From: Modestobacter sp. Leaf380
Lineage (GTDB): Bacteria; Actinomycetota; Actinomycetes; Mycobacteriales; Geodermatophilaceae
DNA length: 64,000 nucleotides
Direction: 5' to 3'
NCBI RefSeq assembly: GCF_001424485.1
Contig: NZ_LMQC01000012.1
Location: 333,012 to 397,011 of the forward strand
Translations under genes and position numbers: made by a program
Notes under the pieces: generated by a model
The model's input: only the letters and a program-made list of their open reading frames with translations
What the model was told of the DNA's origin: nothing
The model's database searches: none
Part shown: positions 1-64,000 of the stretch, in pieces
How the letters are laid out: each line of letters opens with the position of its first letter
Numbering within the stretch: the first letter of the stretch is position 1

Positions 1-2087
1 CCGGCCGCCTGGATGGCGGTGATCGCGATGGTGTTGACGATGTCGCGCACGGTGGCTCCCCGGGAGAGGTCGTTGACCGGCTTGTTGAGGCCCTGCAGCA
101 CCGGTCCGATGGCCACGGCCCCCGCCGAGCGCTGCACCGCCTTGTAGGTGTTGTTGCCGGTGTTGAGGTCCGGGAAGACGAACACGGTGGCCTGCCCGGC
201 GACCGCGGAGCCGGGCAGCTTCGAGGCCCCGATCGCCGGGTCGGCGGCGGCATCGTACTGCATCGGGCCGTCCACGACGAGCTCCGGCGCCCGCTCGCGG
301 ACCAGCGCGGTGGCCTCCCGCACCTTGTCCACGTCGGCGCCGGTGCCCGAGGTGCCGGTCGAGTAGGACAGCATCGCCACCCGCGGCTCGATGCCGAAGC
401 GGGCCGCGGTGGCCGCGGAGGAGATCGCGATGTCGGCCAGCTGGGCGGCGTCCGGGAGCGGGTTGACCGCACAGTCGCCGTAGACCAGCACCCGGTCGGC
501 CAGCGCCATCAGGAAGACGCTGGACACCACCGACACCCCGGGCCTGGTGCGGATGACCTCGAAGGCGGGCCGGATGGTGTGCGCGGTGGTGTGCGCGGCG
601 CCCGACACCATCCCGCCGACCAGGCCGAGCTGCACCATCATCGTGCCGAAGTACGACACGTCGGGGACCACGTCGAGCGCTGCCTCCACGGTCATCCCGC
701 GGTGCGCCCGCAGCCGGGCGTACTCCTCCGCGAACCGGGTCCGCAGCTCCTCGTCGAACGGGCTGACCACCTCGGCACCGGCCAGGTCCAGGCCCAGCTC
801 GGAGGCCCGGGCGCGCACCTTGGCCTCGTCCCCGAGCAGGGTCAGCCGGGCGATCCGGCGGGACAGCACGATCGCCGCCGCGCGCAGCACCCGGTCGTCG
901 TCCCCCTCGGGCAGGACGACGTGCTGGGCCGCGGCGCGGCTGCGCTCGGTGAGCAGGTGCTCGAACATCAGCGGCGTGACGACGGTGGAGCGGCCGACGT
1001 CCAGGCTCTCCAGCAGCCGGCGGGTGTCCACGGCCTCGTCGAAGAGCGCGATGGAGGTCTCGGTCTTGCGGGGGGAGTCCGCGGCGATGAGCCCGCGGGT
1101 GTGGATGACCCGGGCGGTGGTGTCGAAGGTGCCCAGGTCGGTGCGCACGATGGGCAGCGAGGAGCCCAGCCCGGCGATGAGCTGGACGACGGGCTCGGGC
1201 AGGTCGATGCCGCCGTTGAGCAGGATGCCGGTGGGCGAGGGGTAGGTGCCGGCGGCGTGCGCGGTCATCACGCCCAGCACGACGTCGGGCCGGTCGCCGG
1301 GGACGACGACCACGGAGCCCTCGGTGAGCCGGGGCAGCACGTTGACCATCGACATCGCGGCGACGACGACGCCCATCGCCTCCCGGCCCATCAGCTCCGG
1401 GTCCCCGGCGACCAGCTCGCCGTCCACGGCTGCGGCGACCGCGGCGAACGTCGGCGCGATGAGGAACGGCTCCTCCGGGATCGCCCACACCGGGCGCGGG
1501 GTGACGGCGCTGACCGCGGCGACCCCCTCGGCGAGCCGGTCCGGGTCGGCCCGGTTGAGCACGACCGCGACGACGTCGGCGTGCTCGGCAGCCAGCTCGC
1601 GCAGCGCCGGCTCGGCGACGGCGGCCAGGTGCTCGGGCGAGCGTGCCGGGGCCTGGCCCAGGTGCTCGGCCCCGGCCGGGTCCCGCCCGCCCAGGACCAG
1701 CACGACCGGGGTGCCCAGGTTGGCCGCGATCCGGGCGTTGAAGGACAGCTCGGTGGGCGAGCTGACGTCGGTGAAGTCCGAGCCGACCACGACGACGGCG
1801 TCGCAGCGCGCCTGGACCGCCGCGTACCGCTCGACGATGCGGGCCAGGGCGGCATCGCCGTCGCTGTGCACGTCGTCGTAGGTGACGCCGATGGCGTCGT
1901 CGTGCGCGACGTCGGCGGTGGCCCGCTCCAGCAGGGTCGCCAGCACCGGGTCGGTGGCACCGCGGGCGATCGGCCGGAACACCCCGACCCGCTCCACCTC
2001 GCGGGTGAGGGTGGTGAGCAGGCCCAGGGCGACGATCGACTTGCCGGAGTGCCCCTCCACGGAGGCCACGTAGACGCTGCGGGCCAC
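1..2087 (-). CDS. pta: phosphate acetyltransferase (partial, 3' end off window)
   Basis: Converts acetyl-CoA and phosphate to acetyl phosphate and CoA in the cytoplasm, the first step of the Pta-AckA acetate pathway. The 695 visible codons have the long three-part architecture of Pta. There is an N-terminal P-loop-like domain (VASVEGHSGKS near the start), a middle DRTGG-type regulatory region, and a C-terminal PTA_PTB catalytic domain containing SYSTGTSGTGADVDKV, FPDLNTGNNTYK and GPVLQGLNKPVNDLSRG. The frame is still open at base 1, where it reads TIAITAIQAA, very near the usual C-terminus, so only a few residues are missing. The GTG start at 2087 follows a purine-rich ribosome site (GAGGGAGAG). 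An acetate kinase gene would be expected just beyond the left edge, but that is inference only. Confidence 0.96.
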   Translation of the reverse strand, partial: MARSVYVASVEGHSGKSIVALGLLTTLTREVERVGVFRPIARGATDPVLATLLERATADVAHDDAIGVTYDDVHSDGDAALARIVERYAAVQARCDAVVVVGSDFTDVSSPTELSFNARIAANLGTPVVLVLGGRDPAGAEHLGQAPARSPEHLAAVAEPALRELAAEHADVVAVVLNRADPDRLAEGVAAVSAVTPRPVWAIPEEPFLIAPTFAAVAAAVDGELVAGDPELMGREAMGVVVAAMSMVNVLPRLTEGSVVVVPGDRPDVVLGVMTAHAAGTYPSPTGILLNGGIDLPEPVVQLIAGLGSSLPIVRTDLGTFDTTARVIHTRGLIAADSPRKTETSIALFDEAVDTRRLLESLDVGRSTVVTPLMFEHLLTERSRAAAQHVVLPEGDDDRVLRAAAIVLSRRIARLTLLGDEAKVRARASELGLDLAGAEVVSPFDEELRTRFAEEYARLRAHRGMTVEAALDVVPDVSYFGTMMVQLGLVGGMVSGAAHTTAHTIRPAFEVIRTRPGVSVVSSVFLMALADRVLVYGDCAVNPLPDAAQLADIAISSAATAARFGIEPRVAMLSYSTGTSGTGADVDKVREATALVRERAPELVVDGPMQYDAAADPAIGASKLPGSAVAGQATVFVFPDLNTGNNTYKAVQRSAGAVAIGPVLQGLNKPVNDLSRGATVRDIVNTIAITAIQAA

Positions 2088-2202
2088 GGCGGGCTCTCCC
2101 TCGGGGCTGTGCTCTCGGTGCGCGGGAGCACCGGCGAGCGGGGGCGGTGTCGCTGGCGACGCTACCGACCGCCCTGCTCCCCGGCCTGCCGGCAGGGGGA
2201 GG

Positions 2203-2826
2203 TCACAGCCCGTGGTCGGGGGCGGTCATGTCCCCGGTGCCGGGGACGGCGTCGGTCAGGCCGTAGCGCAGGTGCACGGTGCCGCCGGGGCCGGCGGCCG
2301 GGGGCGCGAGCAGCTCGAGGACCGCGGGCACCGCGCCGCCGGCGAACACGGTCTTGCCGGTGCCCAGGGTGATCGGGTGCAGCCACAGGTCCAGCCGGTC
2401 GACCAGCCGCTCCCGGAGCAGGGTCTGCACCAGGTCCAGGCTGCCCACGACCACCGTCTTCTCGTGCCGCTCGCGCAGCTCGCGGACCGCGGCCGGCAGG
2501 TCCGGGCCCAGCTGCCGCGACCCGGCCCAGGACAGGTCCGGGGCGCCCCGGGAGGCGACGTACTTGGGGACCCGGTTGAACAGCCGGGCGAAGTCGCCGT
2601 CCTGGTGCGGCCAGTACGCGGAGAAGACCCCGTGCGTGCGCCGGCCCAGCAGCAGCGCGTCGGTGCCCTCGTAGGCGGCGGCGACCTGCGCCCCGGACAC
2701 CTCGTCGACCAGCGGCGCCTGCCAGCCGCCGAACGGGAACCCGCCGTCGGTGTCCTCCTGCGGACCGCCGGGGCCCTGCGCGACGAGGTCGAGGGTGGCG
2801 AAGAGCTCGAGCTGGACGATCCCCAC
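2203..2826 (-). CDS. dihydrofolate reductase family protein (RibD C-terminal domain)
   Basis: A 207-residue stand-alone RibD C-terminal/DHFR-like domain, a family of NADPH-dependent reductases whose members often lack an assigned substrate. Visible family features are the N-terminal strand MGIVQLELFATLD, the DALLLGRRTH nucleotide-binding segment near residue 60, and VVVGSLDLVQTLL followed by LVDRLDLWLHPITLGTGKTVF toward the C-terminus. The GTG start has an upstream AGGGAG site. It lies upstream of pta on the same strand with about 115 bases between, so it may be its own unit. The exact reaction cannot be told from sequence. Confidence 0.85.
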   Translation of the reverse strand: MGIVQLELFATLDLVAQGPGGPQEDTDGGFPFGGWQAPLVDEVSGAQVAAAYEGTDALLLGRRTHGVFSAYWPHQDGDFARLFNRVPKYVASRGAPDLSWAGSRQLGPDLPAAVRELRERHEKTVVVGSLDLVQTLLRERLVDRLDLWLHPITLGTGKTVFAGGAVPAVLELLAPPAAGPGGTVHLRYGLTDAVPGTGDMTAPDHGL

Positions 2827-2980
2827 GGCGTGCTCCCTGGTGTGCGGTGACGGTGTGCGGTGACGGGTCGAGGACAGGACCCGCCGGCCGGCCGGGACTC
2901 ATCGGGTCCACCCCAGGTCGGACCGCCGGGTCGTCCCCGGGACCGATGTGCGCGCGGCCCGGCGTCCCGAGACTGGGTGC

Positions 2981-3196
2981 ATGGACGACGCGACCAGGCC
3001 CACCGCCCCGCGCGGACCCGAGATCGCCGCCGCGCTGCGCCAGCTGCAGCTGGCCGTCTTCCGCGGCGACGTCGAGCTCGACGCCGCCCGGCTGGAGTCC
3101 TGGCCCCCGGGCGCCCGCCTGGCCCTGGACCAGTGCGCGCGCCGGGCCGCCGCCCGCGGGCACCGGTTCGTCGTCCGCGGGGCGCAGGCGGCCTGA
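2981..3196 (+). CDS. small conserved-looking hypothetical protein
   Basis: A 71-residue ORF starting MDDATRPTAPRG with an amphipathic, alanine/arginine-rich body (AAALRQLQLAVFRGDVELD) and ending FVVRGAQAA. No domain recognised. I chose ATG 2981 over the upstream in-frame GTG at 2948 because the upstream codons read as non-coding. It is divergent from the DHFR-like gene. GAGACT lies 6 bases before the ATG, similar in placement to the leaderless promoters elsewhere in the window. Codon use is consistent with the neighbours, but support is only moderate. Confidence 0.5.
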   Translation: MDDATRPTAPRGPEIAAALRQLQLAVFRGDVELDAARLESWPPGARLALDQCARRAAARGHRFVVRGAQAA

Positions 3197-3246
3197 GCCC
3201 GCGGCGTCCCGGGCGGGTGTCGGAGGGCGTCCCCACGCTGCGCCCC

Positions 3247-3521
3247 GTGTCCTCCCCCACGTGGCCCCGCACCGGTCTGGACGAGCTGCTGCTGGGCACG
3301 GCGGTGCCGCTGCCGACGCCGGTCGACCCGGACGTGGAGGTGGTCCGGCTGGACCACGTGCACGTCAGCGTGCTGGTCCGCCCGGACCGTCGGGCTGGAC
3401 CTGGGGCCGGCGACCGCCGTGCACCGGTACCTCCCGCCGGTCGCGGCCCAGGGCTCCCCGGACGCGGCCCGGTGGCGGCAGCTCGGCGACCACGCCGACA
3501 CCACGCTGCAGGGACTCCGGG
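3247..3521 (+). pseudogene. frameshifted small hypothetical protein
   Basis: From GTG 3247 one frame reads a plausible protein beginning VSSPTWPRTGLDELLLGT and reaching VRLDHVHVSVLVRPDR near 3390. It then degenerates, while the +1-shifted frame continues sensibly as VGLDLGPATAVHRYLPP and RWRQLGDHADTTLQGLR to about 3510. The switch lies within 3385-3400, a stretch with GGG and GGGG runs. No clean stop is found before the 3' end of the convergent epimerase-like gene at 3522. I read this as one broken or mis-sequenced small gene. No family recognised. Confidence 0.4.
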
Positions 3522-4502
3522 TCAGGCCGACCAGTCGGGGTCGGTGCGCACCCGGTGCGTGGGGTCCTCGCTGCTGCCCACGCCGGCGGTCCGGCTGCCC
3601 TGGTGCGCCCGGCGCAGGGCCTCCCGGGAACTGACCAGGCCGCCCTCGGGGTCGGGCACGATGCCACGGATGCGGTCGTCGGTGGACCCCATGCTGTTGG
3701 GCAGGCTCATGATCAGGTCGGCGGCCAGCTCGTGCGGCAGCGGCGTCAGCCAGGAGGCCACCGTGGCGACCAGCTTGGGCGGGACCGGCGGGAAGGGCAG
3801 CCACACCCGGCGCAGCCCGGCCTCGGCCGCGTAGGCCTTCACCAGCTCGGCGTAGGTGGGGCTCTCCCCGTTGGACACCTCGTAGGCGCCGGCGGGGAGC
3901 AGGTCCCGGTCCGCCGCCGCCACCAGGTAGTGCAGGACGTCGGTGACCGCGATCGGCGAGACCGGGTGCTGCATCCAGGTGGGGAACGGGACGACCGGCA
4001 CCCGGTCGGCGATGTGCCGCACCAGCTCGTAGGACGTCGACCCGCCGCCCAGCACGATCGCCGCGCGCAGCCAGACCAGCTCGACGCCGGCCTCCCCGAG
4101 GGCGTCGCCGACGTCGGCCCGGCTCTCCAGGTGCTCGGACAGCTCCTCCTGCTGGGGCACGAAGCCGCCCAGGTAGACGATCCGGGAGACCCCGGCGTCC
4201 CGGGCCGCGGCGGCGAACTGCCGGGCGCTGTCCAGGTCCTGGGCGGCGAAGTCGCCCTCCCCGATCGAGTGCACCAGGAAGTAGGCCACCTCGACGTCCC
4301 CGGCCCGGGCGAACGCCTGGCGGCAGGAGTCGGCGTCGGAGACGTCCAGGGCCACCTCGTCGACGGCGTCGGACCAGTCGAAGTCGGCCAGCTTGCCGAC
4401 GTCGCGCGCGGTGGCGACCACGTCGTGGCCGGCGCGGTCGAGCTGCACGACCAGCCGGGACCCGATGTAGCCGGAGGAACCTGTCACCAGACAACGAGTC
4501 AC
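3522..4502 (-). CDS. NAD(P)-binding epimerase-like (atypical SDR) protein
   Basis: About 326 residues with an N-terminal Rossmann dinucleotide site, CLVTGSSGYIGSRLV, within the first 20 residues, followed by a typical NmrA/extended-SDR layout (RDVGKLADFDW, VAYFLVHSIGEGDF, RIVYLGGFVPQ, LRAAIVLGGGSTSYE). The catalytic YxxxK of classical SDRs is not evident, so it may be an atypical SDR that binds NAD(P) for regulation or acts on a sugar or quinone. GTG 4502 places the Rossmann strand directly at the N-terminus. A TTG at 4535 would add 11 residues. Substrate unknown. It sits between an unrelated small ORF and the metal exporter. Confidence 0.8.
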   Translation of the reverse strand: MTRCLVTGSSGYIGSRLVVQLDRAGHDVVATARDVGKLADFDWSDAVDEVALDVSDADSCRQAFARAGDVEVAYFLVHSIGEGDFAAQDLDSARQFAAAARDAGVSRIVYLGGFVPQQEELSEHLESRADVGDALGEAGVELVWLRAAIVLGGGSTSYELVRHIADRVPVVPFPTWMQHPVSPIAVTDVLHYLVAAADRDLLPAGAYEVSNGESPTYAELVKAYAAEAGLRRVWLPFPPVPPKLVATVASWLTPLPHELAADLIMSLPNSMGSTDDRIRGIVPDPEGGLVSSREALRRAHQGSRTAGVGSSEDPTHRVRTDPDWSA

Positions 4503-4554
4503 CCCTGGTGGATGCCATCGGGGTGAGCTGCGCAAACCGGAGGAGACCAGTCAC

Positions 4555-5692
4555 TCAGCAGGCGGCCCGGTGCCCGGCGCCCCGGGCCCACCCTGTCGAG
4601 GCGTGGTGGGCCAGCGCGTGGTGCGGGTCGGTGCCGTGGGCGGCGGGGCTGACGTGGACGGTGGCGTCGACGAGCTTGGGGACGTCGTGCAGCAACCGGT
4701 GGTGGACGTCGACGGCGATGTCGTGGCCGGCGGTGACCGACAGGGCGGGATCGACGGTGACGGCCGCCTCGACCCGGATGCGGTGGCCGGTCCAGCGGAC
4801 CCGGAGTCGTTCGACGTCCAGCACCCCGGGGGTGGCGAGGACGGTCGCCTCGGCGAGGTCGAGCACCTCGGGCTCGACAGCGTCCATGAGCCGCCGGTAG
4901 ACGTCACGGGCGGCGCTCCTGAGCACCAGCAGGATGGCGACGGTGATGGCCAGTCCGACGAGCGGGTCGGCCAGCGGGAAGCCGGCCAGCACCCCCAGCG
5001 CCCCGAACACGACGGCCAACGAGGTGAGTCCGTCGGTGCGGGCGTGCAGGCCGTCGGCGACCAGCGCGGCGGAGCCGATCCGGCGGCCGACGCGTATCCG
5101 GTACAGGGCGACGAGCTCGTTGCCGGCTGCGCCGATGAGCCCGGCGGCGATGACGACCCCGACGTTCGTGATGGGCTGCGGGTCCAGCAGGCGCCGGATC
5201 GACTCGTAGCCGGCCAGCACCGCCGACAGGGCGATCATCGCGACGATGAACACCCCGGCGAGGTCCTCGGCCCGGTCGTAGCCGTAGGTGTAGCGCCGCG
5301 AGGCCGCGCGCCGGCCGAGCAGGAACGCGATCCACAGCGGGACTGCGGTCAGTGCGTCGGAGAAGTTGTGCACGGTGTCGGCCAGCAGCGCCACCGACCC
5401 GGTGGCCCACACGACGACGGCCTGGGCCAGGGCGGTCACCAGCAGCACCACGAGGCTGGTCTTGAGCGCCCGGATGCCCTCGGTGCTGGACTCCAGGGCC
5501 GAGTCGATGGAGTCCGCGGAGTCGTGGGCTGTGCGGGCGGAACACCCCCAGCAGGAACCCCTTCGAGCCGGTGGGGTGGTCGTGGCCGTGCTCTTCGTGC
5601 GGGTGGTCGTGGTCGGCGTGCGCGCGGCCGTGACCCTCGCGGTCGTGTCCGTGGCTGTCGTCGTGGCCGGAGTGCTCGGCGGGGGTCGTCAT
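4555..5692 (-). pseudogene. cation diffusion facilitator metal exporter with a one-base frameshift
   Basis: CDF family proton-coupled exporter of divalent metals such as Zn, Co or Cd across the cytoplasmic membrane. From ATG 5692 the first frame gives a histidine-rich N-terminus (HDDSHGHDREGHGR, HPHEEHGHDH) ending FLLGVFRPHS. The rest of the protein continues in another frame as HDSADSIDSALESSTEG and then the CDF core. The join is at 5524-5530, where three G on the plus strand replace an expected two. Core features are HNFSD in TM2, DGLHARTDG in TM5 and a C-terminal cytoplasmic domain. The start overlaps the arsR stop (ATGA), so the two form a metal-response operon. If the extra base is real, only an N-terminally truncated product from GTG 5451 (about 298 residues) could be made. 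If it is a sequencing error, the gene is intact. Confidence 0.85.
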
Positions 5693-6084
5693 GACGTGGC
5701 CTCGGCGGGTCGGGTCGGCAGGGCGGTGAGGCCGGTGTCGGGGCGGTGGTGGTCGGGGACGGCGGCGGTGGCGTGGTCGGCGTTGTAGACCGCGTCGGTG
5801 ACCAGTTGCGCGATGTGGTCGTTCTCCAGCCGGTAGAACACCGACGTCCCCTCCCGGCGGGTCTGCACCAGGCGGGTCATCCGCAGCTTGGCCAGGTGCT
5901 GGGACACCGACGCCGGGGTCTTGCCGATGTGCACCGCGAGCTCGTTGACCGACAGCTCGTGGCCGATCAGCGCCCAGAGCAGCTGGATGCGGGTGGCGTC
6001 GGACAGCATCCGGAACACCTCGACCGCCAGGTCGACCTGCTCCTCCGGCAGCGCCGGCGGCCATGTCCTGCTATCCGCATCCAT
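5689..6084 (-). CDS. ArsR/SmtB-family metal-sensing transcriptional repressor
   Basis: 131 residues with the winged-helix signature FRMLSDATRIQLLWAL, then ELSVNELAVHIGKTPASVSQHLAKLR as the HTH and RREGTSVFYRLEN as the wing. The last helix, NDHIAQLVTDAVYNADH, carries paired Asp/His residues positioned like the alpha-5 metal site of the Zn/Co/Ni sensors CzrA and NmtR; metal specificity is inferred. ATG 6084 was chosen because a -10-like TACAGT lies exactly 6 bases upstream, and the family signature then starts at a normal distance. The stop overlaps the CDF exporter start by 4 bases, giving a self-regulated efflux operon. Confidence 0.92.
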   Translation of the reverse strand: MDADSRTWPPALPEEQVDLAVEVFRMLSDATRIQLLWALIGHELSVNELAVHIGKTPASVSQHLAKLRMTRLVQTRREGTSVFYRLENDHIAQLVTDAVYNADHATAAVPDHHRPDTGLTALPTRPAEATS

Positions 6085-6104
6085 ACGCAGACTGTAGAGA
6101 TGCG
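6076..6104 (-). promoter_or_regulatory. arsR leaderless promoter and possible operator
   Basis: TACAGT (6091-6096, minus strand) fits the actinobacterial -10 TANNNT and is followed by 6 bases and the arsR ATG. An inverted repeat CGCATC (6076-6081) / GATGCG (6099-6104) spans the start codon and the -10. An ArsR dimer bound there would block transcription. Confidence 0.45.
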
Positions 6105-6149
6105 TGAGGGCTCCCGGGGCACGTCCACGGGAGGAGACGACCGGCAGCG

Positions 6150-6422
6150 AGGGACTTCTGGCTGAACACGGCCGAGAGGGCCACCAAGACCGGCGCGCCG
6201 ACCCTGGCGGCACACGTCGTCACTGCAGGTGTGACGGCGCTGACCGTCGACTGGATCAGCGCCCTGGCCGCCACCGGCACCGGTGTACTGGCGTCCCTGC
6301 TCACCTCGGTGGCCTCTGGTGGGTTCGGGCGCCGCGGCACGGCCTCGGCACCGCCGATGACCGAGTCCTCGGTACCGCGGTCGACGTACCCGCGGGTGGC
6401 CCGGCGCGCAGCCGGGGACTAG
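6150..6422 (+). pseudogene. phage holin-like remnant lacking a start codon
   Basis: The frame from 6150 reads RDFWLNTAERATKTGAPTL, then HVVTAGVTALTVDWISALAA and TGVLASLLTSVASGGFG. The order (DFW-x-TAER, an Ala/Thr-rich helix, VDW, a second helix ending LTSVAS) matches small holins of actinophages and their chromosomal relatives. Homologues start just before RDFW; here that codon is AGG, and no ATG, GTG or TTG occurs in frame between the upstream TGA near 6106 and GTG 6231. It therefore looks like a decayed prophage gene. It lies next to a tRNA gene, a common integration site. The C-terminal 30 residues resemble no family. Confidence 0.5.
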
Positions 6423-6613
6423 AACATGCGGCCGGCGGCCGAGGCGACCAGCAGGACCCACAGCACCACGGCGCCCACGGTGAGCCAGAACGCCCACGCG
6501 ATGTGGGTCTGGGTGCTCGAGGTCTTGTGGGCGATCTTCTCCAGCGCGGTCGTCTGCCGGACCAGGAGCGCATCGCGGTGCTGCTGGTCGTTCGTGGACT
6601 GCGGCTGGCTCGT
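6419..6613 (-). CDS. small single-pass membrane protein, possible ACG start
   Basis: About 64 residues: a polar, charged N-terminal half (STNDQQHRDALLVRQTTALEK) and one C-terminal membrane helix (AWAFWLTVGAVVLWVLLVAS) ending AAGRMF. In-frame ATG codons exist only upstream at 6703 and 6682, where the translation reads as non-coding. A -10-like TACCCT (6620-6625) lies 6 bases before ACG 6613, which would give a protein starting TSQPQSTND. That suggests an ACG start or an ATG changed to ACG. It overlaps the holin-like remnant tail-to-tail by 4 bases. Function unknown; prophage origin is possible. Confidence 0.4.
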   Translation of the reverse strand, partial: TSQPQSTNDQQHRDALLVRQTTALEKIAHKTSSTQTHIAWAFWLTVGAVVLWVLLVASAAGRMF

Positions 6614-6753
6614 GCGATGAGGGTAGCGATGCGGACCTGTCCAGTGCAGCAACGCCACCCGTCGTGGGGGCACGGGACTCATACGCCCTGCACACCGCCG
6701 CACAGGCTGTCGTGCTGGTCAGCGCCCACCTGCGGGTCTACCGAGAACCGTTG

Positions 6754-6826
6754 TGCCCCCAGCAGGATTCGAACCTGCGACACACGGTTTAGGAAACCGA
6801 TGCTCTATCCCCTGAGCTATGGGGGC
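6754..6826 (-). tRNA. tRNA-Arg (anticodon CCU)
   Basis: A complete 73-nt cloverleaf on the minus strand. The acceptor stem is GCCCCCA paired with TGGGGGC plus discriminator A. The D-arm contains AGCTCAGGGGATAGAGC. The anticodon stem-loop is CGGTTTCCTAAACCG with anticodon CCT in the centre. The T-arm contains GCAGGTTCGAATCCTGC. CCA is not encoded. It reads AGG codons. No duplicated tRNA 3' end (att-like repeat) was seen nearby. Confidence 0.97.
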
Positions 6827-7039
6827 TCGGGGTGCCCGACGAGGTTAGCGGCGCGGTCCGCGGACGCCCGACCGCGGGTGGGCGCGTCGCGCCGGGGCGG
6901 GAACACCCGGACGAGGAAGATCGTCAGAGAGACAGGAGCGAGAACCGGACCAAACGGTTACCTTTTCTCTCCGGGGCCGAGACGTGGCTCTGCGTACGTG
7001 CCCGGCAACGGCGCCGGGATGGGAGGTCGGAAGAGCGAG

Positions 7040-7372
7040 ATGAGCAGCACGCAGCAGGTCCGGGTCGAGGACGTCCCCACCCGGGGACGCTTCGAGGTCT
7101 CGGTCGACGACCGCGTCGTCGGCCTGGCCAGCTACCACGTCGACGGTGACGTCATGACGTTGCCGCACACCGAGGTCGACCCCTCCGTCGCCGGTCGCGG
7201 CATCGGCACCACCCTCGTGGAGGCCGTGCTCACCAGCGCCCGCGAGCAGCACCTCACGGTGCTCCCCTACTGCTCGTTCGTCCGGCACTACCTGCACGAG
7301 CACCCCACCGACGTCGACCTCGTCGCCGAGGCGGACCGGCCGCACTTCGGCCTGGAGCTCGCCGCCAGCTGA
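7040..7372 (+). CDS. GNAT-family N-acetyltransferase (short YidJ/COG2388-like)
   Basis: 110 residues. A minimal acetyltransferase fold with the acetyl-CoA loop at VDPSVAGRGIGTTLVEAVL (about residues 50-70), preceded by the strands FEVSVDDRVVGLASYHVDGD and followed by LTVLPYCSFVRHYLHEHPT. This size and the YC-Y motif are typical of the COG2388 subgroup, whose substrate is generally unknown. ATG 7040 follows a GGAGG about 14 bases upstream and starts MSSTQQVR. It is a single gene immediately ahead of the photolyase; 10 bases separate them, so co-transcription is likely. Confidence 0.88.
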   Translation: MSSTQQVRVEDVPTRGRFEVSVDDRVVGLASYHVDGDVMTLPHTEVDPSVAGRGIGTTLVEAVLTSAREQHLTVLPYCSFVRHYLHEHPTDVDLVAEADRPHFGLELAAS

Positions 7373-7382
7373 GCGCGCGACC

Positions 7383-8768
7383 GTGCCAAGCGCCCCTTAC
7401 GGTCGTCCGGTGCCCCCTGCTGTGATGTGGTTCCGCCGCGACCTCCGCCTGGCCGACAACCCGGCCCTGCTGGCCGCCCGGGACGCCGGGGACGGCGTGC
7501 TGCCGCTCTTCGTGCTGGACCCGGCGATCTGGGAGAAGTCCGGTGACCCGCGGCGACACTTCCTGGCCGGCTGCCTCGCGCAGCTGCACGAGGCCACCGA
7601 CGGGCGGCTGGTGGTCCGGCACGGCCGGCCTCAGGACGTCGTCCCGGCGGTGGCCCGGGAGGTCGGCGCGACCAGCGTGCACGTCGCCGGGGACACCGGC
7701 CCCTACGGACGGCGTCGCGACGCCGCCGTGGAGAAGGCCCTGGGCGACGTCGGCCTGGTGCGCACCGGCTCCGCCTACGCCGTCGCCCCCGGAACCATCA
7801 CCAAGGACGACGGCGACCCGCTGAAGGTCTTCACCCCCTTCAAGCGCCGGTGGCTGGAGCACGGCTGGCCCGACCCGGCGCCCCGCCCGCGCAGCGTGGA
7901 CTGGGTCGAGGCGGACTCGCAGGACCTGCCCGAGGCCCCCGACCTGGGCGACACCGAGGTGCTGGAGCCCGGCGAGGCCGCCGCCGCCGAGCGCTGGCGG
8001 GAGTTCCGGGACGAGCGCCTGGAGGACTACGACGGGCAGCGCGACCGCCCCGACCTGGACGCCACCAGTCGGATGTCGGCGCACCTGCACTTCGGCACGG
8101 TGCACCCGCGCACGCTGCTGCACGACATCGCCGGGTCGGGTCTGCGCGGGGCCGGCGTGGACACCTACGTCTCCGAGCTGTGCTGGCGGGAGTTCTACGC
8201 CGACGTGCTGTGGCACCGGCCCGAGACCGCCCGGGAGTACTACAACCCCGAGCTGGCCGGCATCAGCTACTCCGCCGGCGAGGGCGCCGAGGAGGACTTC
8301 GAGGCCTGGGCTCAGGGCCGCACCGGCTTCCCGATCGTCGACGCCGGGATGCGTCAGCTGCTGGCCCAGGGCTGGATGCACAACCGGCTGCGGATGATCG
8401 TGGGCAGCTTCCTGGTCAAGGACCTGCACCAGGAGTGGACCCGCGGGGCGCGGTACTTCATGCAGCACCTGGTCGACGGCGACCTGGCCAGCAACAACCA
8501 CGGCTGGCAGTGGGTCGCCGGCACCGGTACCGACGCCTCGCCCTACTACCGGGTGTTCAACCCGATGACGCAGGGCAAGAAGTTCGACCCGGACGGCGTC
8601 TACGTCAAGCGCTGGGTGCCCGAGCTGCGCGACCTGGACCGCAAGCACGTGCACGAGCCGTGGACCGCGCCCGGCGGCGTCCCGCACGGCTACCCCGAGC
8701 CGATCGTCGACCACGCGCACGAGCGGCAGGTCGCCCTGGACCGGTACCAGGCGGCCAAGGGTCGCTGA
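7383..8768 (+). CDS. phrB: deoxyribodipyrimidine photolyase (class I CPD type)
   Basis: Light-driven repair of cyclobutane pyrimidine dimers using FAD and an antenna pigment. The N-terminal Rossmann-like photolyase domain begins VMWFRRDLRLADNPAL, the hallmark of the family. The C-terminal FAD domain has MSAHLHFGTVHPRTLL, ELCWREFYADVLW, GMRQLLAQGWMHNRLRM and GDLASNNHGWQWVAGTG, all conserved in FAD and DNA binding. 461 residues, normal for the family. The GTG at 7383 is the longest start; GTG 7410, nine codons later, places the protein start closer to the family norm. It converges with the SCO6745-like gene, leaving 6 bases. UV repair genes are expected in sun-exposed actinobacteria. Confidence 0.96.
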   Translation: MPSAPYGRPVPPAVMWFRRDLRLADNPALLAARDAGDGVLPLFVLDPAIWEKSGDPRRHFLAGCLAQLHEATDGRLVVRHGRPQDVVPAVAREVGATSVHVAGDTGPYGRRRDAAVEKALGDVGLVRTGSAYAVAPGTITKDDGDPLKVFTPFKRRWLEHGWPDPAPRPRSVDWVEADSQDLPEAPDLGDTEVLEPGEAAAAERWREFRDERLEDYDGQRDRPDLDATSRMSAHLHFGTVHPRTLLHDIAGSGLRGAGVDTYVSELCWREFYADVLWHRPETAREYYNPELAGISYSAGEGAEEDFEAWAQGRTGFPIVDAGMRQLLAQGWMHNRLRMIVGSFLVKDLHQEWTRGARYFMQHLVDGDLASNNHGWQWVAGTGTDASPYYRVFNPMTQGKKFDPDGVYVKRWVPELRDLDRKHVHEPWTAPGGVPHGYPEPIVDHAHERQVALDRYQAAKGR

Positions 8769-8774
8769 GGCACC

Positions 8775-9611
8775 TCAGCCGCGGGAGCGGATCCAGTCCG
8801 GCAGCACCCCGGCGTCCAGCACCCGCTGGCGCAGCGGGGTGACCAGCTCGACCAGCCGCCCGGTGCGCTGCGCGCCCAGGTGCGCCCAGCCGTCGACGGC
8901 GAGGAAGTCGGTGACGGTCTCCACGTCGTCCCGCAGCGCCCGGCCGGCGTCGGTGAGGCCGGTGTCGTCGACCAGGCCGCGGGCCCGCAGGCGCTCGACG
9001 CCGGCGGTCCACTCGGCGTCGGTCCAGCCGCGCGTCGTCCGGACGAACTCGGTGGAGTCCGACGCCAGCCCGCCGGTGACCAACGCCTCGACCGGGTCGA
9101 GCCCGGCGGACTGCAGAGCGGTGACGTGGCCGTCACCGCGGTGCTCGCGCAGCAGCAGCCCGGCGTGCCACAGCTGCAGCAGCGGGTCCTCGGGCCACTC
9201 GACCGCCGACCACGCGCCGTAGAGCGGTCGCCCGGCCAGCGGCAGCCCGGCGACGGCCTCCCGGGCCAGGTCGACCGCCTCGGCGACGTCGGGCTCGCCC
9301 AGCGTGTCGTGCAGCAGCGCGGCGACGCCCTCGCGACGGGCCGCGGCCCACTGCTGCGGGGTGCCGGCCTCCCACACGACCGGGACGGCGCCGGCCACCA
9401 GCGCCGGGGAGAACACGTAGAAGGTGGCCGTCACCAGCTCCGGGCCGCACGGGCCGAAGGCGGAGCCGCGGGCGGCGAAGTAGCCGGCCCGGGTCGCGGT
9501 CACCCCGAACCGGTCGTAGGCCGCCTGCACCTGGGGGGCGAAGAAGCCGGTGACGTGCAGGGTCTCCAGCGTGCCCCAGGCGCGGCGGGCGAGGGCGGGG
9601 GTGACGGTCAC
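8775..9611 (-). CDS. SCO6745 family protein
   Basis: 278 residues from GTG 9611 (a longer start at 9629 exists). The opening TPALARRAWGTLETLHVTGFF and the following AAYDRFGVTATRAGYFAARG match my recollection of the conserved actinobacterial SCO6745 family. The C-terminal half is winged-helix-like (WTAGVERLRARGLVDDTGLTDAGR). No catalytic motif can be named and the function is unknown; a regulatory or ligand-binding role is possible. It is divergent from the Nei glycosylase gene and converges on the photolyase, so it sits among DNA-repair genes. Confidence 0.8.
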   Translation of the reverse strand: MTVTPALARRAWGTLETLHVTGFFAPQVQAAYDRFGVTATRAGYFAARGSAFGPCGPELVTATFYVFSPALVAGAVPVVWEAGTPQQWAAARREGVAALLHDTLGEPDVAEAVDLAREAVAGLPLAGRPLYGAWSAVEWPEDPLLQLWHAGLLLREHRGDGHVTALQSAGLDPVEALVTGGLASDSTEFVRTTRGWTDAEWTAGVERLRARGLVDDTGLTDAGRALRDDVETVTDFLAVDGWAHLGAQRTGRLVELVTPLRQRVLDAGVLPDWIRSRG

Positions 9612-9685
9612 GCGCCGATGGTGGCCCACCGCCCGCGGTCGCGCGCGGCCGGGGACAACCCGGAGACTGGTGGGCGTGAGTGCGC

Positions 9686-10492
9686 GTGCCTGAGGGCCAC
9701 ACCCTGTTCCGTCTGGCCCGCGAGCAGCACGAGGCGTTCGCCGGCCGCGAGGTGCACGTGACCAGCCCGCAGGGCCGGTTCACCAGCCAGGCCGAGCTCA
9801 TCGACGGCCGGGTGCTCGACGAGGTCACCAGCTGGGGCAAGCACCTGTTCGCCGCCTTCGGCCCGGACGTCGTCCACGTGCACCTGGGCCTGTACGGCAA
9901 GTACACGTCGGGCACCGGCCTGCCGCCCGAGCCCCGGGGGGCGCTGCGGATGCGCTGGGAGGGCCCGGGCCACGACGGCGAGGGCGTCTGGACCGACCTG
10001 CGCGGCGCCACGGCCTGCGACCTGATCACCGACGGCGAGGTCCAGCTGATCCTGGACCGGCTCGGCCCGGACCCGCTGCGCCGCTCGGACCCGGAGAAGG
10101 CCTTCGCCCGGATCTCCCGCAGCCGGGTGACCATCGGCGCGCTGCTGATGGACCAGGCGGTGATCGCCGGCATCGGCAACGTCTACCGGGCCGAGCTGCT
10201 CTTCCGGCACGGGGTCTCCCCGTTCCGCCCCGGCAAGGCCCTGGCCCACGACACCTGGACGGCGATGTGGGCCGACCTGGTGACCCTGATGAGGGCCGGG
10301 GTGCGGGCCGGGCGGATCGTCACCACCCGGCCCGAGGACCGCGTCAAGCGCCGGGGGGCGGCGACGCGCACCGACGCGCACTACGTCTACCGGCGGACCG
10401 GGATGCCCTGCCGCCTCTGCGGCACCCCGGTCCGCACCGAGGTCATGGTCGGCCGGAACCTGTTCTGGTGCCCGACCTGCCAGGCCGTCTGA
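9686..10492 (+). CDS. Fpg/Nei-family DNA glycosylase / AP lyase
   Basis: Base-excision repair enzyme acting on oxidised bases. I set the start at GTG 9686 rather than the longer GTG 9680, because these enzymes need proline as residue 2 (the Schiff-base nucleophile after Met removal); GTG 9686 gives V-PEGHTLF directly. Also visible are the Nei-like LGLYGKYTSG region, the helix-two-turn-helix segment ALLMDQAVIAGIGNVYRAELL, and a C-terminal CxxC...CxxC zinc finger (PCRLCGT and WCPTCQ). 268 residues, as in actinobacterial Nei2-type proteins. It is divergent from the SCO6745-like gene. Confidence 0.93.
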   Translation: MPEGHTLFRLAREQHEAFAGREVHVTSPQGRFTSQAELIDGRVLDEVTSWGKHLFAAFGPDVVHVHLGLYGKYTSGTGLPPEPRGALRMRWEGPGHDGEGVWTDLRGATACDLITDGEVQLILDRLGPDPLRRSDPEKAFARISRSRVTIGALLMDQAVIAGIGNVYRAELLFRHGVSPFRPGKALAHDTWTAMWADLVTLMRAGVRAGRIVTTRPEDRVKRRGAATRTDAHYVYRRTGMPCRLCGTPVRTEVMVGRNLFWCPTCQAV

Positions 10493-10513
10493 CCCGTCGG
10501 CCCGGCACGGGAC

Positions 10514-10825
10514 TCAGGGGATCTGGCCCTTGGCGGGGTCGCCGACGGCGACCGGCTCGAGGATCTGCACGTCCAGTGGCTCGGCCAGGTCGTCCTGCAC
10601 GCCGCGGGACAGCGCGTTGAACGTCTCGCCGGCGCCGTGGGCCTCCAGCGCCTGGCCGTCGGACCAGCGCTCCACCATCACGAGCACCCCCTTGCCGGTG
10701 TACAGGGCGTAGAGCTCGCAGCCCGGCTCCTCGTGCACGGCGGGGACGGCCTGCTCGAAGGCCTGCCGGACGGCGTCGAAGCGGTCCGGCTTCGGCGTGA
10801 TGGTGGCGATGACGGTGATGGACAC
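10514..10825 (-). CDS. antibiotic biosynthesis monooxygenase (ABM) fold protein
   Basis: 103 residues with the ABM ferredoxin-like fold pattern: SITVIATITPKPDRFDAV strand-helix, then PAVHEEPGCELYALYTGKG and MVERWSDGQALEAHGAGETFN. Members are small dimeric quinol monooxygenases or haem-degrading-like enzymes; the substrate is not predictable here. The GTG start follows GGAGGA. It converges with the Nei gene, leaving about 20 bases, and lies downstream of the DUF1905 gene on the same strand. Confidence 0.88.
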   Translation of the reverse strand: MSITVIATITPKPDRFDAVRQAFEQAVPAVHEEPGCELYALYTGKGVLVMVERWSDGQALEAHGAGETFNALSRGVQDDLAEPLDVQILEPVAVGDPAKGQIP

Positions 10826-10902
10826 GGGCGTCCTCCGGGTGGTGGGTGCGGCTGGGGTCGGGACTGGACTGCCCACCCGGGAGGGGGCCCACGCCTGGAC
10901 GG

Positions 10903-11214
10903 TCACCCCGGCCGCAGCACCTCGACGTGCACCGTCACCACGTCCCCGAGCTCCACCTGCTCGGCCCGGCGCACCGCCAGCCGCAGCGGGACGACGTACC
11001 CGCCCTCCCGCGGCCACAGCGCCGTCGTGCCGGTGGTCGCCCCCAGCCGCAGCCGGACCGGCACCATGCCCCAGCCGTAGCTGACCTCGCGTGCCCACTC
11101 GCGGACCTGCTCGGCCAGGTCGCCGTCCACGGTCACGAAGTGGTGCGGGGCCGGCCCGCGCCACTCCACCACCGGCCCGGTCACCTCGAACTCGCCGACC
11201 ACCGTGTCGCGCAC
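10903..11214 (-). CDS. DUF1905 domain-containing protein
   Basis: 103 residues from GTG 11214. The family pattern is clear: the opening VVGEFEVTGPVVEWRGPAP, the central YGWGMVPVRLRLGATTGTTA, and the end GGYVVPLRLAVRRAEQVELG followed by DVVTVHVEV. DUF1905 is a small beta-barrel of unknown function. The start is supported by a -10-like CAGGCT 6 bases upstream; the in-frame upstream extension to 11316 reads as non-coding. It is divergent from fprA with about 100 bases between, so the two may share a control region. Confidence 0.87.
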   Translation of the reverse strand: MRDTVVGEFEVTGPVVEWRGPAPHHFVTVDGDLAEQVREWAREVSYGWGMVPVRLRLGATTGTTALWPREGGYVVPLRLAVRRAEQVELGDVVTVHVEVLRPG

Positions 11215-11226
11215 TCCCCCAGCCTG
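11215..11226 (-). promoter_or_regulatory. leaderless promoter for the DUF1905 gene
   Basis: CAGGCT on the minus strand (11221-11226), followed by GGGGGA and GTG 11214. Hexamer and spacing match the other leaderless sites in this window. Confidence 0.4.
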
Positions 11227-11302
11227 CCCGTCCCCGCGCCCGGTGCCCAGGCCTGCGGCCCAGAGCTGGTGCGCAGACCTGGTGCGCGGGCCCGCGGGGG
11301 CG

Positions 11303-11314
11303 CAGGATGCGCCC
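11303..11314 (+). promoter_or_regulatory. leaderless promoter for fprA
   Basis: CAGGAT (11303-11308), then GCGCCC and ATG 11315. The same 12 bases occur before the ppc start on the other strand. Confidence 0.42.
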
Positions 11315-12652
11315 ATGGACGCCGAGCGGCAGCTGCGGGTGGCGGTGGTCGGCGCCGGCCCCGCCGGGGTCTACGCCGCGGAGGCGCTCGCCGACCAGAG
11401 CGAGGTGCCCGTGGCGGTGGACCTGCTGGACCGGCTGCCGACCCCGTTCGGGCTGGTCCGGCACGGCATCGCCCCCGACCACACCAAGATGCGGGCGCTG
11501 TCGGAGACCCTGCGCCGCACCCTGGACCACCCCTGCGTCCGGTTCGTCGGCAACGTCGACGTCGGGGTGGACCTGTCGGTCGCCGACCTGCGCGCCCACG
11601 TGGACGCCGTCGTCTGGACCCACGGCGCCTCCGGGGACCGTCGGCTGGGGATCGACGGGGAGGACCTGCCCGGCAGCCTGGCCGCGACCGACGTCGTCGC
11701 CTGGTACTGCGGCCACCCCGACGCCGACCGGGCGCTGGTGGAGACGGCGCTGGCCGGGGCCCGCGACGTCGTCGTGGTCGGGGTGGGCAACGTGGCCCTG
11801 GACGTCGCCCGGGTGCTGGCCCGCTCCCCCGGCGAGCTGGCCGGCACCGACATGCCCCAGCACGTGCTCGACGCCCTCGCCGCCGCCCCGGTCGAGCGGG
11901 TGACCGTGCTGGGCCGCCGAGGACCGGCACAGGCCACCTTCACCACCCAGGAGCTGCGCGAGCTGGGCCACCTGGAGGCCGCCGTGGCCCTGGTCGACCC
12001 GGTCGGGCTGGACGAGGAGTCCCAGGTGCGGGCGGTGGCCCGGAACCTGGCCGTGCTCCGCGAGTGGGCCGACCACGCCCCGGAACCGGGCAAGGCCAGC
12101 GTCCGGCTGCGGTTCTTCGCCCGGCCGGTGCGGATCGAGGGCTCCGACCGGGTCACCGGCGTCGTCGTCGAGCGGACCGAGGTCGACGCGGCGGACCGGC
12201 TCACCGGCACCCGGGAGGTCGACGTCGTCCCGGCCGACCTGGTGGTGCGCTCGATCGGCTACCAGGGCCGCGGGCTGCCGGGACTGCCGGTCGACGACCG
12301 CACCGGCGTGGTGGCCAACGAGGCCGGCCGGGTGCTGCGGGACGGCGTCCTGAGCCCCGGCGAGTACGTGGCCGGGTGGATCAAGCGCGGGCCGACCGGG
12401 GTCGTGGGCACCAACAAGCACGACGCGCGGGAGACCGTGCACGCCCTGCTCGCCGACGCCGGAGGCCTCCCCCGCGGCACCGGCCCCGACCTGGTCGCCG
12501 CCCTGCTGGACCGCGGCCTGCACCCGGTGCTGCTGGACCACTGGCGGGCCATCGACGACGCCGAGGTCGCCCTCGGTGCGACCCGTGGCCGGGCCCGCAC
12601 CACGATGCACGACCGCGCGGCCCTGCTGGCCGCGGCGCACCCCCCGCGCTGA
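11315..12652 (+). CDS. fprA: ferredoxin-NADP+ reductase, FprA/adrenodoxin-reductase type
   Basis: Cytoplasmic FAD enzyme passing electrons between NADPH and ferredoxins, for example to support cytochromes P450 or Fe-S enzymes. 445 residues. FAD site VVGAGPAGVYAAEAL at about residues 10-24. DRLPTPFGLVRHGIAPDH follows, characteristic of the FprA group. The NADP site is VVVGVGNVALDVARVL near residue 155, then VLGRRGPAQATFTTQEL, and the C-terminal flavin-contacting motif is YVAGWIKRGPTGVVGTNKHD. ATG 11315 has a -10-like hexamer 6 bases upstream. A hairpin lies just after the stop. No ferredoxin or P450 gene is adjacent. Confidence 0.93.
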   Translation: MDAERQLRVAVVGAGPAGVYAAEALADQSEVPVAVDLLDRLPTPFGLVRHGIAPDHTKMRALSETLRRTLDHPCVRFVGNVDVGVDLSVADLRAHVDAVVWTHGASGDRRLGIDGEDLPGSLAATDVVAWYCGHPDADRALVETALAGARDVVVVGVGNVALDVARVLARSPGELAGTDMPQHVLDALAAAPVERVTVLGRRGPAQATFTTQELRELGHLEAAVALVDPVGLDEESQVRAVARNLAVLREWADHAPEPGKASVRLRFFARPVRIEGSDRVTGVVVERTEVDAADRLTGTREVDVVPADLVVRSIGYQGRGLPGLPVDDRTGVVANEAGRVLRDGVLSPGEYVAGWIKRGPTGVVGTNKHDARETVHALLADAGGLPRGTGPDLVAALLDRGLHPVLLDHWRAIDDAEVALGATRGRARTTMHDRAALLAAAHPPR

Positions 12653-12658
12653 ACGCCG

Positions 12659-12694
12659 CCGCGCCGCCCGACCCGGTGGGGTCGGACGGCGCGG
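12659..12694 (+). terminator. hairpin terminator between fprA and the IPT-repeat gene
   Basis: Inverted repeat with 16-base arms and one mismatch (12659-12674 and 12679-12694), 4-base loop, 7 bases after the fprA stop. No U-tract, as usual for high-GC actinobacteria. It could serve both convergent genes. Confidence 0.65.
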
Positions 12695-12727
12695 TCCTCG
12701 GGCTGCCGGGTCACGCCCGGCGGGCGG

Positions 12728-15700
12728 TCACCCCCGGCCGTGCCGGCGACGCCCGGCGAGCACCAGGCCCAGGCCGGTCAGCAACGCCAGCGCCCCCAGC
12801 CCGGCGGGCACCCCCAGCTCGGACCCGGTGGAGGCCAGGCCCCCACCGCCCCGGGTCGGACCGGAGACCGTGACCGTGGTGGTCGTGCCGCTGACCCCCG
12901 GACCACCCGAGCCGGGGTCACCCGAGCCGGGGCCGCCCGCACCGGGTCCCCCCGCACCCGGGCCGCCGGGAGCGCCCGGCTCCTGCGCCCCGTAGGTGAA
13001 CGGCAACGGCGCCGTCACGCCGCCCGGCGTCGTGACCACCACGTCGACCGTGCCCGGCGCGCCCGGAGGCGTCACGACGGTCAGCTCGGTCGGCGACACG
13101 ACCGTCACCGGGACGCCGACCCCGCCGATCGTCACCGTCGTCGCGCCCGGCACGAACCCGGTGCCGACCACGGTGACCGTGGTGCCCCCGCCCACCGGCC
13201 CGGTGGCCGGCGTCAGCGAGGTGGCCGTCGGGACGACGGGGGCCACGTAGGTGAAGCCCGTCGGGCCCGACGTGCCACCCGGCGTCGTCACCGTCACGAT
13301 GACGACCCCGGCCGGGCCACCGGGGGTGGTGAACACCAGCTCGGTGGGCGAGACCACCGTGACGTCCCCGGCGGCCACCGTGGTCGGTCCGACGGTCACC
13401 GTGGTGGCGCCGACCACGAACCCGGACCCGGTCAGCGTCACCGCGGTGCCCCCGGCCGCGGGGCCGGAGGCCGGGCTGATCCCGGTGAGGACCGGGGCGC
13501 CCGGTACGGCGACGGCCGTGTAGCCGAAGCCCACCGGCCCGGACGTGCCCCCCGGCGTCGTGACCGTCACCGGCGCCACGCCCGCCGGGTCACCCGGGGT
13601 CAGGAAGGTGAGCTCCGTCGGGGACACCACGGTCACGTCGGCCGCGGGCACCGTGTCCGAGCCGATCGACACCGTCGTCGCCCCGGCCACGAAGCCGGTC
13701 CCGGTCAGCGTCACCGCGGTGCCGCCGGTCGCCGGGCCGGACGCCGGGCTGATGCCCGTCACCGACGGCAGCGCGGGAGCCACGTAGGTGAAGCCCGCGG
13801 CGGCCGAGGTGCCCGCCGGGGTGGTCAGCCGGACCTGCACCAGCCCGGCCGGGTCACCCGGCGTCACGAACGTCAGCTCCGTCGGGGACACCACGGTCAC
13901 GTCGGCGACGGCGACCGTGTCCGTGCCGATGAGCACGCTCGTGGCACCGGCCAGGAACCCCGTGCCGGTGAGCGTGACCAGCGTGCCACCGGCCACCGGA
14001 CCCGATGCCGGGCTGAGGCCGGTCACCGCCGGCAGGACCACCACCGGGGCGAGGTACGTGAAGGCCACCGGGCCCGACGTCCCCCCGGCGGTGGACACCG
14101 ACACGTCGACCGGACCGGCCGGGCCACCGGGGGTGGTGAACCGGAGCTCGGTCGCGGACACGACCGTCACGGCCCCGGCGGCCACGGTGTCCGGGCCGAC
14201 CGTGACCGTGGTGGCGCCGGCCAGGAAGCCGGTACCGGTCAGCGTCACCACGGTGCCGCCGGCCACCGGGCCGGAGGCCGGGTCGAGGCCGGTGACCGTC
14301 GGGAGGGCCGCCGCCACGTACGTGAAGCCCACCGGCCCCGACGTCCCCGCCGGGGTGGTGGCCCGGACCTCGACCAGCCCCGCCGGGTCCCCGGGCGCCA
14401 GGAAGGACAGCGCCGTGGACGAGGAGACGGTGACGACGCCGGCTGGCAGCGTGTCCGACCCGATGGTCACGGTCGTGGCACCGGCCACGAACCCGGTACC
14501 GGTCAGGGTCACCGACGTGCCACCGGCCACCGGCCCGGACGCCGGGTCGATGCCGGTCACCACCGGGGCGGCGGGCACGTGCGCCAGGTAGGTGAAGCCC
14601 GCCGGCCCCGAGGTCCCCGCCGTCGTGGTCACGGTGACCTCGACCAGGCCCGCCGGGTCACCCGGCGTCAGGAAGGACAGCTCGGTCGCCGACGTCACGG
14701 TCACGTCGGCCGCGGCCACCGTGTCGGCGCCGATGACGACGGCCGTCGCCCCGCTCACGAACCCCGAGCCGGTCAGCGTCACCGGGGTCCCACCGGCTGC
14801 CGGCCCCGACGAGGGGAGCAGGCCGGTCACCGTCGGCGCCACGGGGGCCGGCGCCAGGTAGGTGAAGCCCACCGGGCCCGACGTCCCCCCGGGCGTCGTG
14901 ACCGTCACCGTGACCAGGCCCGCCGGGTCACCCGGCGTGAGGAAGGACAGCTCGGTCGCCGACGTCACGGTCACGTCGGCCGCGGCCACCGTGTCGGTGC
15001 CGACGACCACGCTCGTCGCGCCGGACACGAAGCCGGACCCGGTCAGCGTCACCGTCGTGCCACCGGCGACCGGACCCGACCCCGGGTCGATGCCGGTCGC
15101 GGTGGGCGCCAGCGGGGCCGGCGCCAGGTAGGTGAAGCCCACCGCCCCGGAGGTCCCCCCGGACGTCGTGACCGTCACCGGGACCACCCCCGCCGGGTCA
15201 CCCGGCGTCAGGAACGTCAGCTCCGTCGGGGACGACACCGTCACCTGACCCGCGGGCACCGTGTCCGCGCCGATCGACACCGTCGTCGCACCGGCCTCGA
15301 AGCCGGAGCCCGCCAGCGTCACCGTCGTACCACCGGCAGCCGGCCCGGACGACGGGCTGATGCCGGTCGCGGTCGGGGCCACCGGGAGCGGTGCCAGGTA
15401 GGTGAAGCCCACCGGCCCCGAGGTCCCGGCCGGCGTCGTCACCGCCACCGCGGCGACCCCGGCCGGGTCGCCGGGCGTCAGGAAGGCCAGCTCCGTCGGG
15501 GACAGCACCGTCACCGAGCCCGCGGGCACGGTGTCCGCGCCGATGGACACCGTGGTCGCACCGGCCTCGAAGCCGGAACCCGTCAGCGTCACCGGCGTGC
15601 CACCGGTCACCGGCCCCGAGGCCGGGTCGATGCCCGTCACCGCCGGAGCTCCGGGGACGGCGACGGCCTCGTAGGTGAAGCCCACCGGACCCGACGTCCC

Positions 15701-18700
15701 GGCCGGCGTCGTCACCGACACCTGCACCAGTCCGGCCGGGCCGCCCGGGGTGGGGAAGGACAGCTCGGTCGGGGACACCACGGTCACGGAGCCGGCCGGC
15801 ACCGTGTCCGCACCGATCGACACCGTCGTCGCGCCGTCCACGAAACCGGTCCCGGTCAGCGTCACCGCGGTGCCACCGGCCACCGGGCCCGACGCCGGGC
15901 TGACGTCGGTCACCGTCGGCGCCACCGCGACCGGCGCGAGGTAGGTGAACCCGGCGGGGTCCGAGACCCCGGCCGGGGTCGTGACGGTCACCGCGACCAC
16001 ACCCGCCGGGTCACCGGGGGTCGGGAAGGACAGCTCGGTCGGCGACACCACCGTGACGTCGACGGCGGCCACCGTGTCCGCACCGATCGACACCGTCGTC
16101 GCGCCGTCCACGAAGCCGGTGCCCGTGACGGTCACCGTGGTGCCCCCGGCCGCGGGGCCGGACGCCGGCGCGAGCGCCGCCACCGTCGGCGCGACGGGTG
16201 CGAGGTAGGTGAAGCCGGCCGGCGGCGACGTCCCGGCCGGTGCGGTGACCGTCACCTGCACCAGGCCCGCGGGGTCGCCGGGGGTCAGGAACGACAGCTC
16301 CGTCGCGGACACCACGGTCACGTCGGCCAGCGCCACCGTGTCGGTGCCGATCACGACCGAGGTGGCGCCGTCGACGAAGCCGGAACCGGTGACCGTCACC
16401 GGGGTGCCACCGGCCGCCGGACCGGAGGCCGGGGTGAGTCCGGAGACCGTCGGGACCACCGGCGCGAGGTAGGTGAAGCCCACCTCGCCCGAGGTCCCGG
16501 TCGCCGTGGTCACCGCGACCCCGACCAGACCCGCCGGGTCGCCGGGCGTCACGAAGGACAGCTCCGTCGGCGAGGTGACGGAGACGTCCGCCGCCGGGAC
16601 GGTGTCCGCCCCGATGGTGACCGTGGTGCCGCCGGCGACGAACCCGCTGCCGGTCAGGGTCACCGGGGTGCCGCCGGCGACCGGACCGGACGCCGGCGCG
16701 ATGCCGGCGACCGCCGGGGGCACCGGGGCCACGTAGGTGAAGCCCACCGGCCCCGACGTGCCCGTCGCCGTCGTCACCGAGACCTCCACCAGGCCCGCCG
16801 GGTCACCCGGGGTCGTGAACGTGAGCTCGGTGGGCGACAGCACCGTCACCGCGCCTGCGGGCACCGTGTCCGAGCCGATCGACACCGTGGTCGCACCGGG
16901 CACGAACCCCGTGCCCGTCACCGTCACCGGGGTGCCGCCGACGGTCGGACCCGACGCCGGGCTGATCGCCGTGAGGGCCGGCGGGACGACCACCGGCGCG
17001 AGGTAGGTGAAGCCCGCCGGGGACGACGTCCCCGCGGGCACCGTGACCGTCACGTCGACGGTGCCGGCCGGGTCGCCGGGGGTCGTGAACGACAGCTCCG
17101 TGGGCGAGGCGACGGCCACGTCGGCCGCGGCGACGGTGTCCGCGCCGATCGTGACCGTGGTCAGCCCGGCCACGAAACCGGTGCCCGTCACGGTCACCGC
17201 GGTGCCGCCGGCCTCCGGCCCCGACGCAGGCGCGAGGCCGACGACGGTCGGGCGCACCGGCGCCAGGTAGGTGAAGCCCACCGGGCCCGACGAGCCCGCC
17301 GTCGTGGTCACCGCGACCCCCACCAGGCCCGGCGGGTCACCCGGGGTCACGAAGGTGAGCTCCGTGGGCGACAGCACCGTCACGCCCGCGGCGGCCACGG
17401 TGTCCGAGCCGATCGACACCGTGGTCGCGCCGGCCACGAAGCCCGAGCCGGTCACCGTCACCGGGGTCCCGCCGACGGAGGGGCCCGACGCGGGGCGCAG
17501 GCCCGTGACGGCCGGGGCGGCCGGCACGGCGGGCGGCACGTAGGTGAAGCCCAGGGGGCCCGACGTCCCGTCCGGCGTGGACACCCGGACCTGCACGAGG
17601 CCGGCGGGGTCGCCCGGCGTCACGAAGGACGCCTGGGTCGGGGAGGACACGGTCACGTCCGCGGCAGCGACCGTGTCGCCGCCGATGCTGACCGTGGTGG
17701 CCCCGGGGACGAGGTCGGTGCCGGTGAGCGTGACCGTGGTGCCACCGGCGACCGGCCCGACGGAGGGGGTCAGCCCGGACAGCGAGGGCACGGCCAGCCA
17801 CCGGTAGGGCAGTCCGGGGGTGGACGTGCCGCCCGGGGTGTTGGTGACGCTGACCGTGGTGGGGCCGGCCGGACCCGCGGGGGTGGTGAACCGCAGCGAC
17901 GTCGGGCTGAGCACCGTGACCTGCGCGGCGGGGACGACGGTCCCGCCGATGGTCACCGACGTCAGGCCCGGGGAGAACCCGGAGCCGGTGACGGTGACCG
18001 TCGTGCCGCCCTCGTCGGGCCCCTGCGCGGGGGTGAGCCCGGTGGCCGTGGGCGTGACGGCCGCCGGGGTCTCGCAGGCCGCCGTGCCCAGGGTGATCGT
18101 GCCGGCCTGCACCGAGGCGAGCCCGAGGACGTCCAGCCGCAGCGAGATCGTCAGTGCGGTGGCGGTGGCCGAGGCGGCGGTCGTGGTCTCGGTGGCCGGG
18201 GTGACGGTGGCGACGAGGCGGGCGGCGGGGATGCCGACGACGGTGACCGGCACGTCGACGACGGCTCCGGCGGTGGCGGAGACCGCGGTCCCCAGGACGT
18301 TGAGCCCGACCACGTCGGTGTCCGCCGTGGGCGCTCCGCCCGCGGGGCAGGCCGCGGTGGCGCCGAGCACGGACGCCGTGATCGGGCGCCCCAGGACCGA
18401 CAGCGCCAGACCCTCGACCCGCGACGTCCCGGAGGAGCCGGCCTGGGTCGAGGTGGTGGACGCCGTCAGCAGTCCGTTCGTCGCGGTGACCCCCAGCAGG
18501 CCCGCGCCCAGGCCGGCCCGGAGGTCGACGAGTGCCGCGGAGCCGCTGGGAGGTGCGCTGGACCGGACCAGGTCCACGTCGGCGGCCAGCACCGGGACCA
18601 CGGTCGCCGGGATGGCCGGGGGGAGCCCCGGGAGCGTGACGCTCGCGGCGAGGGCGAGGTCCAGCGCCTGGGCCCGCGCCTGGCCCGGCGCCGCCTGCGC

Positions 18701-18778
18701 AGGCGTCGCGGTGCCCAGCGCCACCAGCACTCCGACCAGCACGGCCGCGCCAGCACGCGACCACTTCTTCCAGGTCAC
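12728..18778 (-). CDS. giant secreted IPT/TIG-repeat surface protein with LAxTG sorting signal
   Basis: About 2016 residues. A signal peptide (WKKWSRAGAAVLVGVLVALG, then TATPAQA|AP) starts at GTG 18778; a longer start at 18814 would put 12 polar residues before it. A 200-residue Ala/Thr/Val-rich domain follows, then 19 tandem IPT/TIG immunoglobulin-like domains of about 88-91 residues (core SPASGPxAGGTxVTLTG and SPTELSFxTPGDPAG), and a Gly/Pro-rich linker. LASTG at about 1981-1985 precedes a hydrophobic helix and RRRHGRG. That is a sortase signal of the LAxTG type used by class E sortases of high-GC Gram-positives. It is probably a cell-wall-anchored stalk or adhesin; the ligand is unknown. 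No sortase gene is in the window. It is separated from ppc by a terminator, so it has its own promoter. Confidence 0.93.
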   Translation of the reverse strand: MTWKKWSRAGAAVLVGVLVALGTATPAQAAPGQARAQALDLALAASVTLPGLPPAIPATVVPVLAADVDLVRSSAPPSGSAALVDLRAGLGAGLLGVTATNGLLTASTTSTQAGSSGTSRVEGLALSVLGRPITASVLGATAACPAGGAPTADTDVVGLNVLGTAVSATAGAVVDVPVTVVGIPAARLVATVTPATETTTAASATATALTISLRLDVLGLASVQAGTITLGTAACETPAAVTPTATGLTPAQGPDEGGTTVTVTGSGFSPGLTSVTIGGTVVPAAQVTVLSPTSLRFTTPAGPAGPTTVSVTNTPGGTSTPGLPYRWLAVPSLSGLTPSVGPVAGGTTVTLTGTDLVPGATTVSIGGDTVAAADVTVSSPTQASFVTPGDPAGLVQVRVSTPDGTSGPLGFTYVPPAVPAAPAVTGLRPASGPSVGGTPVTVTGSGFVAGATTVSIGSDTVAAAGVTVLSPTELTFVTPGDPPGLVGVAVTTTAGSSGPVGFTYLAPVRPTVVGLAPASGPEAGGTAVTVTGTGFVAGLTTVTIGADTVAAADVAVASPTELSFTTPGDPAGTVDVTVTVPAGTSSPAGFTYLAPVVVPPALTAISPASGPTVGGTPVTVTGTGFVPGATTVSIGSDTVPAGAVTVLSPTELTFTTPGDPAGLVEVSVTTATGTSGPVGFTYVAPVPPAVAGIAPASGPVAGGTPVTLTGSGFVAGGTTVTIGADTVPAADVSVTSPTELSFVTPGDPAGLVGVAVTTATGTSGEVGFTYLAPVVPTVSGLTPASGPAAGGTPVTVTGSGFVDGATSVVIGTDTVALADVTVVSATELSFLTPGDPAGLVQVTVTAPAGTSPPAGFTYLAPVAPTVAALAPASGPAAGGTTVTVTGTGFVDGATTVSIGADTVAAVDVTVVSPTELSFPTPGDPAGVVAVTVTTPAGVSDPAGFTYLAPVAVAPTVTDVSPASGPVAGGTAVTLTGTGFVDGATTVSIGADTVPAGSVTVVSPTELSFPTPGGPAGLVQVSVTTPAGTSGPVGFTYEAVAVPGAPAVTGIDPASGPVTGGTPVTLTGSGFEAGATTVSIGADTVPAGSVTVLSPTELAFLTPGDPAGVAAVAVTTPAGTSGPVGFTYLAPLPVAPTATGISPSSGPAAGGTTVTLAGSGFEAGATTVSIGADTVPAGQVTVSSPTELTFLTPGDPAGVVPVTVTTSGGTSGAVGFTYLAPAPLAPTATGIDPGSGPVAGGTTVTLTGSGFVSGATSVVVGTDTVAAADVTVTSATELSFLTPGDPAGLVTVTVTTPGGTSGPVGFTYLAPAPVAPTVTGLLPSSGPAAGGTPVTLTGSGFVSGATAVVIGADTVAAADVTVTSATELSFLTPGDPAGLVEVTVTTTAGTSGPAGFTYLAHVPAAPVVTGIDPASGPVAGGTSVTLTGTGFVAGATTVTIGSDTLPAGVVTVSSSTALSFLAPGDPAGLVEVRATTPAGTSGPVGFTYVAAALPTVTGLDPASGPVAGGTVVTLTGTGFLAGATTVTVGPDTVAAGAVTVVSATELRFTTPGGPAGPVDVSVSTAGGTSGPVAFTYLAPVVVLPAVTGLSPASGPVAGGTLVTLTGTGFLAGATSVLIGTDTVAVADVTVVSPTELTFVTPGDPAGLVQVRLTTPAGTSAAAGFTYVAPALPSVTGISPASGPATGGTAVTLTGTGFVAGATTVSIGSDTVPAADVTVVSPTELTFLTPGDPAGVAPVTVTTPGGTSGPVGFGYTAVAVPGAPVLTGISPASGPAAGGTAVTLTGSGFVVGATTVTVGPTTVAAGDVTVVSPTELVFTTPGGPAGVVIVTVTTPGGTSGPTGFTYVAPVVPTATSLTPATGPVGGGTTVTVVGTGFVPGATTVTIGGVGVPVTVVSPTELTVVTPPGAPGTVDVVVTTPGGVTAPLPFTYGAQEPGAPGGPGAGGPGAGGPGSGDPGSGGPGVSGTTTTVTVSGPTRGGGGLASTGSELGVPAGLGALALLTGLGLVLAGRRRHGRG
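12985..18055 (-). repeat. 19 tandem IPT/TIG coding repeats (264-276 bp units)
   Basis: In-frame repeat units encoding the IPT domains. Neighbouring units are highly similar in the middle of the array and more divergent at both ends (the first two and the last), the pattern expected when units duplicate internally. Because codon phase is constant, both strands are nearly stop-free, which creates very long spurious antisense ORFs. Confidence 0.9.
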
Positions 18779-18930
18779 AGGGTCCACCCGTCGTCCTGCC
18801 GTCCCGTCCGGCACACCGCCGGCACGGATACGACTCGTCCCGTTTCGGTACGAGGGTCAGCTGTGTCGACTTGTCGATGGAACGACACGGACTCCGAACG
18901 GGGGGCGGGAGCATCCGATGTGGTGAACCC

Positions 18931-18946
18931 GTGACCGATCGGTCAC
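18931..18946. promoter_or_regulatory. 16-bp perfect palindrome, candidate operator
   Basis: GTGACCGATCGGTCAC, perfectly symmetric and about 150 bases upstream of the IPT-repeat gene start, between it and the ppc terminator. Size and symmetry resemble a TetR- or GntR-type operator. No adjacent regulator gene was found. Confidence 0.35.
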
Positions 18947-18976
18947 AGCACCCGGCCGGGCCGGTCCCGGACGCGC

Positions 18977-19011
18977 GAGAGCCCCGTGTCGGCGTGCGAC
19001 ACGGGGCTCTC
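18977..19011 (-). terminator. ppc terminator hairpin
   Basis: Perfect 15-base arms (GAGAGCCCCGTGTCG at 18977-18991 and its complement at 18997-19011) with a 5-base loop, 20 bases after the ppc stop. It separates ppc from the downstream IPT-repeat gene on the same strand. Confidence 0.8.
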
Positions 19012-19031
19012 GGGACGGGCTGCGGGAGGGG

Positions 19032-21821
19032 TCAGCCCGAGTTGCGCAGGGCGGTGGCCACGCCGTTGATGGTCAGCTGGATGCAGCGCTTGACCAGCTC
19101 GTCGTCGTCGCCCTCGCGACGACGACGCAGCATCTCCACCTGCAGGTGGTGCAGGGGCTCCAGGTAGGGGAACCGGTTGCGGATCGAGCGGGCCAGCGAG
19201 GGGTTGTCGGCCAGCAGGTGGTCGTCGCCGGTGATCGCCAGCAGCATCCGGCAGGTCCGCTCGTGCTCGGCGGTGATCACGTCGAAGACCCGGTGCCGCA
19301 GCTCCTCGTCGGGCACCAGCGAGGCGTAGCGGGCGGCCAGCTCCAGGTCGGTCTTGGCCAGCACCATGCCCATGTTCGACAGCACCGTGCGCAGGAACGG
19401 CCAGCGGGTGTGCAGCTCCTGCAGCCTGGCCAACCGCACCGGGTCGCCGTCCACCCAGGACTCCAGCGCCGTCCCGGTGCCGAACCAGCCCGGCAGCATG
19501 ATCCGGGCCTGGGACCAGCTGAACACCCACGGGATCGCCCGCAGGTCGCTGATCTTGTCCCCGGCCTTGCGCGAGGGCGGCCGGGAGCCGATGTTCAGCT
19601 CGGCCAGCTCGCGCACCGGCGTCGCCGCCCGGAACCACTCCACGAAGCCCGGCGTCTCGTGCACCAGCGCCCCGTAGGCGGCCTGGGCCCGCGCGGCCAG
19701 GTCGTCGAAGAGCGCGTAGACCTCCTCGGCGTCGCCGTCCAGGCCCTCCAGCGAGAGCAGCGTGGACTCCAGGGTCGCCGCGACCAAGGCCTCCAGGTTG
19801 CGGCGGGCGAGGTCGGGCTCGGCGTACTTGGCCGCGATGACCTCGCCCTGCTCGGTGATCCGCAGCTGCCCGGCCACCGACCCCGGGGGCTGCGCCCGGA
19901 CCGCCTCGTAGCTGGGGCCACCGCCCCGGCCCACGGTGCCGCCGCGGCCGTGGAACAGCCGCAGCCGGACGCCGGCCTGCGCCGCGACCTCGACCAGGGC
20001 CAGCTCGGCCCGGTACAGCGCCCAGTTGGCGGCCAGGTAGCCGCCGTCCTTGTTGGAGTCGGAGTACCCGAGCATGACCTCCTGGGTGCCACCGCGGCCG
20101 TCCACCATCGACCGGTAGAGCGGCTCGGCCAGCATCGCGGCCAGGGTCTCCCCGCCGCCCTGCAGGTCCCCGATGGTCTCGAACAGCGGGGCGATCATGA
20201 TCGGCGAGGCGGGCAGGCCGGCCTCGTCCAGGGTGACCAGGCCGACCTCCTTGAGCAGGACGGCGACCTCCAGCACGTCGGACACCGACTCGCACATGCT
20301 GATCACGTAGTTCGGGATGGCCCGCGGACCCAGCAGCCGGACCTGCTCGGCCGCGGCCACCAGCAGGTCCAGCTCGCCGCGGGCCAGCTCCGACAGCTCG
20401 GCGTCCGCGCGCACCAGCGGGCGGCGCAGCCGCAGCTCACCCAGCAGCACCTCGCGCCGGCCGGCCTCGTCCAGCGCGGTGTAGTCCGGGCAGACGCCGG
20501 CCCAGGCCAGCAGCTCGGCCAGCACCTCCTCGTGCACCGAGCTGTTCTGCCGCATGTCCAGCCCGGACAGGTGGAACCCGAAGACCTCGACGGCGTCGCG
20601 CAGCCGCCGCAGCCGGTCGTCGGCCAGCGCGCCGGCGCCGTGGGTGCGCAGCGAGGCGGCCACCACGTCCAGGTCGGCGATCAGCTGGCCGGGCTCGTCG
20701 TAGGGCTCCAGCTCGACGTCCGGGAGCGGGCCGGGCACGTGGCCGAGCACCCGCACGGAGGTGGCGGCCAGCCGCCGGTAGACCCCTCGCAGGGCGCGGC
20801 GGTAGGGCTCGTCGGCGCGGAACGGCGAGTCGTCCCGGGAGGCGTCGGCCAGCGCCTCCAGCTCCGGTGTCGGGGAGACCAGCCGCTCGGACATGGAGAG
20901 CTCGTCGGCCAGGCAGACCAGCTCGGCCAGGTGGTGGCCCAGCGCCGTCTCCGCGGCCCGGGTCGTCGCCCGGCGCACCGCGGCCGCCGTCACGAACGGG
21001 TTGCCGTCCCGGTCCCCGCCGATCCAGGACCCCGGGCGCAGCATCGGGGTGGGCAGCAGGTCCGCGTCGGGCCAGCGCTGGCGCAGCGCGGCGCGCAGGT
21101 CGGCGTTGATCGCCGGGACGACGGCGAACAGCGACAGGTCGTAGTAGCGCAGCGCCTCGTCGATCTCGTCCTCCAGCCGCAGCCGGGACAGCCGCAGCAG
21201 CGCCGTCTGCCACAGCGTGAGGACCTCGCGCCACAGGTGCGCCGACCAGGCCTGCTCGTCCGGCGCGGTCCCGCGGGTGCGCATCAGCTCGGTCACCTGG
21301 CGCTGCACCTGGGACACCGTGCGCCGCCGGACCTCGGTGGGGTGTGCGGTGACGACCGGGACGACGAGGGCGCCCTCCAGCTCGTGCGCGACGACCGCCG
21401 GGTCCAGGTCGGCGGCGTCCAGCAGCTCGAAGCTGGCCGCCAGCGTGCCCTTCTGCGGCGGGGACCCCTCCCGGCGGTGGTGCCGGCGACGGCGCTCGTG
21501 GTGCACGTCCTCGGCCAGGTTGGCCAGCAGGGAGAAGTGGCTGAACGCGCGGATCACGTGGTTGGCGCTGCGCGCGTCCAGCCCGGCGAGGGTCTCGGCC
21601 AGCCCGCTGCGGTCGACCTCGGAGCGGCGGATCCGGAAGGCCTCGACCCGGGCGGCCTCGACGACGTCGAAGACCTCCTGGCCGGCCTGCTCGCGGACCA
21701 CCTCCCCGAGCACCCGGCCCAGCAGCCGGATGTCCTCCCGGAGCGGGGCGTCACCGGCCCGGTCGTCGTCCTCACCTGCGGCGGGACGGAGGTCGGCGAC
21801 GTCCACGGTGGCTTCAGACAC
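19032..21821 (-). CDS. ppc: phosphoenolpyruvate carboxylase
   Basis: Anaplerotic enzyme making oxaloacetate from PEP and bicarbonate. 929 residues from GTG 21821. Catalytic and signature motifs present: [14 protein letters not shown] with the essential His, [52 protein letters not shown], and the hydrophobic active-site lid region [20 protein letters not shown]. The C-terminus ends ALRNSG, whereas most Ppc proteins end in NTG, a conservative Thr to Ser change. The start has CAGGAT 6 bases upstream, suggesting a leaderless mRNA. It is divergent from the SMP-30 gene with only 55 bases between. Confidence 0.97.
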
Positions 21822-21833
21822 GGGCGCATCCTG
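21822..21833 (-). promoter_or_regulatory. leaderless promoter for ppc
   Basis: CAGGAT on the minus strand (21828-21833), GCGCCC, then GTG 21821. The 12-base block is identical to that before fprA. Confidence 0.42.
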
Positions 21834-21876
21834 CCTGGTGGGTGTGACGCGCACGTGTCCCGGGGAGGATGAGCGG

Positions 21877-22803
21877 GTGCTGACGCTCCCCGCCGACCCC
21901 GTGACGACGCTCGACCCGGCCGTGCACGGCGAGGGCCCCACGTGGGACGCCGACCGGCAGGAGCTGCTGTGGGTGGACATCACCCGCGGGCAGGTCCGGC
22001 GCGCGACGGCGTCCGCCGAGGGTGCACTCGCCGAGGTCGGCGTGCACCGCGGCGGGGACGCCGTGGGCGTCGTCGTCCCGGCTGCCGACGGCGGCTGGCT
22101 GCTGGGCGCCGACGGTGGGTTCACCCACCTGTCCCCCACCGGCGGGGCCACCGTGCTGGTCGAGCTGGCTGCCGAGGGCCCGGCCGCGAACACCCGGATG
22201 AACGACGGCGCCGTCGACCCGGCCGGCCGGTTCCTCGCCGGCACGATGGCCTTCGACGAGTCCCCGGGCGCGGGCTCGCTGTACCGGGTGGACCTCGACG
22301 GCAGCGTGCACACCGTGCTGCGCGACCTGACCGTCAGCAACGGCATCGAGTGGACCGCCGACGGCCGCACCGTCTTCCTCGCCGACTCCGGGGCCGCCAC
22401 GGTGACCGCGTACCCCTACGACGTCGCGACCGGGGAGTTCGGCGAGGGCCGGGTCGTGATCGACCTGTCCGACGACGACGCCGGCGCCCCCGACGGGCTG
22501 ACCGTCGACGACGAGGACCACCTCTGGGTCGCCGTCTGGGGCGGCGGGCAGGTCCGCCGGTACACCCCCGCCGGCGAACAGGTCGCCGTCGTGACCGTGC
22601 CGGCGGCGAACACCTCGAGCTGCGCCTTCGCCGGCCCCGCCCGGGACCTGCTGGTCATCAGCACCTCGACCCAGGGCCTCACCGACGCCGACCGCGCAGC
22701 CCAGCCCGACGCCGGGCGGCTCTTCACCGCCCGCCCCGGCGTCACCGGCCGCGCCGCGGGTGTCTACCGCGGCCCGACCGACGTCCTCCGCGAGGTGCGC
22801 TGA
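21877..22803 (+). CDS. SMP-30/gluconolactonase/LRE family protein
   Basis: 308-residue six-bladed beta-propeller lactonase-like protein. [18 protein letters not shown] carries the conserved metal-binding Glu at the N-terminus, [16 protein letters not shown] gives the Asn ligand region, [18 protein letters not shown] the second Asn, and [20 protein letters not shown] the Asp. The family hydrolyses sugar lactones or organophosphates with Ca or Zn; a gluconolactonase-like sugar-oxidation role is likely but unproven. The GTG start has GGGGAGG upstream. A long palindrome follows 8 bases after the stop. Confidence 0.9.
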
Positions 22804-22811
22804 CCCGCCCT

Positions 22812-22870
22812 GGCATGGGATCCCTCGCATACCGGTGGGCTCGCCACCCGTATGCAGGGGATCCCATGCC
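22812..22870. repeat. palindromic element copy 1 (upstream of the DUF559 gene)
   Basis: Inverted repeat with outer arms GGCATGGGATCCC / complement (perfect), continuing as GCATAC and GGTGG matches with small mismatches, about 28 bases per arm and a very short loop. It starts 8 bases after the SMP-30 stop. The second copy is at 23903. Read alone it could be a terminator; the near identity of the two copies suggests a REP-like or mobile family. Confidence 0.75.
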
Positions 22871-22969
22871 GGAGCGGGTGGTGGCTCCTTCGACCCCACG
22901 GCTGTGGAGAACGGCGCTCGTCCACAGGGGCGTCGGCGCTGCGGGGCTCGCCTGGCCACGATGCGGCGC

Positions 22970-23894
22970 ATGGAGTGGAGACCGGTCATCCGTGCGGCCC
23001 TGGAACGAAGCGGGGGCATCGTCACCCGCAGTGAACTGCTGGCGGTCGTCCCCCGCGAGGTCGTCGACGCCGCGCTGCGGCTGCGGTGGCTGGTCAGGCA
23101 CCTGCCGCACACCTACCTCGCACCCGAGACGGCCCCGACGGACGACGTCCGGGCGCGGGCGGCCCTGCGACACCTGGGGCCGGGGGCGGCGCTCAGTCAC
23201 ACGACCGCGCTCAACTGGCACCTGCGACGCCCCTTGCCGCTGCCCCTGAGAGCCACGATCGACCACGGGCGACGGCTCCACGGGGCCCCGGCGCTGGTGG
23301 TCCACCGTCGCCTGGACTTCGCCACCACGGCTCCCCAGTGCCAGGAGGTGCGGGGGGGTGCTGGTCACCGAACCGGCCCGGTCCCTCGTGGATGCCTGGC
23401 CGCTCCTGCCCCGTCCCGATCGACGTCCGGCCGCGATCGAGGTCGTCCGCACGGGACTCACCACCCCGACCCTGTTGGGGACGGCGTTCGCCCAACGGCC
23501 CAACGTCGCGGGTCGGCGTGAGCTGTCGACCACCATCGCCCTGCTGCGCGACGGCGTGCGCAGCGAGCTGGAGGCCCTGGGCGTCCTCACGGTGTTCGAC
23601 CACCCCGACCTCCCCAGGAGCACGGGGCAGAAGCGGGTCGATGTCGCGGGCCGGCACTTCTACCTGGACCGGTGCTGGGAGGAGGCGATGCTGGCAGTCG
23701 AGCTGGACGGCAAGGACCACCACACCTCACCGGTGGACCGGGCGCGCGACCTGGAGCGTGACCGGCTCCTGGCCACTCGCGGCTGGCTCGTCCTCCGCTT
23801 CACCTACGCCGACGTCGTCCGGGACCCCGCTGGCGTCCGTCGCACGGTGCTCGCCGTGCACCGCCAACGGATGACCCGATCGCAGTCCGCCTGA
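22970..23894 (+). pseudogene. AbiEi-like / DUF559 protein, frameshifted in a G7 tract
   Basis: The first frame (ATG 22970, or 22961 for MRRMEW) gives a winged-helix region RSGGIVTRSELLAVVPREVV, RLRWLVRHLPHTYL and GAALSHTTALNWHL, as in AbiEi-type antitoxin_4 proteins. At 23352-23358, CGGGGGGG shifts the frame. Reading six G instead of seven joins QEVRG to VLVTEPARSLVDAWPLL and continues to the stop at 23894. The C-terminus AVELDGKDHHTSPVDRARDL, ERDRLLATRGWLVLRFTYAD is a DUF559/Vsr-like nuclease fold (restriction-endonuclease-like). Function unknown; such proteins are common in this lineage. As written, the product would be truncated; slippage in the G tract or sequencing error could restore it. 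Near-identical palindromes flank the gene. Confidence 0.75.
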
Positions 23895-23902
23895 GCCGTC
23901 TC

Positions 23903-23961
23903 GGCATGGGATCCCCCGCATACGGCAGATGCGTCCACCGATATGCGGGGGATCCCATGCC
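23903..23961. repeat. palindromic element copy 2 (downstream of the DUF559 gene)
   Basis: Perfect 20-base arms (23903-23922 and 23942-23961), beginning GGCATGGGATCCC and ending CCGCATA, with a 19-base loop. It starts 8 bases after the DUF559 gene stop, the same spacing copy 1 has after the SMP-30 stop. It lies between convergent genes and may also act as a terminator. Confidence 0.78.
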
Positions 23962-23968
23962 AGGGCGG

Positions 23969-24841
23969 TCAGTTGATCGGGGAGCCGCCCGTCACGCCGA
24001 TGACCTCGCCGCTGGTGAAGCTGGCGTCCTCGCTGGCCAGGTAGACGTAGGCGCCGGCCAGCTCGGCCGGCTGGGCGGCCCGCTGGAGCGGCGCTGCCTT
24101 GCCGAAGCCCTCGACCTGGTCCTCGGGCATGGTCGCCGGGATGAGGGGCGTCCACACCGGGCCGGGGGCCACGCAGTTGACCCGCACCCCGACCTGGGCG
24201 AACTCGTCGGCCATCGACGTCGTCAGGTTGACCAGCGCGGCCTTGGTGGCGGCGTAGGCGGCCAGCGCCGGGGACGGCGTGAAGGCCTGCACCGAGCTGG
24301 TCACGATCACCGAGGAGCCGGGCTCCAGCTCGGGCTTGGCGGCCTGCAGCAGCCAGAAGAACGCGTAGACGTTGGTCCGGAAGGTGCGGTCGATCTCCGC
24401 GGTGGAGAACTCCAGCACGTCGGACACCACGTTCTGGAACGCCGCGTTGTGCACCAGCAGGTCGATGCCGCCCAGGCCCTCGACTGTCTGCGCGACCAGG
24501 CCCTTGGCGACGGTCTCCTCGGAGATGTCGCCGGGCAGCAGCACCGCCGTCCGGCCGGCGTCGCGGACCAGCCGGGCGGTCTCCTCGGCGTCGTCGTGCT
24601 CGGAGAGGTAGGAGATCGCCACGTCGGCGCCCTCCCGGGCGTAGGCGATCGCCACGGCCCGGCCGATGCCGGAGTCGGCGCCGGTGATCAGCGCCCGACG
24701 GCCGGCGAGCCGGCCGGAGCCGCGGTAGGAGTCCTCGCCGTGGTCGGGCTGCGGGGTGAGCTCCGCCGTCCGGCCGGGGTGCTCGACCTGCAGGGCCGGG
24801 ATGTCGGCGGTGTGCTTGGTGCGGGGGTCGACGAGGCTCAT
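23969..24841 (-). CDS. SDR family oxidoreductase (YhdF/GSP39-like)
   Basis: 290-residue classical short-chain dehydrogenase with an N-terminal 50-residue extension (DPRTKHTADIPALQVEHPG) typical of general-stress-protein-39-like SDRs. Cofactor motif RALITGADSGIGRAVA, structural VHNAAF, catalytic Ser in SSVIVTSSVQAF, and YAATKAAL as YxxxK. The substrate is unknown. It overlaps the upstream LLM oxidoreductase by ATGA, so the two are translated together. Confidence 0.92.
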   Translation of the reverse strand: MSLVDPRTKHTADIPALQVEHPGRTAELTPQPDHGEDSYRGSGRLAGRRALITGADSGIGRAVAIAYAREGADVAISYLSEHDDAEETARLVRDAGRTAVLLPGDISEETVAKGLVAQTVEGLGGIDLLVHNAAFQNVVSDVLEFSTAEIDRTFRTNVYAFFWLLQAAKPELEPGSSVIVTSSVQAFTPSPALAAYAATKAALVNLTTSMADEFAQVGVRVNCVAPGPVWTPLIPATMPEDQVEGFGKAAPLQRAAQPAELAGAYVYLASEDASFTSGEVIGVTGGSPIN

Positions 24842-25818
24842 GCGCCGAACGCCTCCCGCCAGGCCGGCATCAGCTCGCGCCGGGTCCACTCCAGGTAGGG
24901 CTGTTGCTGGTCACCGCCGATCTGCACCAGGGCCAGGTGGGTGTAGCCGGCGTCGGCGTAGGCCTGCGCCGCCTCGATCACCGCGCCCACGTCGCTGCCG
25001 CAGGGGATGGACTCCGCGACGTCGGACTCCCGGACGAACTGGCTGGCGGCCTCGAAGCCCGCCGTCCCGGGGAGGTCGGCGTTGACCTTCCAGCCCAGCC
25101 CGAACCAGCGGAAGAGCTCGTGCGCGCGGGTGACCGCGGCGGCCTGGTCGGTGTCGTAGCTGATCGGCATCTGGCCGACCCGGTTCTTGCCCGCGCCGCC
25201 GGCGGCGTCGAACATCTCGCCGAGCTCGGGCCTGGGCTCGGTGCCGATCATGACGTCGGCGTACTCCCCGGCCAGCTCGCAGCTCTTCTTCCCCGACACG
25301 GCGATGCCGATCGGCACGCCGCCCTCGGGCAGGTCCCAGATCTTGGCGCCGTCGGCGTGGAAGTGCTCGCCGTGGAAGGTGGTGTAGCCGTCCCCGGCGA
25401 GCAGCTCCTTGATCAGCTGCACCGCCTCGGTGAACATCTCCTGCCGCACGGCGACGGCCGGCCAGCCCTCCCCGGCGACGTGCTCGTTGAGGTTCTCCCC
25501 CGACCCCAGGCCCAGGGTGAACCGGCCGTCGGCCAGCAGCTGCAGCGTGGCCGCCTGCTGCGCGACGACGACCGGCCGGTACCGCAGGATCGGCGAGGTC
25601 ACGTACGTCATCAGGTCGATCCGGCTGGTGGCGTGGGCGGCCGCGCCGAGGGTGACCCAGGCGTTCGGGGCGTGGCCCATGGAGTCCAGCCACGGCGAGA
25701 AGTGGTCGCTGCACACCGCGAAGTCGAAGCCGACCTCCTCGGCGCCGACGACGTGCGAGACGAGGTCCTTCGGACCCGCCTGCTCGGTCATCATCGTGTA
25801 GCCCAGCTGCATGCTCAT
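24838..25818 (-). CDS. LLM class F420-dependent oxidoreductase
   Basis: 326 residues. A TIM-barrel luciferase-like fold using deazaflavin F420, resembling the TIGR03557/FGD-like group: MQLGYTMMTEQAGPKDLV, GFDFAVCSDHFSPWLDSMGH, RYRPVVVAQQAATLQLLADG and RFTLGLGSGENLNEHVAG, and AVSGKKSCELAGEYADVMIG. The likely role is redox of a small aldehyde or sugar-phosphate-like substrate, not assignable here. ATG 25818 gives the normal N-terminus. It is operonic with the downstream SDR. Confidence 0.9.
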   Translation of the reverse strand: MSMQLGYTMMTEQAGPKDLVSHVVGAEEVGFDFAVCSDHFSPWLDSMGHAPNAWVTLGAAAHATSRIDLMTYVTSPILRYRPVVVAQQAATLQLLADGRFTLGLGSGENLNEHVAGEGWPAVAVRQEMFTEAVQLIKELLAGDGYTTFHGEHFHADGAKIWDLPEGGVPIGIAVSGKKSCELAGEYADVMIGTEPRPELGEMFDAAGGAGKNRVGQMPISYDTDQAAAVTRAHELFRWFGLGWKVNADLPGTAGFEAASQFVRESDVAESIPCGSDVGAVIEAAQAYADAGYTHLALVQIGGDQQQPYLEWTRRELMPAWREAFGA

Positions 25819-25849
25819 GGCCGCAGCGCTACCCCGCCGCGGGGGGAGG

Positions 25850-27022
25850 TCAACCCCGATCGGCGGCCAGCGCCTCGCGCAGCTTGGTCTTGCCGCCGGT
25901 GCGCAGCAGCGCCCCGGAGTAGACCCGCCCACCGATCCGGACGACGACGGCGATCGCGACCAGCATGAGCAGCACGGCGACGGCGACCTCCCAGACGGCC
26001 GCCTCCCCCGCGGCCATCCGCACCGGCATGACCAGCGGGGACAGCCCCGGCACGAACGAGGTGACCGTGGCCAGCGTGCTGCCCGGGTCCTGGGCGGCCT
26101 GCAGGGAGACGATGAACCCGACGACCAGCAGCAGCGTGGTCGGGGTCAGCACGCTGCCCAGGTCCTCCTGGCGGCTCACCAGCGAGGCGGCGACGGCGAA
26201 CACCGCGGCGTAGAACGTGTAGCCCAGCACGAACCAGGCCACGACGGACACCACGGTCGGGACGACGGCCGAGGGCACCGACACCACGTCCAGCGCCAGC
26301 GAGCCGACCACCCCGATGACGGCGATGGTCACCAGCTGGGCCAGGCCCAGCAGCCCGAGGCCGATGATCTTGCCGGTCAGCAGCTGCCACGGCTTCATGG
26401 TCGACAGCAGGATCTCCACGACCCGGGAGGACTTCTCCTCGACCACCCCCTGGGCGACGAACTGCCCGAAGAGGATCAGCAGGCCGTAGAGCACGACCAC
26501 GCCCAGCAGCGCGACCAGGACGGCGGTGGTGTCCCCGTCGTCGTCGGGGTCGAGCACGGAGTAGGAGATGGCGGGCGCAGCGACCAGGTCGACGCCCTGC
26601 TCACCGAGCTGGCGGGCGACCGAGAGCGCCCCGACGGCGGTCTCGGCGATCGCCGCGGCCGCCTCGTCCGCGCTGGACTCGACGACCACCCGCGGGGCGT
26701 CGCCGGCGCCGTCGACGAGCACGGCCTCGACGTCGCCGTCCTCGACGGCCTGCCGGGCGGCGTCCTCGTCGGCCAGCTCGACGACGGTCACCTCGGTGCC
26801 GACCTGCTCCCCGGACCGCACGAGGGCCTGCTCGACCTGGGCGCCACCGGCCACGGTGCCCACGGTGGTCGTCTGGGTGGAGGAGCCGGAGACGAGCTGG
26901 AAGACCATCAGGCCCAGCACCAGCAGCACGATGACGACCGAGCTGACGATGAAGCCCTTGTCCTTGACCCGGGTGGACATCTCCCGGCCGGCGACCAGCC
27001 GGACCTGACCGAACGCGCTCAC
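25850..27022 (-). CDS. ABC-2 type transporter permease (NatB-like)
   Basis: 390 residues. N-terminal cytoplasmic VAGREMSTRVKDKGFIVSS, one membrane helix, a roughly 130-residue extracytoplasmic domain, then about five helices with the ABC-2/NatB motif VEEKSSRVVEILLSTMKPWQLLTGK before the next helix. With the ATPase encoded just upstream (ATGA overlap at 27019-27022) it forms a Nat-type exporter, a family that moves Na+ or drugs. Substrate inferred only. Confidence 0.9.
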   Translation of the reverse strand: MSAFGQVRLVAGREMSTRVKDKGFIVSSVVIVLLVLGLMVFQLVSGSSTQTTTVGTVAGGAQVEQALVRSGEQVGTEVTVVELADEDAARQAVEDGDVEAVLVDGAGDAPRVVVESSADEAAAAIAETAVGALSVARQLGEQGVDLVAAPAISYSVLDPDDDGDTTAVLVALLGVVVLYGLLILFGQFVAQGVVEEKSSRVVEILLSTMKPWQLLTGKIIGLGLLGLAQLVTIAVIGVVGSLALDVVSVPSAVVPTVVSVVAWFVLGYTFYAAVFAVAASLVSRQEDLGSVLTPTTLLLVVGFIVSLQAAQDPGSTLATVTSFVPGLSPLVMPVRMAAGEAAVWEVAVAVLLMLVAIAVVVRIGGRVYSGALLRTGGKTKLREALAADRG

Positions 27023-27924
27023 GCCGCCACCTCCTGGGTCGAGACGGCCTCACGGAACAGCTCGACGAGCGTGGGTTCGCGCCAGGCGAAGTGCCGGACC
27101 GGGCCGGCGCGCAGCGCCGCGGCCAGGACCGCCTGGTCGTCGGTGCCCGGGGCGAGCTCCAGCACGGTGTCCCCGCGGGACTCGCTCACCACGCGCACCC
27201 CGGGGACGGCGCCGGCCCAGCCGTTCGGGGCGTCGTGGACGACGACCCGCAGCTGACGGCCGGCCTCGGCCGCGCGGAGCTCGTCGACGGTCCCGCTGGC
27301 CACGATGCGCCCGCGGGCCAGGATGCCGACGGCGTCGCACAACCGCTCGACCAGGTCCAGCTGGTGGCTGGAGAACACGACCGGCACGCCGCGGCGGCAC
27401 TGCTCGAGCAGCGCGTCGGCCAGGGAGTCCACGCCGACCGGGTCCAGGCCGGAGAACGGCTCGTCCAGGATGAGCACCTCGGGCCGGCTGACCAGGGCGG
27501 CGGCCAGCTGGACGCGCTGCTGGTTGCCCAGCGACAGCTTCTCCACGCGCTGGTCGCGCTTGTCGGCCAGACCCAGCCGCTCGGTCCAGTGCTGCGCGGC
27601 GGCCGCGGCGTCCCCGGCGGTGAGGCCGTGCAACCGGGCGAAGTAGACGAGCTGCTCGACGACCTTCATCTTCGGGTAGAGGCCGCGCTCCTCCGGCATG
27701 TAGCCGATGCGGCGGCGGGCCGCCTCGTCCAGCGGGGTGCCCTGCCAGCGGACCTGGCCGGCGTCGGCGCGGGCCAGGCCCATCGCGATCCGCATCGTGG
27801 TGGTCTTCCCGGCGCCGTTGGACCCGCAGAAACCGAACATCTGGCCGGGCGCGACGGTGAAGCCGACCCCGTCCAGCACCCGGTTCTCGCCGTAGGCCTT
27901 GACCAGTCCGTCGAACTCGAGCAC
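27019..27924 (-). CDS. ABC transporter ATP-binding protein (NatA-like)
   Basis: 301 residues. Walker A GSNGAGKTTTMRI, Q-loop YMPEERGLYP, signature LSLGNQQRVQLAAALVSRP, Walker B VLILDEPFSGLDP, H-loop FSSHQLDLVERL. The LSLGN signature and PEERGLY are typical of the NatA branch. A 75-residue C-terminal extension follows. GTG 27924 with GAGGGAGC upstream chosen. Partner permease directly downstream. Confidence 0.93.
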   Translation of the reverse strand: MLEFDGLVKAYGENRVLDGVGFTVAPGQMFGFCGSNGAGKTTTMRIAMGLARADAGQVRWQGTPLDEAARRRIGYMPEERGLYPKMKVVEQLVYFARLHGLTAGDAAAAAQHWTERLGLADKRDQRVEKLSLGNQQRVQLAAALVSRPEVLILDEPFSGLDPVGVDSLADALLEQCRRGVPVVFSSHQLDLVERLCDAVGILARGRIVASGTVDELRAAEAGRQLRVVVHDAPNGWAGAVPGVRVVSESRGDTVLELAPGTDDQAVLAAALRAGPVRHFAWREPTLVELFREAVSTQEVAA

Positions 27925-28013
27925 GTGCTCCCTCTCGCCGCAGCTGTTCCGTGACGCGACCGTATCGGTGCGCTCGTCCTGCGGCGCGGGCGCCACCGGT
28001 GTGTCATCGGGTG

Positions 28014-28670
28014 ATGAGCGAGACCGCACCCGTGCCGCACGACGCCGGCCTGCCCCAGCTGCGCGAGGCCGCCGCGGGCTGCCACGCCTGCGAGCTGTGG
28101 GAGCCGGCCACCCAGACCGTCTTCGGCGAGGGGCCCGAGACCGCCCGCATCGTCTTCGTCGGCGAGCAGCCCGGCGACTCCGAGGACCGGGCCGGCGAGC
28201 CGTTCGTGGGCCCCAGCGGCAAGCTGCTGGACCGCGCCCTCGAGGCCGCCCGGATCGACCGCCGGGACGCCTACGTCACCAACGCCGTCAAGCACTTCCG
28301 GTTCACGCCGACCGGCAAGCGGCGCATCCACCAGTCCCCGGGCGCAGAGCACCTGCACGCCTGCCGCCCCTGGCTGGCCGCCGAGTTCGCCGTCCTGCAG
28401 CCCGAGGTCGTCGTCTGCCTGGGCGCCGTGGCCGCCAAGGCACTGATCTCGCCCTCGTTCCGGATCACCCGGGAGCGCGGGCAGCTGCTGCCCTGGACCC
28501 CGCCGGGCACCACGCCCGGCGAGGACGACGAGGACGGCGCCCCCGCCCAGACCTGGGTGCTGGCCACCACGCACCCCTCGGCCGTGCTGCGCACCCCGGA
28601 GGAGGACCGGGCGGCCGCCTTCGACGCGATGGTCGCCGACCTGCGCGTGGTGGCCACCGCGCTGGCCTGA
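28014..28670 (+). CDS. udgX: UdgX-type uracil-DNA glycosylase / uracil-DNA crosslinking protein
   Basis: 218 residues of the family-4-like UDG superfamily. Motif GEQPGDSEDRAGEPFVGPSG at about 50-69 binds uracil. The R-loop KRRIH (102-106) is specific to UdgX, where the His attacks the deoxyribose after uracil release and leaves a covalent DNA-protein bond (known for Mycobacterium smegmatis UdgX). Four Cys for a 4Fe-4S cluster are present (C23, C26, C117, C135). TTHPSAVLR is the C-terminal motif. ATG 28014 chosen. It is divergent from the ABC genes and converges with the glgC-like gene. Confidence 0.92.
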   Translation: MSETAPVPHDAGLPQLREAAAGCHACELWEPATQTVFGEGPETARIVFVGEQPGDSEDRAGEPFVGPSGKLLDRALEAARIDRRDAYVTNAVKHFRFTPTGKRRIHQSPGAEHLHACRPWLAAEFAVLQPEVVVCLGAVAAKALISPSFRITRERGQLLPWTPPGTTPGEDDEDGAPAQTWVLATTHPSAVLRTPEEDRAAAFDAMVADLRVVATALA

Positions 28671-28696
28671 CCCCGTGCTGGCCTGACCCCGGCGGG

Positions 28697-29875
28697 TCAG
28701 TCCTGCTCGGGGTCGGGGTGCCGGACGCCGGCGGGCAGCTCGGTGCCGGCCTCGATGCGGGCCCGGCGGCCGACGAGGGCGACGTCGCCGTCCCCACCCA
28801 CCGAGGAGCGTTCGCCGACGTCGACGCCGTCGTCGAGCACCGCCCGGTGCACCCGCGCCCCGGCGCGGACCCGGACCCCCGGGAGCAGCACCGAGTCGGT
28901 GACCTGCGCGCCGGCCTCGACGACCACGCCCGGGGACAGCACGGAGCCGGTGACCCGGCCGGCGACCCGGGTGCCGCCGGAGACCAGCGAGCCCTCGACC
29001 TCGGCGCCGGGCAGCAGCCGGGCCGCGCTGTGCCGGCCCCCGCGGGTGCTCAGCCGCCAGGCCGGGTCGTCCAGGTCGATCGGCGGGTGCTCGGCCAGGA
29101 AGTCCATGTTGGCCTGCCAGTACGCCGGCACGGTGCCGACGTCGCGCCAGTAGCCCTCCAGCCGGTGCGCGCGGGCCAGGCCGTCGCGGGTCTGGGCGGG
29201 CAGCAGGTGGCTGCCCAGGTCCTCCAGGCCGTCGTCCCCGCAGTCGGCGGCGAGGGCTTCCAGCCGGTCCAGCGTCTGCTGCGGGGAGAACACGAAGACC
29301 TCGTTGGTCGCCGTCGTGGTGGCCGGCTCGTCGGGCTTGTAGACGTAGTCGGTCACCTTCTCGCCCTCGGTCTGCACGATCCCGTAGCGGGCGGCGTCGT
29401 CCGCGGCGACCTCGGTGGTGACCATGGTGACCTCGGCGCCGGACCCCAGGTGCTCCTCGGCGACGGCCCGGTAGTCCAGCTTGTAGACCGCGTCGGAGCT
29501 GACCACGACCAGGGCGTCCGGGCGGGCCTCACGCACCAGGTCGGCCTGCCGCCAGAGGACGTCGGCGGTGCCGGTGGCCCACCCGCCGCGGTCGGTGCCG
29601 CGGAAGGGCGGCAGCGTCATGAGCCCGCCCGACGTGCGGTCCAGGTCCCACGGCCGGCCGTTGGCCAGGTGCTCCGACAGCGACGCCGGGTGGAACTGCA
29701 CGGCCACCCAGACGTCGGCGATCCCGGCGTGCTGGCAGTTGGACAGCGGGAAGTCGATGAGCCGGTACACCCCGGCGAAGGGGACGGCGGGCTTGGCCCG
29801 GTTCTCGGTCAGCAGCTCCAGGCGGCCACCGGCACCGCCGGCCAGCACGAGCACGAGGATCTTGGAGAGGGCCAT
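28697..29875 (-). CDS. glgC: glucose-1-phosphate adenylyltransferase family protein
   Basis: 392 residues. Nucleotidyltransferase making ADP-glucose (glycogen/trehalose precursor) or a related NDP-sugar. N-terminal VLAGGAGGRLELLTENRAKP, AVPFAGVYRLIDFPLSNC, the catalytic-domain motif SSDAVYKLDY, EGYWRDVGTVPAYWQANMDF, then a left-handed beta-helix of hexapeptide repeats (GAEVEGSLVSGGTRVAGRV and so on). In canonical GlgC the loop reads GGxGxRLxPLT; here it is RLELLT, a change next to the triphosphate site, so activity or specificity may differ from the main GlgC. Stand-alone gene with no glycogen synthase nearby. Confidence 0.86.
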   Translation of the reverse strand: MALSKILVLVLAGGAGGRLELLTENRAKPAVPFAGVYRLIDFPLSNCQHAGIADVWVAVQFHPASLSEHLANGRPWDLDRTSGGLMTLPPFRGTDRGGWATGTADVLWRQADLVREARPDALVVVSSDAVYKLDYRAVAEEHLGSGAEVTMVTTEVAADDAARYGIVQTEGEKVTDYVYKPDEPATTTATNEVFVFSPQQTLDRLEALAADCGDDGLEDLGSHLLPAQTRDGLARAHRLEGYWRDVGTVPAYWQANMDFLAEHPPIDLDDPAWRLSTRGGRHSAARLLPGAEVEGSLVSGGTRVAGRVTGSVLSPGVVVEAGAQVTDSVLLPGVRVRAGARVHRAVLDDGVDVGERSSVGGDGDVALVGRRARIEAGTELPAGVRHPDPEQD

Positions 29876-29939
29876 GCCGGTGACTACCCCGCGCGCACAG
29901 GGTGCATGCAGCCCTCCAGTGGGGAGGCAGCGCGACGGG

Positions 29940-30143
29940 TCAGTGCAGCGGCGGCGTGACGGTGCTGTCGCGCTCGGGCACGACCACCGCGAGGGGCTCG
30001 CCCCAGGGCAGGTCCGCGGTGGTGATCGGCCGCCCCGACCACGCCGACGGGTCGCGGGCGTCGGCCAGCCGCACGGCGGCACCGATCACCAGGGCGAGAC
30101 CGAGACCACCCAGGAGCCAGGCGGTGAGAAAGAGGGTGACCAC
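29940..30143 (-). CDS. small membrane protein, hypothetical
   Basis: 67 residues from GTG 30143. One N-terminal transmembrane helix (LFLTAWLLGGLGLALVIGAA) followed by a polar tail, RLADARDPSAWSGRPITT and VVVPERDSTVTPPLH. No family recognised. It lies between the MFS gene and the glgC-like gene on the same strand, with about 95 bases to the former. Confidence 0.6.
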   Translation of the reverse strand: MVTLFLTAWLLGGLGLALVIGAAVRLADARDPSAWSGRPITTADLPWGEPLAVVVPERDSTVTPPLH

Positions 30144-30239
30144 GAGACCACCATCGGCCGGCCGGGGCGGCGGGCACAGCCCCCGCCCGAGGGGCCCCCA
30201 CCGAAAGGGTGATGACCGGCGGTGACCGACGGGCCCACC

Positions 30240-31547
30240 TCAGGTGTCCCGGGTGGCCTCCGCGGCCCGTGAGGCCCGGAAGAGCCAGAACGACGGCACC
30301 GCGACGGCGACCACCACCATCGCCACCACGATCAGCACACCCCCGGACACCATCGCCGCGGTGACGCCGAACCCGCTGGCGACCGCTCCGGCCCGCAGGT
30401 CGCCCAGCCGCGGCCCGCCGGCCACGACGACGATGAAGACGCCCTGCATGCGCCCGCGCATGTCGTCCGGGGCGGCCAGCTGCAGCATCGAGGAGCGCAG
30501 CACCGCCGACACCATGTCCCCGGCACCCGCGACGGCCAGGCAGAGCACGGCCACCCACAGCGACCCGGCGAACCCGAACCCGACGATCGCCACGCCCCAG
30601 ACCGCGATGGCACCCAGCACGACGGCGCCCTGCCGGTCGACCCGGCTGACCCAGCCCGAGGTCAGGCCCATGACCAGCGAGCCGATGGAGATGCCGGCGA
30701 ACAGCCAGCCCAGGGAGTTGGCGTTGTCGCTGTAGGTGGTCTGGGACAGCTGCGGGAAGACCGCCTGCGGCCACGCGAAGAGCATCGCGATGACGTCGAC
30801 GACCAACGTCATCAGCAGCACCGGCTGGGTGCGCAGGAACGCGAACCCCTCCCCCACGCCGCGCACGGCGGCCGACAGGCGCAGCTTCCCCACGACCCCC
30901 AGCGGGGGCAGCGGGGGCAGCCCGCGGACCAGCAGCACCGCGACGGCGAACCCGACCGCGTCGACGACGTAGGCCAGGAAGAGGTCGCCCAGCCCGATCA
31001 GCAGCCCGGCCAGCAGCGGGCCGGCGATGACGCCGATCTGGCGGACCGTCATCGCCAGCGCGTTGGCCGCGGGCACCGCCTCGGCGCCCACGATGGCCGG
31101 GATGGCGGCGCTGCGGGTGGGCTGGTTGACCGCGCTGAACGCCGAGACGAACGCGGTCAGCGTCCACAGCACCGCCAGCGAGTCCAGCCCGAGACCGGCC
31201 TGCACGGCCAGCAGGGCGCTGGCGGCCGCCGAGCCGACCGAGGTGACGAGCATCAGCCGGCGGCGGTCCATGGCGTCGGCGATGGCGCCCCCGAGCAGGC
31301 CGAAGACGACCAGCGGGACCAGCGCCACGATCGACGTCACGCCCACCATGAACGAGGAGCCGGTCAGGTCGTAGACCTGGTACGGGACGGCGACCAGCGT
31401 CATCTGCTGGCCGAGCATGGTGACGGTGATGCCGCCGAACAGCCGCCGGTAGGCCGGGTTGCGCAGGGGTGTGGTGTCGATGGCGAACCCCCGGCGCTTG
31501 CGCGCCGGGGTCTCCTCGGGGGCCGGCCCGTCGACGGGTGACGTCAC
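30240..31547 (-). CDS. MFS transporter (enterobactin exporter EntS/DHA-like)
   Basis: 435 residues, about 12 membrane helices. RRLFGGITVTMLGQQMTLVA at TM1, GGAIADAMDRRRLML as the loop 2-3 MFS motif A, and NQPTRSAAIPAIVGAEAVPA typical of the MFS_3 exporters (Pfam PF05977). Likely drug or metabolite efflux. The GTG start overlaps the pdxH stop (GTGA), so translation is coupled to PdxH; a functional tie to vitamin B6 is not implied by the family. Confidence 0.88.
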   Translation of the reverse strand: MTSPVDGPAPEETPARKRRGFAIDTTPLRNPAYRRLFGGITVTMLGQQMTLVAVPYQVYDLTGSSFMVGVTSIVALVPLVVFGLLGGAIADAMDRRRLMLVTSVGSAAASALLAVQAGLGLDSLAVLWTLTAFVSAFSAVNQPTRSAAIPAIVGAEAVPAANALAMTVRQIGVIAGPLLAGLLIGLGDLFLAYVVDAVGFAVAVLLVRGLPPLPPLGVVGKLRLSAAVRGVGEGFAFLRTQPVLLMTLVVDVIAMLFAWPQAVFPQLSQTTYSDNANSLGWLFAGISIGSLVMGLTSGWVSRVDRQGAVVLGAIAVWGVAIVGFGFAGSLWVAVLCLAVAGAGDMVSAVLRSSMLQLAAPDDMRGRMQGVFIVVVAGGPRLGDLRAGAVASGFGVTAAMVSGGVLIVVAMVVVAVAVPSFWLFRASRAAEATRDT

Positions 31548-32194
31548 GGGGCGAGCCGCCGGACCACCCAGCCACCCTCGGCGTCGTCCCGCTCGAAGCG
31601 GAGCCGGTCGTGCAGCCGGTCGTGCCCGCCCTGCCAGAACTCCACCGTCTGCGGCGTCACCCGGTAGCCGCCCCAGCTGGCCGGCCGGGGCAGCTTCCCC
31701 TCGGTCTGCTCGCCGAGCTCGTGGAAGGACCGGACCAGCTCCTCCCGGGAGTCCACGGTGGAGGACTGCACGGTGGCCGCGGCCGCCAGCTGGGCCCCCC
31801 GCGGCCGGGGGTCCCACAGCGCGTCGGAGCCGGCGTCGTCCAGGCGCTGCGCGGTGCCGGTGACCCGGACCTGGCGCTGGAGTGCGTGCCAGGGGAAGAC
31901 CAGGGCCACCCGGTCGTCCAGGGCCAGCTGGGCGCCCTTCGCCGAAGCCGCGTTGGTGACGAACACGAAGCCCTCGGCGTCCAGGCCCTTGAGCAGCACG
32001 ACCCGGGCGTCGGGGGCGCCGTCGGGGTCGGCGGTGGCCAGCACCATCGCGTTGGGCTCGACCAGCTCGGCGGCCACGGCGTCGTCGAACCAGCGCTGGA
32101 ACTGCTCGAGCCAGGTGGGCGCGAGGGTGTCCTCGGAGAAGGAGCCCTCGTCGTAGTCGCGGCGCATGGTCGTCAGGTCGGGCACGACGGCCAT
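31544..32194 (-). CDS. pdxH: pyridoxamine 5'-phosphate oxidase
   Basis: 216 residues. FMN enzyme oxidising PNP/PMP to pyridoxal 5'-phosphate. MRRDYDEGSFSEDTL, PNAMVLATADPDGAPDARVV, LKGLDAEGFVFVTNAASAKG, and the C-terminal PASWGGYRVTPQTVEFWQGG with HDRLHDRLRFERD are diagnostic of PdxH. ATG 32194 follows a GGGGTGGGA site. It is divergent from citrate synthase and first in an operon with the MFS gene. Confidence 0.96.
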   Translation of the reverse strand: MAVVPDLTTMRRDYDEGSFSEDTLAPTWLEQFQRWFDDAVAAELVEPNAMVLATADPDGAPDARVVLLKGLDAEGFVFVTNAASAKGAQLALDDRVALVFPWHALQRQVRVTGTAQRLDDAGSDALWDPRPRGAQLAAAATVQSSTVDSREELVRSFHELGEQTEGKLPRPASWGGYRVTPQTVEFWQGGHDRLHDRLRFERDDAEGGWVVRRLAP

Positions 32195-32357
32195 CGTCCC
32201 ACCCCGCAACCACCCCACCCGGGCACTGTGACCGTCGTCGCATCTCCCGCTGGGCGGGACGGTCCGGGTGAGCCGGTCCCCCGGTGACGGCCTATGTTCT
32301 CGACAGCCGTGCGCTCGTAGACAGCGCGCGGGTCCCGCGCGCAGAGGAGCATGCAGG

Positions 32358-33482
32358 ATGGCGGACGACTTCGTACCCGGCCTCGAGGGCGTCATCGCCT
32401 TCGAGACCACCATCGCCGAGCCGGACAAGGACGGCGGGTCGCTCCGCTACCGCGGCGTCGACATCGAGGACCTCGTCGGCAAGGTGACGTTCGGCGACGT
32501 CTTCGGCCTCCTGGTCGACGGCCGCTTCGGCCAGGGCCTCCCGCCCGCCGAGCCCTTCCCGATCCCGGTGCACACCGGCGACGTACGGGTCGACGTGCAG
32601 GCGGCGCTGGCGATGCTGACCCCGATCTGGGGCTACCGCCCGCTGCTGGACATCACCGACACCGAGGCCCGCGACGAGCTGGCCCGCGCCGCGGTCATGG
32701 CGCTGTCCTACGTGGCGCAGTCCGCCCGCGGCATCGGGGTCCCGGCCGTGCCGCAGCGGCGCGTCGACGAGGCCTCGACGATCGTCGAGCGCTTCATGGT
32801 GCGCTGGCGCGGCGAGCCCGACCCCCGGCACGTCGCCGCGGTCGACGCCTACTGGACCTCGGCCGCCGAGCACGGCATGAACGCCTCCACCTTCACCGCC
32901 CGGGTCATCGCCTCCACCGGCGCGGACGTCGCGGCGTCGCTGTCCGGCGCGATCGGCGCGATGAGCGGCCCGCTGCACGGCGGAGCCCCCTCCCGCGTGC
33001 TGCACATGCTCGACGAGGTCGAGGGCACCGGCGACGCGGAGAAGTACGTCAAGGACCTGCTCGACCGCAAGGAGCGGTTGATGGGCTTCGGCCACCGGGT
33101 CTACCGCGCCGAGGACCCCCGCGCCCGCGTGCTGCGCCGCGCCGCCAAGGAGCTCGCCGCCCCCCGCTTCGACGCCGCTCTCGCCCTGGAGAACGCTGCG
33201 CTGAAGGAACTCCGCGAGCGTCGTCCCGACCGTCCGGTCGAGACCAACGTCGAGTTCTGGGCCGCGATCGTGCTGGACTTCGCCGAGGTGCCCAGCCACA
33301 TGTTCACCTCGATGTTCACCTGCGCCCGCACCGCGGGATGGAGCGCGCACATCCTGGAGCAGAAGCAGACCGGCCGGCTCGTCCGCCCGTCCGCCCGCTA
33401 CATCGGCCCCGACCCGCGCAAGCCCGAGGACGTCGAGGGCTGGGACACGGTGAAGACCAAGGAGATCAGCGAGCCCGCCTGA
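32358..33482 (+). CDS. citA: citrate synthase 2 (CitA-type)
   Basis: 374 residues. Condenses acetyl-CoA and oxaloacetate at the entry of the TCA cycle. Conserved His in SGPLHGGAPSRVLHML, GFGHRVYRAEDPRARVL with the second His, and VEFWAAIVLDFAEVPSHMFT with the catalytic Asp; RLVRPSARYIGPDPR near the C-terminus. It starts with the short actinobacterial N-terminus FVPGLEGVIAFETTIAEPD. ATG 32358 with GAGGAGC upstream. Followed by a strong hairpin terminator. Confidence 0.95.
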   Translation: MADDFVPGLEGVIAFETTIAEPDKDGGSLRYRGVDIEDLVGKVTFGDVFGLLVDGRFGQGLPPAEPFPIPVHTGDVRVDVQAALAMLTPIWGYRPLLDITDTEARDELARAAVMALSYVAQSARGIGVPAVPQRRVDEASTIVERFMVRWRGEPDPRHVAAVDAYWTSAAEHGMNASTFTARVIASTGADVAASLSGAIGAMSGPLHGGAPSRVLHMLDEVEGTGDAEKYVKDLLDRKERLMGFGHRVYRAEDPRARVLRRAAKELAAPRFDAALALENAALKELRERRPDRPVETNVEFWAAIVLDFAEVPSHMFTSMFTCARTAGWSAHILEQKQTGRLVRPSARYIGPDPRKPEDVEGWDTVKTKEISEPA

Positions 33483-34688
<1,206 letters not shown>

Positions 34689-34690
34689 CG

Positions 34691-34720
34691 GGTGTGGGGG
34701 CGCACCCGCGCCCCCACACC
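34691..34720. terminator. bidirectional terminator between serC and the ATP-grasp gene
   Basis: 13-base perfect arms (34691-34703 and 34708-34720) around a 4-base loop. It lies 2 bases after the serC stop and 4 before the convergent gene's stop, so it can serve both. Confidence 0.75.
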
Positions 34721-34724
34721 CCGC

Positions 34725-36203
34725 TCACGGCAGCAGCCAGGTGTCCTTGCTGCCGCCGCCGCGGCTGGAGTTGACCAGCAGGGAGCCCTCCTCGAGGGCC
34801 ACCCGGGTCAGCGGTGCGGGCACCACGCGGGTCGTGGACCCGGCCACGGCGAAGACCCGCAGGTCCGCCCGCCGGGGGACGACGACGCCCTCCACCAGGG
34901 TGGGCACCGTCGAGAAGTCCACCGGCTCCTGGGCGACGAACCGGTGCGGGGTCGCCGCCACCTCGGCAGCCAGCGCGGCGAGCTCGGCCGCGGAGCAGGT
35001 GGGGCCGAAGACGACTCCCTGCCCGCCGTACCCGTCGACGGGCTTGACGACCAGCTCGTGCAGCCGGTCGCGGACCGCGGCGTGGTCACCGGGGTCGGCC
35101 AGCACCCAGGTGGGCACGGTGTCCAGCACCGGCTCCTCCCCCAGGTAGAACCGGATCATCGCCGGGACGTGGCAGTAGGTGGCCTTGTCGTCGGCGACGC
35201 CGTTGCCGGGCACGTTGGCCAGGGCCAGCCGTCCGGCGCGCACGGCCTCGCCGAGCAGCACGTCCAGCGGGGTGCCCGTGGGGTTGAGGTGGGCGGCGAG
35301 CTCGTCCTCGTCGAAGCGCCGGTAGAGCACGTCGACCGGCACCCGCTCGCCGTCGACCTCCACGGCCACACCGCCGGCCGGGGTGGCCCACAGGGTGTCG
35401 GGGGTGGCGATGGGGACGCCCATGGCCTCGGCGAGCAGCCGGTGCTCGAACCAGGCGGTGTTCACCGGGCCGTCGGTGAGCAGCGCGACCTGCGGGGTGC
35501 CGGTGCAGGCGGGCGGGGCCGCATCGGCGAGCGCGGCGTGCAGCACGGCGACGGCCTCGTGCGGCTCGGGCAGCGACATCCCGTCGAACAGCTGGGGCAA
35601 CGCGGTGCGGCTGGAGTCCCGGTTGACGATGGCGTAGCCCAGCCCGGAGGGCACCCGCAGGTTGTCCTCCAGCACGACCCACCCGTCGCGGCCGTGCAGC
35701 AGGTCCAGCCCCGCGACGGTGACCCGCTGCTGGCCGGGGACGGCCAGGGAGGCGGCCGCGGCGCGGTAGCCGGGGCTGCGGGTGACCAGCCACTCGGGGA
35801 CGACGCCGGCCTGCACCGCCTCGGGGCGGGTGTCCCGGGTGTCACCGCGCCGGCGCCCGACCGGGCGGTAGGCGTCGGCGAGGAAGGCGTTGAGCGCGCG
35901 GGTGCGCTGCTCGACGCCACGGCTCAGGTGCGCCCAGTCCGTGCCGGTCACCACCCGGGGCAACGGGTCCATCGGGAACGGCAGCTCCTGCAGCTCGCCG
36001 TCGACGAAGGTGCCGAAGACGACGCCGCGGGCCCGGCGCTCGCGGCCCATCTCGCCGACCACCGAGGCCAGTCCGACGCCGCCGAGCTCCTCCAGGGCCG
36101 GGGCGACCGGGGCGTACCCCTCGTGCAGCGTGCCGTCGGGGCCGACCGCCTCGTCGACGGCCGATCCCGGGTAGCGCTCGAAGACGCCGGTCGCCTCGGT
36201 CAT
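34725..36203 (-). CDS. circularly permuted type 2 ATP-grasp protein
   Basis: 492 residues. Member of the CP_ATP-grasp family, carboxylate-amine ligases implicated in peptide bond formation. Features: LYRRFDEDELAAHLNPTGTPLD, NVPGNGVADDKATYCHVPAM, HELVVKPVDGYGGQGVVFGP with ATP-grasp Lys and Gly-rich loop, and LLVNSSRGGGSKDTWLLP at the end. The usual partners of this family (alpha-E domain and transglutaminase genes) are absent. Instead it follows an S9 peptidase by 7 bases, in line with an AsnO-like amidotransferase. Substrate unknown. ATG 36203. Confidence 0.9.
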   Translation of the reverse strand: MTEATGVFERYPGSAVDEAVGPDGTLHEGYAPVAPALEELGGVGLASVVGEMGRERRARGVVFGTFVDGELQELPFPMDPLPRVVTGTDWAHLSRGVEQRTRALNAFLADAYRPVGRRRGDTRDTRPEAVQAGVVPEWLVTRSPGYRAAAASLAVPGQQRVTVAGLDLLHGRDGWVVLEDNLRVPSGLGYAIVNRDSSRTALPQLFDGMSLPEPHEAVAVLHAALADAAPPACTGTPQVALLTDGPVNTAWFEHRLLAEAMGVPIATPDTLWATPAGGVAVEVDGERVPVDVLYRRFDEDELAAHLNPTGTPLDVLLGEAVRAGRLALANVPGNGVADDKATYCHVPAMIRFYLGEEPVLDTVPTWVLADPGDHAAVRDRLHELVVKPVDGYGGQGVVFGPTCSAAELAALAAEVAATPHRFVAQEPVDFSTVPTLVEGVVVPRRADLRVFAVAGSTTRVVPAPLTRVALEEGSLLVNSSRGGGSKDTWLLP

Positions 36204-36210
36204 GTGTCCC

Positions 36211-38082
36211 TCACAGCCAGCGGTCGAACCAGGCGGTGATCCGCTCGGTCAGCGTCACCAGGTTCTCCCGGCCCACGACGGTGTGGCCCTCACCGGGCAG
36301 CAGCAGCAGCTCGGCGGGGGCGCCGAGGGCCGTCAGCGCCTGGTGGGCCTGCACGGACTCCGCGACGGGCACGTTGGTGTCCCGGTCACCGTGCGCCAGC
36401 AGGACCGGGGAACGCAAGCGCTCCAGCGAGGTCATCGGGCTGATCGTGGCGAGCATCTCCCGGTCGGCCACCGGGTCGCCGTACTCGGTCACCGACGCCG
36501 CGGCCATCCACGGCTCGGTGCCGGCGAAGAAGCTGCGCAGGTCGCTCATCCCGGCCAGGGACACCCCGGCGGCGAAGAGCTCCGGCCACCGGGTCAGCGC
36601 GACCAGGCTCAGGTAGCCCCCGTAGGACCACCCGTGCGCACCCACGGCCCCGGGGACGGCGATGCCGGCCCGGACCAGGTGCTCGACGGTGGCGGGGACG
36701 TCGGCGAAGGAGGCCTCGCGGGCGTCGACGTCGTCGGCGGCCATGAACGCCCCGCCCCGCCCCCCGGACCCGCGCACGTTGGGGGCGAAGACGGTCAGCC
36801 CGGCGGCGACCAGCGCCTGGGCCACCGGGGACCAGGCCGGGCGCTCCTGGCCCTCGGGGCCGCCGTGGAAGCTGACCACCGTGCGGTTGGGTCCGTGCAC
36901 GTCGGGCGGGGTGTAGAGCCAGCCCTCCAGCGCCAGGCCGTCGGTGGCGCGGTAGCGGTGCCGGACCGGGGTGACCAGCAGGTCCGGGTTGGGCAGCCGC
37001 GGGCTGGACGGGAGCGGCCTCGGGGCGGTGGCCCGCTCGTCCAGGGAGACCAGGTGCAGCGCGCGGGGGGCGCCCGGGCCGGTCAGCTCGGCGACCAGCG
37101 AGGTGCCGTCGGCGGCCAGCGACCAGCCCGGCATGACCGGCAGCGGCAGCGGCACCGCCCGGACCAGGGACCCGTCGGAGACCCGGCGCAGTTCCAGCTC
37201 GGTGCAGCCCTCGGCGTTCCACAGGCAGAGCACGGTGCCGTCGGCCCGCACGGCGTAGCCGTCGAGGTCGGCGTCGGGACGGCGGACCAGCACCCGCGCC
37301 TCCCCCGGCACGGCGTCCGCGGACAGGTCGACCTGCAGCAACGCCGTGCGGTCCTCCCCGGGCGGCCCGGGCAGCGCCGCGCGCAGCCAGACCGACCGGC
37401 CCTCCGGGCCGAAACGGCCGTCCTCGCTGGCCTGCCCGCCGGCGTGCCGGAGCGGGACGACGCGGCGCTGCTCGCCGGTGGCGACGTCGATGACCACGAC
37501 GTGCCGGTGCCCGCGCGGGCCGCGCCGGGCCAGCACGGTGCCCTCGTCCGGGGACACCGCGGTGACGGCGAGGAACCCGCCGGTGGCCAGCGTGCGGTGC
37601 GCCCCGGAGACGACGTCGACCAGCACGACGTCGGCACCGGGCCCGTCGGCGATCGTGCACACGTAGTGGCCGGGTCGGCCGGTCCAGCCCCCGGCGAACA
37701 CGGTGACGCGGGGGTCCTCACCGGCGACCAGCCGGGCGTCGGAGCCGTCGGGGCGGACCACCCACAGCTGGGCGCAGATCGAGCCGCCGGGGCTCACCAG
37801 GTAGGCCAGCCACTCCCCGTCCGGGGACCAGGCGACAGAGACGACCTCCTGCTCGGGGCCCGACAGCACCAGCGGCGGGGTCTGCTGGTCCAGCGTGGCG
37901 ACCTCGAGGCGGGGCCGGCCGGAGCGGTCGCTGACGAAGGCGACCCGGTCGCCGTCGGGTGCCAGCGCGGGGCACCAGGCGCCGGCGGCCGCGGCGATCT
38001 CGGTGACCGCGAGGCGGACGTCGGTGGTGAGGCCGTGCGGGTCGGAGCCGGCAGGGCGCAGGCCGGTGTCGGGGCGGGTCAT
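36211..38082 (-). CDS. S9 family prolyl oligopeptidase-type peptidase
   Basis: 623 residues. N-terminal seven-bladed beta-propeller (WSPDGEWLAYLVSPGGS and similar blades) over an alpha/beta-hydrolase domain. Catalytic triad visible: Ser about 486 in GAHGWSYGGYLSL, Asp about 568 in LLAHGDRDTNVP, His about 600 in LLPGEGHTVVG. No signal peptide, so cytoplasmic. Such enzymes trim short peptides or acyl-amino acids. ATG 38082 with GAGGAGG upstream. It is transcribed with the ATP-grasp gene. Confidence 0.93.
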   Translation of the reverse strand: MTRPDTGLRPAGSDPHGLTTDVRLAVTEIAAAAGAWCPALAPDGDRVAFVSDRSGRPRLEVATLDQQTPPLVLSGPEQEVVSVAWSPDGEWLAYLVSPGGSICAQLWVVRPDGSDARLVAGEDPRVTVFAGGWTGRPGHYVCTIADGPGADVVLVDVVSGAHRTLATGGFLAVTAVSPDEGTVLARRGPRGHRHVVVIDVATGEQRRVVPLRHAGGQASEDGRFGPEGRSVWLRAALPGPPGEDRTALLQVDLSADAVPGEARVLVRRPDADLDGYAVRADGTVLCLWNAEGCTELELRRVSDGSLVRAVPLPLPVMPGWSLAADGTSLVAELTGPGAPRALHLVSLDERATAPRPLPSSPRLPNPDLLVTPVRHRYRATDGLALEGWLYTPPDVHGPNRTVVSFHGGPEGQERPAWSPVAQALVAAGLTVFAPNVRGSGGRGGAFMAADDVDAREASFADVPATVEHLVRAGIAVPGAVGAHGWSYGGYLSLVALTRWPELFAAGVSLAGMSDLRSFFAGTEPWMAAASVTEYGDPVADREMLATISPMTSLERLRSPVLLAHGDRDTNVPVAESVQAHQALTALGAPAELLLLPGEGHTVVGRENLVTLTERITAWFDRWL

Positions 38083-38168
38083 GCCACCTCCTCGGGGGTC
38101 GTGGGCGTCAGTCCGGTTGCAGCGCGGTGGGGCGCCCCGCTGTTCCGCGGTCCGCCACCTTCTCCGTA

Positions 38169-38188
38169 CCGGTGACCCGGGTCACCGG
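38169..38188. promoter_or_regulatory. 20-bp perfect palindrome upstream of the S9 peptidase operon
   Basis: CCGGTGACCCGGGTCACCGG, symmetric with no loop. Located 8 bases after the amidotransferase stop and about 85 bases ahead of the peptidase start. It could be an operator for a dimeric regulator or a short terminator stem. Confidence 0.4.
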
Positions 38189-38196
38189 CGACACGC

Positions 38197-39981
38197 TCAG
38201 CGGATGCCGTGCCGCTGCAGCCAGAGCTCCAGCAACCCCACCTGCCACAGCTGGTTGCTGCCCAGCGTCGTGCGGGCGCCGTTGGGGTCGGCCAGCAGGC
38301 GCTCGGTGTGGTCGGTGCGGAACAGGCCGCGCTCGCGGGCCTCGGGGGCGTGCAGCGCGTCCCGGACCGAGGCCAGGTACTCGCCCTCCAGGTGGATGAT
38401 CGCCGGCACCGGGAAGTAGCCCTTGGGCCGGTCGATGACGTGGGCGGGGACGACCTTGCGGGCGGCGTCCTTGAGGACGCCCTTGCCGCCGTGGGCCAGC
38501 TTCAGCTCCGGCGGGACGGCGGCGGCGAGCTCGACGAACTCGTGGTCCAGGAACGGCACCCGGGCCTCCAGCCCCCAGGCCATCGTCATGTTGTCCACCC
38601 GCTTCACCGGGTCGTCGACGAGCATGACCGTGGAGTCCAGGCGCAGCGCGCGGTCCAGGGTGGTGTCCGCGCCCGGGCGGGCGAAGTGGTCGGCCACGAA
38701 GGCCCGGCTGACGTCGTCGGTGACCAGCCAGCGGTCGGCCAGGATCCCGGCCAGCTCGGCGTGCGGGCGGTCGACGAACACCGAGGCGTACGCGTCGACG
38801 GCGCGGTCGCGGGGGACGCCGTCCAGCGGCGGGTACCAGTCGTAGCCGGCCAGCACCTCGTCGGCGCCCTGCCCGCTCTGCACGACCTTCACGTGCTGGC
38901 TGACCTGCTGGGAGAGCAGGTAGAAGGCGACGCAGTCGTGGCTGACCATCGGCTCGCTCATCGCCGCGATCGCGCCGTCCAGCCCGGCGTGCACGTCGCT
39001 GGAGGGCACCAGCAGCCGGTGGTGGTCGGTGCCGAATGTCTCCGCGACCACGTCGGAGTAGGCGAACTCGTCACCCTCGCGGCCACCGACGGCCTCGAAG
39101 CCGATGGAGAAGGTGGCCAGGTCGCGCTGGCCCTCCTCGGCCAGCAGCCCGACGATCAGGCTGGAGTCCAGCCCGCCGGACAGCAGCACCCCGACCGGGA
39201 CGTCGGACACCATCCGCCGGCGGACGGCGACCCGCAGCTGCTCGAGCACCAGGTCCTGCCACTGCACGGGGTCCAGGTCGGCGAGGTCCGCGCGGCGCTC
39301 GTGGGTGGGCGCCCAGTAGGTCCAGTCGGACTCCCGGCCGTCGGCCTCGTAGGTGCGCACGGTGGCCGGGGGCAGCTTGCCGACGCCGGCCAGGATCGTC
39401 CGCGGGGCGGGCACCACGGAGTGGAAGGACATGTAGTGGTGCAGCGCGACCGGGTCGATCGAGGTGTCCACCCCGCCCGCGCGGACCAGCGCCGGCAGGC
39501 TGGAGGCGATCCGCACCCGGCCGGGCCCACGGCTGAGGTAGACCGGCTTGATGCCCAGCCGGTCCCGGGCCACGACGACCCGCCCCGACCCGCGCTCCAC
39601 CACCACGAAGGCGAACATGCCGAGGAACCGCTCGACACAGGCCGCGCCCCACCGGTGGTAGGCCTTCAGCACCACCTCGGTGTCGCTGGTCGAGGCGAAC
39701 CGGTAGCCCGCGGCGTGCAGCTCCTCGCGCAGCTCGCGGTAGTTGTAGACGATCCCGTTGAACACGACGGTCAGGCCCAGCTCGATGTCCACCATCGGCT
39801 GCGCGCCGGCGTCGGTGAGGTCGATGATCTTCAGTCGCCGGTGGCCCAGCGCGACCGGACCGGACTGCCAGACGCCGGACCCGTCGGGCCCACGGGGCGC
39901 CAGCTGGTCGCACATGGCGGCCACCGCCGCCACGTCGGCGACGCCTCCGTCGAACCGGACCTCGGCCGAGATGCCGCACAC
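38197..39981 (-). CDS. asparagine synthase-family amidotransferase, AsnO/NAGGN-type
   Basis: 594 residues. N-terminal class II glutaminase: GTG 39981 puts Cys at position 2 (V-CGISAEVRFDG), as required for catalysis; longer starts would bury it. LAPRGPDGSGVWQSGPVALGH and VFNGIVYNYRELREEL follow. The synthetase domain has the PP-loop GVLLSGGLDSSLIVGLL. SFHSVVPAPRTILAGVGKLP and the overall sequence resemble N-acetylglutaminylglutamine amidotransferase (the TIGR03104 trio family) more than housekeeping AsnB. The usual trio partners (GNAT/ATP-grasp fusion and M42 peptidase) are not here. Strong GGAGGAGG ribosome site. Substrate is an inference. Confidence 0.85.
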   Translation of the reverse strand: MCGISAEVRFDGGVADVAAVAAMCDQLAPRGPDGSGVWQSGPVALGHRRLKIIDLTDAGAQPMVDIELGLTVVFNGIVYNYRELREELHAAGYRFASTSDTEVVLKAYHRWGAACVERFLGMFAFVVVERGSGRVVVARDRLGIKPVYLSRGPGRVRIASSLPALVRAGGVDTSIDPVALHHYMSFHSVVPAPRTILAGVGKLPPATVRTYEADGRESDWTYWAPTHERRADLADLDPVQWQDLVLEQLRVAVRRRMVSDVPVGVLLSGGLDSSLIVGLLAEEGQRDLATFSIGFEAVGGREGDEFAYSDVVAETFGTDHHRLLVPSSDVHAGLDGAIAAMSEPMVSHDCVAFYLLSQQVSQHVKVVQSGQGADEVLAGYDWYPPLDGVPRDRAVDAYASVFVDRPHAELAGILADRWLVTDDVSRAFVADHFARPGADTTLDRALRLDSTVMLVDDPVKRVDNMTMAWGLEARVPFLDHEFVELAAAVPPELKLAHGGKGVLKDAARKVVPAHVIDRPKGYFPVPAIIHLEGEYLASVRDALHAPEARERGLFRTDHTERLLADPNGARTTLGSNQLWQVGLLELWLQRHGIR

Positions 39982-40172
39982 GAGCGCCTCCTCCCCGCCG
40001 GCCCGGGCCGGCGGTGTCGAACCGTCAGCCTGCCCGCTCCGTGTTGCCACGGCATGTCACGACCCCGCCCTGGTCGTCGCTCCCGGCGGTCCACCGGTGA
40101 CCGTGCGCTGTGACGCCGGACCGGACAGGGCCGACCGGGCGTGTCTGCCCCGGGCCGTCCCCGGGCGCGGTT

Positions 40173-40178
40173 AGCCTC
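40173..40178 (+). promoter_or_regulatory. possible sepH -10 element
   Basis: TAGCCT (TANNNT type) about 53 bases ahead of the sepH ATG. This gene has a normal GGAGG ribosome site, so the mRNA would have a leader. No convincing -35. Confidence 0.3.
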
Positions 40179-40230
40179 GGTCGAGGTCCCACGTCCGGGG
40201 CTCCCACCGGCTCCCCTGGAGGTCGCCAGA

Positions 40231-41175
40231 ATGCGCACCCTGCGCCTCGTGGCGCTCTCCGACGACGGCCGGAGCCTGGTCCTCGCGGCCGACGTCCCGG
40301 ACTCCATCGACAACGGCGAGCGGTTCCACGTCCCCATCGACGACCGGCTCAAGGCCGCCGTCCGCGGCGACGCCCAGCGGATGGGCCAGATCGAGCTCGA
40401 CCGCGGGAACGTCCTCCCGCCGCGGGTCATCCAGGCCCGGATCCGGGCCGGCGAGACCCCCGAGCAGGTCGCGCACGCCTCCGGCACGTCGGTCGAGCGG
40501 ATCATGCGCTTCGCCCACCCGGTCCTGCAGGAGCGGGAGCGGGTGGCCGAGCAGGCCCAGAACGCCCGGGTCCGGCTCTCCGAGGGCACCCCCAGCGTGG
40601 CGCTGGAGCAGTTCATGTCCGACCGGCTGCGACTGCTGGGCGCGGACCTGGACGCCGTCCGCTGGGACGCCCACCGCACCGAGGACGGCACCTGGCAGGT
40701 CCGGGCCGCCTGGCGCGCCGGGCACAAGTCGGGCACCACCAAGTGGAGCTACGACACGGTCACCCGCACCGTCACCCCGGTCGACGCGACCACGATGGAC
40801 TTCGCCGAGGGCACCCGCCTGGTGCGCGTCGTCCCCGACGTCCCGGCCGGTCTGCCCGCACCGGTGCCGACGCCGACGCCGCGCCGGTCGATCAACGTCG
40901 TCCGGGCCGCCGTCCTGGACGACGAGGACGACGTCGACGACCTCGCCGGGGACCGGGCCGACGACGTCGACACCCGCACCGCGCAGGAGATCGACGACGA
41001 GGTCCGCAACGTCGTCCCCACCGACGGCAGCCCGGTCGACGTGCTGCTGTCCGGCGACGGCGGTCCCGAGCACGACACCGTGGTCTTCGAGCGGATGGAA
41101 GGCGAGAACGAGGACCCCCGCGCGGCCATCCCGGCCTGGGAGGACATCGTCTTCGGGGTTCGTCGGCACCGCTGA
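40231..41175 (+). CDS. sepH: septation protein SepH (DUF3071)
   Basis: 314 residues. An actinobacterial cell-division factor that binds FtsZ and promotes ring assembly. The N-terminal DUF3071 domain starts MRTLRLVALSDDGRSLVLAA and includes RFHVPIDDRLKAAVRGDAQR. A helix-turn-helix-like segment, PPRVIQARIRAGETPEQVAH and SVERIMRFAHPVLQERERV, comes next. The C-terminus is acidic and probably disordered, rich in Asp/Glu (DDEDDVDDLAGDRADDVD). ATG 40231 follows GGAGG. Stand-alone gene divergent from the amidotransferase. Confidence 0.94.
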   Translation: MRTLRLVALSDDGRSLVLAADVPDSIDNGERFHVPIDDRLKAAVRGDAQRMGQIELDRGNVLPPRVIQARIRAGETPEQVAHASGTSVERIMRFAHPVLQERERVAEQAQNARVRLSEGTPSVALEQFMSDRLRLLGADLDAVRWDAHRTEDGTWQVRAAWRAGHKSGTTKWSYDTVTRTVTPVDATTMDFAEGTRLVRVVPDVPAGLPAPVPTPTPRRSINVVRAAVLDDEDDVDDLAGDRADDVDTRTAQEIDDEVRNVVPTDGSPVDVLLSGDGGPEHDTVVFERMEGENEDPRAAIPAWEDIVFGVRRHR

Positions 41176-41309
41176 GGTCCCCTCTCCCCGGACCCCCACC
41201 GTGACGCGGACGACGTGTCCGACCTGCGCACGGGGGTACCCACGTGCCCGACGGGGTCCCCGGTGCCTCCCCCGGCGCCGCTCCGTCCGCACACGGAACG
41301 GAGAACCCC

Positions 41310-41786
41310 ATGTCCGCATCGGTCTCGATGCCCATCGGCGGGGTGCAGGTCGGCGTCTACGACGACTACACCCAGGCCCAGCGGGCCGTCGACTTCCTCT
41401 CCGACGAGCAGTTCCCGGTGGAGAACGTGCAGATCGTCGGCAGTGACCTCCGCTCGGTCGAGCAGGTCGTCGGGCGGCTGACCTTCGCCCGCGCCGCGAT
41501 GGCCGGTGCCGCGTCGGGTGCCTGGTTCGGTCTCTTCGTCGGGCTGCTGCTGGGCATCTTCGCCCCCGACGGCAGCTCCTGGGTCAGCTCGGTGCTCACC
41601 GGCCTGGTGATCGGGCTGGTCTTCGGTGCGCTGTTCGGCCTGGCCGGCTTCGCCGCCACCCGGGGCCGCCGGGACTTCGCGACCAGCGGCCGGCAGATCG
41701 TCGCCGGCCGCTACGAGGTGCTGTGCAACCCGCAGTTCGCCGAGCAGGCGCGCGCCCACCTCGCCCGGCTCTCGCTGCGCGGCTGA
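41310..41786 (+). CDS. general stress protein 17M-like membrane protein
   Basis: 158 residues. N-terminal GSP17M-like domain (GVQVGVYDDYTQAQRAVDFL, FPVENVQIVGSDLRSVEQV), then two glycine-rich membrane helices (MAGAASGAWFGLFVGLLLGI and VLTGLVIGLVFGALFGLAG) and a short cytoplasmic tail. A role in general stress is inferred from the family name only. ATG 41310, GGAACGGAG upstream. Followed by a strong terminator. Confidence 0.87.
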   Translation: MSASVSMPIGGVQVGVYDDYTQAQRAVDFLSDEQFPVENVQIVGSDLRSVEQVVGRLTFARAAMAGAASGAWFGLFVGLLLGIFAPDGSSWVSSVLTGLVIGLVFGALFGLAGFAATRGRRDFATSGRQIVAGRYEVLCNPQFAEQARAHLARLSLRG

Positions 41787-41793
41787 CCCCCGT

Positions 41794-41831
41794 CGACCAC
41801 CGCCGGGGCCCCCGGGGCCCGGCGGTGGTCG
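41794..41831. terminator. bidirectional terminator after the stress-protein gene
   Basis: 14-base perfect arms (41794-41807, 41818-41831) around a 10-base GC-rich loop, between two convergent genes. Confidence 0.75.
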
Positions 41832-41837
41832 GGTGGG

Positions 41838-42050
41838 TCAGTTCCCGCTGCCGCCGCCCCAGCCGTTCGGGTGCGACCCCGGGCTGCTGCGGTAGGCCTC
41901 CGGGTCGCCCGTGACGGCGGTGCCACGGACGCCGTCGGACGCCCCGCCGTGCAGGGCCGCACCGCGCGCCCCGGCCCGGCGGTCGTGCACCAGCATCGCC
42001 ACCAGGGCGGCCACCACGATCACGCCCACCACGATCCAGAAGGTCGTCAT
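41838..42050 (-). CDS. small single-pass membrane protein, hypothetical
   Basis: 70 residues: membrane helix TTFWIVVGVIVVAALVAML at the N-terminus, then a polar Gly/Ser-rich tail ending NGWGGGSGN. No family recognised. ATG 42050 has TACCGT 6 bases upstream, supporting a leaderless start. It lies 17 bases after the TrmH gene. Confidence 0.68.
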   Translation of the reverse strand: MTTFWIVVGVIVVAALVAMLVHDRRAGARGAALHGGASDGVRGTAVTGDPEAYRSSPGSHPNGWGGGSGN

Positions 42051-42062
42051 GGCCGGACGGTA
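42051..42062 (-). promoter_or_regulatory. leaderless promoter for the small membrane protein
   Basis: TACCGT (42057-42062, minus strand), six bases, then ATG 42050. It falls directly after the TrmH gene stop. Confidence 0.4.
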
Positions 42063-42067
42063 GTCGG

Positions 42068-42868
42068 TCAGCGCAGCGTCGAGAAGGCGACGGCGGCCGC
42101 GGCCGCCACCCCGAGGGAGTCGACGCCCGACCGCATCGGGATCCGCGCGCGCACGTCGACCGCGGCCTGCGCCGCAGCGCTCAGACCGGGCCCCTCGGCA
42201 CCCAGCAGCAGCGCCGTCCGCGGGTGCGCGGTGACGTCGATCGAGGCCAGGTCCACGGCGTCCGCGGCCGGCGTCATGGCCACGGTGGTGTACCCGGCGG
42301 ACCGCACCCGCTCCAGGTCCCCCGGCCAGTCGCCCAGCACCCGGACCGGCAGGGTCAGCAGGTGGCCCATCGAGACCCGCACCGACCGCCGGTAGTACGG
42401 GTCGGCGCAGGTGGGGTCCAGCAGCAGCGCGTCGATGCCCAGCGCGACCGCGGACCGGCCGATCGAGCCGATGTTCTCGTGGTCGTTGAGACCCTCCAGC
42501 ACGGCGATCCGCCGGGGCGCCGTCGGGTCCGGACCGGCCAGCAGCTCGTCCAGGTCGGGGGTCGCCGGACGCTCGGCCGAGGCCAGCACCCCGCGGGTGA
42601 GCCGGAAGCCCACGGTCTCCGACACCACCCACTTGTCCGCCTCGTAGGCGGGCACGTCGGCCGGCAGGTCGAGGGCGGCGAGCCGTCCGGGCACGCCGTA
42701 GACCGCCCGCAGGCGCAGTCCCGTGGTCAGCAGCCGCTCGACCGCGGTCACGCCCTCGACGACGACCGGACCGGTGCCCCGTTCGGTCCCCGGGCGCCGG
42801 TCACCGGCGTGCAGGTCGTGGAAGTCGGCGACCCGGGGGTCCCGCGGGTCGGTGATCAGCTCGGGCAC
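42068..42868 (-). CDS. TrmH/SpoU-family RNA 2'-O-methyltransferase
   Basis: 266 residues. SAM-dependent ribose methylation of rRNA or tRNA through a trefoil-knot fold. Motif 1 EGLNDHENIGSIGRSAVALG, motif 2 TALLLGAEGPGLS, motif 3 RIPMRSGVDSLGVAAAAAVA. Motif 3 has GVA where many have NVS, but SLxVA is kept. An N-terminal substrate-binding extension (VVVEGVTAVERLLTTGLRLR) resembles RlmB/AviRb-type enzymes. Target RNA unknown. Confidence 0.92.
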   Translation of the reverse strand: MPELITDPRDPRVADFHDLHAGDRRPGTERGTGPVVVEGVTAVERLLTTGLRLRAVYGVPGRLAALDLPADVPAYEADKWVVSETVGFRLTRGVLASAERPATPDLDELLAGPDPTAPRRIAVLEGLNDHENIGSIGRSAVALGIDALLLDPTCADPYYRRSVRVSMGHLLTLPVRVLGDWPGDLERVRSAGYTTVAMTPAADAVDLASIDVTAHPRTALLLGAEGPGLSAAAQAAVDVRARIPMRSGVDSLGVAAAAAVAFSTLR

Positions 42869-42926
42869 GACGACCGATCATGCCCGGTCCCCCCACCGCC
42901 GCACTGCGGGCGGGCCGCCCAGCCAG

Positions 42927-42938
42927 CAGGATCAGGCG
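42927..42938 (+). promoter_or_regulatory. leaderless promoter for the FAD oxidoreductase
   Basis: CAGGAT (42927-42932), CAGGCG, then GTG 42939. Same hexamer and spacing as at fprA and ppc. Confidence 0.42.
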
Positions 42939-43901
42939 GTGAGCTCCCCCGGCACCACCGTCATCGGCTCCGGCATCGCCGGGGTCGCCTGCGCCCGAGC
43001 ACTGTCCGACGCCGGCCTGCCCGTGCGGGTCCTGGACCGCGGACGTGCCCCCGGGGGACGGATGGCCGGGCGCACGCTGCACGGGCGCGTGGTGGACCTG
43101 GGCGCCTCGTACTTCACCGTCGGGCAGGACAGCCCCTTCGCACCCGTCGTCGAGGACTGGGTCGCCCGCGGCCTGGCCCGGGAGTGGACCGACACGTTCT
43201 CCGTGGTCGGGCCGGACGGTGTCACCGACACCAAGACCGGCCCGGTGCGCTACGGCGCCGCCGGTGGTCTCCGTTCCCTGGTCGTCGACCTGGCCCGGGG
43301 GCTGGACCTGGTGCAGCAGCGGACCGTCGAGCAGGTGCGCCTGGACGGCGGCCCGACCGTGGACGGCGAGCGGGCCGACGCCGTCGTCCTCGCCCTGCCC
43401 GACCCGCAGGCCCGCCGGCTGCTGGAGCCCGGCTCGGCGCCGGAGACCGTGCTGGACCCGCGGGGGTGGCAGCCGACGCTGGCCGTCGCCCTGGGCTGGT
43501 CCACCCGCCGCTGGGACGCCGACCTGCACGGCGCCTTCGTGCACGACGACCCGACGGTGGAGTGGCTGGCCGACGACGGCGACCGCCGCGGGGACGGCGC
43601 CGCGGTGCTCGTCGCGCACACCACCCCGGAGTTCGCCGCCCGGCACCTCGAGGAGCCGGCGCTGGCCGGGCCCGAGGTCGCCGAGACCGTCACCCGGCTG
43701 CTGGGCCTGGACGCCCCGCCGGACTGGACCCACGTGCACCGCTGGACCTTCGCCAAGCCGACGTCGCCGCGGGAGCAGGCGTTCTCGCTGGCCGACGGCA
43801 TCGGGTCGTGCGGGGACGGCTGGTCGGCGCCCTCCAAGGTGGAGAGCGCCTGGACGTCGGGCCACGAGCTGGGCCGGGAGCTGGCCGCCCGACTGGGCTG
43901 A
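42939..43901 (+). CDS. renalase-like NAD(P)/FAD-dependent oxidoreductase
   Basis: 320 residues. FAD-binding motif TTVIGSGIAGVACARALSDA at the N-terminus, then VRVLDRGRAPGGRMAGRTLH and VVDLGASYFTVGQDSPFAPV, the pattern of renalase-like amine-oxidase-fold proteins; EQAFSLADGIGSCGDGWSAPSKVESAW near the C-terminus closes the flavin site. Renalases oxidise aberrant dihydro-NAD(P) isomers; that function here is inferred. GTG 42939 leaves no leader. Confidence 0.87.
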   Translation: MSSPGTTVIGSGIAGVACARALSDAGLPVRVLDRGRAPGGRMAGRTLHGRVVDLGASYFTVGQDSPFAPVVEDWVARGLAREWTDTFSVVGPDGVTDTKTGPVRYGAAGGLRSLVVDLARGLDLVQQRTVEQVRLDGGPTVDGERADAVVLALPDPQARRLLEPGSAPETVLDPRGWQPTLAVALGWSTRRWDADLHGAFVHDDPTVEWLADDGDRRGDGAAVLVAHTTPEFAARHLEEPALAGPEVAETVTRLLGLDAPPDWTHVHRWTFAKPTSPREQAFSLADGIGSCGDGWSAPSKVESAWTSGHELGRELAARLG

Positions 43902-43915
43902 GCCGGACCCCGCGG

Positions 43916-46558
43916 CTACGGGGTCCAGCCAGCGACCACGGGGGCCCGTGGCGCCGTGCGGGCTGCGGGGACGACTGTCCCGGCCGCACCGGCGACCCGG
44001 GCGTCGGCGTCGGCGCGCTCGAGGGCGGCGGAGAAGAGCCAGCCCTGGGCCCACCGGCAGCCCTCCGAGCGCAGGTGGTCGCGCTGCTGCACGGTCTCCA
44101 CCCCCTCGGCGACGACGTCCAGACCCATCACCCGGGCCAGCCCGAGCAGGCCCTCGACGATCCGCGGGGCCGGCCCGTCGGGCCCGATGCCGGAGACGAA
44201 CGAGCGGTCGATCTTGAGCACGTCGACCGGGAACTGCCGGAGGTGGGTCAGCGAGGAGTAGCCCGTCCCGAAGTCGTCGACGGCCAGCCGGACGCCCAGC
44301 CGCCGCAGCCGCCCGAGGGCGAGGGCGGCCTGCTCGGTGTCGTCGACCAGGGCGGTCTCGGTCAGCTCCAGGCACAGCGCGGCGGGGTCCAGGCCGCTGT
44401 CGGCCAGGGCGGCGGCGACGTCGTCCACCAGGTGCGGGGAGCGCAGCTGGCGCACCGACAGGTTGACCGCCACCGTCGGTGCCGGTCCCGGTCCGGCGCC
44501 CCGCCACCCCGCGGCGGCCGCGCAGGCCTCCCGGAGCACCCACCGGCCGATGGTCTCGATCGCCCCGTTCTCCTCCGCGATGGGCACGAAGGTGGCCGGG
44601 GACACCTCGCCCAGCTCGGGGTGCGCCCAGCGCAACAGCGCCTCGAAGCCCTCCAGCGCCCCGCTGTCCAGGTGGACGACGGGCTGGTAGACCAGCCGGA
44701 ACTGGCCCGCTGCGAGGGCCTCGGGCAGGTCGGCGACCAGCCGGGTGTGCTGCAGCAGCTCGGCGCGCATGCCCACCTCGAAGCGGACCACCCGCCCCTT
44801 GCCGGCGGCCTTGGCCCGGTAGAGCGCCGTGTCCGCGTCGCGCAGCAGGGTCGCCGCGGTGCAGGCCGCGTCCGGGTCGGCCACGACCAGCCCGGCGCTG
44901 GCCCCGACCCGGACCCGCCGGCCGGCGACCTCGTAGGGCCGGCAGAGCTCGCGCCGGATGCGCTCGGCGACCGCGTGGGGGTCCTCCGGGTCGCCACCGG
45001 GCTGCTGTTCCAGCAGGACGGCGAACTCGTCCCCGCCGAGCCGGGCCACCGTGTCCGCGGGGCGCACGTGCGCGGTGAGCCGGCCGGCGACCTGGCGCAG
45101 CAGCTCGTCCCCCGCCGGGTGGCCGTGGGTGTCGTTGACGCTCTTGAACCCGTCCAGGTCCAGGGAGAGGACCGCCGGGTCGGCACCGGTCCGCCCGGTG
45201 CGGGTCAGGGCGTGCCCGACCCGGTCGTCGAACAGGGCCCGGTTGGCCAGGCCGGTGAGCCCGTCGTGGAAGGCCTGGTGGGCCAGCTCCTCCTGGGCGC
45301 GGCGCCGGGTGCTGACGTCCTGCAGGGTGACCACCAGGCCGCCGACGTCGGTGGCCGAGGTGCGGTCGACGACGCGGACCTCCACCCAGGTGTCGGCCTC
45401 GGTGGTGCGGAGCTCGGCCTGGCAGACCCGCCCCGGGTGTGCCCGGGCCCGGTCCAGCAGCTCCTGCCGTCCGACCGGGTCGGCGGACCCGACCCCGGCC
45501 CACAACACCGACGGGGGCCGTTCGTCGACCCCGGTCAGCGGCACGCCCAGCGCGTCGACGACGACCAGGGCGTCGGCCGAGTCGGCGGCCAGGGCGGCGG
45601 CCCGCCGGGCGCGCCGCTCCAGGGCCTGGCGCAGCTCGCCCTGCTGGTGGGCCAGCCGGGCGGCCCGGGCGAAGGCCAGCACCAGCACCGCCACGGTGAC
45701 GACCAGACCGGCGGTGGGGTCCACGTCGACGCCCCGGCTCCAGGAGACCAGCTCGACCAGACCGGGCAGGGCGAGCGGGAAGAGCGCCAGGGCGATCTGG
45801 GCACGGGAGACCGGGCGCTCGGGCCGGGCCGACGGCCGGGCCGGGGCCGGCCGCGCGCCCAGCGCCGCCCACAGCGACGCCGCCAGCGCCAGGGAGCCCA
45901 GCGACCACCCGGTGTCCAGCAGCAGGCTCTGCCCGGCGACCACCAGGTAGCCGAGGTCGGCGAGGAACCAGGTCACCGCCCCGGCCGCCACCCAGACGGC
46001 CTCCGCACGCAGCGCCGCCCGCACGAACCACGCCCGGACGACGAGGGCCAGCAGCCAGGCGTCGAGCACCGGGTAGGCGGCCCAGACGGTGCGGACCAGC
46101 GGGGGCAGGCTGTCGTCGCCCAGGGTGTCGGCGAGCACCAGCACCCACTCCAGGTAGACCACGACCAGGAAGACCGCGGCGGTGTCGACGAACCGGTCGA
46201 ACGGCGACCCCCCGGGCACCCGGCCCAGCAGCTTGCGCAGGCCGATGCCCACGGCCACGTAGGAGGCCAGGTAGGCGGCGTCGGCGACCGACACGTCGAC
46301 CTCGGGCAGCCCGGCCCAGGCGCGGACCTGCCAGACCACGTCGCCCACCGCGGACAGGGTCACCCCCGCGGCGGTCCACACCCCGGCCCGCCACCCACGC
46401 AGCACCGCCGTCCAGGCCAGCACGGCCGCCCCGACGACCACGGTCAGGTAGCCGAGGGGGGCCAGCTGACCGCCGGGCAGCAGCACGCGGCCGACCGCGA
46501 GGACCGCGAGCAGCACGAACACCGCCCGGACGGCGGTGTGACGGGACGGGAGGGACAC
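43916..46558 (-). CDS. membrane-bound GGDEF-EAL protein (diguanylate cyclase/phosphodiesterase)
   Basis: 880 residues. About nine N-terminal membrane helices (residues 1-300) form a sensor region, followed by a coiled-coil-like linker and a PAS-like domain (ADSADALVVVDALGVPLTGV). The GGDEF domain comes next, with DGLTGLANRALFDDR and intact RLGGDEFAVLLEQ, then an EAL domain with GFEALLRWAHP, CLELTETALVDD, VDDFGTGYSSL and VLKIDRSFVSG. Both catalytic motifs look complete, so it may both make and break c-di-GMP; which dominates cannot be told. It is divergent from the ABC operon. Confidence 0.94.
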   Translation of the reverse strand: MSLPSRHTAVRAVFVLLAVLAVGRVLLPGGQLAPLGYLTVVVGAAVLAWTAVLRGWRAGVWTAAGVTLSAVGDVVWQVRAWAGLPEVDVSVADAAYLASYVAVGIGLRKLLGRVPGGSPFDRFVDTAAVFLVVVYLEWVLVLADTLGDDSLPPLVRTVWAAYPVLDAWLLALVVRAWFVRAALRAEAVWVAAGAVTWFLADLGYLVVAGQSLLLDTGWSLGSLALAASLWAALGARPAPARPSARPERPVSRAQIALALFPLALPGLVELVSWSRGVDVDPTAGLVVTVAVLVLAFARAARLAHQQGELRQALERRARRAAALAADSADALVVVDALGVPLTGVDERPPSVLWAGVGSADPVGRQELLDRARAHPGRVCQAELRTTEADTWVEVRVVDRTSATDVGGLVVTLQDVSTRRRAQEELAHQAFHDGLTGLANRALFDDRVGHALTRTGRTGADPAVLSLDLDGFKSVNDTHGHPAGDELLRQVAGRLTAHVRPADTVARLGGDEFAVLLEQQPGGDPEDPHAVAERIRRELCRPYEVAGRRVRVGASAGLVVADPDAACTAATLLRDADTALYRAKAAGKGRVVRFEVGMRAELLQHTRLVADLPEALAAGQFRLVYQPVVHLDSGALEGFEALLRWAHPELGEVSPATFVPIAEENGAIETIGRWVLREACAAAAGWRGAGPGPAPTVAVNLSVRQLRSPHLVDDVAAALADSGLDPAALCLELTETALVDDTEQAALALGRLRRLGVRLAVDDFGTGYSSLTHLRQFPVDVLKIDRSFVSGIGPDGPAPRIVEGLLGLARVMGLDVVAEGVETVQQRDHLRSEGCRWAQGWLFSAALERADADARVAGAAGTVVPAARTAPRAPVVAGWTP

Positions 46559-46691
46559 GGTCGCTCCAGCGATCGGCGGCGGCGACCCGCGGGCTGGAGT
46601 CGGGTGACCATCGGCCGCCGCCCGGCCCGGCTGTGGTCCAGCGGCGGGCTCCTCACCCGCGCGGGTGGGCCTGCCCCAGGGCGGGCGGCCC

Positions 46692-46704
46692 TAGGCTGCC
46701 GACG
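46692..46704 (+). promoter_or_regulatory. leaderless promoter for the ABC operon
   Basis: TAGGCT (46692-46697), seven bases, then ATG 46705. It drives the three-gene ABC operon. Confidence 0.45.
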
Positions 46705-47406
46705 ATGGACGAGGCACCCGCGGCCGGCCCTGGGCGCCCCGGGGCGGCCGCGAGCTGCCACGAGGTGGTCAAGACCCACCACACGGCGACCGGGTCGGTC
46801 ACCGCGCTGGACGGGGTCTCAGTGTCCCTCCCCCGGGGCCGGGTGACCGTCGTCGTCGGGCCGTCCGGGTCGGGCAAGTCCACCCTGCTGCGCCTGCTGG
46901 CCTGCCTGGACACCCCCGACTCCGGGCACGTCGAGGTCGGCGGACGACGGGTCGACGACCGGGGCGCCCGCGGCCGCCGGCTGCTGCGCCGCCAGCAGGT
47001 GTCCTACCTCTTCCAGCGCCCCGGGGAGAACCTGCTCCCCTACCTGGACGCGGTCGGCCAGGTCCGGCTGGCGGCCCGGCTGCGCGGCACCGCGACCACC
47101 GACGAGGAGGTGCTCGCGCTGCTGGACCGGCTGGGGCTGGCCGACCGGGCCGACCACACCCCGGGCCGGCTGTCGGGTGGGGAGCAGCAGCGCCTCGCCG
47201 TCGCCTGCGGGGTGGTGGGCTCCCCCGCCCTCGTCGTCGCCGACGAGCCGACCGCGGAGCTGGACACCGCGGCGGCCGAGCGGGTGCTGGCCGCGATGAC
47301 CGACCTGGCCGCGGGTGGGGTGGGCTTCGTCGTCTCCAGCCACGACCCGCGGGTGCGGGCGGTGGCCGACGGGGTGCTGGCCCTGGACCACGGGCGGCTG
47401 GTGTGA
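46705..47406 (+). CDS. ABC transporter ATP-binding protein (LolD/MacB-like), first subunit
   Basis: 233 residues. Walker A VVGPSGSGKSTLLRLLACLD, Q-loop VSYLFQRPGENLLPY, consensus signature RLSGGEQQRLAVACGVV, Walker B ALVVADEPTAELD, H-loop VVSSHDPRVR. Belongs to the branch that works with FtsX-like permeases. The stop overlaps the next ATPase start (GTGA at 47403-47406). Confidence 0.92.
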   Translation: MDEAPAAGPGRPGAAASCHEVVKTHHTATGSVTALDGVSVSLPRGRVTVVVGPSGSGKSTLLRLLACLDTPDSGHVEVGGRRVDDRGARGRRLLRRQQVSYLFQRPGENLLPYLDAVGQVRLAARLRGTATTDEEVLALLDRLGLADRADHTPGRLSGGEQQRLAVACGVVGSPALVVADEPTAELDTAAAERVLAAMTDLAAGGVGFVVSSHDPRVRAVADGVLALDHGRLV

Positions 47407-48062
47407 GCGGGTTCGCCGCCCGCGGGCTGACCAAGCGGTTCCACCGCGGCGTCGAGACGGTGACCGCGCTGGCCGGGGTGGACCTCACCGTCGCCGCCGG
47501 GGAGCTCGTCGCCCTGGTCGGCCCGTCGGGGTCGGGGAAGTCCACCCTGCTGGCGCTGCTGTGCGGCTGGGAGACCCCCGACGAGGGCAGCCTGACCCTG
47601 GGCGGTCCGCTCACCGGCCGCCGTCCCGCCGACCTGGGGTGGCCCGAGCTGGCCCTCGTGCCCCAGGCCCTCGGGCTCGTCGCCGACCTGAGCATCGCCG
47701 ACAACGTGCTGCTGCCCGCGCGGTTGCGCGGCCAGGACGAGACCGCGCGGGCCGGGCTGCTGCTCGCCGACTTCGGCTTGAGCCACCTGGCCGGGCGCTA
47801 CCCGCAGCAGAGCTCGCTGGGCGAGCAGCAGCGGGCCGCCGTCGCCCGGGCCCTGCTGCTCCGGCCCGCCGTGCTGCTGGCCGACGAGCCGACCGCACAC
47901 CAGGACCGCGGGCACGCCGACCAGCTCCTGGACGCCGTCGAGGCCGCCACCCGGGAGGGCTCAGCGGTGCTGTTGGCGACCCACGACGAGACCGCGTGGG
48001 CGCGCGCCGACCGGGTGCTGACGCTGCGCGACGGGCGCCTCACCGGCGGGCTGCCCTCGTGA
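47403..48062 (+). CDS. ABC transporter ATP-binding protein, second subunit with degenerate signature
   Basis: 219 residues. Walker A ALVGPSGSGKSTLLALLCG, Q-loop LALVPQALGLVADLS, Walker B AVLLADEPTAHQD and H-loop LLATHDETAW are normal, but the signature reads SSLGEQQRAAVARA where the consensus has LSGGE. This suggests a heterodimer in which one ATP site is weak. It overlaps both neighbours by 4 bases. Confidence 0.92.
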   Translation: MSGFAARGLTKRFHRGVETVTALAGVDLTVAAGELVALVGPSGSGKSTLLALLCGWETPDEGSLTLGGPLTGRRPADLGWPELALVPQALGLVADLSIADNVLLPARLRGQDETARAGLLLADFGLSHLAGRYPQQSSLGEQQRAAVARALLLRPAVLLADEPTAHQDRGHADQLLDAVEAATREGSAVLLATHDETAWARADRVLTLRDGRLTGGLPS

Positions 48063-50713
48063 GCCGACCGGCGCTGTGGCGGCTCGCCCCGTGGACCCGG
48101 GCGCCGCTGCTGGGGCTGCGGCAGCCGGCCGCCGTCCTCGCCGTGCTGGTGACGACGGCCGTGCTGGCGTGCGCGCTCGCCTCGGCGCCGCTCTTCCTGT
48201 CCTCCGCGAGGTCGGCGGCCCTGCAGCAGCAGCTGGCGGCCGGCTGCGCGGAGGCCGGTTGGGGCCAGACCGGCGTCGTCGTCCGGCTGCTGGACCAGAA
48301 CGGCGACCCGACCGGTGTCGAGCCGGTCGGCGCCGGCACCGACCGGGCGCTGGCCGACGGCTGGGCGGACGTGGGCGCGGACGCGGCCGTCGCCGTCGCG
48401 ATCACGGCCCCGGGACCGGTCACCACCTCCGGCGGGGGGAGGACGTCGCTGCCGGCCCGGGTCCTCTTCCGCACCGGGGCCCTGGACCACGTCCGCTGGG
48501 AGCAGGGCCCGGCGACCGGGACGGCAGGGGTGGCCGTCCCGGCCAGCTGGGCCGAGCCGGCCGGCCTCGCCCCGGGCGACACGCTCGGGCTGGGGGGCGC
48601 GACCGTGCCGGTCGTCGGCGTCTACACCGACCTCTTCGCCTACGACCCGGGCCCCACCTGGTGCGACTACCGCCCGCTGTTCGCCAACGACGCCAGCGCG
48701 GACACCCCGCCGCCGGCCCTGCTCCTGGCCTCCGACGCCGCCGTGGTGGACGCCGTCTCCCCCGGGACCGCGGCCACGGAGCTGCTCCGCCAGGTGCCGG
48801 TCGACGCAGCCGACACCTCGGTCAGCGACGCCACCGCCCTGCTCCGGGACCAGGCCCGCGCCCAGGCCGCCGCCCTGTCAGCGACCGGTGCCCCGGCCGA
48901 CCTGGCCGTCCCCGGCACCCGGCTGGCCGAGGCGGTCGCCCGGGCCGAGCTCGTCGAGTCCGGGCTCCGCGGGCCGGTCGTCCCGGTCGCCGTCGCGGGG
49001 GCGCTGCTCGCCCTGGTCCTGGTCGCCGCCGCGGGCAGCTCCTGGGCCGACCGGCGGGCCACCGAGGTGCGGCTGCTGGCCGCGCGCGGGGTCGGCCCGG
49101 TACCGCTGGCCGGCAAGGCCGCGCTCGAGCTGGGGCTGCCCGCGCTCGCCGGTGCCGCGCTGGGCTGGGGCGCCGCCCGGCTGCTCGTCGCCGCACTCGG
49201 CCCCGCCGACGACCTCGACCCCGCCGCCACCACCACCGCGCTCGGGGCCGGGGCCGCGGCGTTCGTCGCCGGGCTCGCCGCGGCCGCCGCCGTCGCCGGG
49301 CTGCGGGCCCGCGGCACCGCGGAGCGTGCCCCGGGCAGCGCCCCCCACCGGCCCGCCCGGGTGCCCTGGGAGGTGGGCCTGCTGCTGGCCGCGGGCTGGT
49401 GCTGGGCGCTCCTGCAGGGCCGGGACGCCGTCGTCAGCGAGCGCGGCGTCGCCCAGGTCGACGGACTGCTCGTGGCGTTCCCGCTGCTGGGCGTCGCCGG
49501 CGCGGCCGTGCTGACGGCCCGGCTGCTCACCGCCCTGCTCCCCCGGCTGAGGCGGTGGGCCGCACGCCGGCGCCCCACGGTCTTCCTGGCGGTCAACCGG
49601 CTGGCCGCCGCCCGCGCGGCCACCGCGACCCTGCTGGTCGCCGTCACGCTGCCGGTGGCCGTGCTGGGGTACACAGCGACCCTGACCGCCGGCTCGCGGG
49701 CCACGCTGGAGGCGAAGGTCGGCGTCCAGATCGGCGCCGGCGCCGCGGTGCTCAGCGTCTCGCGGTTCGACCCCACCCCGGCCGTCACCGCCGCCGGCGC
49801 GTACGTCGTGCGGTACGGCAGCGCGAGCGTCACCGACCCCGAGGGCGGGCGCACCGACGTCCAGGTGCTCGCCGTCGACCCCGACGACCTCGCCGGCACC
49901 GCCGCCTGGGTGGACTCCTTCGCCGACGAGCCGCTGCCCGACCTGCTGGCCCGGCTGGAGGGCCCCGACGTGGACGGGCGGCTCCCCGTGGTCGCCGCCG
50001 GACTGCCCGCCGGCCCCGCGGACCTGCGACTGGGCAGCCTGCCCGTGCCCGCCCAGGTGGTCGGCACCGCCGACGTGCTGCCCGGACGGCGCACCGCGGC
50101 CCCGGTCGTCCTCGTGGACGCCGACCGGCTGCCCGAGGTCGACCGCACCGCCGGGGCCGACCGCACCGCCGAGCTGTGGACCGACGGTGAGACCGCCGCC
50201 GCGCAGGAGGCCCTCACCGCCGCCGGCAGCCAGCGCAACCGCACGATCGTGCCGGCCGACGTGCAGACCACGGCCGACTTCCTCGGCATCACCTGGACGT
50301 TCGGCTACCTGTCCGCACTGGCCGTCTTCGTCGGCGTCATCGCCCTGGGCGGGCTGCTGCTGTACCTGCAGGCCCGCAGCCGGGTGCGCGTGTCGGGCTA
50401 CGTGATGGCCCGCCGGCTCGGGCTCACCCGGCGGACGCACCTGGCCTCGCTGGTCGTCGAGCTGGGCGGGGTCGCCGTGGCCGGCACCGTGGTGGGCGGG
50501 GTCCTGGCCGCCGGCGCCGTGGCGCTGGTGTACCGCCGGCTCGACGTCGACCTGCTGCGGCCGCCCACCCCGCTGCTGGACGTGCCGTGGACGGCGCTGG
50601 CCGCGACCGTCGTCCTCACGCCGGCCGCGGCGGTGCTGGCCGCGCTCTACGCCCAGCGTGCCGCCGACCGCGCCGACCCCGCCACCGTCCTGCGCGAGGA
50701 CGCCTGGCTGTGA
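48059..50713 (+). CDS. large FtsX-like ABC transporter permease
   Basis: 884 residues. N-terminal membrane helix (AVLAVLVTTAVLACALASAP), a large extracytoplasmic domain to about residue 300, helices near 310-460 in an FtsX-like core (VAAAGSSWADRRATEVRLLA, RGVGPVPLAGKAALELGLP), a second helix group, a second outer domain, and a final three-helix FtsX block (LARRLG-type RVSGYVMARRLGLTRRTHLA). It is a type VII/MacB-like mechanotransmission permease, served by the two ATPases upstream. Substrate may be a lipoprotein, peptide or drug; unknown. GTG start overlaps the previous stop. Confidence 0.88.
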   Translation: MSRPALWRLAPWTRAPLLGLRQPAAVLAVLVTTAVLACALASAPLFLSSARSAALQQQLAAGCAEAGWGQTGVVVRLLDQNGDPTGVEPVGAGTDRALADGWADVGADAAVAVAITAPGPVTTSGGGRTSLPARVLFRTGALDHVRWEQGPATGTAGVAVPASWAEPAGLAPGDTLGLGGATVPVVGVYTDLFAYDPGPTWCDYRPLFANDASADTPPPALLLASDAAVVDAVSPGTAATELLRQVPVDAADTSVSDATALLRDQARAQAAALSATGAPADLAVPGTRLAEAVARAELVESGLRGPVVPVAVAGALLALVLVAAAGSSWADRRATEVRLLAARGVGPVPLAGKAALELGLPALAGAALGWGAARLLVAALGPADDLDPAATTTALGAGAAAFVAGLAAAAAVAGLRARGTAERAPGSAPHRPARVPWEVGLLLAAGWCWALLQGRDAVVSERGVAQVDGLLVAFPLLGVAGAAVLTARLLTALLPRLRRWAARRRPTVFLAVNRLAAARAATATLLVAVTLPVAVLGYTATLTAGSRATLEAKVGVQIGAGAAVLSVSRFDPTPAVTAAGAYVVRYGSASVTDPEGGRTDVQVLAVDPDDLAGTAAWVDSFADEPLPDLLARLEGPDVDGRLPVVAAGLPAGPADLRLGSLPVPAQVVGTADVLPGRRTAAPVVLVDADRLPEVDRTAGADRTAELWTDGETAAAQEALTAAGSQRNRTIVPADVQTTADFLGITWTFGYLSALAVFVGVIALGGLLLYLQARSRVRVSGYVMARRLGLTRRTHLASLVVELGGVAVAGTVVGGVLAAGAVALVYRRLDVDLLRPPTPLLDVPWTALAATVVLTPAAAVLAALYAQRAADRADPATVLREDAWL

Positions 50714-50716
50714 TGT

Positions 50717-51520
50717 CTAGCGGGGGGCCCGGGCCAGCTGCCGGGACTGGGCGACCAGCCGGCCGGTGGAGTCCCAGATCCGGTAGTCCTCGTCCAGCCA
50801 GCCGCCGGCGATCTCGCTGGCCCGGGCCTCGACCAGGCACCAGCCCGGCGCGGGCAGCGCGCGGACCAGCACCTGCAGCTGCACCGTGGGAGCCCAGCCG
50901 AAGCGGCCGGTCGCCCAGGAGGTGGGCGGCAGGGCGTCGGCGAACGCGACCAGGCCCAGCGGGTCGGGCTCGCGGCCGTCGGCGAAGCGCAGCCACGCGC
51001 GGATGACCGGCTCCCCGGACGGCTCCCCCAGCGCCCACCCGGCCGTCACCGGGTCCAGCCGGGTCTCCACCCGCTGCGAGAGCCCGGGCACCTGGACACC
51101 GGGCGGAGCCACGTGGGCGTGCTCGGCGATGGAGGAGCAGTCCTCGACCGGGGTCGCCGCGGGCGGTGGCACCGAGTACGACGAGTCGCCGGGCACGAGC
51201 GTCGCCGTCGTCGCCTGGACCGAGACGGCCGGGCCACCGGAGTCGGACAGCACGACGGTGGCGTGCTGCAGCGTCCTGCCGCCGGGTCCCGGGGTGACCG
51301 ACAGCTGCGCCGGACCGGCCGCAGCGGCCCGCAGGTAGCTGGCCGACAGCGCGACCGGGTGCTCGTGCGGGGAGGACTCGACGGCAGCCCGGGCGACGAC
51401 GGAGAGCAGGTAGCCGCCGTTGAGCACCCCGCCCCCGACGTCCCAGCCGGCGTCCAGCGTGGCGGTGAAGCCGCCCTCGGCGGGGGTCAGCGCGGTGGCG
51501 GTCTCGAAGCTCTGCGACAC
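50717..51520 (-). CDS. thioesterase family protein (double hotdog, TesB-like)
   Basis: 267 residues from GTG 51520. Two hotdog halves: FTATLDAGWDVGGGVLNGGY, LLSVVARAAVESSPHEHPVA and SASYLRAAAAGPAQLSVTPG in the first, and VIRAWLRFADGREPDPLGLV, WAPTVQLQVLVRALPAPGWC and SEIAGGWLDEDYRIWDSTGR in the second. This is the actinobacterial acyl-CoA thioesterase family; the physiological acyl-CoA is unknown. It is divergent from the aldo/keto reductase with 27 bases between, so their promoters must overlap. Confidence 0.88.
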   Translation of the reverse strand: MSQSFETATALTPAEGGFTATLDAGWDVGGGVLNGGYLLSVVARAAVESSPHEHPVALSASYLRAAAAGPAQLSVTPGPGGRTLQHATVVLSDSGGPAVSVQATTATLVPGDSSYSVPPPAATPVEDCSSIAEHAHVAPPGVQVPGLSQRVETRLDPVTAGWALGEPSGEPVIRAWLRFADGREPDPLGLVAFADALPPTSWATGRFGWAPTVQLQVLVRALPAPGWCLVEARASEIAGGWLDEDYRIWDSTGRLVAQSRQLARAPR

Positions 51521-51534
51521 GGGCCACAGGGTGC

Positions 51535-51547
51535 CAGGCTGGTCGTC
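51535..51547 (+). promoter_or_regulatory. leaderless promoter for the aldo/keto reductase
   Basis: CAGGCT (51535-51540), seven bases, then ATG 51548. A CACCCT on the other strand sits 7 bases ahead of the thioesterase GTG, making a compact divergent promoter. Confidence 0.4.
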
Positions 51548-52516
51548 ATGGATCAGACACACCTGGGCCGCAGTGGTCTCTCGGTCTCCCGGCTCTGCCT
51601 GGGGACGATGAACTTCGGACCCGAGACCCCCGAGGACGACTCGCACGCGATCATGGACCGCGCCCACGCGGAGGGCGTCAACTTCTTCGACACCGCCAAC
51701 GTCTACGGCTTCGCCGCCGGCAAGGGCCGCACCGAGGAGATCCTGGGCACCTGGTTCGCCCAAGGCGGGCAGCGCCGGGAGAAGACCGTGCTGGCCACCA
51801 AGGTCTACGGCTCGATGACCGACTGGCCCAACGACACGTTCCTGTCCGCCCGCAACCTCGTCCGGGCCTGCGACGCGTCCCTGCGGCGCATGCAGACCGA
51901 CTGGATCGACCTCTACCAGTTCCACCACGTGGACCTGAGGACGCCGTGGGAGGAGATCTGGCAGGCCTGCGAGACCCTCGTCGCGCAGGGCAAGGTGCTC
52001 TACGTCGGGTCCTCCAACCACGCCGGCTGGCAGCTCGCCGCCGCCCAGGAGGCCGCCCGCAACCGGCACTTCACCGGCCTGGTCAGCGAGCAGTCGATCT
52101 ACAACCTGCTGGTCCGCGACATCGAGCGCGAGGTGGTCCCGGCCGCCGAGCACTACGGCATCGGGATCATCCCGTGGAGCCCGCTGCAGGGCGGTCTGCT
52201 CGCCGGTGTCCTGGCGAAGCAGGAGGGCAACCGCCGGACCAGCGAGCGCAACCAGGCCCGCATCGAGGAGGTCCGCCCGCAGCTGCAGCGCTACGAGGAC
52301 CTGTGCGGCGAGTGGGGCCTGTCCCCCGCCGACGTCGGCATCGCCTGGCTGCTCAGCCGGCCGGCGGTGACCGCGCCGATCATCGGGCCGCGGACGATGG
52401 AGCAGTTCGAGTCCTCGCTGTCCGCCGTCGAGATCACCCTGGACGACTCCCAGCTCGCCGCGCTCGACGAGGTGTTCCCGGGCCACCGGACGGCCCCGGA
52501 GGACTACGCCTGGTGA
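51548..52516 (+). CDS. aldo/keto reductase
   Basis: 322 residues. NADPH-dependent carbonyl reductase, TIM barrel. Catalytic tetrad visible: Asp and Tyr in FFDTANVYGFAAGKG, Lys in VLATKVYGSM, His in LYQFHHVDLRTPWEE. NADP loop IIGPRTMEQFESSL near the C-terminus. It resembles the AKR11/12-like group found with sugar or oxidative stress genes. The 3' end overlaps the convergent ThpR gene by 13 bases. Confidence 0.94.
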   Translation: MDQTHLGRSGLSVSRLCLGTMNFGPETPEDDSHAIMDRAHAEGVNFFDTANVYGFAAGKGRTEEILGTWFAQGGQRREKTVLATKVYGSMTDWPNDTFLSARNLVRACDASLRRMQTDWIDLYQFHHVDLRTPWEEIWQACETLVAQGKVLYVGSSNHAGWQLAAAQEAARNRHFTGLVSEQSIYNLLVRDIEREVVPAAEHYGIGIIPWSPLQGGLLAGVLAKQEGNRRTSERNQARIEEVRPQLQRYEDLCGEWGLSPADVGIAWLLSRPAVTAPIIGPRTMEQFESSLSAVEITLDDSQLAALDEVFPGHRTAPEDYAW

Positions 52517-53061
52517 GCTGAGGGCCAGCCGGTGACGCGCTCGTGGGGACGGCCCGGCGGGGAGCGCCAGAGCACCACCTCGGTCACCGGCCAGGCCGGC
52601 CCGTGGTCACCGCCCAGGCGGTCGACCAGCTGCGGGTCGGCCTCGCCGGTCCCTGCCCAGCGGCCCAGCGTCAGGTGCGGGGCGTAGGGGCGCTCGTCCA
52701 CCGGCACCCCGGCGTGCCGGGCGGCCGCGGCCAGCCGGTCGGCGACGACCGAGAGCCCATCGACGTCGCCGCCCACCCCGGCCCACAGCACCCGCGGCCG
52801 ACGGCGCCCGAACCGGCCGGCACCGGTCAGCTGCACCGTCACCGGCGGCGCACCGGCCACCACCGGGCCCAGCGCGGACAGCAGCCCGGCCAGCCGGGAC
52901 CCTGGGACGTCGCCGAGGAAGGCCAGCGTGACGTGCCAGCTCTCCGGCGCGGTCCAGCGCGGCGCCCCGGGCAGGTCGCGGACGTCGTCCACCGCGGCGC
53001 GCAGCGCGGTGACGACGGGGGGCGGCGGGCTGACCGCCACGAAGAGCTTGCCGGTGCTCAG
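52504..53061 (-). CDS. thpR: RNA 2',3'-cyclic phosphodiesterase (2'-5' RNA ligase family), CTG start
   Basis: 185 residues. Two HxTx motifs in the right positions, SWHVTLAFLGDVPG and YAPHLTLGRWAGTG, define the 2H phosphoesterase fold of ThpR. The family start KLFVAVSPPPPV is present, but the only in-frame codon that could precede it is CTG 53061, giving LSTGKLFVAV. The CTG overlaps the upstream gene's TGA (CTGA), so coupling could permit this weak start. Role: hydrolysis of cyclic phosphate RNA ends. Confidence 0.87.
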   Translation of the reverse strand: MSTGKLFVAVSPPPPVVTALRAAVDDVRDLPGAPRWTAPESWHVTLAFLGDVPGSRLAGLLSALGPVVAGAPPVTVQLTGAGRFGRRRPRVLWAGVGGDVDGLSVVADRLAAAARHAGVPVDERPYAPHLTLGRWAGTGEADPQLVDRLGGDHGPAWPVTEVVLWRSPPGRPHERVTGWPSAHQA

Positions 53062-53546
53062 CCGCGCGCTCCCGGGGGGCTGAGGACGAGGCCGGCGTCG
53101 ACGAGGGCGGTGACCAGGCGCAGCCGCTCCAGCTCGCGCTCCTCGCCCGGCGCGCACCCGCGCAGCCGGTGGCCGACCTCCAGGGCGGCGGCGGCCTCGA
53201 CGAGCACGTCGTCGTAGGCGGCCTGCAGGCCGGCCCGGTGCGCGGCCGGGGTGCCGGCGGAGACCAGGGCGATCTCCCGGCCGAGCCGCCGCAGGTCCAG
53301 CGCGACCGCCTGCAGGGGACGGCGCCGCGGCTCGGGGACGGCGTTCCCGACGGCGGACCGGGCCCGGGTCGGCCGCCGCCGGGGCGCCCGCAGCCGCAGC
53401 ACGGGCGGACGCAGCACGGGCCGGCGCAGCTGACCGGTGAAGGCGCGCAGCGCGAGGTCCATCAGGGCCGCGCCGACCAGCACCATGGCGACGACGAGGC
53501 CCAGCTGCACGGGCCAGGAGCGGACCACGTCGGCGAGCGGGGGCAC
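53058..53546 (-). CDS. membrane protein of unknown function
   Basis: 162 residues from GTG 53546. One N-terminal membrane helix (VQLGLVVAMVLVGAALMDLA), an Arg/Pro-rich basic linker (RRPVLRPPVLRLRAPRRRP), then a helical domain (LDLRRLGREIALVSAGTPAA, HRAGLQAAYDDVLVEAAAAL, GHRLRGCAPGEERELERLRL). No family recognised. It lies between an MFS transporter and ThpR in one operon. Confidence 0.75.
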   Translation of the reverse strand: MPPLADVVRSWPVQLGLVVAMVLVGAALMDLALRAFTGQLRRPVLRPPVLRLRAPRRRPTRARSAVGNAVPEPRRRPLQAVALDLRRLGREIALVSAGTPAAHRAGLQAAYDDVLVEAAAALEVGHRLRGCAPGEERELERLRLVTALVDAGLVLSPPGARG

Positions 53547-53584
53547 GCGCCGACGGTAGGCCCCGGTGACGGGGGCCACAAGCG

Positions 53585-54925
53585 TCACCGGGACCGTCCG
53601 ACCTGCTCGCCCGGCGCCTCCGCATCGGCCTCGGAGACCACGCCGGCGACAGCCGGGCGGGCCGCGACGGCCTGCGCCGGGGCGGCCGGCAGCGGGTCGA
53701 CGTGCAGGTGCACGCTGGGCGGTGCGACGTGCGCCTCGAGCCGGACGTGGCGGCCACGGGACAGCACCGCCCCGGCGACCACCGCGGCCACCACGACGAC
53801 CACGCCCCCGGAGATCAGCCCCCACGGGGCGCCCAGGTGCTCGGAGACCCAGCCGATGGCCGGCGCACCGATCGGCGTCCCGCCCATGAAGCACATGAAG
53901 TACAGGGCCAGGATCCGGCCGCGGAACTGCGGTTCGACGCCGAGCTGGACGAAGGAGTTGCAGGCCACGCTGAACACCAGCGCGGCCGCACCGGTGGGCA
54001 CCAGCAGCAGCGCGAACGACCAGTAGGTGGGCATCAGCCCGGCGACCACCAGCAGCACCCCGAAGGCGATCGCGGCCAGCAGCAGGAAGCGCTGCAGCGG
54101 GCGGCGGCTGCGCCGGGTGGACAGCAGCGCCCCGCTCAGCGAGCCGACGGCGTACATCGTCGACAGCAGCCCGAACGCCCCGGCGCCCAGGCCGAACACC
54201 TCGCGGGCCATCAGCGCGATGGTGATCTGGCTGTTGAACCCGAACGTGCCGACGACGAAGGCCAGCAGCATCGCCAGCTGCAGGTCCGGGTGCGCCCGGG
54301 TGTAGGCCAGGGCCTCCCGGAGCTGGCCGCGGGACCGGGCGACGGGCGGGCTGTGCTGCAGCTCGGCGTCGCGCATCAGCGACAGCGCCACGATGGTGGC
54401 CGCGAAGCTGGCCGCGTTGACGAAGAACGCCGGTGCGGTGTCCCCGCCGGAGACGGCGATCAGCCCGCCGGCGGCCGCCGGCCCGATCAGCCGGGCGCCG
54501 TTGAACACCGTCGAGTTCAGGCTCACCGCGTTGGCCAGGTTCGCCGGGCCCACCATCTCCGAGACGAACGCCTGCCGGGCCGGGGTGTCCAGCGCGCTGA
54601 CCACCCCGAGCCCCAGGGCCAGGGCGAAGACGTGCCACAGCGCGATGCCACCGGTGGCCACCAGGACCGCCAGGCCCAGGGCCAGCACGCCCATCACCGC
54701 CTGGGTGGCCAGCAGCATCCGGCGCTTGTCGTACCGGTCGGCGAGCACCCCGCCGTAGAAGCTGAACACCAGGGTCGGCCCGAACTGCAGCGCGGTGATC
54801 GCGCCCAGCGCGACCCCGCTGCCGCCCGAGAGCTGCAGCACCAGCCAGTCCTGCCCGATGCGCTGCATCCAGGTCCCGGTCAGCGAGACCAGGTTGGCCG
54901 AGACGAAGAGCCGGAAGTTGTGCAC
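53585..54925 (-). CDS. MFS transporter (MFS_3 type) with problematic start
   Basis: 446 residues, 12 helices. NLVSLTGTWMQRIGQDWLVL, GGVLADRYDKRRMLLATQAV (motif A), DTPARQAFVSEMVGPANLAN and ALYFMCFMGGTPIGAPAIGW are typical of PF05977-like exporters. A 45-residue C-terminal cytoplasmic tail follows. The only canonical in-frame start after the MarR stop is GTG 54925, but a perfect AGGAGGAG (54983-54990) lies 6 bases before an in-frame ACG at 54976 that would give TSDTDSARPAG, the kind of N-terminus homologues have. The gene may use ACG or carry an ATG to ACG change. Probably MarR-regulated. Confidence 0.87.
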   Translation of the reverse strand: MHNFRLFVSANLVSLTGTWMQRIGQDWLVLQLSGGSGVALGAITALQFGPTLVFSFYGGVLADRYDKRRMLLATQAVMGVLALGLAVLVATGGIALWHVFALALGLGVVSALDTPARQAFVSEMVGPANLANAVSLNSTVFNGARLIGPAAAGGLIAVSGGDTAPAFFVNAASFAATIVALSLMRDAELQHSPPVARSRGQLREALAYTRAHPDLQLAMLLAFVVGTFGFNSQITIALMAREVFGLGAGAFGLLSTMYAVGSLSGALLSTRRSRRPLQRFLLLAAIAFGVLLVVAGLMPTYWSFALLLVPTGAAALVFSVACNSFVQLGVEPQFRGRILALYFMCFMGGTPIGAPAIGWVSEHLGAPWGLISGGVVVVVAAVVAGAVLSRGRHVRLEAHVAPPSVHLHVDPLPAAPAQAVAARPAVAGVVSEADAEAPGEQVGRSR

Positions 54926-54994
54926 CCGGAGGGCGCGGAACGCACCGGCCGGGCGGGCGCTGTCGGTGTCAGACGTGGGGGTCTCCTCCTGGGC

Positions 54995-55429
54995 TCACCC
55001 GCTGGCGAGGTCGTCCATGATCCGGGCGGCCTCCCGCAGGGTGGCCCGGTCCTCGGGCGAGAGCTCGTGCAGCCGGCCGGACAGCCACGCCTCCCGAGCC
55101 CGGGCCTCCTCGGTCAGCAGGGCCTCGGCCGCGGGGGTGAGGTCGATGACGACCTGCCGGCCGTCGGTGGGGTGCGGCGTGCGGGTGACCAGTCCCTTGC
55201 CCTCGAGCGCGACGACGACCCGGGTCATCGACGGGGGCTGCACCCGCTCGTGGCCGGCCAGCTCACCCGGGCTCATCGCACCGTGCCGCTTGAGGGTGGA
55301 CAGCGCCGCCAGGTGGGTCAGCGTCACCGAGGTGTCCACCCGCTGGTTCCGCAGCCGGCGGGAGAACCGCATGACCGCCAGCCGCAGGTCGTGGGCCAGC
55401 GCTGCGGTGTCCAGCGTCGTCCGAGCCAC
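54995..55429 (-). CDS. MarR-family transcriptional regulator
   Basis: 144 residues. Winged-helix repressor. DLRLAVMRFSRRLRNQRV, then LTHLAALSTLKRHGAMSPGE, LAGHERVQPPSMTRVVVALE as recognition helix, and TRTPHPTDGRQVVIDLTPAA as wing. GTG 55429 is preferred over GTG 55435 (two codons earlier) because TAGGTT lies 6 bases upstream of it. It heads the MarR-MFS-membrane protein-ThpR operon, and likely represses the MFS exporter. Ligand unknown. Confidence 0.92.
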   Translation of the reverse strand: MARTTLDTAALAHDLRLAVMRFSRRLRNQRVDTSVTLTHLAALSTLKRHGAMSPGELAGHERVQPPSMTRVVVALEGKGLVTRTPHPTDGRQVVIDLTPAAEALLTEEARAREAWLSGRLHELSPEDRATLREAARIMDDLASG

Positions 55430-55464
55430 GGGCACAACCTATCTACTTAGAGGAGGTAAGGAAA
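55430..55464 (-). promoter_or_regulatory. marR promoter and candidate MarR operator
   Basis: An A/T-rich island in otherwise GC-rich DNA. TAGGTT (55436-55441, minus strand) lies 6 bases before GTG 55429; TTTCCT about 17 bases further could be the -35. An inverted CTTA...TAAG repeat (55447-55460) sits over the promoter and would suit autorepression. Confidence 0.45.
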
Positions 55465-55469
55465 GCAGG

Positions 55470-56981
55470 TCAGAAGAGCTGCTGGAGCGGCTCCAGCGCG
55501 AAGTAGACCAGGAACAACGCGGCGACGACCCACATCAGCAGGTGCACGTCGCGGCGCCGCCCGGTGGCCACCCGCAGCAGCACGTAGCTGAGCACGCCTG
55601 CGCCGATGCCGTTGGTGATCGAGTACGTGAACGGCATCAGGGTGATCGTGAGGAACGCCGGGATGACCAGGGACATGTCGCCCCACTCCAGGTCCCGGAT
55701 CTGGCTGATCAGCAGCGCGCCCACGATGACCAGCACGGGGGCGGCGGCCTCCGAGGGCACCACCTGGACCAGCGGGGTGAAGAACACCGCGACCAGGAAC
55801 AGCACGCCCGTGGCCACGCTGGCCAGCCCCGTGCGGGCGCCGTCGGCGACCCCCGCGGTGCTCTCCACGTAGGTCGTGTTGGAGGAGACGCTCGCCGCGC
55901 CGCCGGCCGCGGCGGCCAGGGAGTCCACCAGCAGCACCGGCTGGGACCGGGGCAGGTTGCGGTCCTCGTCGAGCATCTCGCCCTCGGCCCCGACGGCGGT
56001 GACCGTGCCGACGGTGTCGAAGAAGTCCGCGATCATGATCGCGAAGACGATGAGCAGGGCGGCCACGACGCCGATGCGGGAGAACCCGCCGATGAGCGAG
56101 ACGTGCCCGATGATCGAGAAGTCCGGCAGCGCCACGACGTCCTCGGGCAGCGCGGGCACCTGCAGCGCCCAGCCCCGCGGGTTGGTGCCACCGTTGCTCC
56201 CGCCCACCTGCGCGATCGCCTCGACGACGATCGCGAAGACCGTTGTCACGACGATGCCGATGAGCAGCCCGCCGCGCACCCTGCGGACGACGAGCACGCT
56301 GGTCAGGGCCAGACCGACGACGAAGGTCAGCAGCGGCCACCCGGCCAGTGACCCGTCGATGCCGAAGGACAGCGGCACGCTGCCCGACTGCGCCCGCCGG
56401 ACGAAGCCGGCGTCCACCAGACCGATGATGGTCAGGAAGAACCCGATGCCCACGGCGATCGCGGTCTTCAGCTGACCGGGGATCGCCTCGAAGACCGCGC
56501 GCCGGAACCCGGTGAGCACCAGCACGGTGATCAGCAGGCCCTCCAGCACGACCAGGCCCATCACCTCGGGCCAGCTCAGCTGGGTGGCGGCGTAGACCGC
56601 GACGATCGCGTTGATGCCCAGGCCCGCGGCCAGCGCGAACGGGTACCGCCCCACGACGCCCATCAGGATGGTCAGCACCCCGGCCACCAGCGCGGTGACG
56701 GCGGCCACCGAGGCGAAGGGCAGGCTGTTCCCGTCGACGTCGACGCCGGACAGGATGATCGGGTTGAGCACCACGATGTAGGCCATCGTGAAGAAGGTGA
56801 CCAGCCCGCCACGCAGCTCGCGGGCCACGGTCGACCGGCGCTCGGTGATGGAGAAGTACCGGTCCAGGCCGTTCTTCGGCTTGACCCTCGGGCCGGGGCT
56901 GCGCCGGGTGCTGCCCGCCGGGCGGGGCACCTCGACGGCGTCCTCGGTCTCGCGCGGGGTGGGACGGGACGTGTCGGGCAA
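55470..56981 (-). CDS. NCS2 family purine permease (guanine/hypoxanthine, AzgA/PbuG-like)
   Basis: 503 residues, about 12-14 membrane helices. LDRYFSITERRSTVARELRG before GGLVTFFTMAYIVVLNPIIL, ALAAGLGINAIVAVY, FDTVGTVTAVGAEGEMLDED and NTTYVESTAGVADGARTGLA are the signatures of the AzgA-type subfamily (proton-coupled guanine/hypoxanthine/adenine uptake). The only suitable start is TTG 56981 with GGGGGT upstream. It lies upstream of marR but with its own orientation and a promoter between, so probably a separate unit. Confidence 0.92.
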   Translation of the reverse strand: MPDTSRPTPRETEDAVEVPRPAGSTRRSPGPRVKPKNGLDRYFSITERRSTVARELRGGLVTFFTMAYIVVLNPIILSGVDVDGNSLPFASVAAVTALVAGVLTILMGVVGRYPFALAAGLGINAIVAVYAATQLSWPEVMGLVVLEGLLITVLVLTGFRRAVFEAIPGQLKTAIAVGIGFFLTIIGLVDAGFVRRAQSGSVPLSFGIDGSLAGWPLLTFVVGLALTSVLVVRRVRGGLLIGIVVTTVFAIVVEAIAQVGGSNGGTNPRGWALQVPALPEDVVALPDFSIIGHVSLIGGFSRIGVVAALLIVFAIMIADFFDTVGTVTAVGAEGEMLDEDRNLPRSQPVLLVDSLAAAAGGAASVSSNTTYVESTAGVADGARTGLASVATGVLFLVAVFFTPLVQVVPSEAAAPVLVIVGALLISQIRDLEWGDMSLVIPAFLTITLMPFTYSITNGIGAGVLSYVLLRVATGRRRDVHLLMWVVAALFLVYFALEPLQQLF

Positions 56982-57080
56982 GGTGGACCCCCGGATGCGG
57001 CGCCGGACGCTGACCGCGACCCGGCACGTCGGACGACGAGCGGCGACAGCGTGCCACACGCCGCGCCCCCCGGGTCCTCC

Positions 57081-57093
57081 TAGAGTCTCCGGT
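57081..57093 (+). promoter_or_regulatory. leaderless promoter for the DUF2530 gene
   Basis: TAGAGT (57081-57086), seven bases, then GTG 57094, the textbook actinobacterial leaderless arrangement. Confidence 0.5.
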
Positions 57094-57303
57094 GTGCCCG
57101 CGCCGACCCGCCCCTCACCGCCCCCGCTGCGGGTGGACACCGCCCGCGTCGTCCAGGTCGGCGGGGTCCTGTGGGCGGTGGCCCTGGTCGTCGTGCTGCT
57201 GCTGGGCGACCGGCTGGACCGGGTGTGGACCTGGACCTGCGTCTGCGGCGTGGTGCTCGCCGTCGCCGGCCTGGGCATCATGCGCTGGCAGCACCAGCGC
57301 TGA
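57094..57303 (+). CDS. DUF2530 domain-containing small membrane protein
   Basis: 69 residues. Two membrane helices: VVQVGGVLWAVALVVVLLLG and WTWTCVCGVVLAVAGLGIM, joined by DRLDRVW, and ending RWQHQR; this is the DUF2530 pattern. Function unknown. In many actinobacteria it sits near DUF3027 and cold-shock genes, as here. It converges on the DUF3027 gene, leaving 7 bases. Confidence 0.85.
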   Translation: MPAPTRPSPPPLRVDTARVVQVGGVLWAVALVVVLLLGDRLDRVWTWTCVCGVVLAVAGLGIMRWQHQR

Positions 57304-57310
57304 GCGACGC

Positions 57311-58129
57311 CTAGATGGAGTCGTACACCGAGGTGTCGTAGCGGGCGGAGGTGACCACCTCGGCCGGCGGGCCGTCCTGCACCTCGAGGGAGGCCTGGCT
57401 GTGCGCACCGCACCCGTGGTCGACGGTGACGACGTGCCCGTCGGCGGGGGCGTAGGCGTTGGCGCAGACGCCGAGCTCGGAGCGCAGCGAGCCCGCCAGC
57501 GGCATCCAGAACCCGCAGGTGCCGCACGGACCCGGCGCGTGCCGGGCCATCGCCGAGCGGGGCCCGAAGTCGCCGTCGGCCCAGCGGGCCAGCGCGGACG
57601 TGCGGCCCTCGACGGAGAGCACCCGCTCGCGGCCCAGGCCGATCTCCTCGGCGACCACGCGACCGGCCGGGTCGTCCGCGGCGTCGTCGTCGGCGAGGTA
57701 GGAGGGGACGAGGCGGACGTCGTCCTCCGTGGAGGGCAGCACGTCGCCGACCGACAGGTCGCCCGGGCGCAGCCGCTCGTGCCACGGCACCCAGGCCGGG
57801 GCCAGCAGCGCGTCGTCGCCCGGGAGCAGGACGACCTCGTCGACGGTGACCGCGGCGTCGCCGGGGACGTGGGCCAGCGTGACGGCCCAGTGCCAGCCGA
57901 CGTAGCCGGGCAGCTCGGCCTCGAAGGAGTGGGTCAGCACCTCACCGAGCGCCCCGGGGTCGGTGACCTGCTCGCGGTGGGTGCCCTGGTGCGCGCCGAC
58001 CTCGGCAGCGGCACCGGCGGTCTCCACGGCGGCGGCCCGGGCGGTCTCCACGGCGGCGGTCAGCACGTCCAGCGACTCCCCGGAGACGGGGCGGGCGTCG
58101 GGTTCGGGGGCGGGCACGGCGTCGGACAC
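57311..58129 (-). CDS. DUF3027 domain-containing protein
   Basis: 272 residues from GTG 58129. FEAELPGYVGWHWAVTLAHV, EVVLLPGDDALLAPAWVPW, ERLRPGDLSVGDVLP, and RHAPGPCGTCGFWMPLAGSL with ELGVCANAYAPADGHVVTVD (Cys pairs that could bind metal) are diagnostic of DUF3027. Function unknown, conserved in actinobacteria. It is divergent from the MFS-lipoprotein operon by about 70 bases. Confidence 0.9.
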   Translation of the reverse strand: MSDAVPAPEPDARPVSGESLDVLTAAVETARAAAVETAGAAAEVGAHQGTHREQVTDPGALGEVLTHSFEAELPGYVGWHWAVTLAHVPGDAAVTVDEVVLLPGDDALLAPAWVPWHERLRPGDLSVGDVLPSTEDDVRLVPSYLADDDAADDPAGRVVAEEIGLGRERVLSVEGRTSALARWADGDFGPRSAMARHAPGPCGTCGFWMPLAGSLRSELGVCANAYAPADGHVVTVDHGCGAHSQASLEVQDGPPAEVVTSARYDTSVYDSI

Positions 58130-58201
58130 GTGACCATCGTCCCCCACGGGGGGCCCGGAGCGCCCGCGGGGTGACCGGTCGCACCGCCACGGTGGGGCAC
58201 C

Positions 58202-59926
58202 ATGGACGCCGTGTCCGCCGACCCCGCCCCCCGTGCGCGGCGGCGCTGGGGACGGCGCGGGGACGCCGGGTCCACGGCAGGCGCTGCGACGAGCCCGCTG
58301 CAGGTCGCCCGGGTGCACACCCGACCGCTGCCGACGGCAGCGACCACCCCGCCCGGGGACGACTCCCCCACCGTCGTCGCCCCGCTCGGCGACACCTCCC
58401 CGCGGGTCGAGACCTGGCGGCCGGTGCCCGCCGCCGCGCGCGAGCCCGCGCAGCCGACCACCGTCCTGCCACCCGCCGCGGCGCCCTCCGGGGCGCCCGC
58501 CGAACCGGTGCGCGGCCTCGGCGCCCGCCCGGCCAAGCTCACCGTCACCCGGGTCGCCGCGCACCGCACCCGCCAGCTCACCGGCGCCGCGGTCCGCCGG
58601 GTGAACGCCGCCAGCCGCGCCGACGGAGCCGGGGAGAGCGGCCTGGCCGGGCTGCTGTGGGTCAACGCCCTGCACATGGCCGGGGACGCGATGATCGCCG
58701 TCTCGCTGGCCGGCACCCTCTTCTTCGCCGCCTCCACCGACGCCCAGCGCGGCAACGTGGCGCTCTACCTGCTGGTCACCATGGCGCCCTTCGCCGTCGT
58801 CGCGCCGGTGATCGGGCCGCTGCTGGACCGGCTGCAGCGCGGCCGCCGGTGGGCGCTGGCCGGGTCCCTGGTCGGGCGCGCGGTGCTGGCGGTGGTGATG
58901 GCAGCGCACTACGACGACCTCGCGCTCTACCCGGCGGCGCTGGGCGTGCTGGTGCTGTCCAAGGCGCTCAACGTGCTGCGCGCGGCCGTCGTCCCCCGGG
59001 TGCTGCCGGCGCAGATGTCGCTGACCTCGGCCAACGCCCGACTGTCGGTCTTCGGCCTGCTCACCGCCGGGGTCCTCGGTGGCATCGGCGCCGGGATCGC
59101 CCGGTTCGCCGGGTTCGACTGGCTGCTCTACGCCACCGCTGCGGTGTTCGTGCTGTCCGGGCTGCTCGCCGTCCGGCTGCCCGGACACGTGGACGCCCCG
59201 TTGCCCGGGCTGCCGGCCGACGTCCTCACCGACGGGATCGACGCCCAGGGACGGCGCTCCAGGCGCGCCCTGGGCCCGCACGTGGTGACGGCGCTGCGGG
59301 CCACGGCCGCACTGCGCGGGCTGGCCGGCTTCCTCACCATCTTCTCGGCGTTCCTGGTGCAGGCCACCGTCGCCGACGCCTGGGACGCGACGCTGTCGCT
59401 GGGCGTGATCGCCGCGGCCGCCGGGGTGGGCAGCGTCGTGGGCACCGGGATCGGCTCCCGGCTGCACGCGGTCAGCCCGGACAGGCTGGTGCTCGCCGCC
59501 GCCGGGTCGGCCGCGGTCATCACGGTCGCGGCAGCGGTGTTCTACAGCTTCGCGATGGCCGCCGTCGTCGCCGGGGTGTCCGCGATCGCGAACGCGCTGG
59601 GCAAGGTCGCCCTCGACGCGATCATCCAGCGCGAGGTGCGGGAGGAGCTGCGCGCCTCGGCGTTCGCGCGCTCGGAGACGCTGCTGCAGCTGACCTGGGT
59701 CTTCGGCGGCGCGCTGGGGATCGGGCTGCCCACGATCGGCTGGCTGGGGTTCACCGTGGCCGCCTCCCTGCTGACGCTGGCGGTCGGCCTGGTTCTCTGG
59801 GGCGGCCGCCCGAACGCGCCCGCCCCCCGGGTGGACCGTGCCCCCGGGGGCCGTGGCCTGCTCCGCCGGGGCCGCCGCGGCGGGCGGACCGACCGGACAC
59901 AGCAGCAGGAGCAGGGGTGGGCATGA
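58202..59926 (+). CDS. MFS transporter with long disordered N-terminus
   Basis: 574 residues. The first 130 or so are a Pro/Ala/Arg-rich cytoplasmic region (GDDSPTVVAPLGDTSPRVE) followed by AKLTVTRVAAHRTRQLTGAA. About 12 helices follow (LHMAGDAMIAVSLAGTLFFA, APVIGPLLDRLQRGRRWALA as motif A, SLTSANARLSVFGLLTAGVL). A positively charged tail ends RTDRTQQQEQGWA. The stop overlaps the next gene (ATGA). Substrate unknown; the DUF3027/MFS/lipoprotein order is recurrent in actinobacteria. Confidence 0.86.
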   Translation: MDAVSADPAPRARRRWGRRGDAGSTAGAATSPLQVARVHTRPLPTAATTPPGDDSPTVVAPLGDTSPRVETWRPVPAAAREPAQPTTVLPPAAAPSGAPAEPVRGLGARPAKLTVTRVAAHRTRQLTGAAVRRVNAASRADGAGESGLAGLLWVNALHMAGDAMIAVSLAGTLFFAASTDAQRGNVALYLLVTMAPFAVVAPVIGPLLDRLQRGRRWALAGSLVGRAVLAVVMAAHYDDLALYPAALGVLVLSKALNVLRAAVVPRVLPAQMSLTSANARLSVFGLLTAGVLGGIGAGIARFAGFDWLLYATAAVFVLSGLLAVRLPGHVDAPLPGLPADVLTDGIDAQGRRSRRALGPHVVTALRATAALRGLAGFLTIFSAFLVQATVADAWDATLSLGVIAAAAGVGSVVGTGIGSRLHAVSPDRLVLAAAGSAAVITVAAAVFYSFAMAAVVAGVSAIANALGKVALDAIIQREVREELRASAFARSETLLQLTWVFGGALGIGLPTIGWLGFTVAASLLTLAVGLVLWGGRPNAPAPRVDRAPGGRGLLRRGRRGGRTDRTQQQEQGWA

Positions 59927-60438
59927 GCCGGGTACGCACCGCAGGAGCCGTGCTGGGCGCGGCGGCCCTGCTGGCCGGCTGCAACGCCGGCGGCGCCAGC
60001 GGCGCATCGGGCAGCTCGGACACCGCCCCCACGCTGCGGGTGCAGACCGGCGGCCAGGACGTCCGGGTCTCCCCCACCCAGTACTGCCTGGACGGCGACG
60101 GCCAGCGCTACACCAGCACGCCGCCGATCATCGAGGTCTCCCCCGACAGCACGATCGGGCTCACCGTGGCCGGCGACGTCGCCGAGCAGGGGTGGAGCGT
60201 GCAGGTCTTCGACGACCAGCTCGACGAGCTCATCGGCGAGGTCGACGTGGACTCCGGTACCGGCACCTTCACCGGCATCAACAGCTCCGACGTCGCCCCG
60301 GCGGCCTTCTACCTGGTCGTGGTCGAGGACTCCGACGACGGCGACTGCAACGGGTTGTCCGGCGCGTGGCCGGTCGGCTTCGTGCGCTCCGGGGAGACCG
60401 CACCGACCGACGGCAGCACCCCGACCCCGACCGGCTGA
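59923..60438 (+). CDS. lipoprotein, DUF2771-like
   Basis: 171 residues. Lipoprotein signal with lipobox LLAGC (Cys20) after AGAVLGAAALLAGC; the mature protein has a beta-rich domain (VSPTQYCLDGDGQRYTSTPP, TIGLTVAGDVAEQGWSVQVF, DDGDCNGLSGAWPVGFVRSG) with three further Cys, and a Thr/Pro tail. DUF2771 assignment rests on gene order and pattern. Translationally coupled to the MFS gene. Confidence 0.82.
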   Translation: MSRVRTAGAVLGAAALLAGCNAGGASGASGSSDTAPTLRVQTGGQDVRVSPTQYCLDGDGQRYTSTPPIIEVSPDSTIGLTVAGDVAEQGWSVQVFDDQLDELIGEVDVDSGTGTFTGINSSDVAPAAFYLVVVEDSDDGDCNGLSGAWPVGFVRSGETAPTDGSTPTPTG

Positions 60439-60463
60439 GCCGACCGGGGTCGTCCGTGCGGGC

Positions 60464-60859
60464 TCAGCCCGCCAGGTCGGTGGCGACCGCGCGCAGCACC
60501 GAGGAGACCTTGGTGGCGTACTCCCGGTCGGGGTAGCGACCGTGCCGCAGGCCCTCGCCGACGGAGTCCAGCAGGGTGATCAGGTCCTCGATGATCGGGA
60601 CCAGCTCCTCGGGCTTCTTGCGGGTCGCCGTGCGGGTGGCGGCCGCCGCCGAGGGCAGCGGGTCGAGCACCTGCACCTGCAGCGCCTGGTCCCCCCGGCG
60701 GCCCTGGACGATCCCGTACTCCACGCGCTGCCCGGGGGTCAGCTCCGTGGTGCCCGCCGGGAGGGAGTCCCGGTGGACGAACACGTCCGGGCCGTCCTCC
60801 TGGGAGAGGAAGCCGAAGCCCTTCTCCGGGTTGAACCACTTCACCTTGCCGCTGGGCAC
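60464..60859 (-). CDS. cold-shock domain protein with C-terminal extension
   Basis: 131 residues from GTG 60859. The N-terminal CSD has RNP1 KWFNPEKGFGFLSQ and RNP2 DVFVHRDSL for RNA binding. The C-terminal 60 residues (KKPEELVPIIEDLITLLDSV, GRYPDREYATKVSSVLRAVA) are the helical extension found in the long CSPs of actinobacteria such as mycobacterial CspB (Rv0871). Role: RNA chaperone. GAGGGA ribosome site. Confidence 0.94.
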   Translation of the reverse strand: MPSGKVKWFNPEKGFGFLSQEDGPDVFVHRDSLPAGTTELTPGQRVEYGIVQGRRGDQALQVQVLDPLPSAAAATRTATRKKPEELVPIIEDLITLLDSVGEGLRHGRYPDREYATKVSSVLRAVATDLAG

Positions 60860-60998
60860 GACGGTCCCTCGCTCTGCTCTGGGGTCGCCCCGGCCGACGG
60901 TGGCCGGGGCACGACGGCGGGCCTCTGCTCGGCCCACCGGACCCACCAGGCTAGTGCGCCCGGCCCCCGACGGCTCCCGAGTTCGCGGAGGGCGCACC

Positions 60999-61010
60999 TA
61001 CCCTGGCGCC
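60999..61010 (+). promoter_or_regulatory. leaderless promoter for the DUF202 pair
   Basis: TACCCT (60999-61004), six bases, then GTG 61011. Confidence 0.42.
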
Positions 61011-61364
61011 GTGCCCCCGCCGGACCCCGCCCCGCACCCGGACTACCGGTTCAGCCTGGCCAACGAGCGGACCCTGCTGGCCTGGTTGCGGACGGCGCTG
61101 GCGATGGTCGCCGGCGGCATCGCCGTGGCCCAGTTCGTGCCCGAGCAGGGGATCCCCGGAGGGAGCGTCGCGGTGTCGGTCGGGCTGCTGCTGGGCGGGC
61201 TGCTGACCGCGCTGGCCGGCTACCGCCGGTGGTCGCGCAACGAGGCGGCGATCGCCGCGGACCTGCCGCTCCCGGTCAGCCCGCTGGGCCGCCGGGTCAC
61301 CGCCGGGCTGGCCGTCCTGGTCGCGGTGGTGCTGGTCCTGGTCGTGGTGGAGGCGCTGCGCTGA
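61011..61364 (+). CDS. DUF202 (YidH-like) membrane protein
   Basis: 117 residues. YRFSLANERTLLAWLRTALA with the conserved NERTxLAWxRTxLA, then three membrane helices (VAGGIAVAQFVP, VSVGLLLGGLLTALAGY, TAGLAVLVAVVLVLVVVEAL). Function unknown; YidH/YidG-type pairs are common. The stop overlaps the next gene's start as CTGA. Confidence 0.92.
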   Translation: MPPPDPAPHPDYRFSLANERTLLAWLRTALAMVAGGIAVAQFVPEQGIPGGSVAVSVGLLLGGLLTALAGYRRWSRNEAAIAADLPLPVSPLGRRVTAGLAVLVAVVLVLVVVEALR

Positions 61365-61690
61365 GCACCGCCCGTGGGGCCGGGGAGACCCAGCCGGCGC
61401 GCACGGCGCTGGCCTGGCAACGCACCGGGCTCGGCGTGCTGCTCGTCGCCGGCCTGCTGGCCCGGGCGGCCGCGGTGGCCCGGGAACCACTCGCCGTGGT
61501 GCCGACCGCCGCCGTCGCCCTGCTGGGGCTGGCGGTCCTGGGCGTGCTGGCCCCGCGACGGGCCGGCTCGGCCCGGGCGGCGGCAGAGCAGGGCGGCCCC
61601 GGCAGTGCCCGCACCGCGGCCCGGGCGGTCACCGCGGTCGTCGTCCTCACCGCCTGCGCGGGCCTGGTGACCGGGCTCCTGGTCCGCTGA
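61361..61690 (+). CDS. second DUF202 (YidG-like) membrane protein, CTG start
   Basis: 109 residues. QPARTALAWQRTGLGVLLVA with the DUF202 RTxLAWxRT core, followed by helices at VVPTAAVALLGLAVLGVLAP and VTAVVVLTACAGLVTGLLVR. The only in-frame codon that gives the expected STARGAGE N-terminus is CTG 61361, which overlaps the upstream stop (CTGA). The same CTGAGCACC context is used by ThpR at 53061. Confidence 0.88.
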   Translation: MSTARGAGETQPARTALAWQRTGLGVLLVAGLLARAAAVAREPLAVVPTAAVALLGLAVLGVLAPRRAGSARAAAEQGGPGSARTAARAVTAVVVLTACAGLVTGLLVR

Positions 61691-61755
61691 CCGGGGCCGC
61701 CGGCAAGTTACCGGCGGGTAGCGACGTGGGTCACCGAGGTGCGACCATCTCCGGC

Positions 61756-62079
61756 ATGGCCGCCCGCAACGCAGCATCCCGCGTCGTCACCTCCCTCGCC
61801 GCCGCGGTGCGCCTGGTGTCCTCCGTGGTCGGCGGGCTGATCGTGCTGTACGCGGTCTTCGTGCTCTTCGAGGCGAACCCGGCCAACCCGCTGGTGGAGT
61901 TCACCGCCGGCGTGCGCAACGACCTGGGCGCGTTCACCGTCGGCCTCTTCGCCCCGGAGGACCCGAAGATCGCCGAGACGGTCAACGCGCTGATCGCCGC
62001 GATCGTCTGGGTGCTGGTGGGCAGCCTGCTGTCCAAGGCCATCACCCGCCTGGCACCCCGGACCACGGCGAAGGCCTGA
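61756..62079 (+). CDS. small membrane protein, hypothetical
   Basis: 107 residues. Two membrane helices (LVSSVVGGLIVLYAVFVLFE and TVNALIAAIVWVLVGSLLSK) with EANPANPLVEFTAGVRNDLG and LFAPEDPKIAE between. It resembles small actinobacterial membrane proteins of unknown function. ATG 61756. It converges with the acyl-CoA synthetase, leaving 7 bases. Confidence 0.82.
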   Translation: MAARNAASRVVTSLAAAVRLVSSVVGGLIVLYAVFVLFEANPANPLVEFTAGVRNDLGAFTVGLFAPEDPKIAETVNALIAAIVWVLVGSLLSKAITRLAPRTTAKA

Positions 62080-62086
62080 GAGCGGC

Positions 62087-63733
62087 CTAGGCGGTGGCGA
62101 CCTCGGCGAGGCCGAGCTCGGCCGTCGACGTCTCGCGCATCTCGACCTTGCGCACCTTGCCCGTCACCGTCATCGGGAACTCCTCGACGACCTTGACGTA
62201 GCGGGGCACCTTGTAGTGCGCCAGCTTGCCGGCGCAGAACTCCTTCAGCCCCTCCGCGGTCAGCTCGGGCGCACCCGGGCGCAGCCGCACCCAGGCCATC
62301 AGCTCCTCGCCGTAGCGCTGGTCCGGGACGCCGATGACCTGCACGTCGGCGATGTCGGGGTGGCTGTAGAGGAACTCCTCGATCTCCCGCGGGTACACGT
62401 TCTCCCCGCCGCGGATGACCATGTCCTTGATCCGGCCGACGATGTTCACGTAGCCCTCGGCGTCCATCACCGCGAGGTCCCCGGTGTGCATCCAGCGCGC
62501 CGCGTCGAGCACCTCGGCGGTCTTGGCCGGCTCGTCCCAGTAACCCAGCATCACCGAGTAGCCCCGGGTGCACAGCTCACCGGTGGTCCCCCGGGGCACG
62601 GTCAGCCCGGTCTCGGGGTCGACGACCTTGCTCTCCAGGTGCGGGTGCGTGCGCCCGACCGTGGACGTGCGGCGGTCCAGGTCGTCGTCGGCACCGGTCT
62701 GGGTGGAGACCGGCGAGGTCTCGGTCATCCCGTAGCAGATGGTCACCTCGGCCATGCCCATCTCGTCGACCACCCGCTTCATGACCTCGACCGGGCACGG
62801 CGAACCGGCCATGATCCCGGTCCGCAGGCTGGACAGGTCGTAGTCGGCGAAGTCGGGCAGCGCGAGTTCGGCGATGAACATCGTCGGGACGCCGTACAGC
62901 GACGTGCACCGCTCGTCCTGCACCGCCTGCAGGGTCAGCGCGGGGTCGAAGCCGGGGGCCGGGACGACCATCGTGGAGCCGTGCGAGGTGCAGCCCAGGT
63001 TGCCCATGCCCATGCCGAAGCAGTGGTAGTACGGCACCGGGATGCAGACCCGGTCGGCCTCGGTGTAACCGCAGCCCTCACCGACGAAGAACCCGTTGTT
63101 GAGCAGGTTGTGGTGGGTGAGCGTGGCGCCCTTGGGGAAGCCCGTCGTCCCCGAGGTGTACTGGATGTTGATCGGGTCGTCGGCGGACAGCTGCGCCTCG
63201 CGCTCGGCGAGCAGCCCGTGGTCGGCGGCCCGACCGGTGGCCATCAGCGCGTCCCACCCCGGGTCGCCGATGAAGAGCACCTCGCGCAGCGCCGGGGTGC
63301 TGTCGTGGACCTCGGCGACCATCGCCCGGTAGTCGCTGGTCTTGAACGACGGTGCGGCGACCAGCACGGAGATGCCGGCCTGCTCCAGCACGTAGGACAG
63401 CTCGTGGGTGCGGTAGGCCGGGTTGATGTTGACCAGGACGGCGCCCAGCTTGGCGGTGCCGTACTGGACGAAGACCCACTCGGCGCAGTTGGGCGCCCAG
63501 ATGCCGACCCGGTCGCCCTTGCGCACGCCGAGCGCGTCCAGGCCCAGCGCGCAGGCGTCGACGTCGTCGACGAGCTGCGGGTAGGTCCAGCGGCGACCCG
63601 TGGCGCACTCGACCAGCGCCTCGTGGTCGCCCACCCGCGCTGCCGTCCGGTCCAGGTTGGCCCCGATGGTGTCGCCGAGCAGGGGCACCGTGGAGGTGCC
63701 GCTGCTGTAGGACGGCAGCGCGGGGGTGGTCAT
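62087..63733 (-). CDS. AMP-binding acyl-CoA synthetase (FadD/medium-chain type)
   Basis: 548 residues. Activates a fatty or other carboxylic acid to acyl-CoA via an acyl-AMP. P-loop [20 protein letters not shown], motif [34 protein letters not shown], hinge [18 protein letters not shown], and catalytic Lys in [14 protein letters not shown]. The long N-terminus and overall pattern match fatty-acid FadD-like enzymes (AMP-binding, LCFA type). The start overlaps the upstream small ORF (ATGA). Confidence 0.95.
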
Positions 63734-63957
63734 GCCTGCTCGCCGGGGCGCAGCTGGACGCCGGCCCGGTTCGGCTTGTCCGTCGGGTGGGCGTAGCGCA
63801 GCCGGTCGGCCGGCAGCGGGAAGGCGTGGTCCTCGCCGAACGGGGACAGCGAGCCGGTCATCTCGCTGACCAGCTCGGTCAGCGGCGGGCCGCCGTCCTC
63901 GGACTGGCCCCAGGTCGGCTCGACCAGGTGCGCGTTCTTGCTGTTCTTCTTGGCCAC
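63730..63957 (-). CDS. small hypothetical protein upstream of the acyl-CoA synthetase
   Basis: 75 residues, [20 protein letters not shown], then [20 protein letters not shown] and a polar tail [20 protein letters not shown]. No domain recognised. ATG 63957 with a strong GGAGG. It overlaps the acyl-CoA synthetase start (ATGA), so coupled expression is expected. Confidence 0.72.
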
Positions 63958-64000
63958 GGTCGCCTCCGGTGCTCGAGCCCGCTCGAGGGTGCGGGCCGCG

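Follow-up and report, generated by a model that had tools for sequence, protein, structure and literature searches.

DUF559 is listed in Pfam as a protein family of unknown function. The palindromes called REPs, which belong with RAYT/TnpA-REP enzymes in REPtrons, are described in PMC8266576 as stem-loops of 20 to 50 nt that are preceded by GTAG and number about six hundred in E. coli. According to PMC3943268, the homing endonuclease I-Bth0305I dimerizes on a target of nearly 60 bp. The AbiEi-type protein Rv2827c, as reported in PMC7319586, binds 23-bp repeats with a 13-bp gap, which amounts to 59 bp by our own addition.

The locus described here lies in the window, by which we mean the whole 64,000-nt stretch of DNA that was analyzed (positions 333012 to 397011 of contig C12 in genome G000, which is 4.76 Mb long). 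A first-pass annotation of this DNA had claimed that two matching palindromes flank one gene, each beginning 8 nt past a stop codon. Indeed, a search of the window finds exact occurrences of GGCATGGGATCCC and of its complement at 22812/22870 and 23903/23961, the two palindromes are the first and third entries in its list of inverted repeats with arms at most 60 bp apart, and the stop codons 8 nt before them end at 22803 and 23894. The bracketed gene encodes a DUF559 protein. Among open-access articles, we found no paper linking DUF559 to such palindromes or to AbiEi, which agrees with the same annotation's view that the association is undescribed. The features of the locus are as follows.

21877..22803, plus strand: left flanking gene, putative SMP-30 (the name given in the first-pass annotation), which borders the insertion site
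22812..22870, no strand: upstream site, a 59-bp palindrome with arms at 22812-22831 and 22851-22870 and a variable center
22970..23357, plus strand: DUF559 gene, N-terminal part, a predicted AbiEi-like winged-helix DNA-binding region in one frame up to the frameshift
23358..23894, plus strand: DUF559 gene, C-terminal part, a predicted Vsr/EDxHD-type nuclease domain in the other reading frame
23903..23961, no strand: downstream site, a 59-bp palindrome with arms at 23903-23922 and 23942-23961
23969..24841, minus strand: right flanking gene, short-chain dehydrogenase-like by eye, the anchor for comparing occupied and empty sites
25819..25849, no strand: gap of 31 bp two genes further on, empty here and occupied by a unit in G082 (K. 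taihuensis) and G083 (K. terrae)

The upstream palindrome begins 158 nt before the likely DUF559 start codon (22970, picked by comparison with relatives). This geometry is the same as in 13 related genes, here called clade A, where a palindrome starts 140 to 185 nt upstream of the start codon in 13/13 cases. A gap of 7 nt separates the far end of the downstream palindrome from the stop codon of the convergent gene. Twelve of the 13 clade-A genes have a counterpart of this palindrome whose start falls no more than 1 nt before or 30 nt after the end of the stop codon. A frameshift in a run of G residues near 23350, a point absent from the first-pass annotation, splits the DUF559 frame into two ORFs; intact relatives of the gene are present in G082 and G083. 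The C-terminal part matches Pfam MTES_1575 (E 2.6e-10) and DUF559 (E 7e-10), was also recovered by the genome scan, and by eye contains the conserved E, D, E, H and D residues. The AbiEi-like assignment of the N-terminal part is carried over from relatives.

With E values up to 0.1 allowed, all 25 aligned DUF559 proteins match PF04480, 22 match MTES_1575 and 24 match one PADLOC model for AbiEi; Pfam AbiEi_4 is matched weakly by six (best E 0.0027). Residues E201, D233, E244, H251 and D260 (L108 numbering) are invariant in 25/25. A profile search of solved structures returned 3hrl (2.5e-9) and the mobile-intron protein 3r3p (3e-5). The AlphaFold2 model of the G083 relative (mean pLDDT 91.5) matches the AbiEi antitoxin 6y8q (E 3.6e-6) and Rv2827c (1zel, E 1.5e-5) in Foldseek, as well as the catalytic domain of I-Bth0305I (3r3p; E 0.011, probability 1.00, TM 0.75 on the target). 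From these profiles and this model, the DUF559 protein is predicted to be an AbiEi-like winged-helix module joined to a domain of the Vsr/EDxHD homing-endonuclease type.

The palindromes belong to a family that extends well beyond the two window sites, as a search of the host genome with the 13-mer common to the window pair established. The 13-mer occurs 39 times (20 forward, 19 reverse; none for a reversed-pattern control), and a 20-mer search with up to three mismatches finds both arms of the same 22 elements plus one stray match. All 22 palindromes are exactly 59 bp long, where totals of 45 to 80 bp were allowed. Their mean pairwise identity is 0.92 over 22 arm positions, and that of the 13-nt center is 0.49 (0.38 when shuffled). 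A weakly conserved border, CGCC-like before and GGGCG-like after the element, is complementary on both sides, as if the arms continued into it. Center identity is high in a few pairs (at least 0.75 in 9 of 231, with a maximum of 0.92), and these may have been copied recently. The centers of most solo sites are not alike, which argues that most solo sites are not fresh copies. The suggestion that the palindromes as a whole stem from a recent burst is not supported by this comparison, nor by the fact that several of their positions are common between species.

Sixteen of the 22 own sites start at most 20 bp past a stop codon, a count that leaves out L052, whose element lies within a predicted ORF. 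Eight sites lie between convergent genes, 11 between tandem and three between divergent genes. Twenty copies are at least 8 kb from all seven DUF559 matches in the genome or are located on DUF559-free contigs, and among those seven matches only the one in the window is near these sites, the next nearest being 8 kb off. This distribution lends no support to one part of the REP-RAYT-like idea in the first-pass annotation, namely that the nuclease spreads the palindromes, and neither do the several solo sites whose positions are conserved between species; the other part, a physical tie between nuclease and palindrome, stands. A tie of the solo sites to a single gene function was also considered and is rejected, because 19 of the 20 own sites outside the window adjoin a total of 20 proteins, whose best Pfam families are 20 different ones. 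A plasmid or phage origin is likewise rejected, as a tblastn search with the intact DUF559 relative of G083 gave no match in 72,556 plasmid or 50,697 phage records.

Single-strand folding of three elements, on both strands, is far above that of shuffled sequences (z of -7.5 to -8.5). The two arms, on the other hand, do not covary beyond shuffles, with paired cells at 91.9% vs 92.2%. This finding suggests that selection acts on the arm sequence and not on base pairing, and a reading of the palindromes as RNA structures is rejected on this ground and on the absence of any Rfam match at the gathering threshold within 21800 to 25000. The 30-nt flanks of the 22 copies contain no T run, and the elements thus lack the mark of intrinsic terminators; a terminator scan gave no match at the window elements, with a loop limit of 3 to 8 that would miss larger loops. 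No GTAG tag accompanies any of the 22 copies.

Two other places in the genome deserve mention. At L055 (3415 to 4690), two palindromes with similar centers (0.85) lie 1.2 kb apart and enclose only small, poorly scoring membrane-like ORFs; this pair is possibly a decayed unit. At L052 (3993 to 4051), a palindrome lies within the 3′ part of a predicted ORF for a 2Fe-2S thioredoxin-like protein, and several changes are seen in its arms, in one case affecting both partners of a pair.

The bracketing of DUF559 genes by matched sites recurs throughout the genus Klenkia, where 60 DUF559 matches are present across nine genomes. For each gene, we determined the longest word common to both 260-bp flanks, using other genes of the same loci as controls. 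A shared word of at least 14 nt was found for 27 of 55 DUF559 genes vs 1 of 73 controls (Fisher p 2e-11), with 28 of the 55 below the threshold; five of the 60 matches were left out because a flank was cut or the gene was not called. The window gene itself fails this test, since the frameshift misplaces its start. Different DUF559 lineages have different palindrome spellings, so that the tie of a nuclease-fold gene family to mutually matched palindromes, suspected at one locus, is seen repeatedly and in different spellings. Within the genome of the window, a second bracketed DUF559 gene (C12:286169, L156), about 70 kb from the window unit, lies between 60-bp palindromes of another spelling (GGCAAAGGAAGCTCTGCACCCCC type). 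The arm spacing is usually equal on both sides of a gene: in lineages with both arms found on both sides, the values are 34/34, 30/30, 42/42, 49/49, 56/56 and 57/57, with 51/50 in one. For many lineages a single downstream arm was found.

The same arrangement is found in another order. In a set dominated by Kribbella (Propionibacteriales; Klenkia belongs to Geodermatophilales), flanks share a word of at least 14 nt in 17 of 22 loci vs 1 of 59 controls. This set, L226 to L247, comprises 20 loci labelled Kribbella and two labelled Streptomyces sp. SID13031, and the scan of named genomes gave 35 loci. One flank word of the set, with at most one mismatch, is present in 8 of 10 genomes at 7 to 30 copies each, with many inverted pairs that are usually 75 to 77 bp apart (exceptions 65 and 87). 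Among 18 elements read with 86 to 102 bp allowed, 15 are 94 bp and three are 95 bp long, and their arms are alike around centers of about 56 nt that are mostly unlike. In a class-wide sample, DUF559 was found in 49 of 118 genomes; 7 of 28 DUF559 genes pass the flank-word test and 21 fail it, with only three control genes and 1 of 29 loci skipped.

Palindrome pairs also enclose other genes. A NERD (nuclease-related domain) gene (L125 in G076, 1082 to 2027) lies between palindromes of two spellings (59 and 61 bp), and an alpha/beta hydrolase gene (L136 in G009, 1970 to 3032) is enclosed by two palindromes. Where the first L136 palindrome lies, palindromes are also present in G004 as well as in two genomes of another genus, G109 and G110.

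We compared the spelling of the palindromes with the sequence of the protein in the 13 clade-A genes. Arm identity correlates with the identity of residues 1 to 56 (r 0.63) and 57 to 190 (r 0.71), vs 0.38 for the nuclease part. With relatedness controlled only via the nuclease domain, the partial correlations are 0.65 for residues 1 to 56 and 0.76 for residues 57 to 190 (permutation p 0.0002); for the nuclease part, given residues 1 to 56, the value is -0.43. Two choices of nine lineages gave partial r of 0.58 to 0.70 (p <= 0.0006). The spelling of the sites follows the predicted DNA-binding part of the protein.

Comparison of loci in relatives, which the first-pass annotation had put forward as a check, reveals that the site-gene-site unit occupies different places in related species. 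At the place of the window unit, G078 has one solo palindrome, in its own spelling, adjoining a homologue (76% identity) of the left flanking gene, and G079, G081 and G083 have solo palindromes of another spelling family. In G076, G077 and G082 there is another left neighbor and no palindrome, and in G080 the right neighbor was not found there. At the second place, two genes on, G082 and G083 contain a palindrome-DUF559-palindrome unit, in G082 with the same palindrome sequence on both sides. The same second place is empty, with 31 to 106 bp and no palindrome, in the genome of the window and in G076, G077, G078, G079, G080 and G081. Even the sisters G082 and G076 (0.966 identity) differ in this unit. 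By eye, no target-site duplication or clean insertion boundary is readable at the second place. The DUF559 genes of both places form one lineage in the tree (support 0.999). Taken together, these comparisons imply that the unit changed place or was gained and lost.

A covariance model built from the 22 own copies finds matches, under strict filters and with no more than 44 candidates scored in each genome, in 18 of the 112 genomes of the family, that of the window among them. The relative loci number 55, from 15 of the 17 matched relatives; 48 contributed elements and seven gave none. Under a GGC...GCC length rule allowing 59 to 62 bp, which leaves other palindromes of the relatives out, the resulting 74 elements, of which 22 are own and 52 come from relatives, measure 59 bp (38 elements), 60 bp (13) or 61 bp (23). 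The exact 13-mer occurs once in 12 of the 112 genomes. The cases in G079 and G080 lie in palindromes that the model also detected, and the rest, which look like chance, were left unused.

Several of these palindromes lie at orthologous places, a comparison that covers the places among the model matches listed and hence a subset of the 22 own sites. Arm identity between 13 within-genus orthologous site pairs is 0.66 to 0.75 in 11 and 0.89 in two, and pairs that include G109 or G110, of another genus, have 0.66 to 0.77. The close species G009 and G004 share 0.93 to 0.98 at three orthologous sites. Non-orthologous sites within one genome have median identities of 0.91 to 0.95 in G000, G078, G079 and G077, with lower medians in the multi-spelling genomes G083 (0.66 to 0.86) and G082 (0.73). 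Because orthologous sites diverge while sites of the same genome are alike, we conclude that the positions are inherited while the spelling changes in concert. Spellings also occur apart from a bracketed gene: in G078, 11 sites share a spelling that is found around none of the nine DUF559 matches there.

G078 and G083 share two spelling families, and their related DUF559 genes L159 and L109, whose orthology was judged on sequence only, are bracketed by different ones. In both genomes alike, one spelling family has no bracketed DUF559 gene that we found. The arm itself is nearly palindromic in several spellings, for example GGCATGGGATCCCATGCC in G109 and GCATAGGAACCTATGC in G009, and an element with such arms may hold four half-sites.

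The bracket, the fixed spacing and the covariation with the DNA-binding part together point to a cognate relation between site and protein. We judge, with a probability of roughly 0.6, that the nuclease has its DNA recognition sites in the palindromes around its gene, in a REPtron-like arrangement built around an unrelated enzyme. The bracket, its spacing, the matching spelling, the dispersal and the contrast of occupied with empty loci can be read directly from the genomes; from them we infer binding, cutting and movement by the DUF559 nuclease, and use of the sites by the host. Two protomers would bind the two inverted arms of about 20 to 24 nt at a distance fixed for each lineage, and the nuclease domains would act in the less conserved spacer. 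The site-gene-site arrangement would then be a mobile unit, moved by cutting at the sites and recombination between identical sites, whereby the gene could leave one site and enter another, turning a solo palindrome into palindrome-gene-palindrome and the reverse. Solo sites would be landing places or scars, some of which persist where no bracketed nuclease gene of that spelling was found.

Several observations strain this cognate-site model: six relatives and the genome of the window lack a palindrome at the second insertion place; intact sites flank the gene, unlike the self-allele protection of classical homing genes; the centers of most solo sites are unlike; 28 of 55 Klenkia genes and 21 of 28 in the class-wide sample fail the flank-word test; and palindrome pairs enclose the NERD gene, the hydrolase gene and the membrane-like ORFs as well. 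A purely selfish version is strained further, as several solo sites stay in place and a spelling can persist with no gene bracketed by it (the 11 sites in G078). The model does not explain why solo sites hold position in different species as their spelling shifts jointly. This pattern suggests an additional use to the host, either of bound sites or of the hairpins at gene ends, and the sites may have a dual role, with those at gene ends used by the host.

Host service could also be the whole of the matter. The DUF559 protein, related to AbiEi-type antitoxins, would be a host regulator or insulator whose upstream site is an autoregulatory operator; solo and downstream sites would be bound bidirectional terminators or roadblocks at gene ends, and the nuclease domain would serve housekeeping or defense. 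AbiEi proteins are indeed reported to autoregulate via inverted repeats (PMC7319586), yet autoregulation leaves the copy just past the nuclease's own stop (12/13 clade-A genes) unexplained. The location of 16/22 own sites at most 20 bp past a stop, the convergent (8/22) and divergent (3/22) contexts and the strong hairpins on both strands would suit terminators, but the elements are followed by no T run and went unreported in the terminator scan, and a terminator needs no fixed length with a variable center. Several sites do hold their position across species and genera; the unit, however, differs in position between close species. We consider this regulatory reading unlikely, if the most serious of the rivals.

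Very little probability attaches to the view that an unrelated transposase spreads the sites as REP-like repeats and that DUF559 genes often ride along with them. The palindromes do resemble REPs in being extragenic, dispersed and located mostly at the 3′ ends of genes, the NERD and hydrolase genes are bracketed as well, and the centers of one own solo-site pair are nearly identical (0.92). This view does not account for spellings that track the DNA-binding part of the DUF559 protein itself. A RAYT in particular is an unlikely spreader, as Y1_Tnp matches are absent from all nine genus genomes, whereas the same search was positive in 5 of 14 control genomes. The alternative of ordinary terminators, duplicated as proposed at the outset or convergent, that lie near DUF559 genes by chance can hardly be maintained, although most sites do follow stop codons. 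The identical length of 22/22 own copies and the different spellings at orthologous positions are at odds with it, the flank-match counts vs controls in two orders already contradict chance, and duplicated terminators explain neither the DUF559 tie nor the covariation with the DNA-binding part of the protein.

From sequence alone, many DUF559 proteins gain a predicted target, of about 60 bp in the studied clade, making their activity directly testable. If confirmed, they would join RAYT, to which they are unrelated, as a second family of enzymes with a physical tie to dispersed palindromes of their own. The natural pairs of spelling and protein would be data at hand from which to derive a DNA-recognition code for AbiEi-type winged helices, and a source of new long-site nucleases. 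A further puzzle is why dispersed sites change in concert while their positions stay fixed. More tentatively, and short of an even chance in our estimation, these genes may represent a widespread actinobacterial class in which AbiEi-EDxHD nucleases each have a private palindromic address of fixed spacing that brackets the gene and is scattered at gene ends, nuclease and addresses changing spelling together by concerted evolution at conserved positions. Such a class would be the nuclease equivalent of REP/RAYT, and its specificity code could be read from sequence.

Compared with REPtrons, the locus is alike in that the gene of a DNA-processing enzyme sits among palindromes of one family that are also dispersed extragenically, and copies of the dispersed palindrome flank the enzyme gene (27/55 in the genus by the flank-word test). 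It differs in its enzyme, which is predicted to be an AbiEi-EDxHD nuclease and not a Y1 HUH transposase; in its sites, which have two long arms at a fixed distance around a variable spacer and no GTAG tag; and in copy number, with 22 in this genome vs the about six hundred given for E. coli in PMC8266576. With I-Bth0305I and the EDxHD homing endonucleases it shares a similar catalytic domain (3r3p profile, E 3e-5) and a long target, nearly 60 bp and bound by a dimer in the case reported in PMC3943268. Here, however, the gene is free-standing and chromosomal in bacteria, has an AbiEi-like DNA-binding part and has intact sites on both sides, with many sites per genome. Classical homing, in which a gene interrupts its own site, does not fit, as both flanking palindromes are whole, if these are the recognition sites. 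The N-terminal and middle fold is that of AbiEi antitoxins of the AbiE type IV toxin-antitoxin system (6y8q, 1zel), whose operators, as PMC7319586 describes for Rv2827c, consist of 23-bp repeats in inverted orientation around a gap of set length, which we add up to 59 bp; in contrast to these, the module here is predicted to be fused to a nuclease, and its sites also follow the gene and occur at many other gene ends. The nuclease domain itself belongs to the DUF559 and REase_MTES_1575 families (Pfam PF04480, PF18741).
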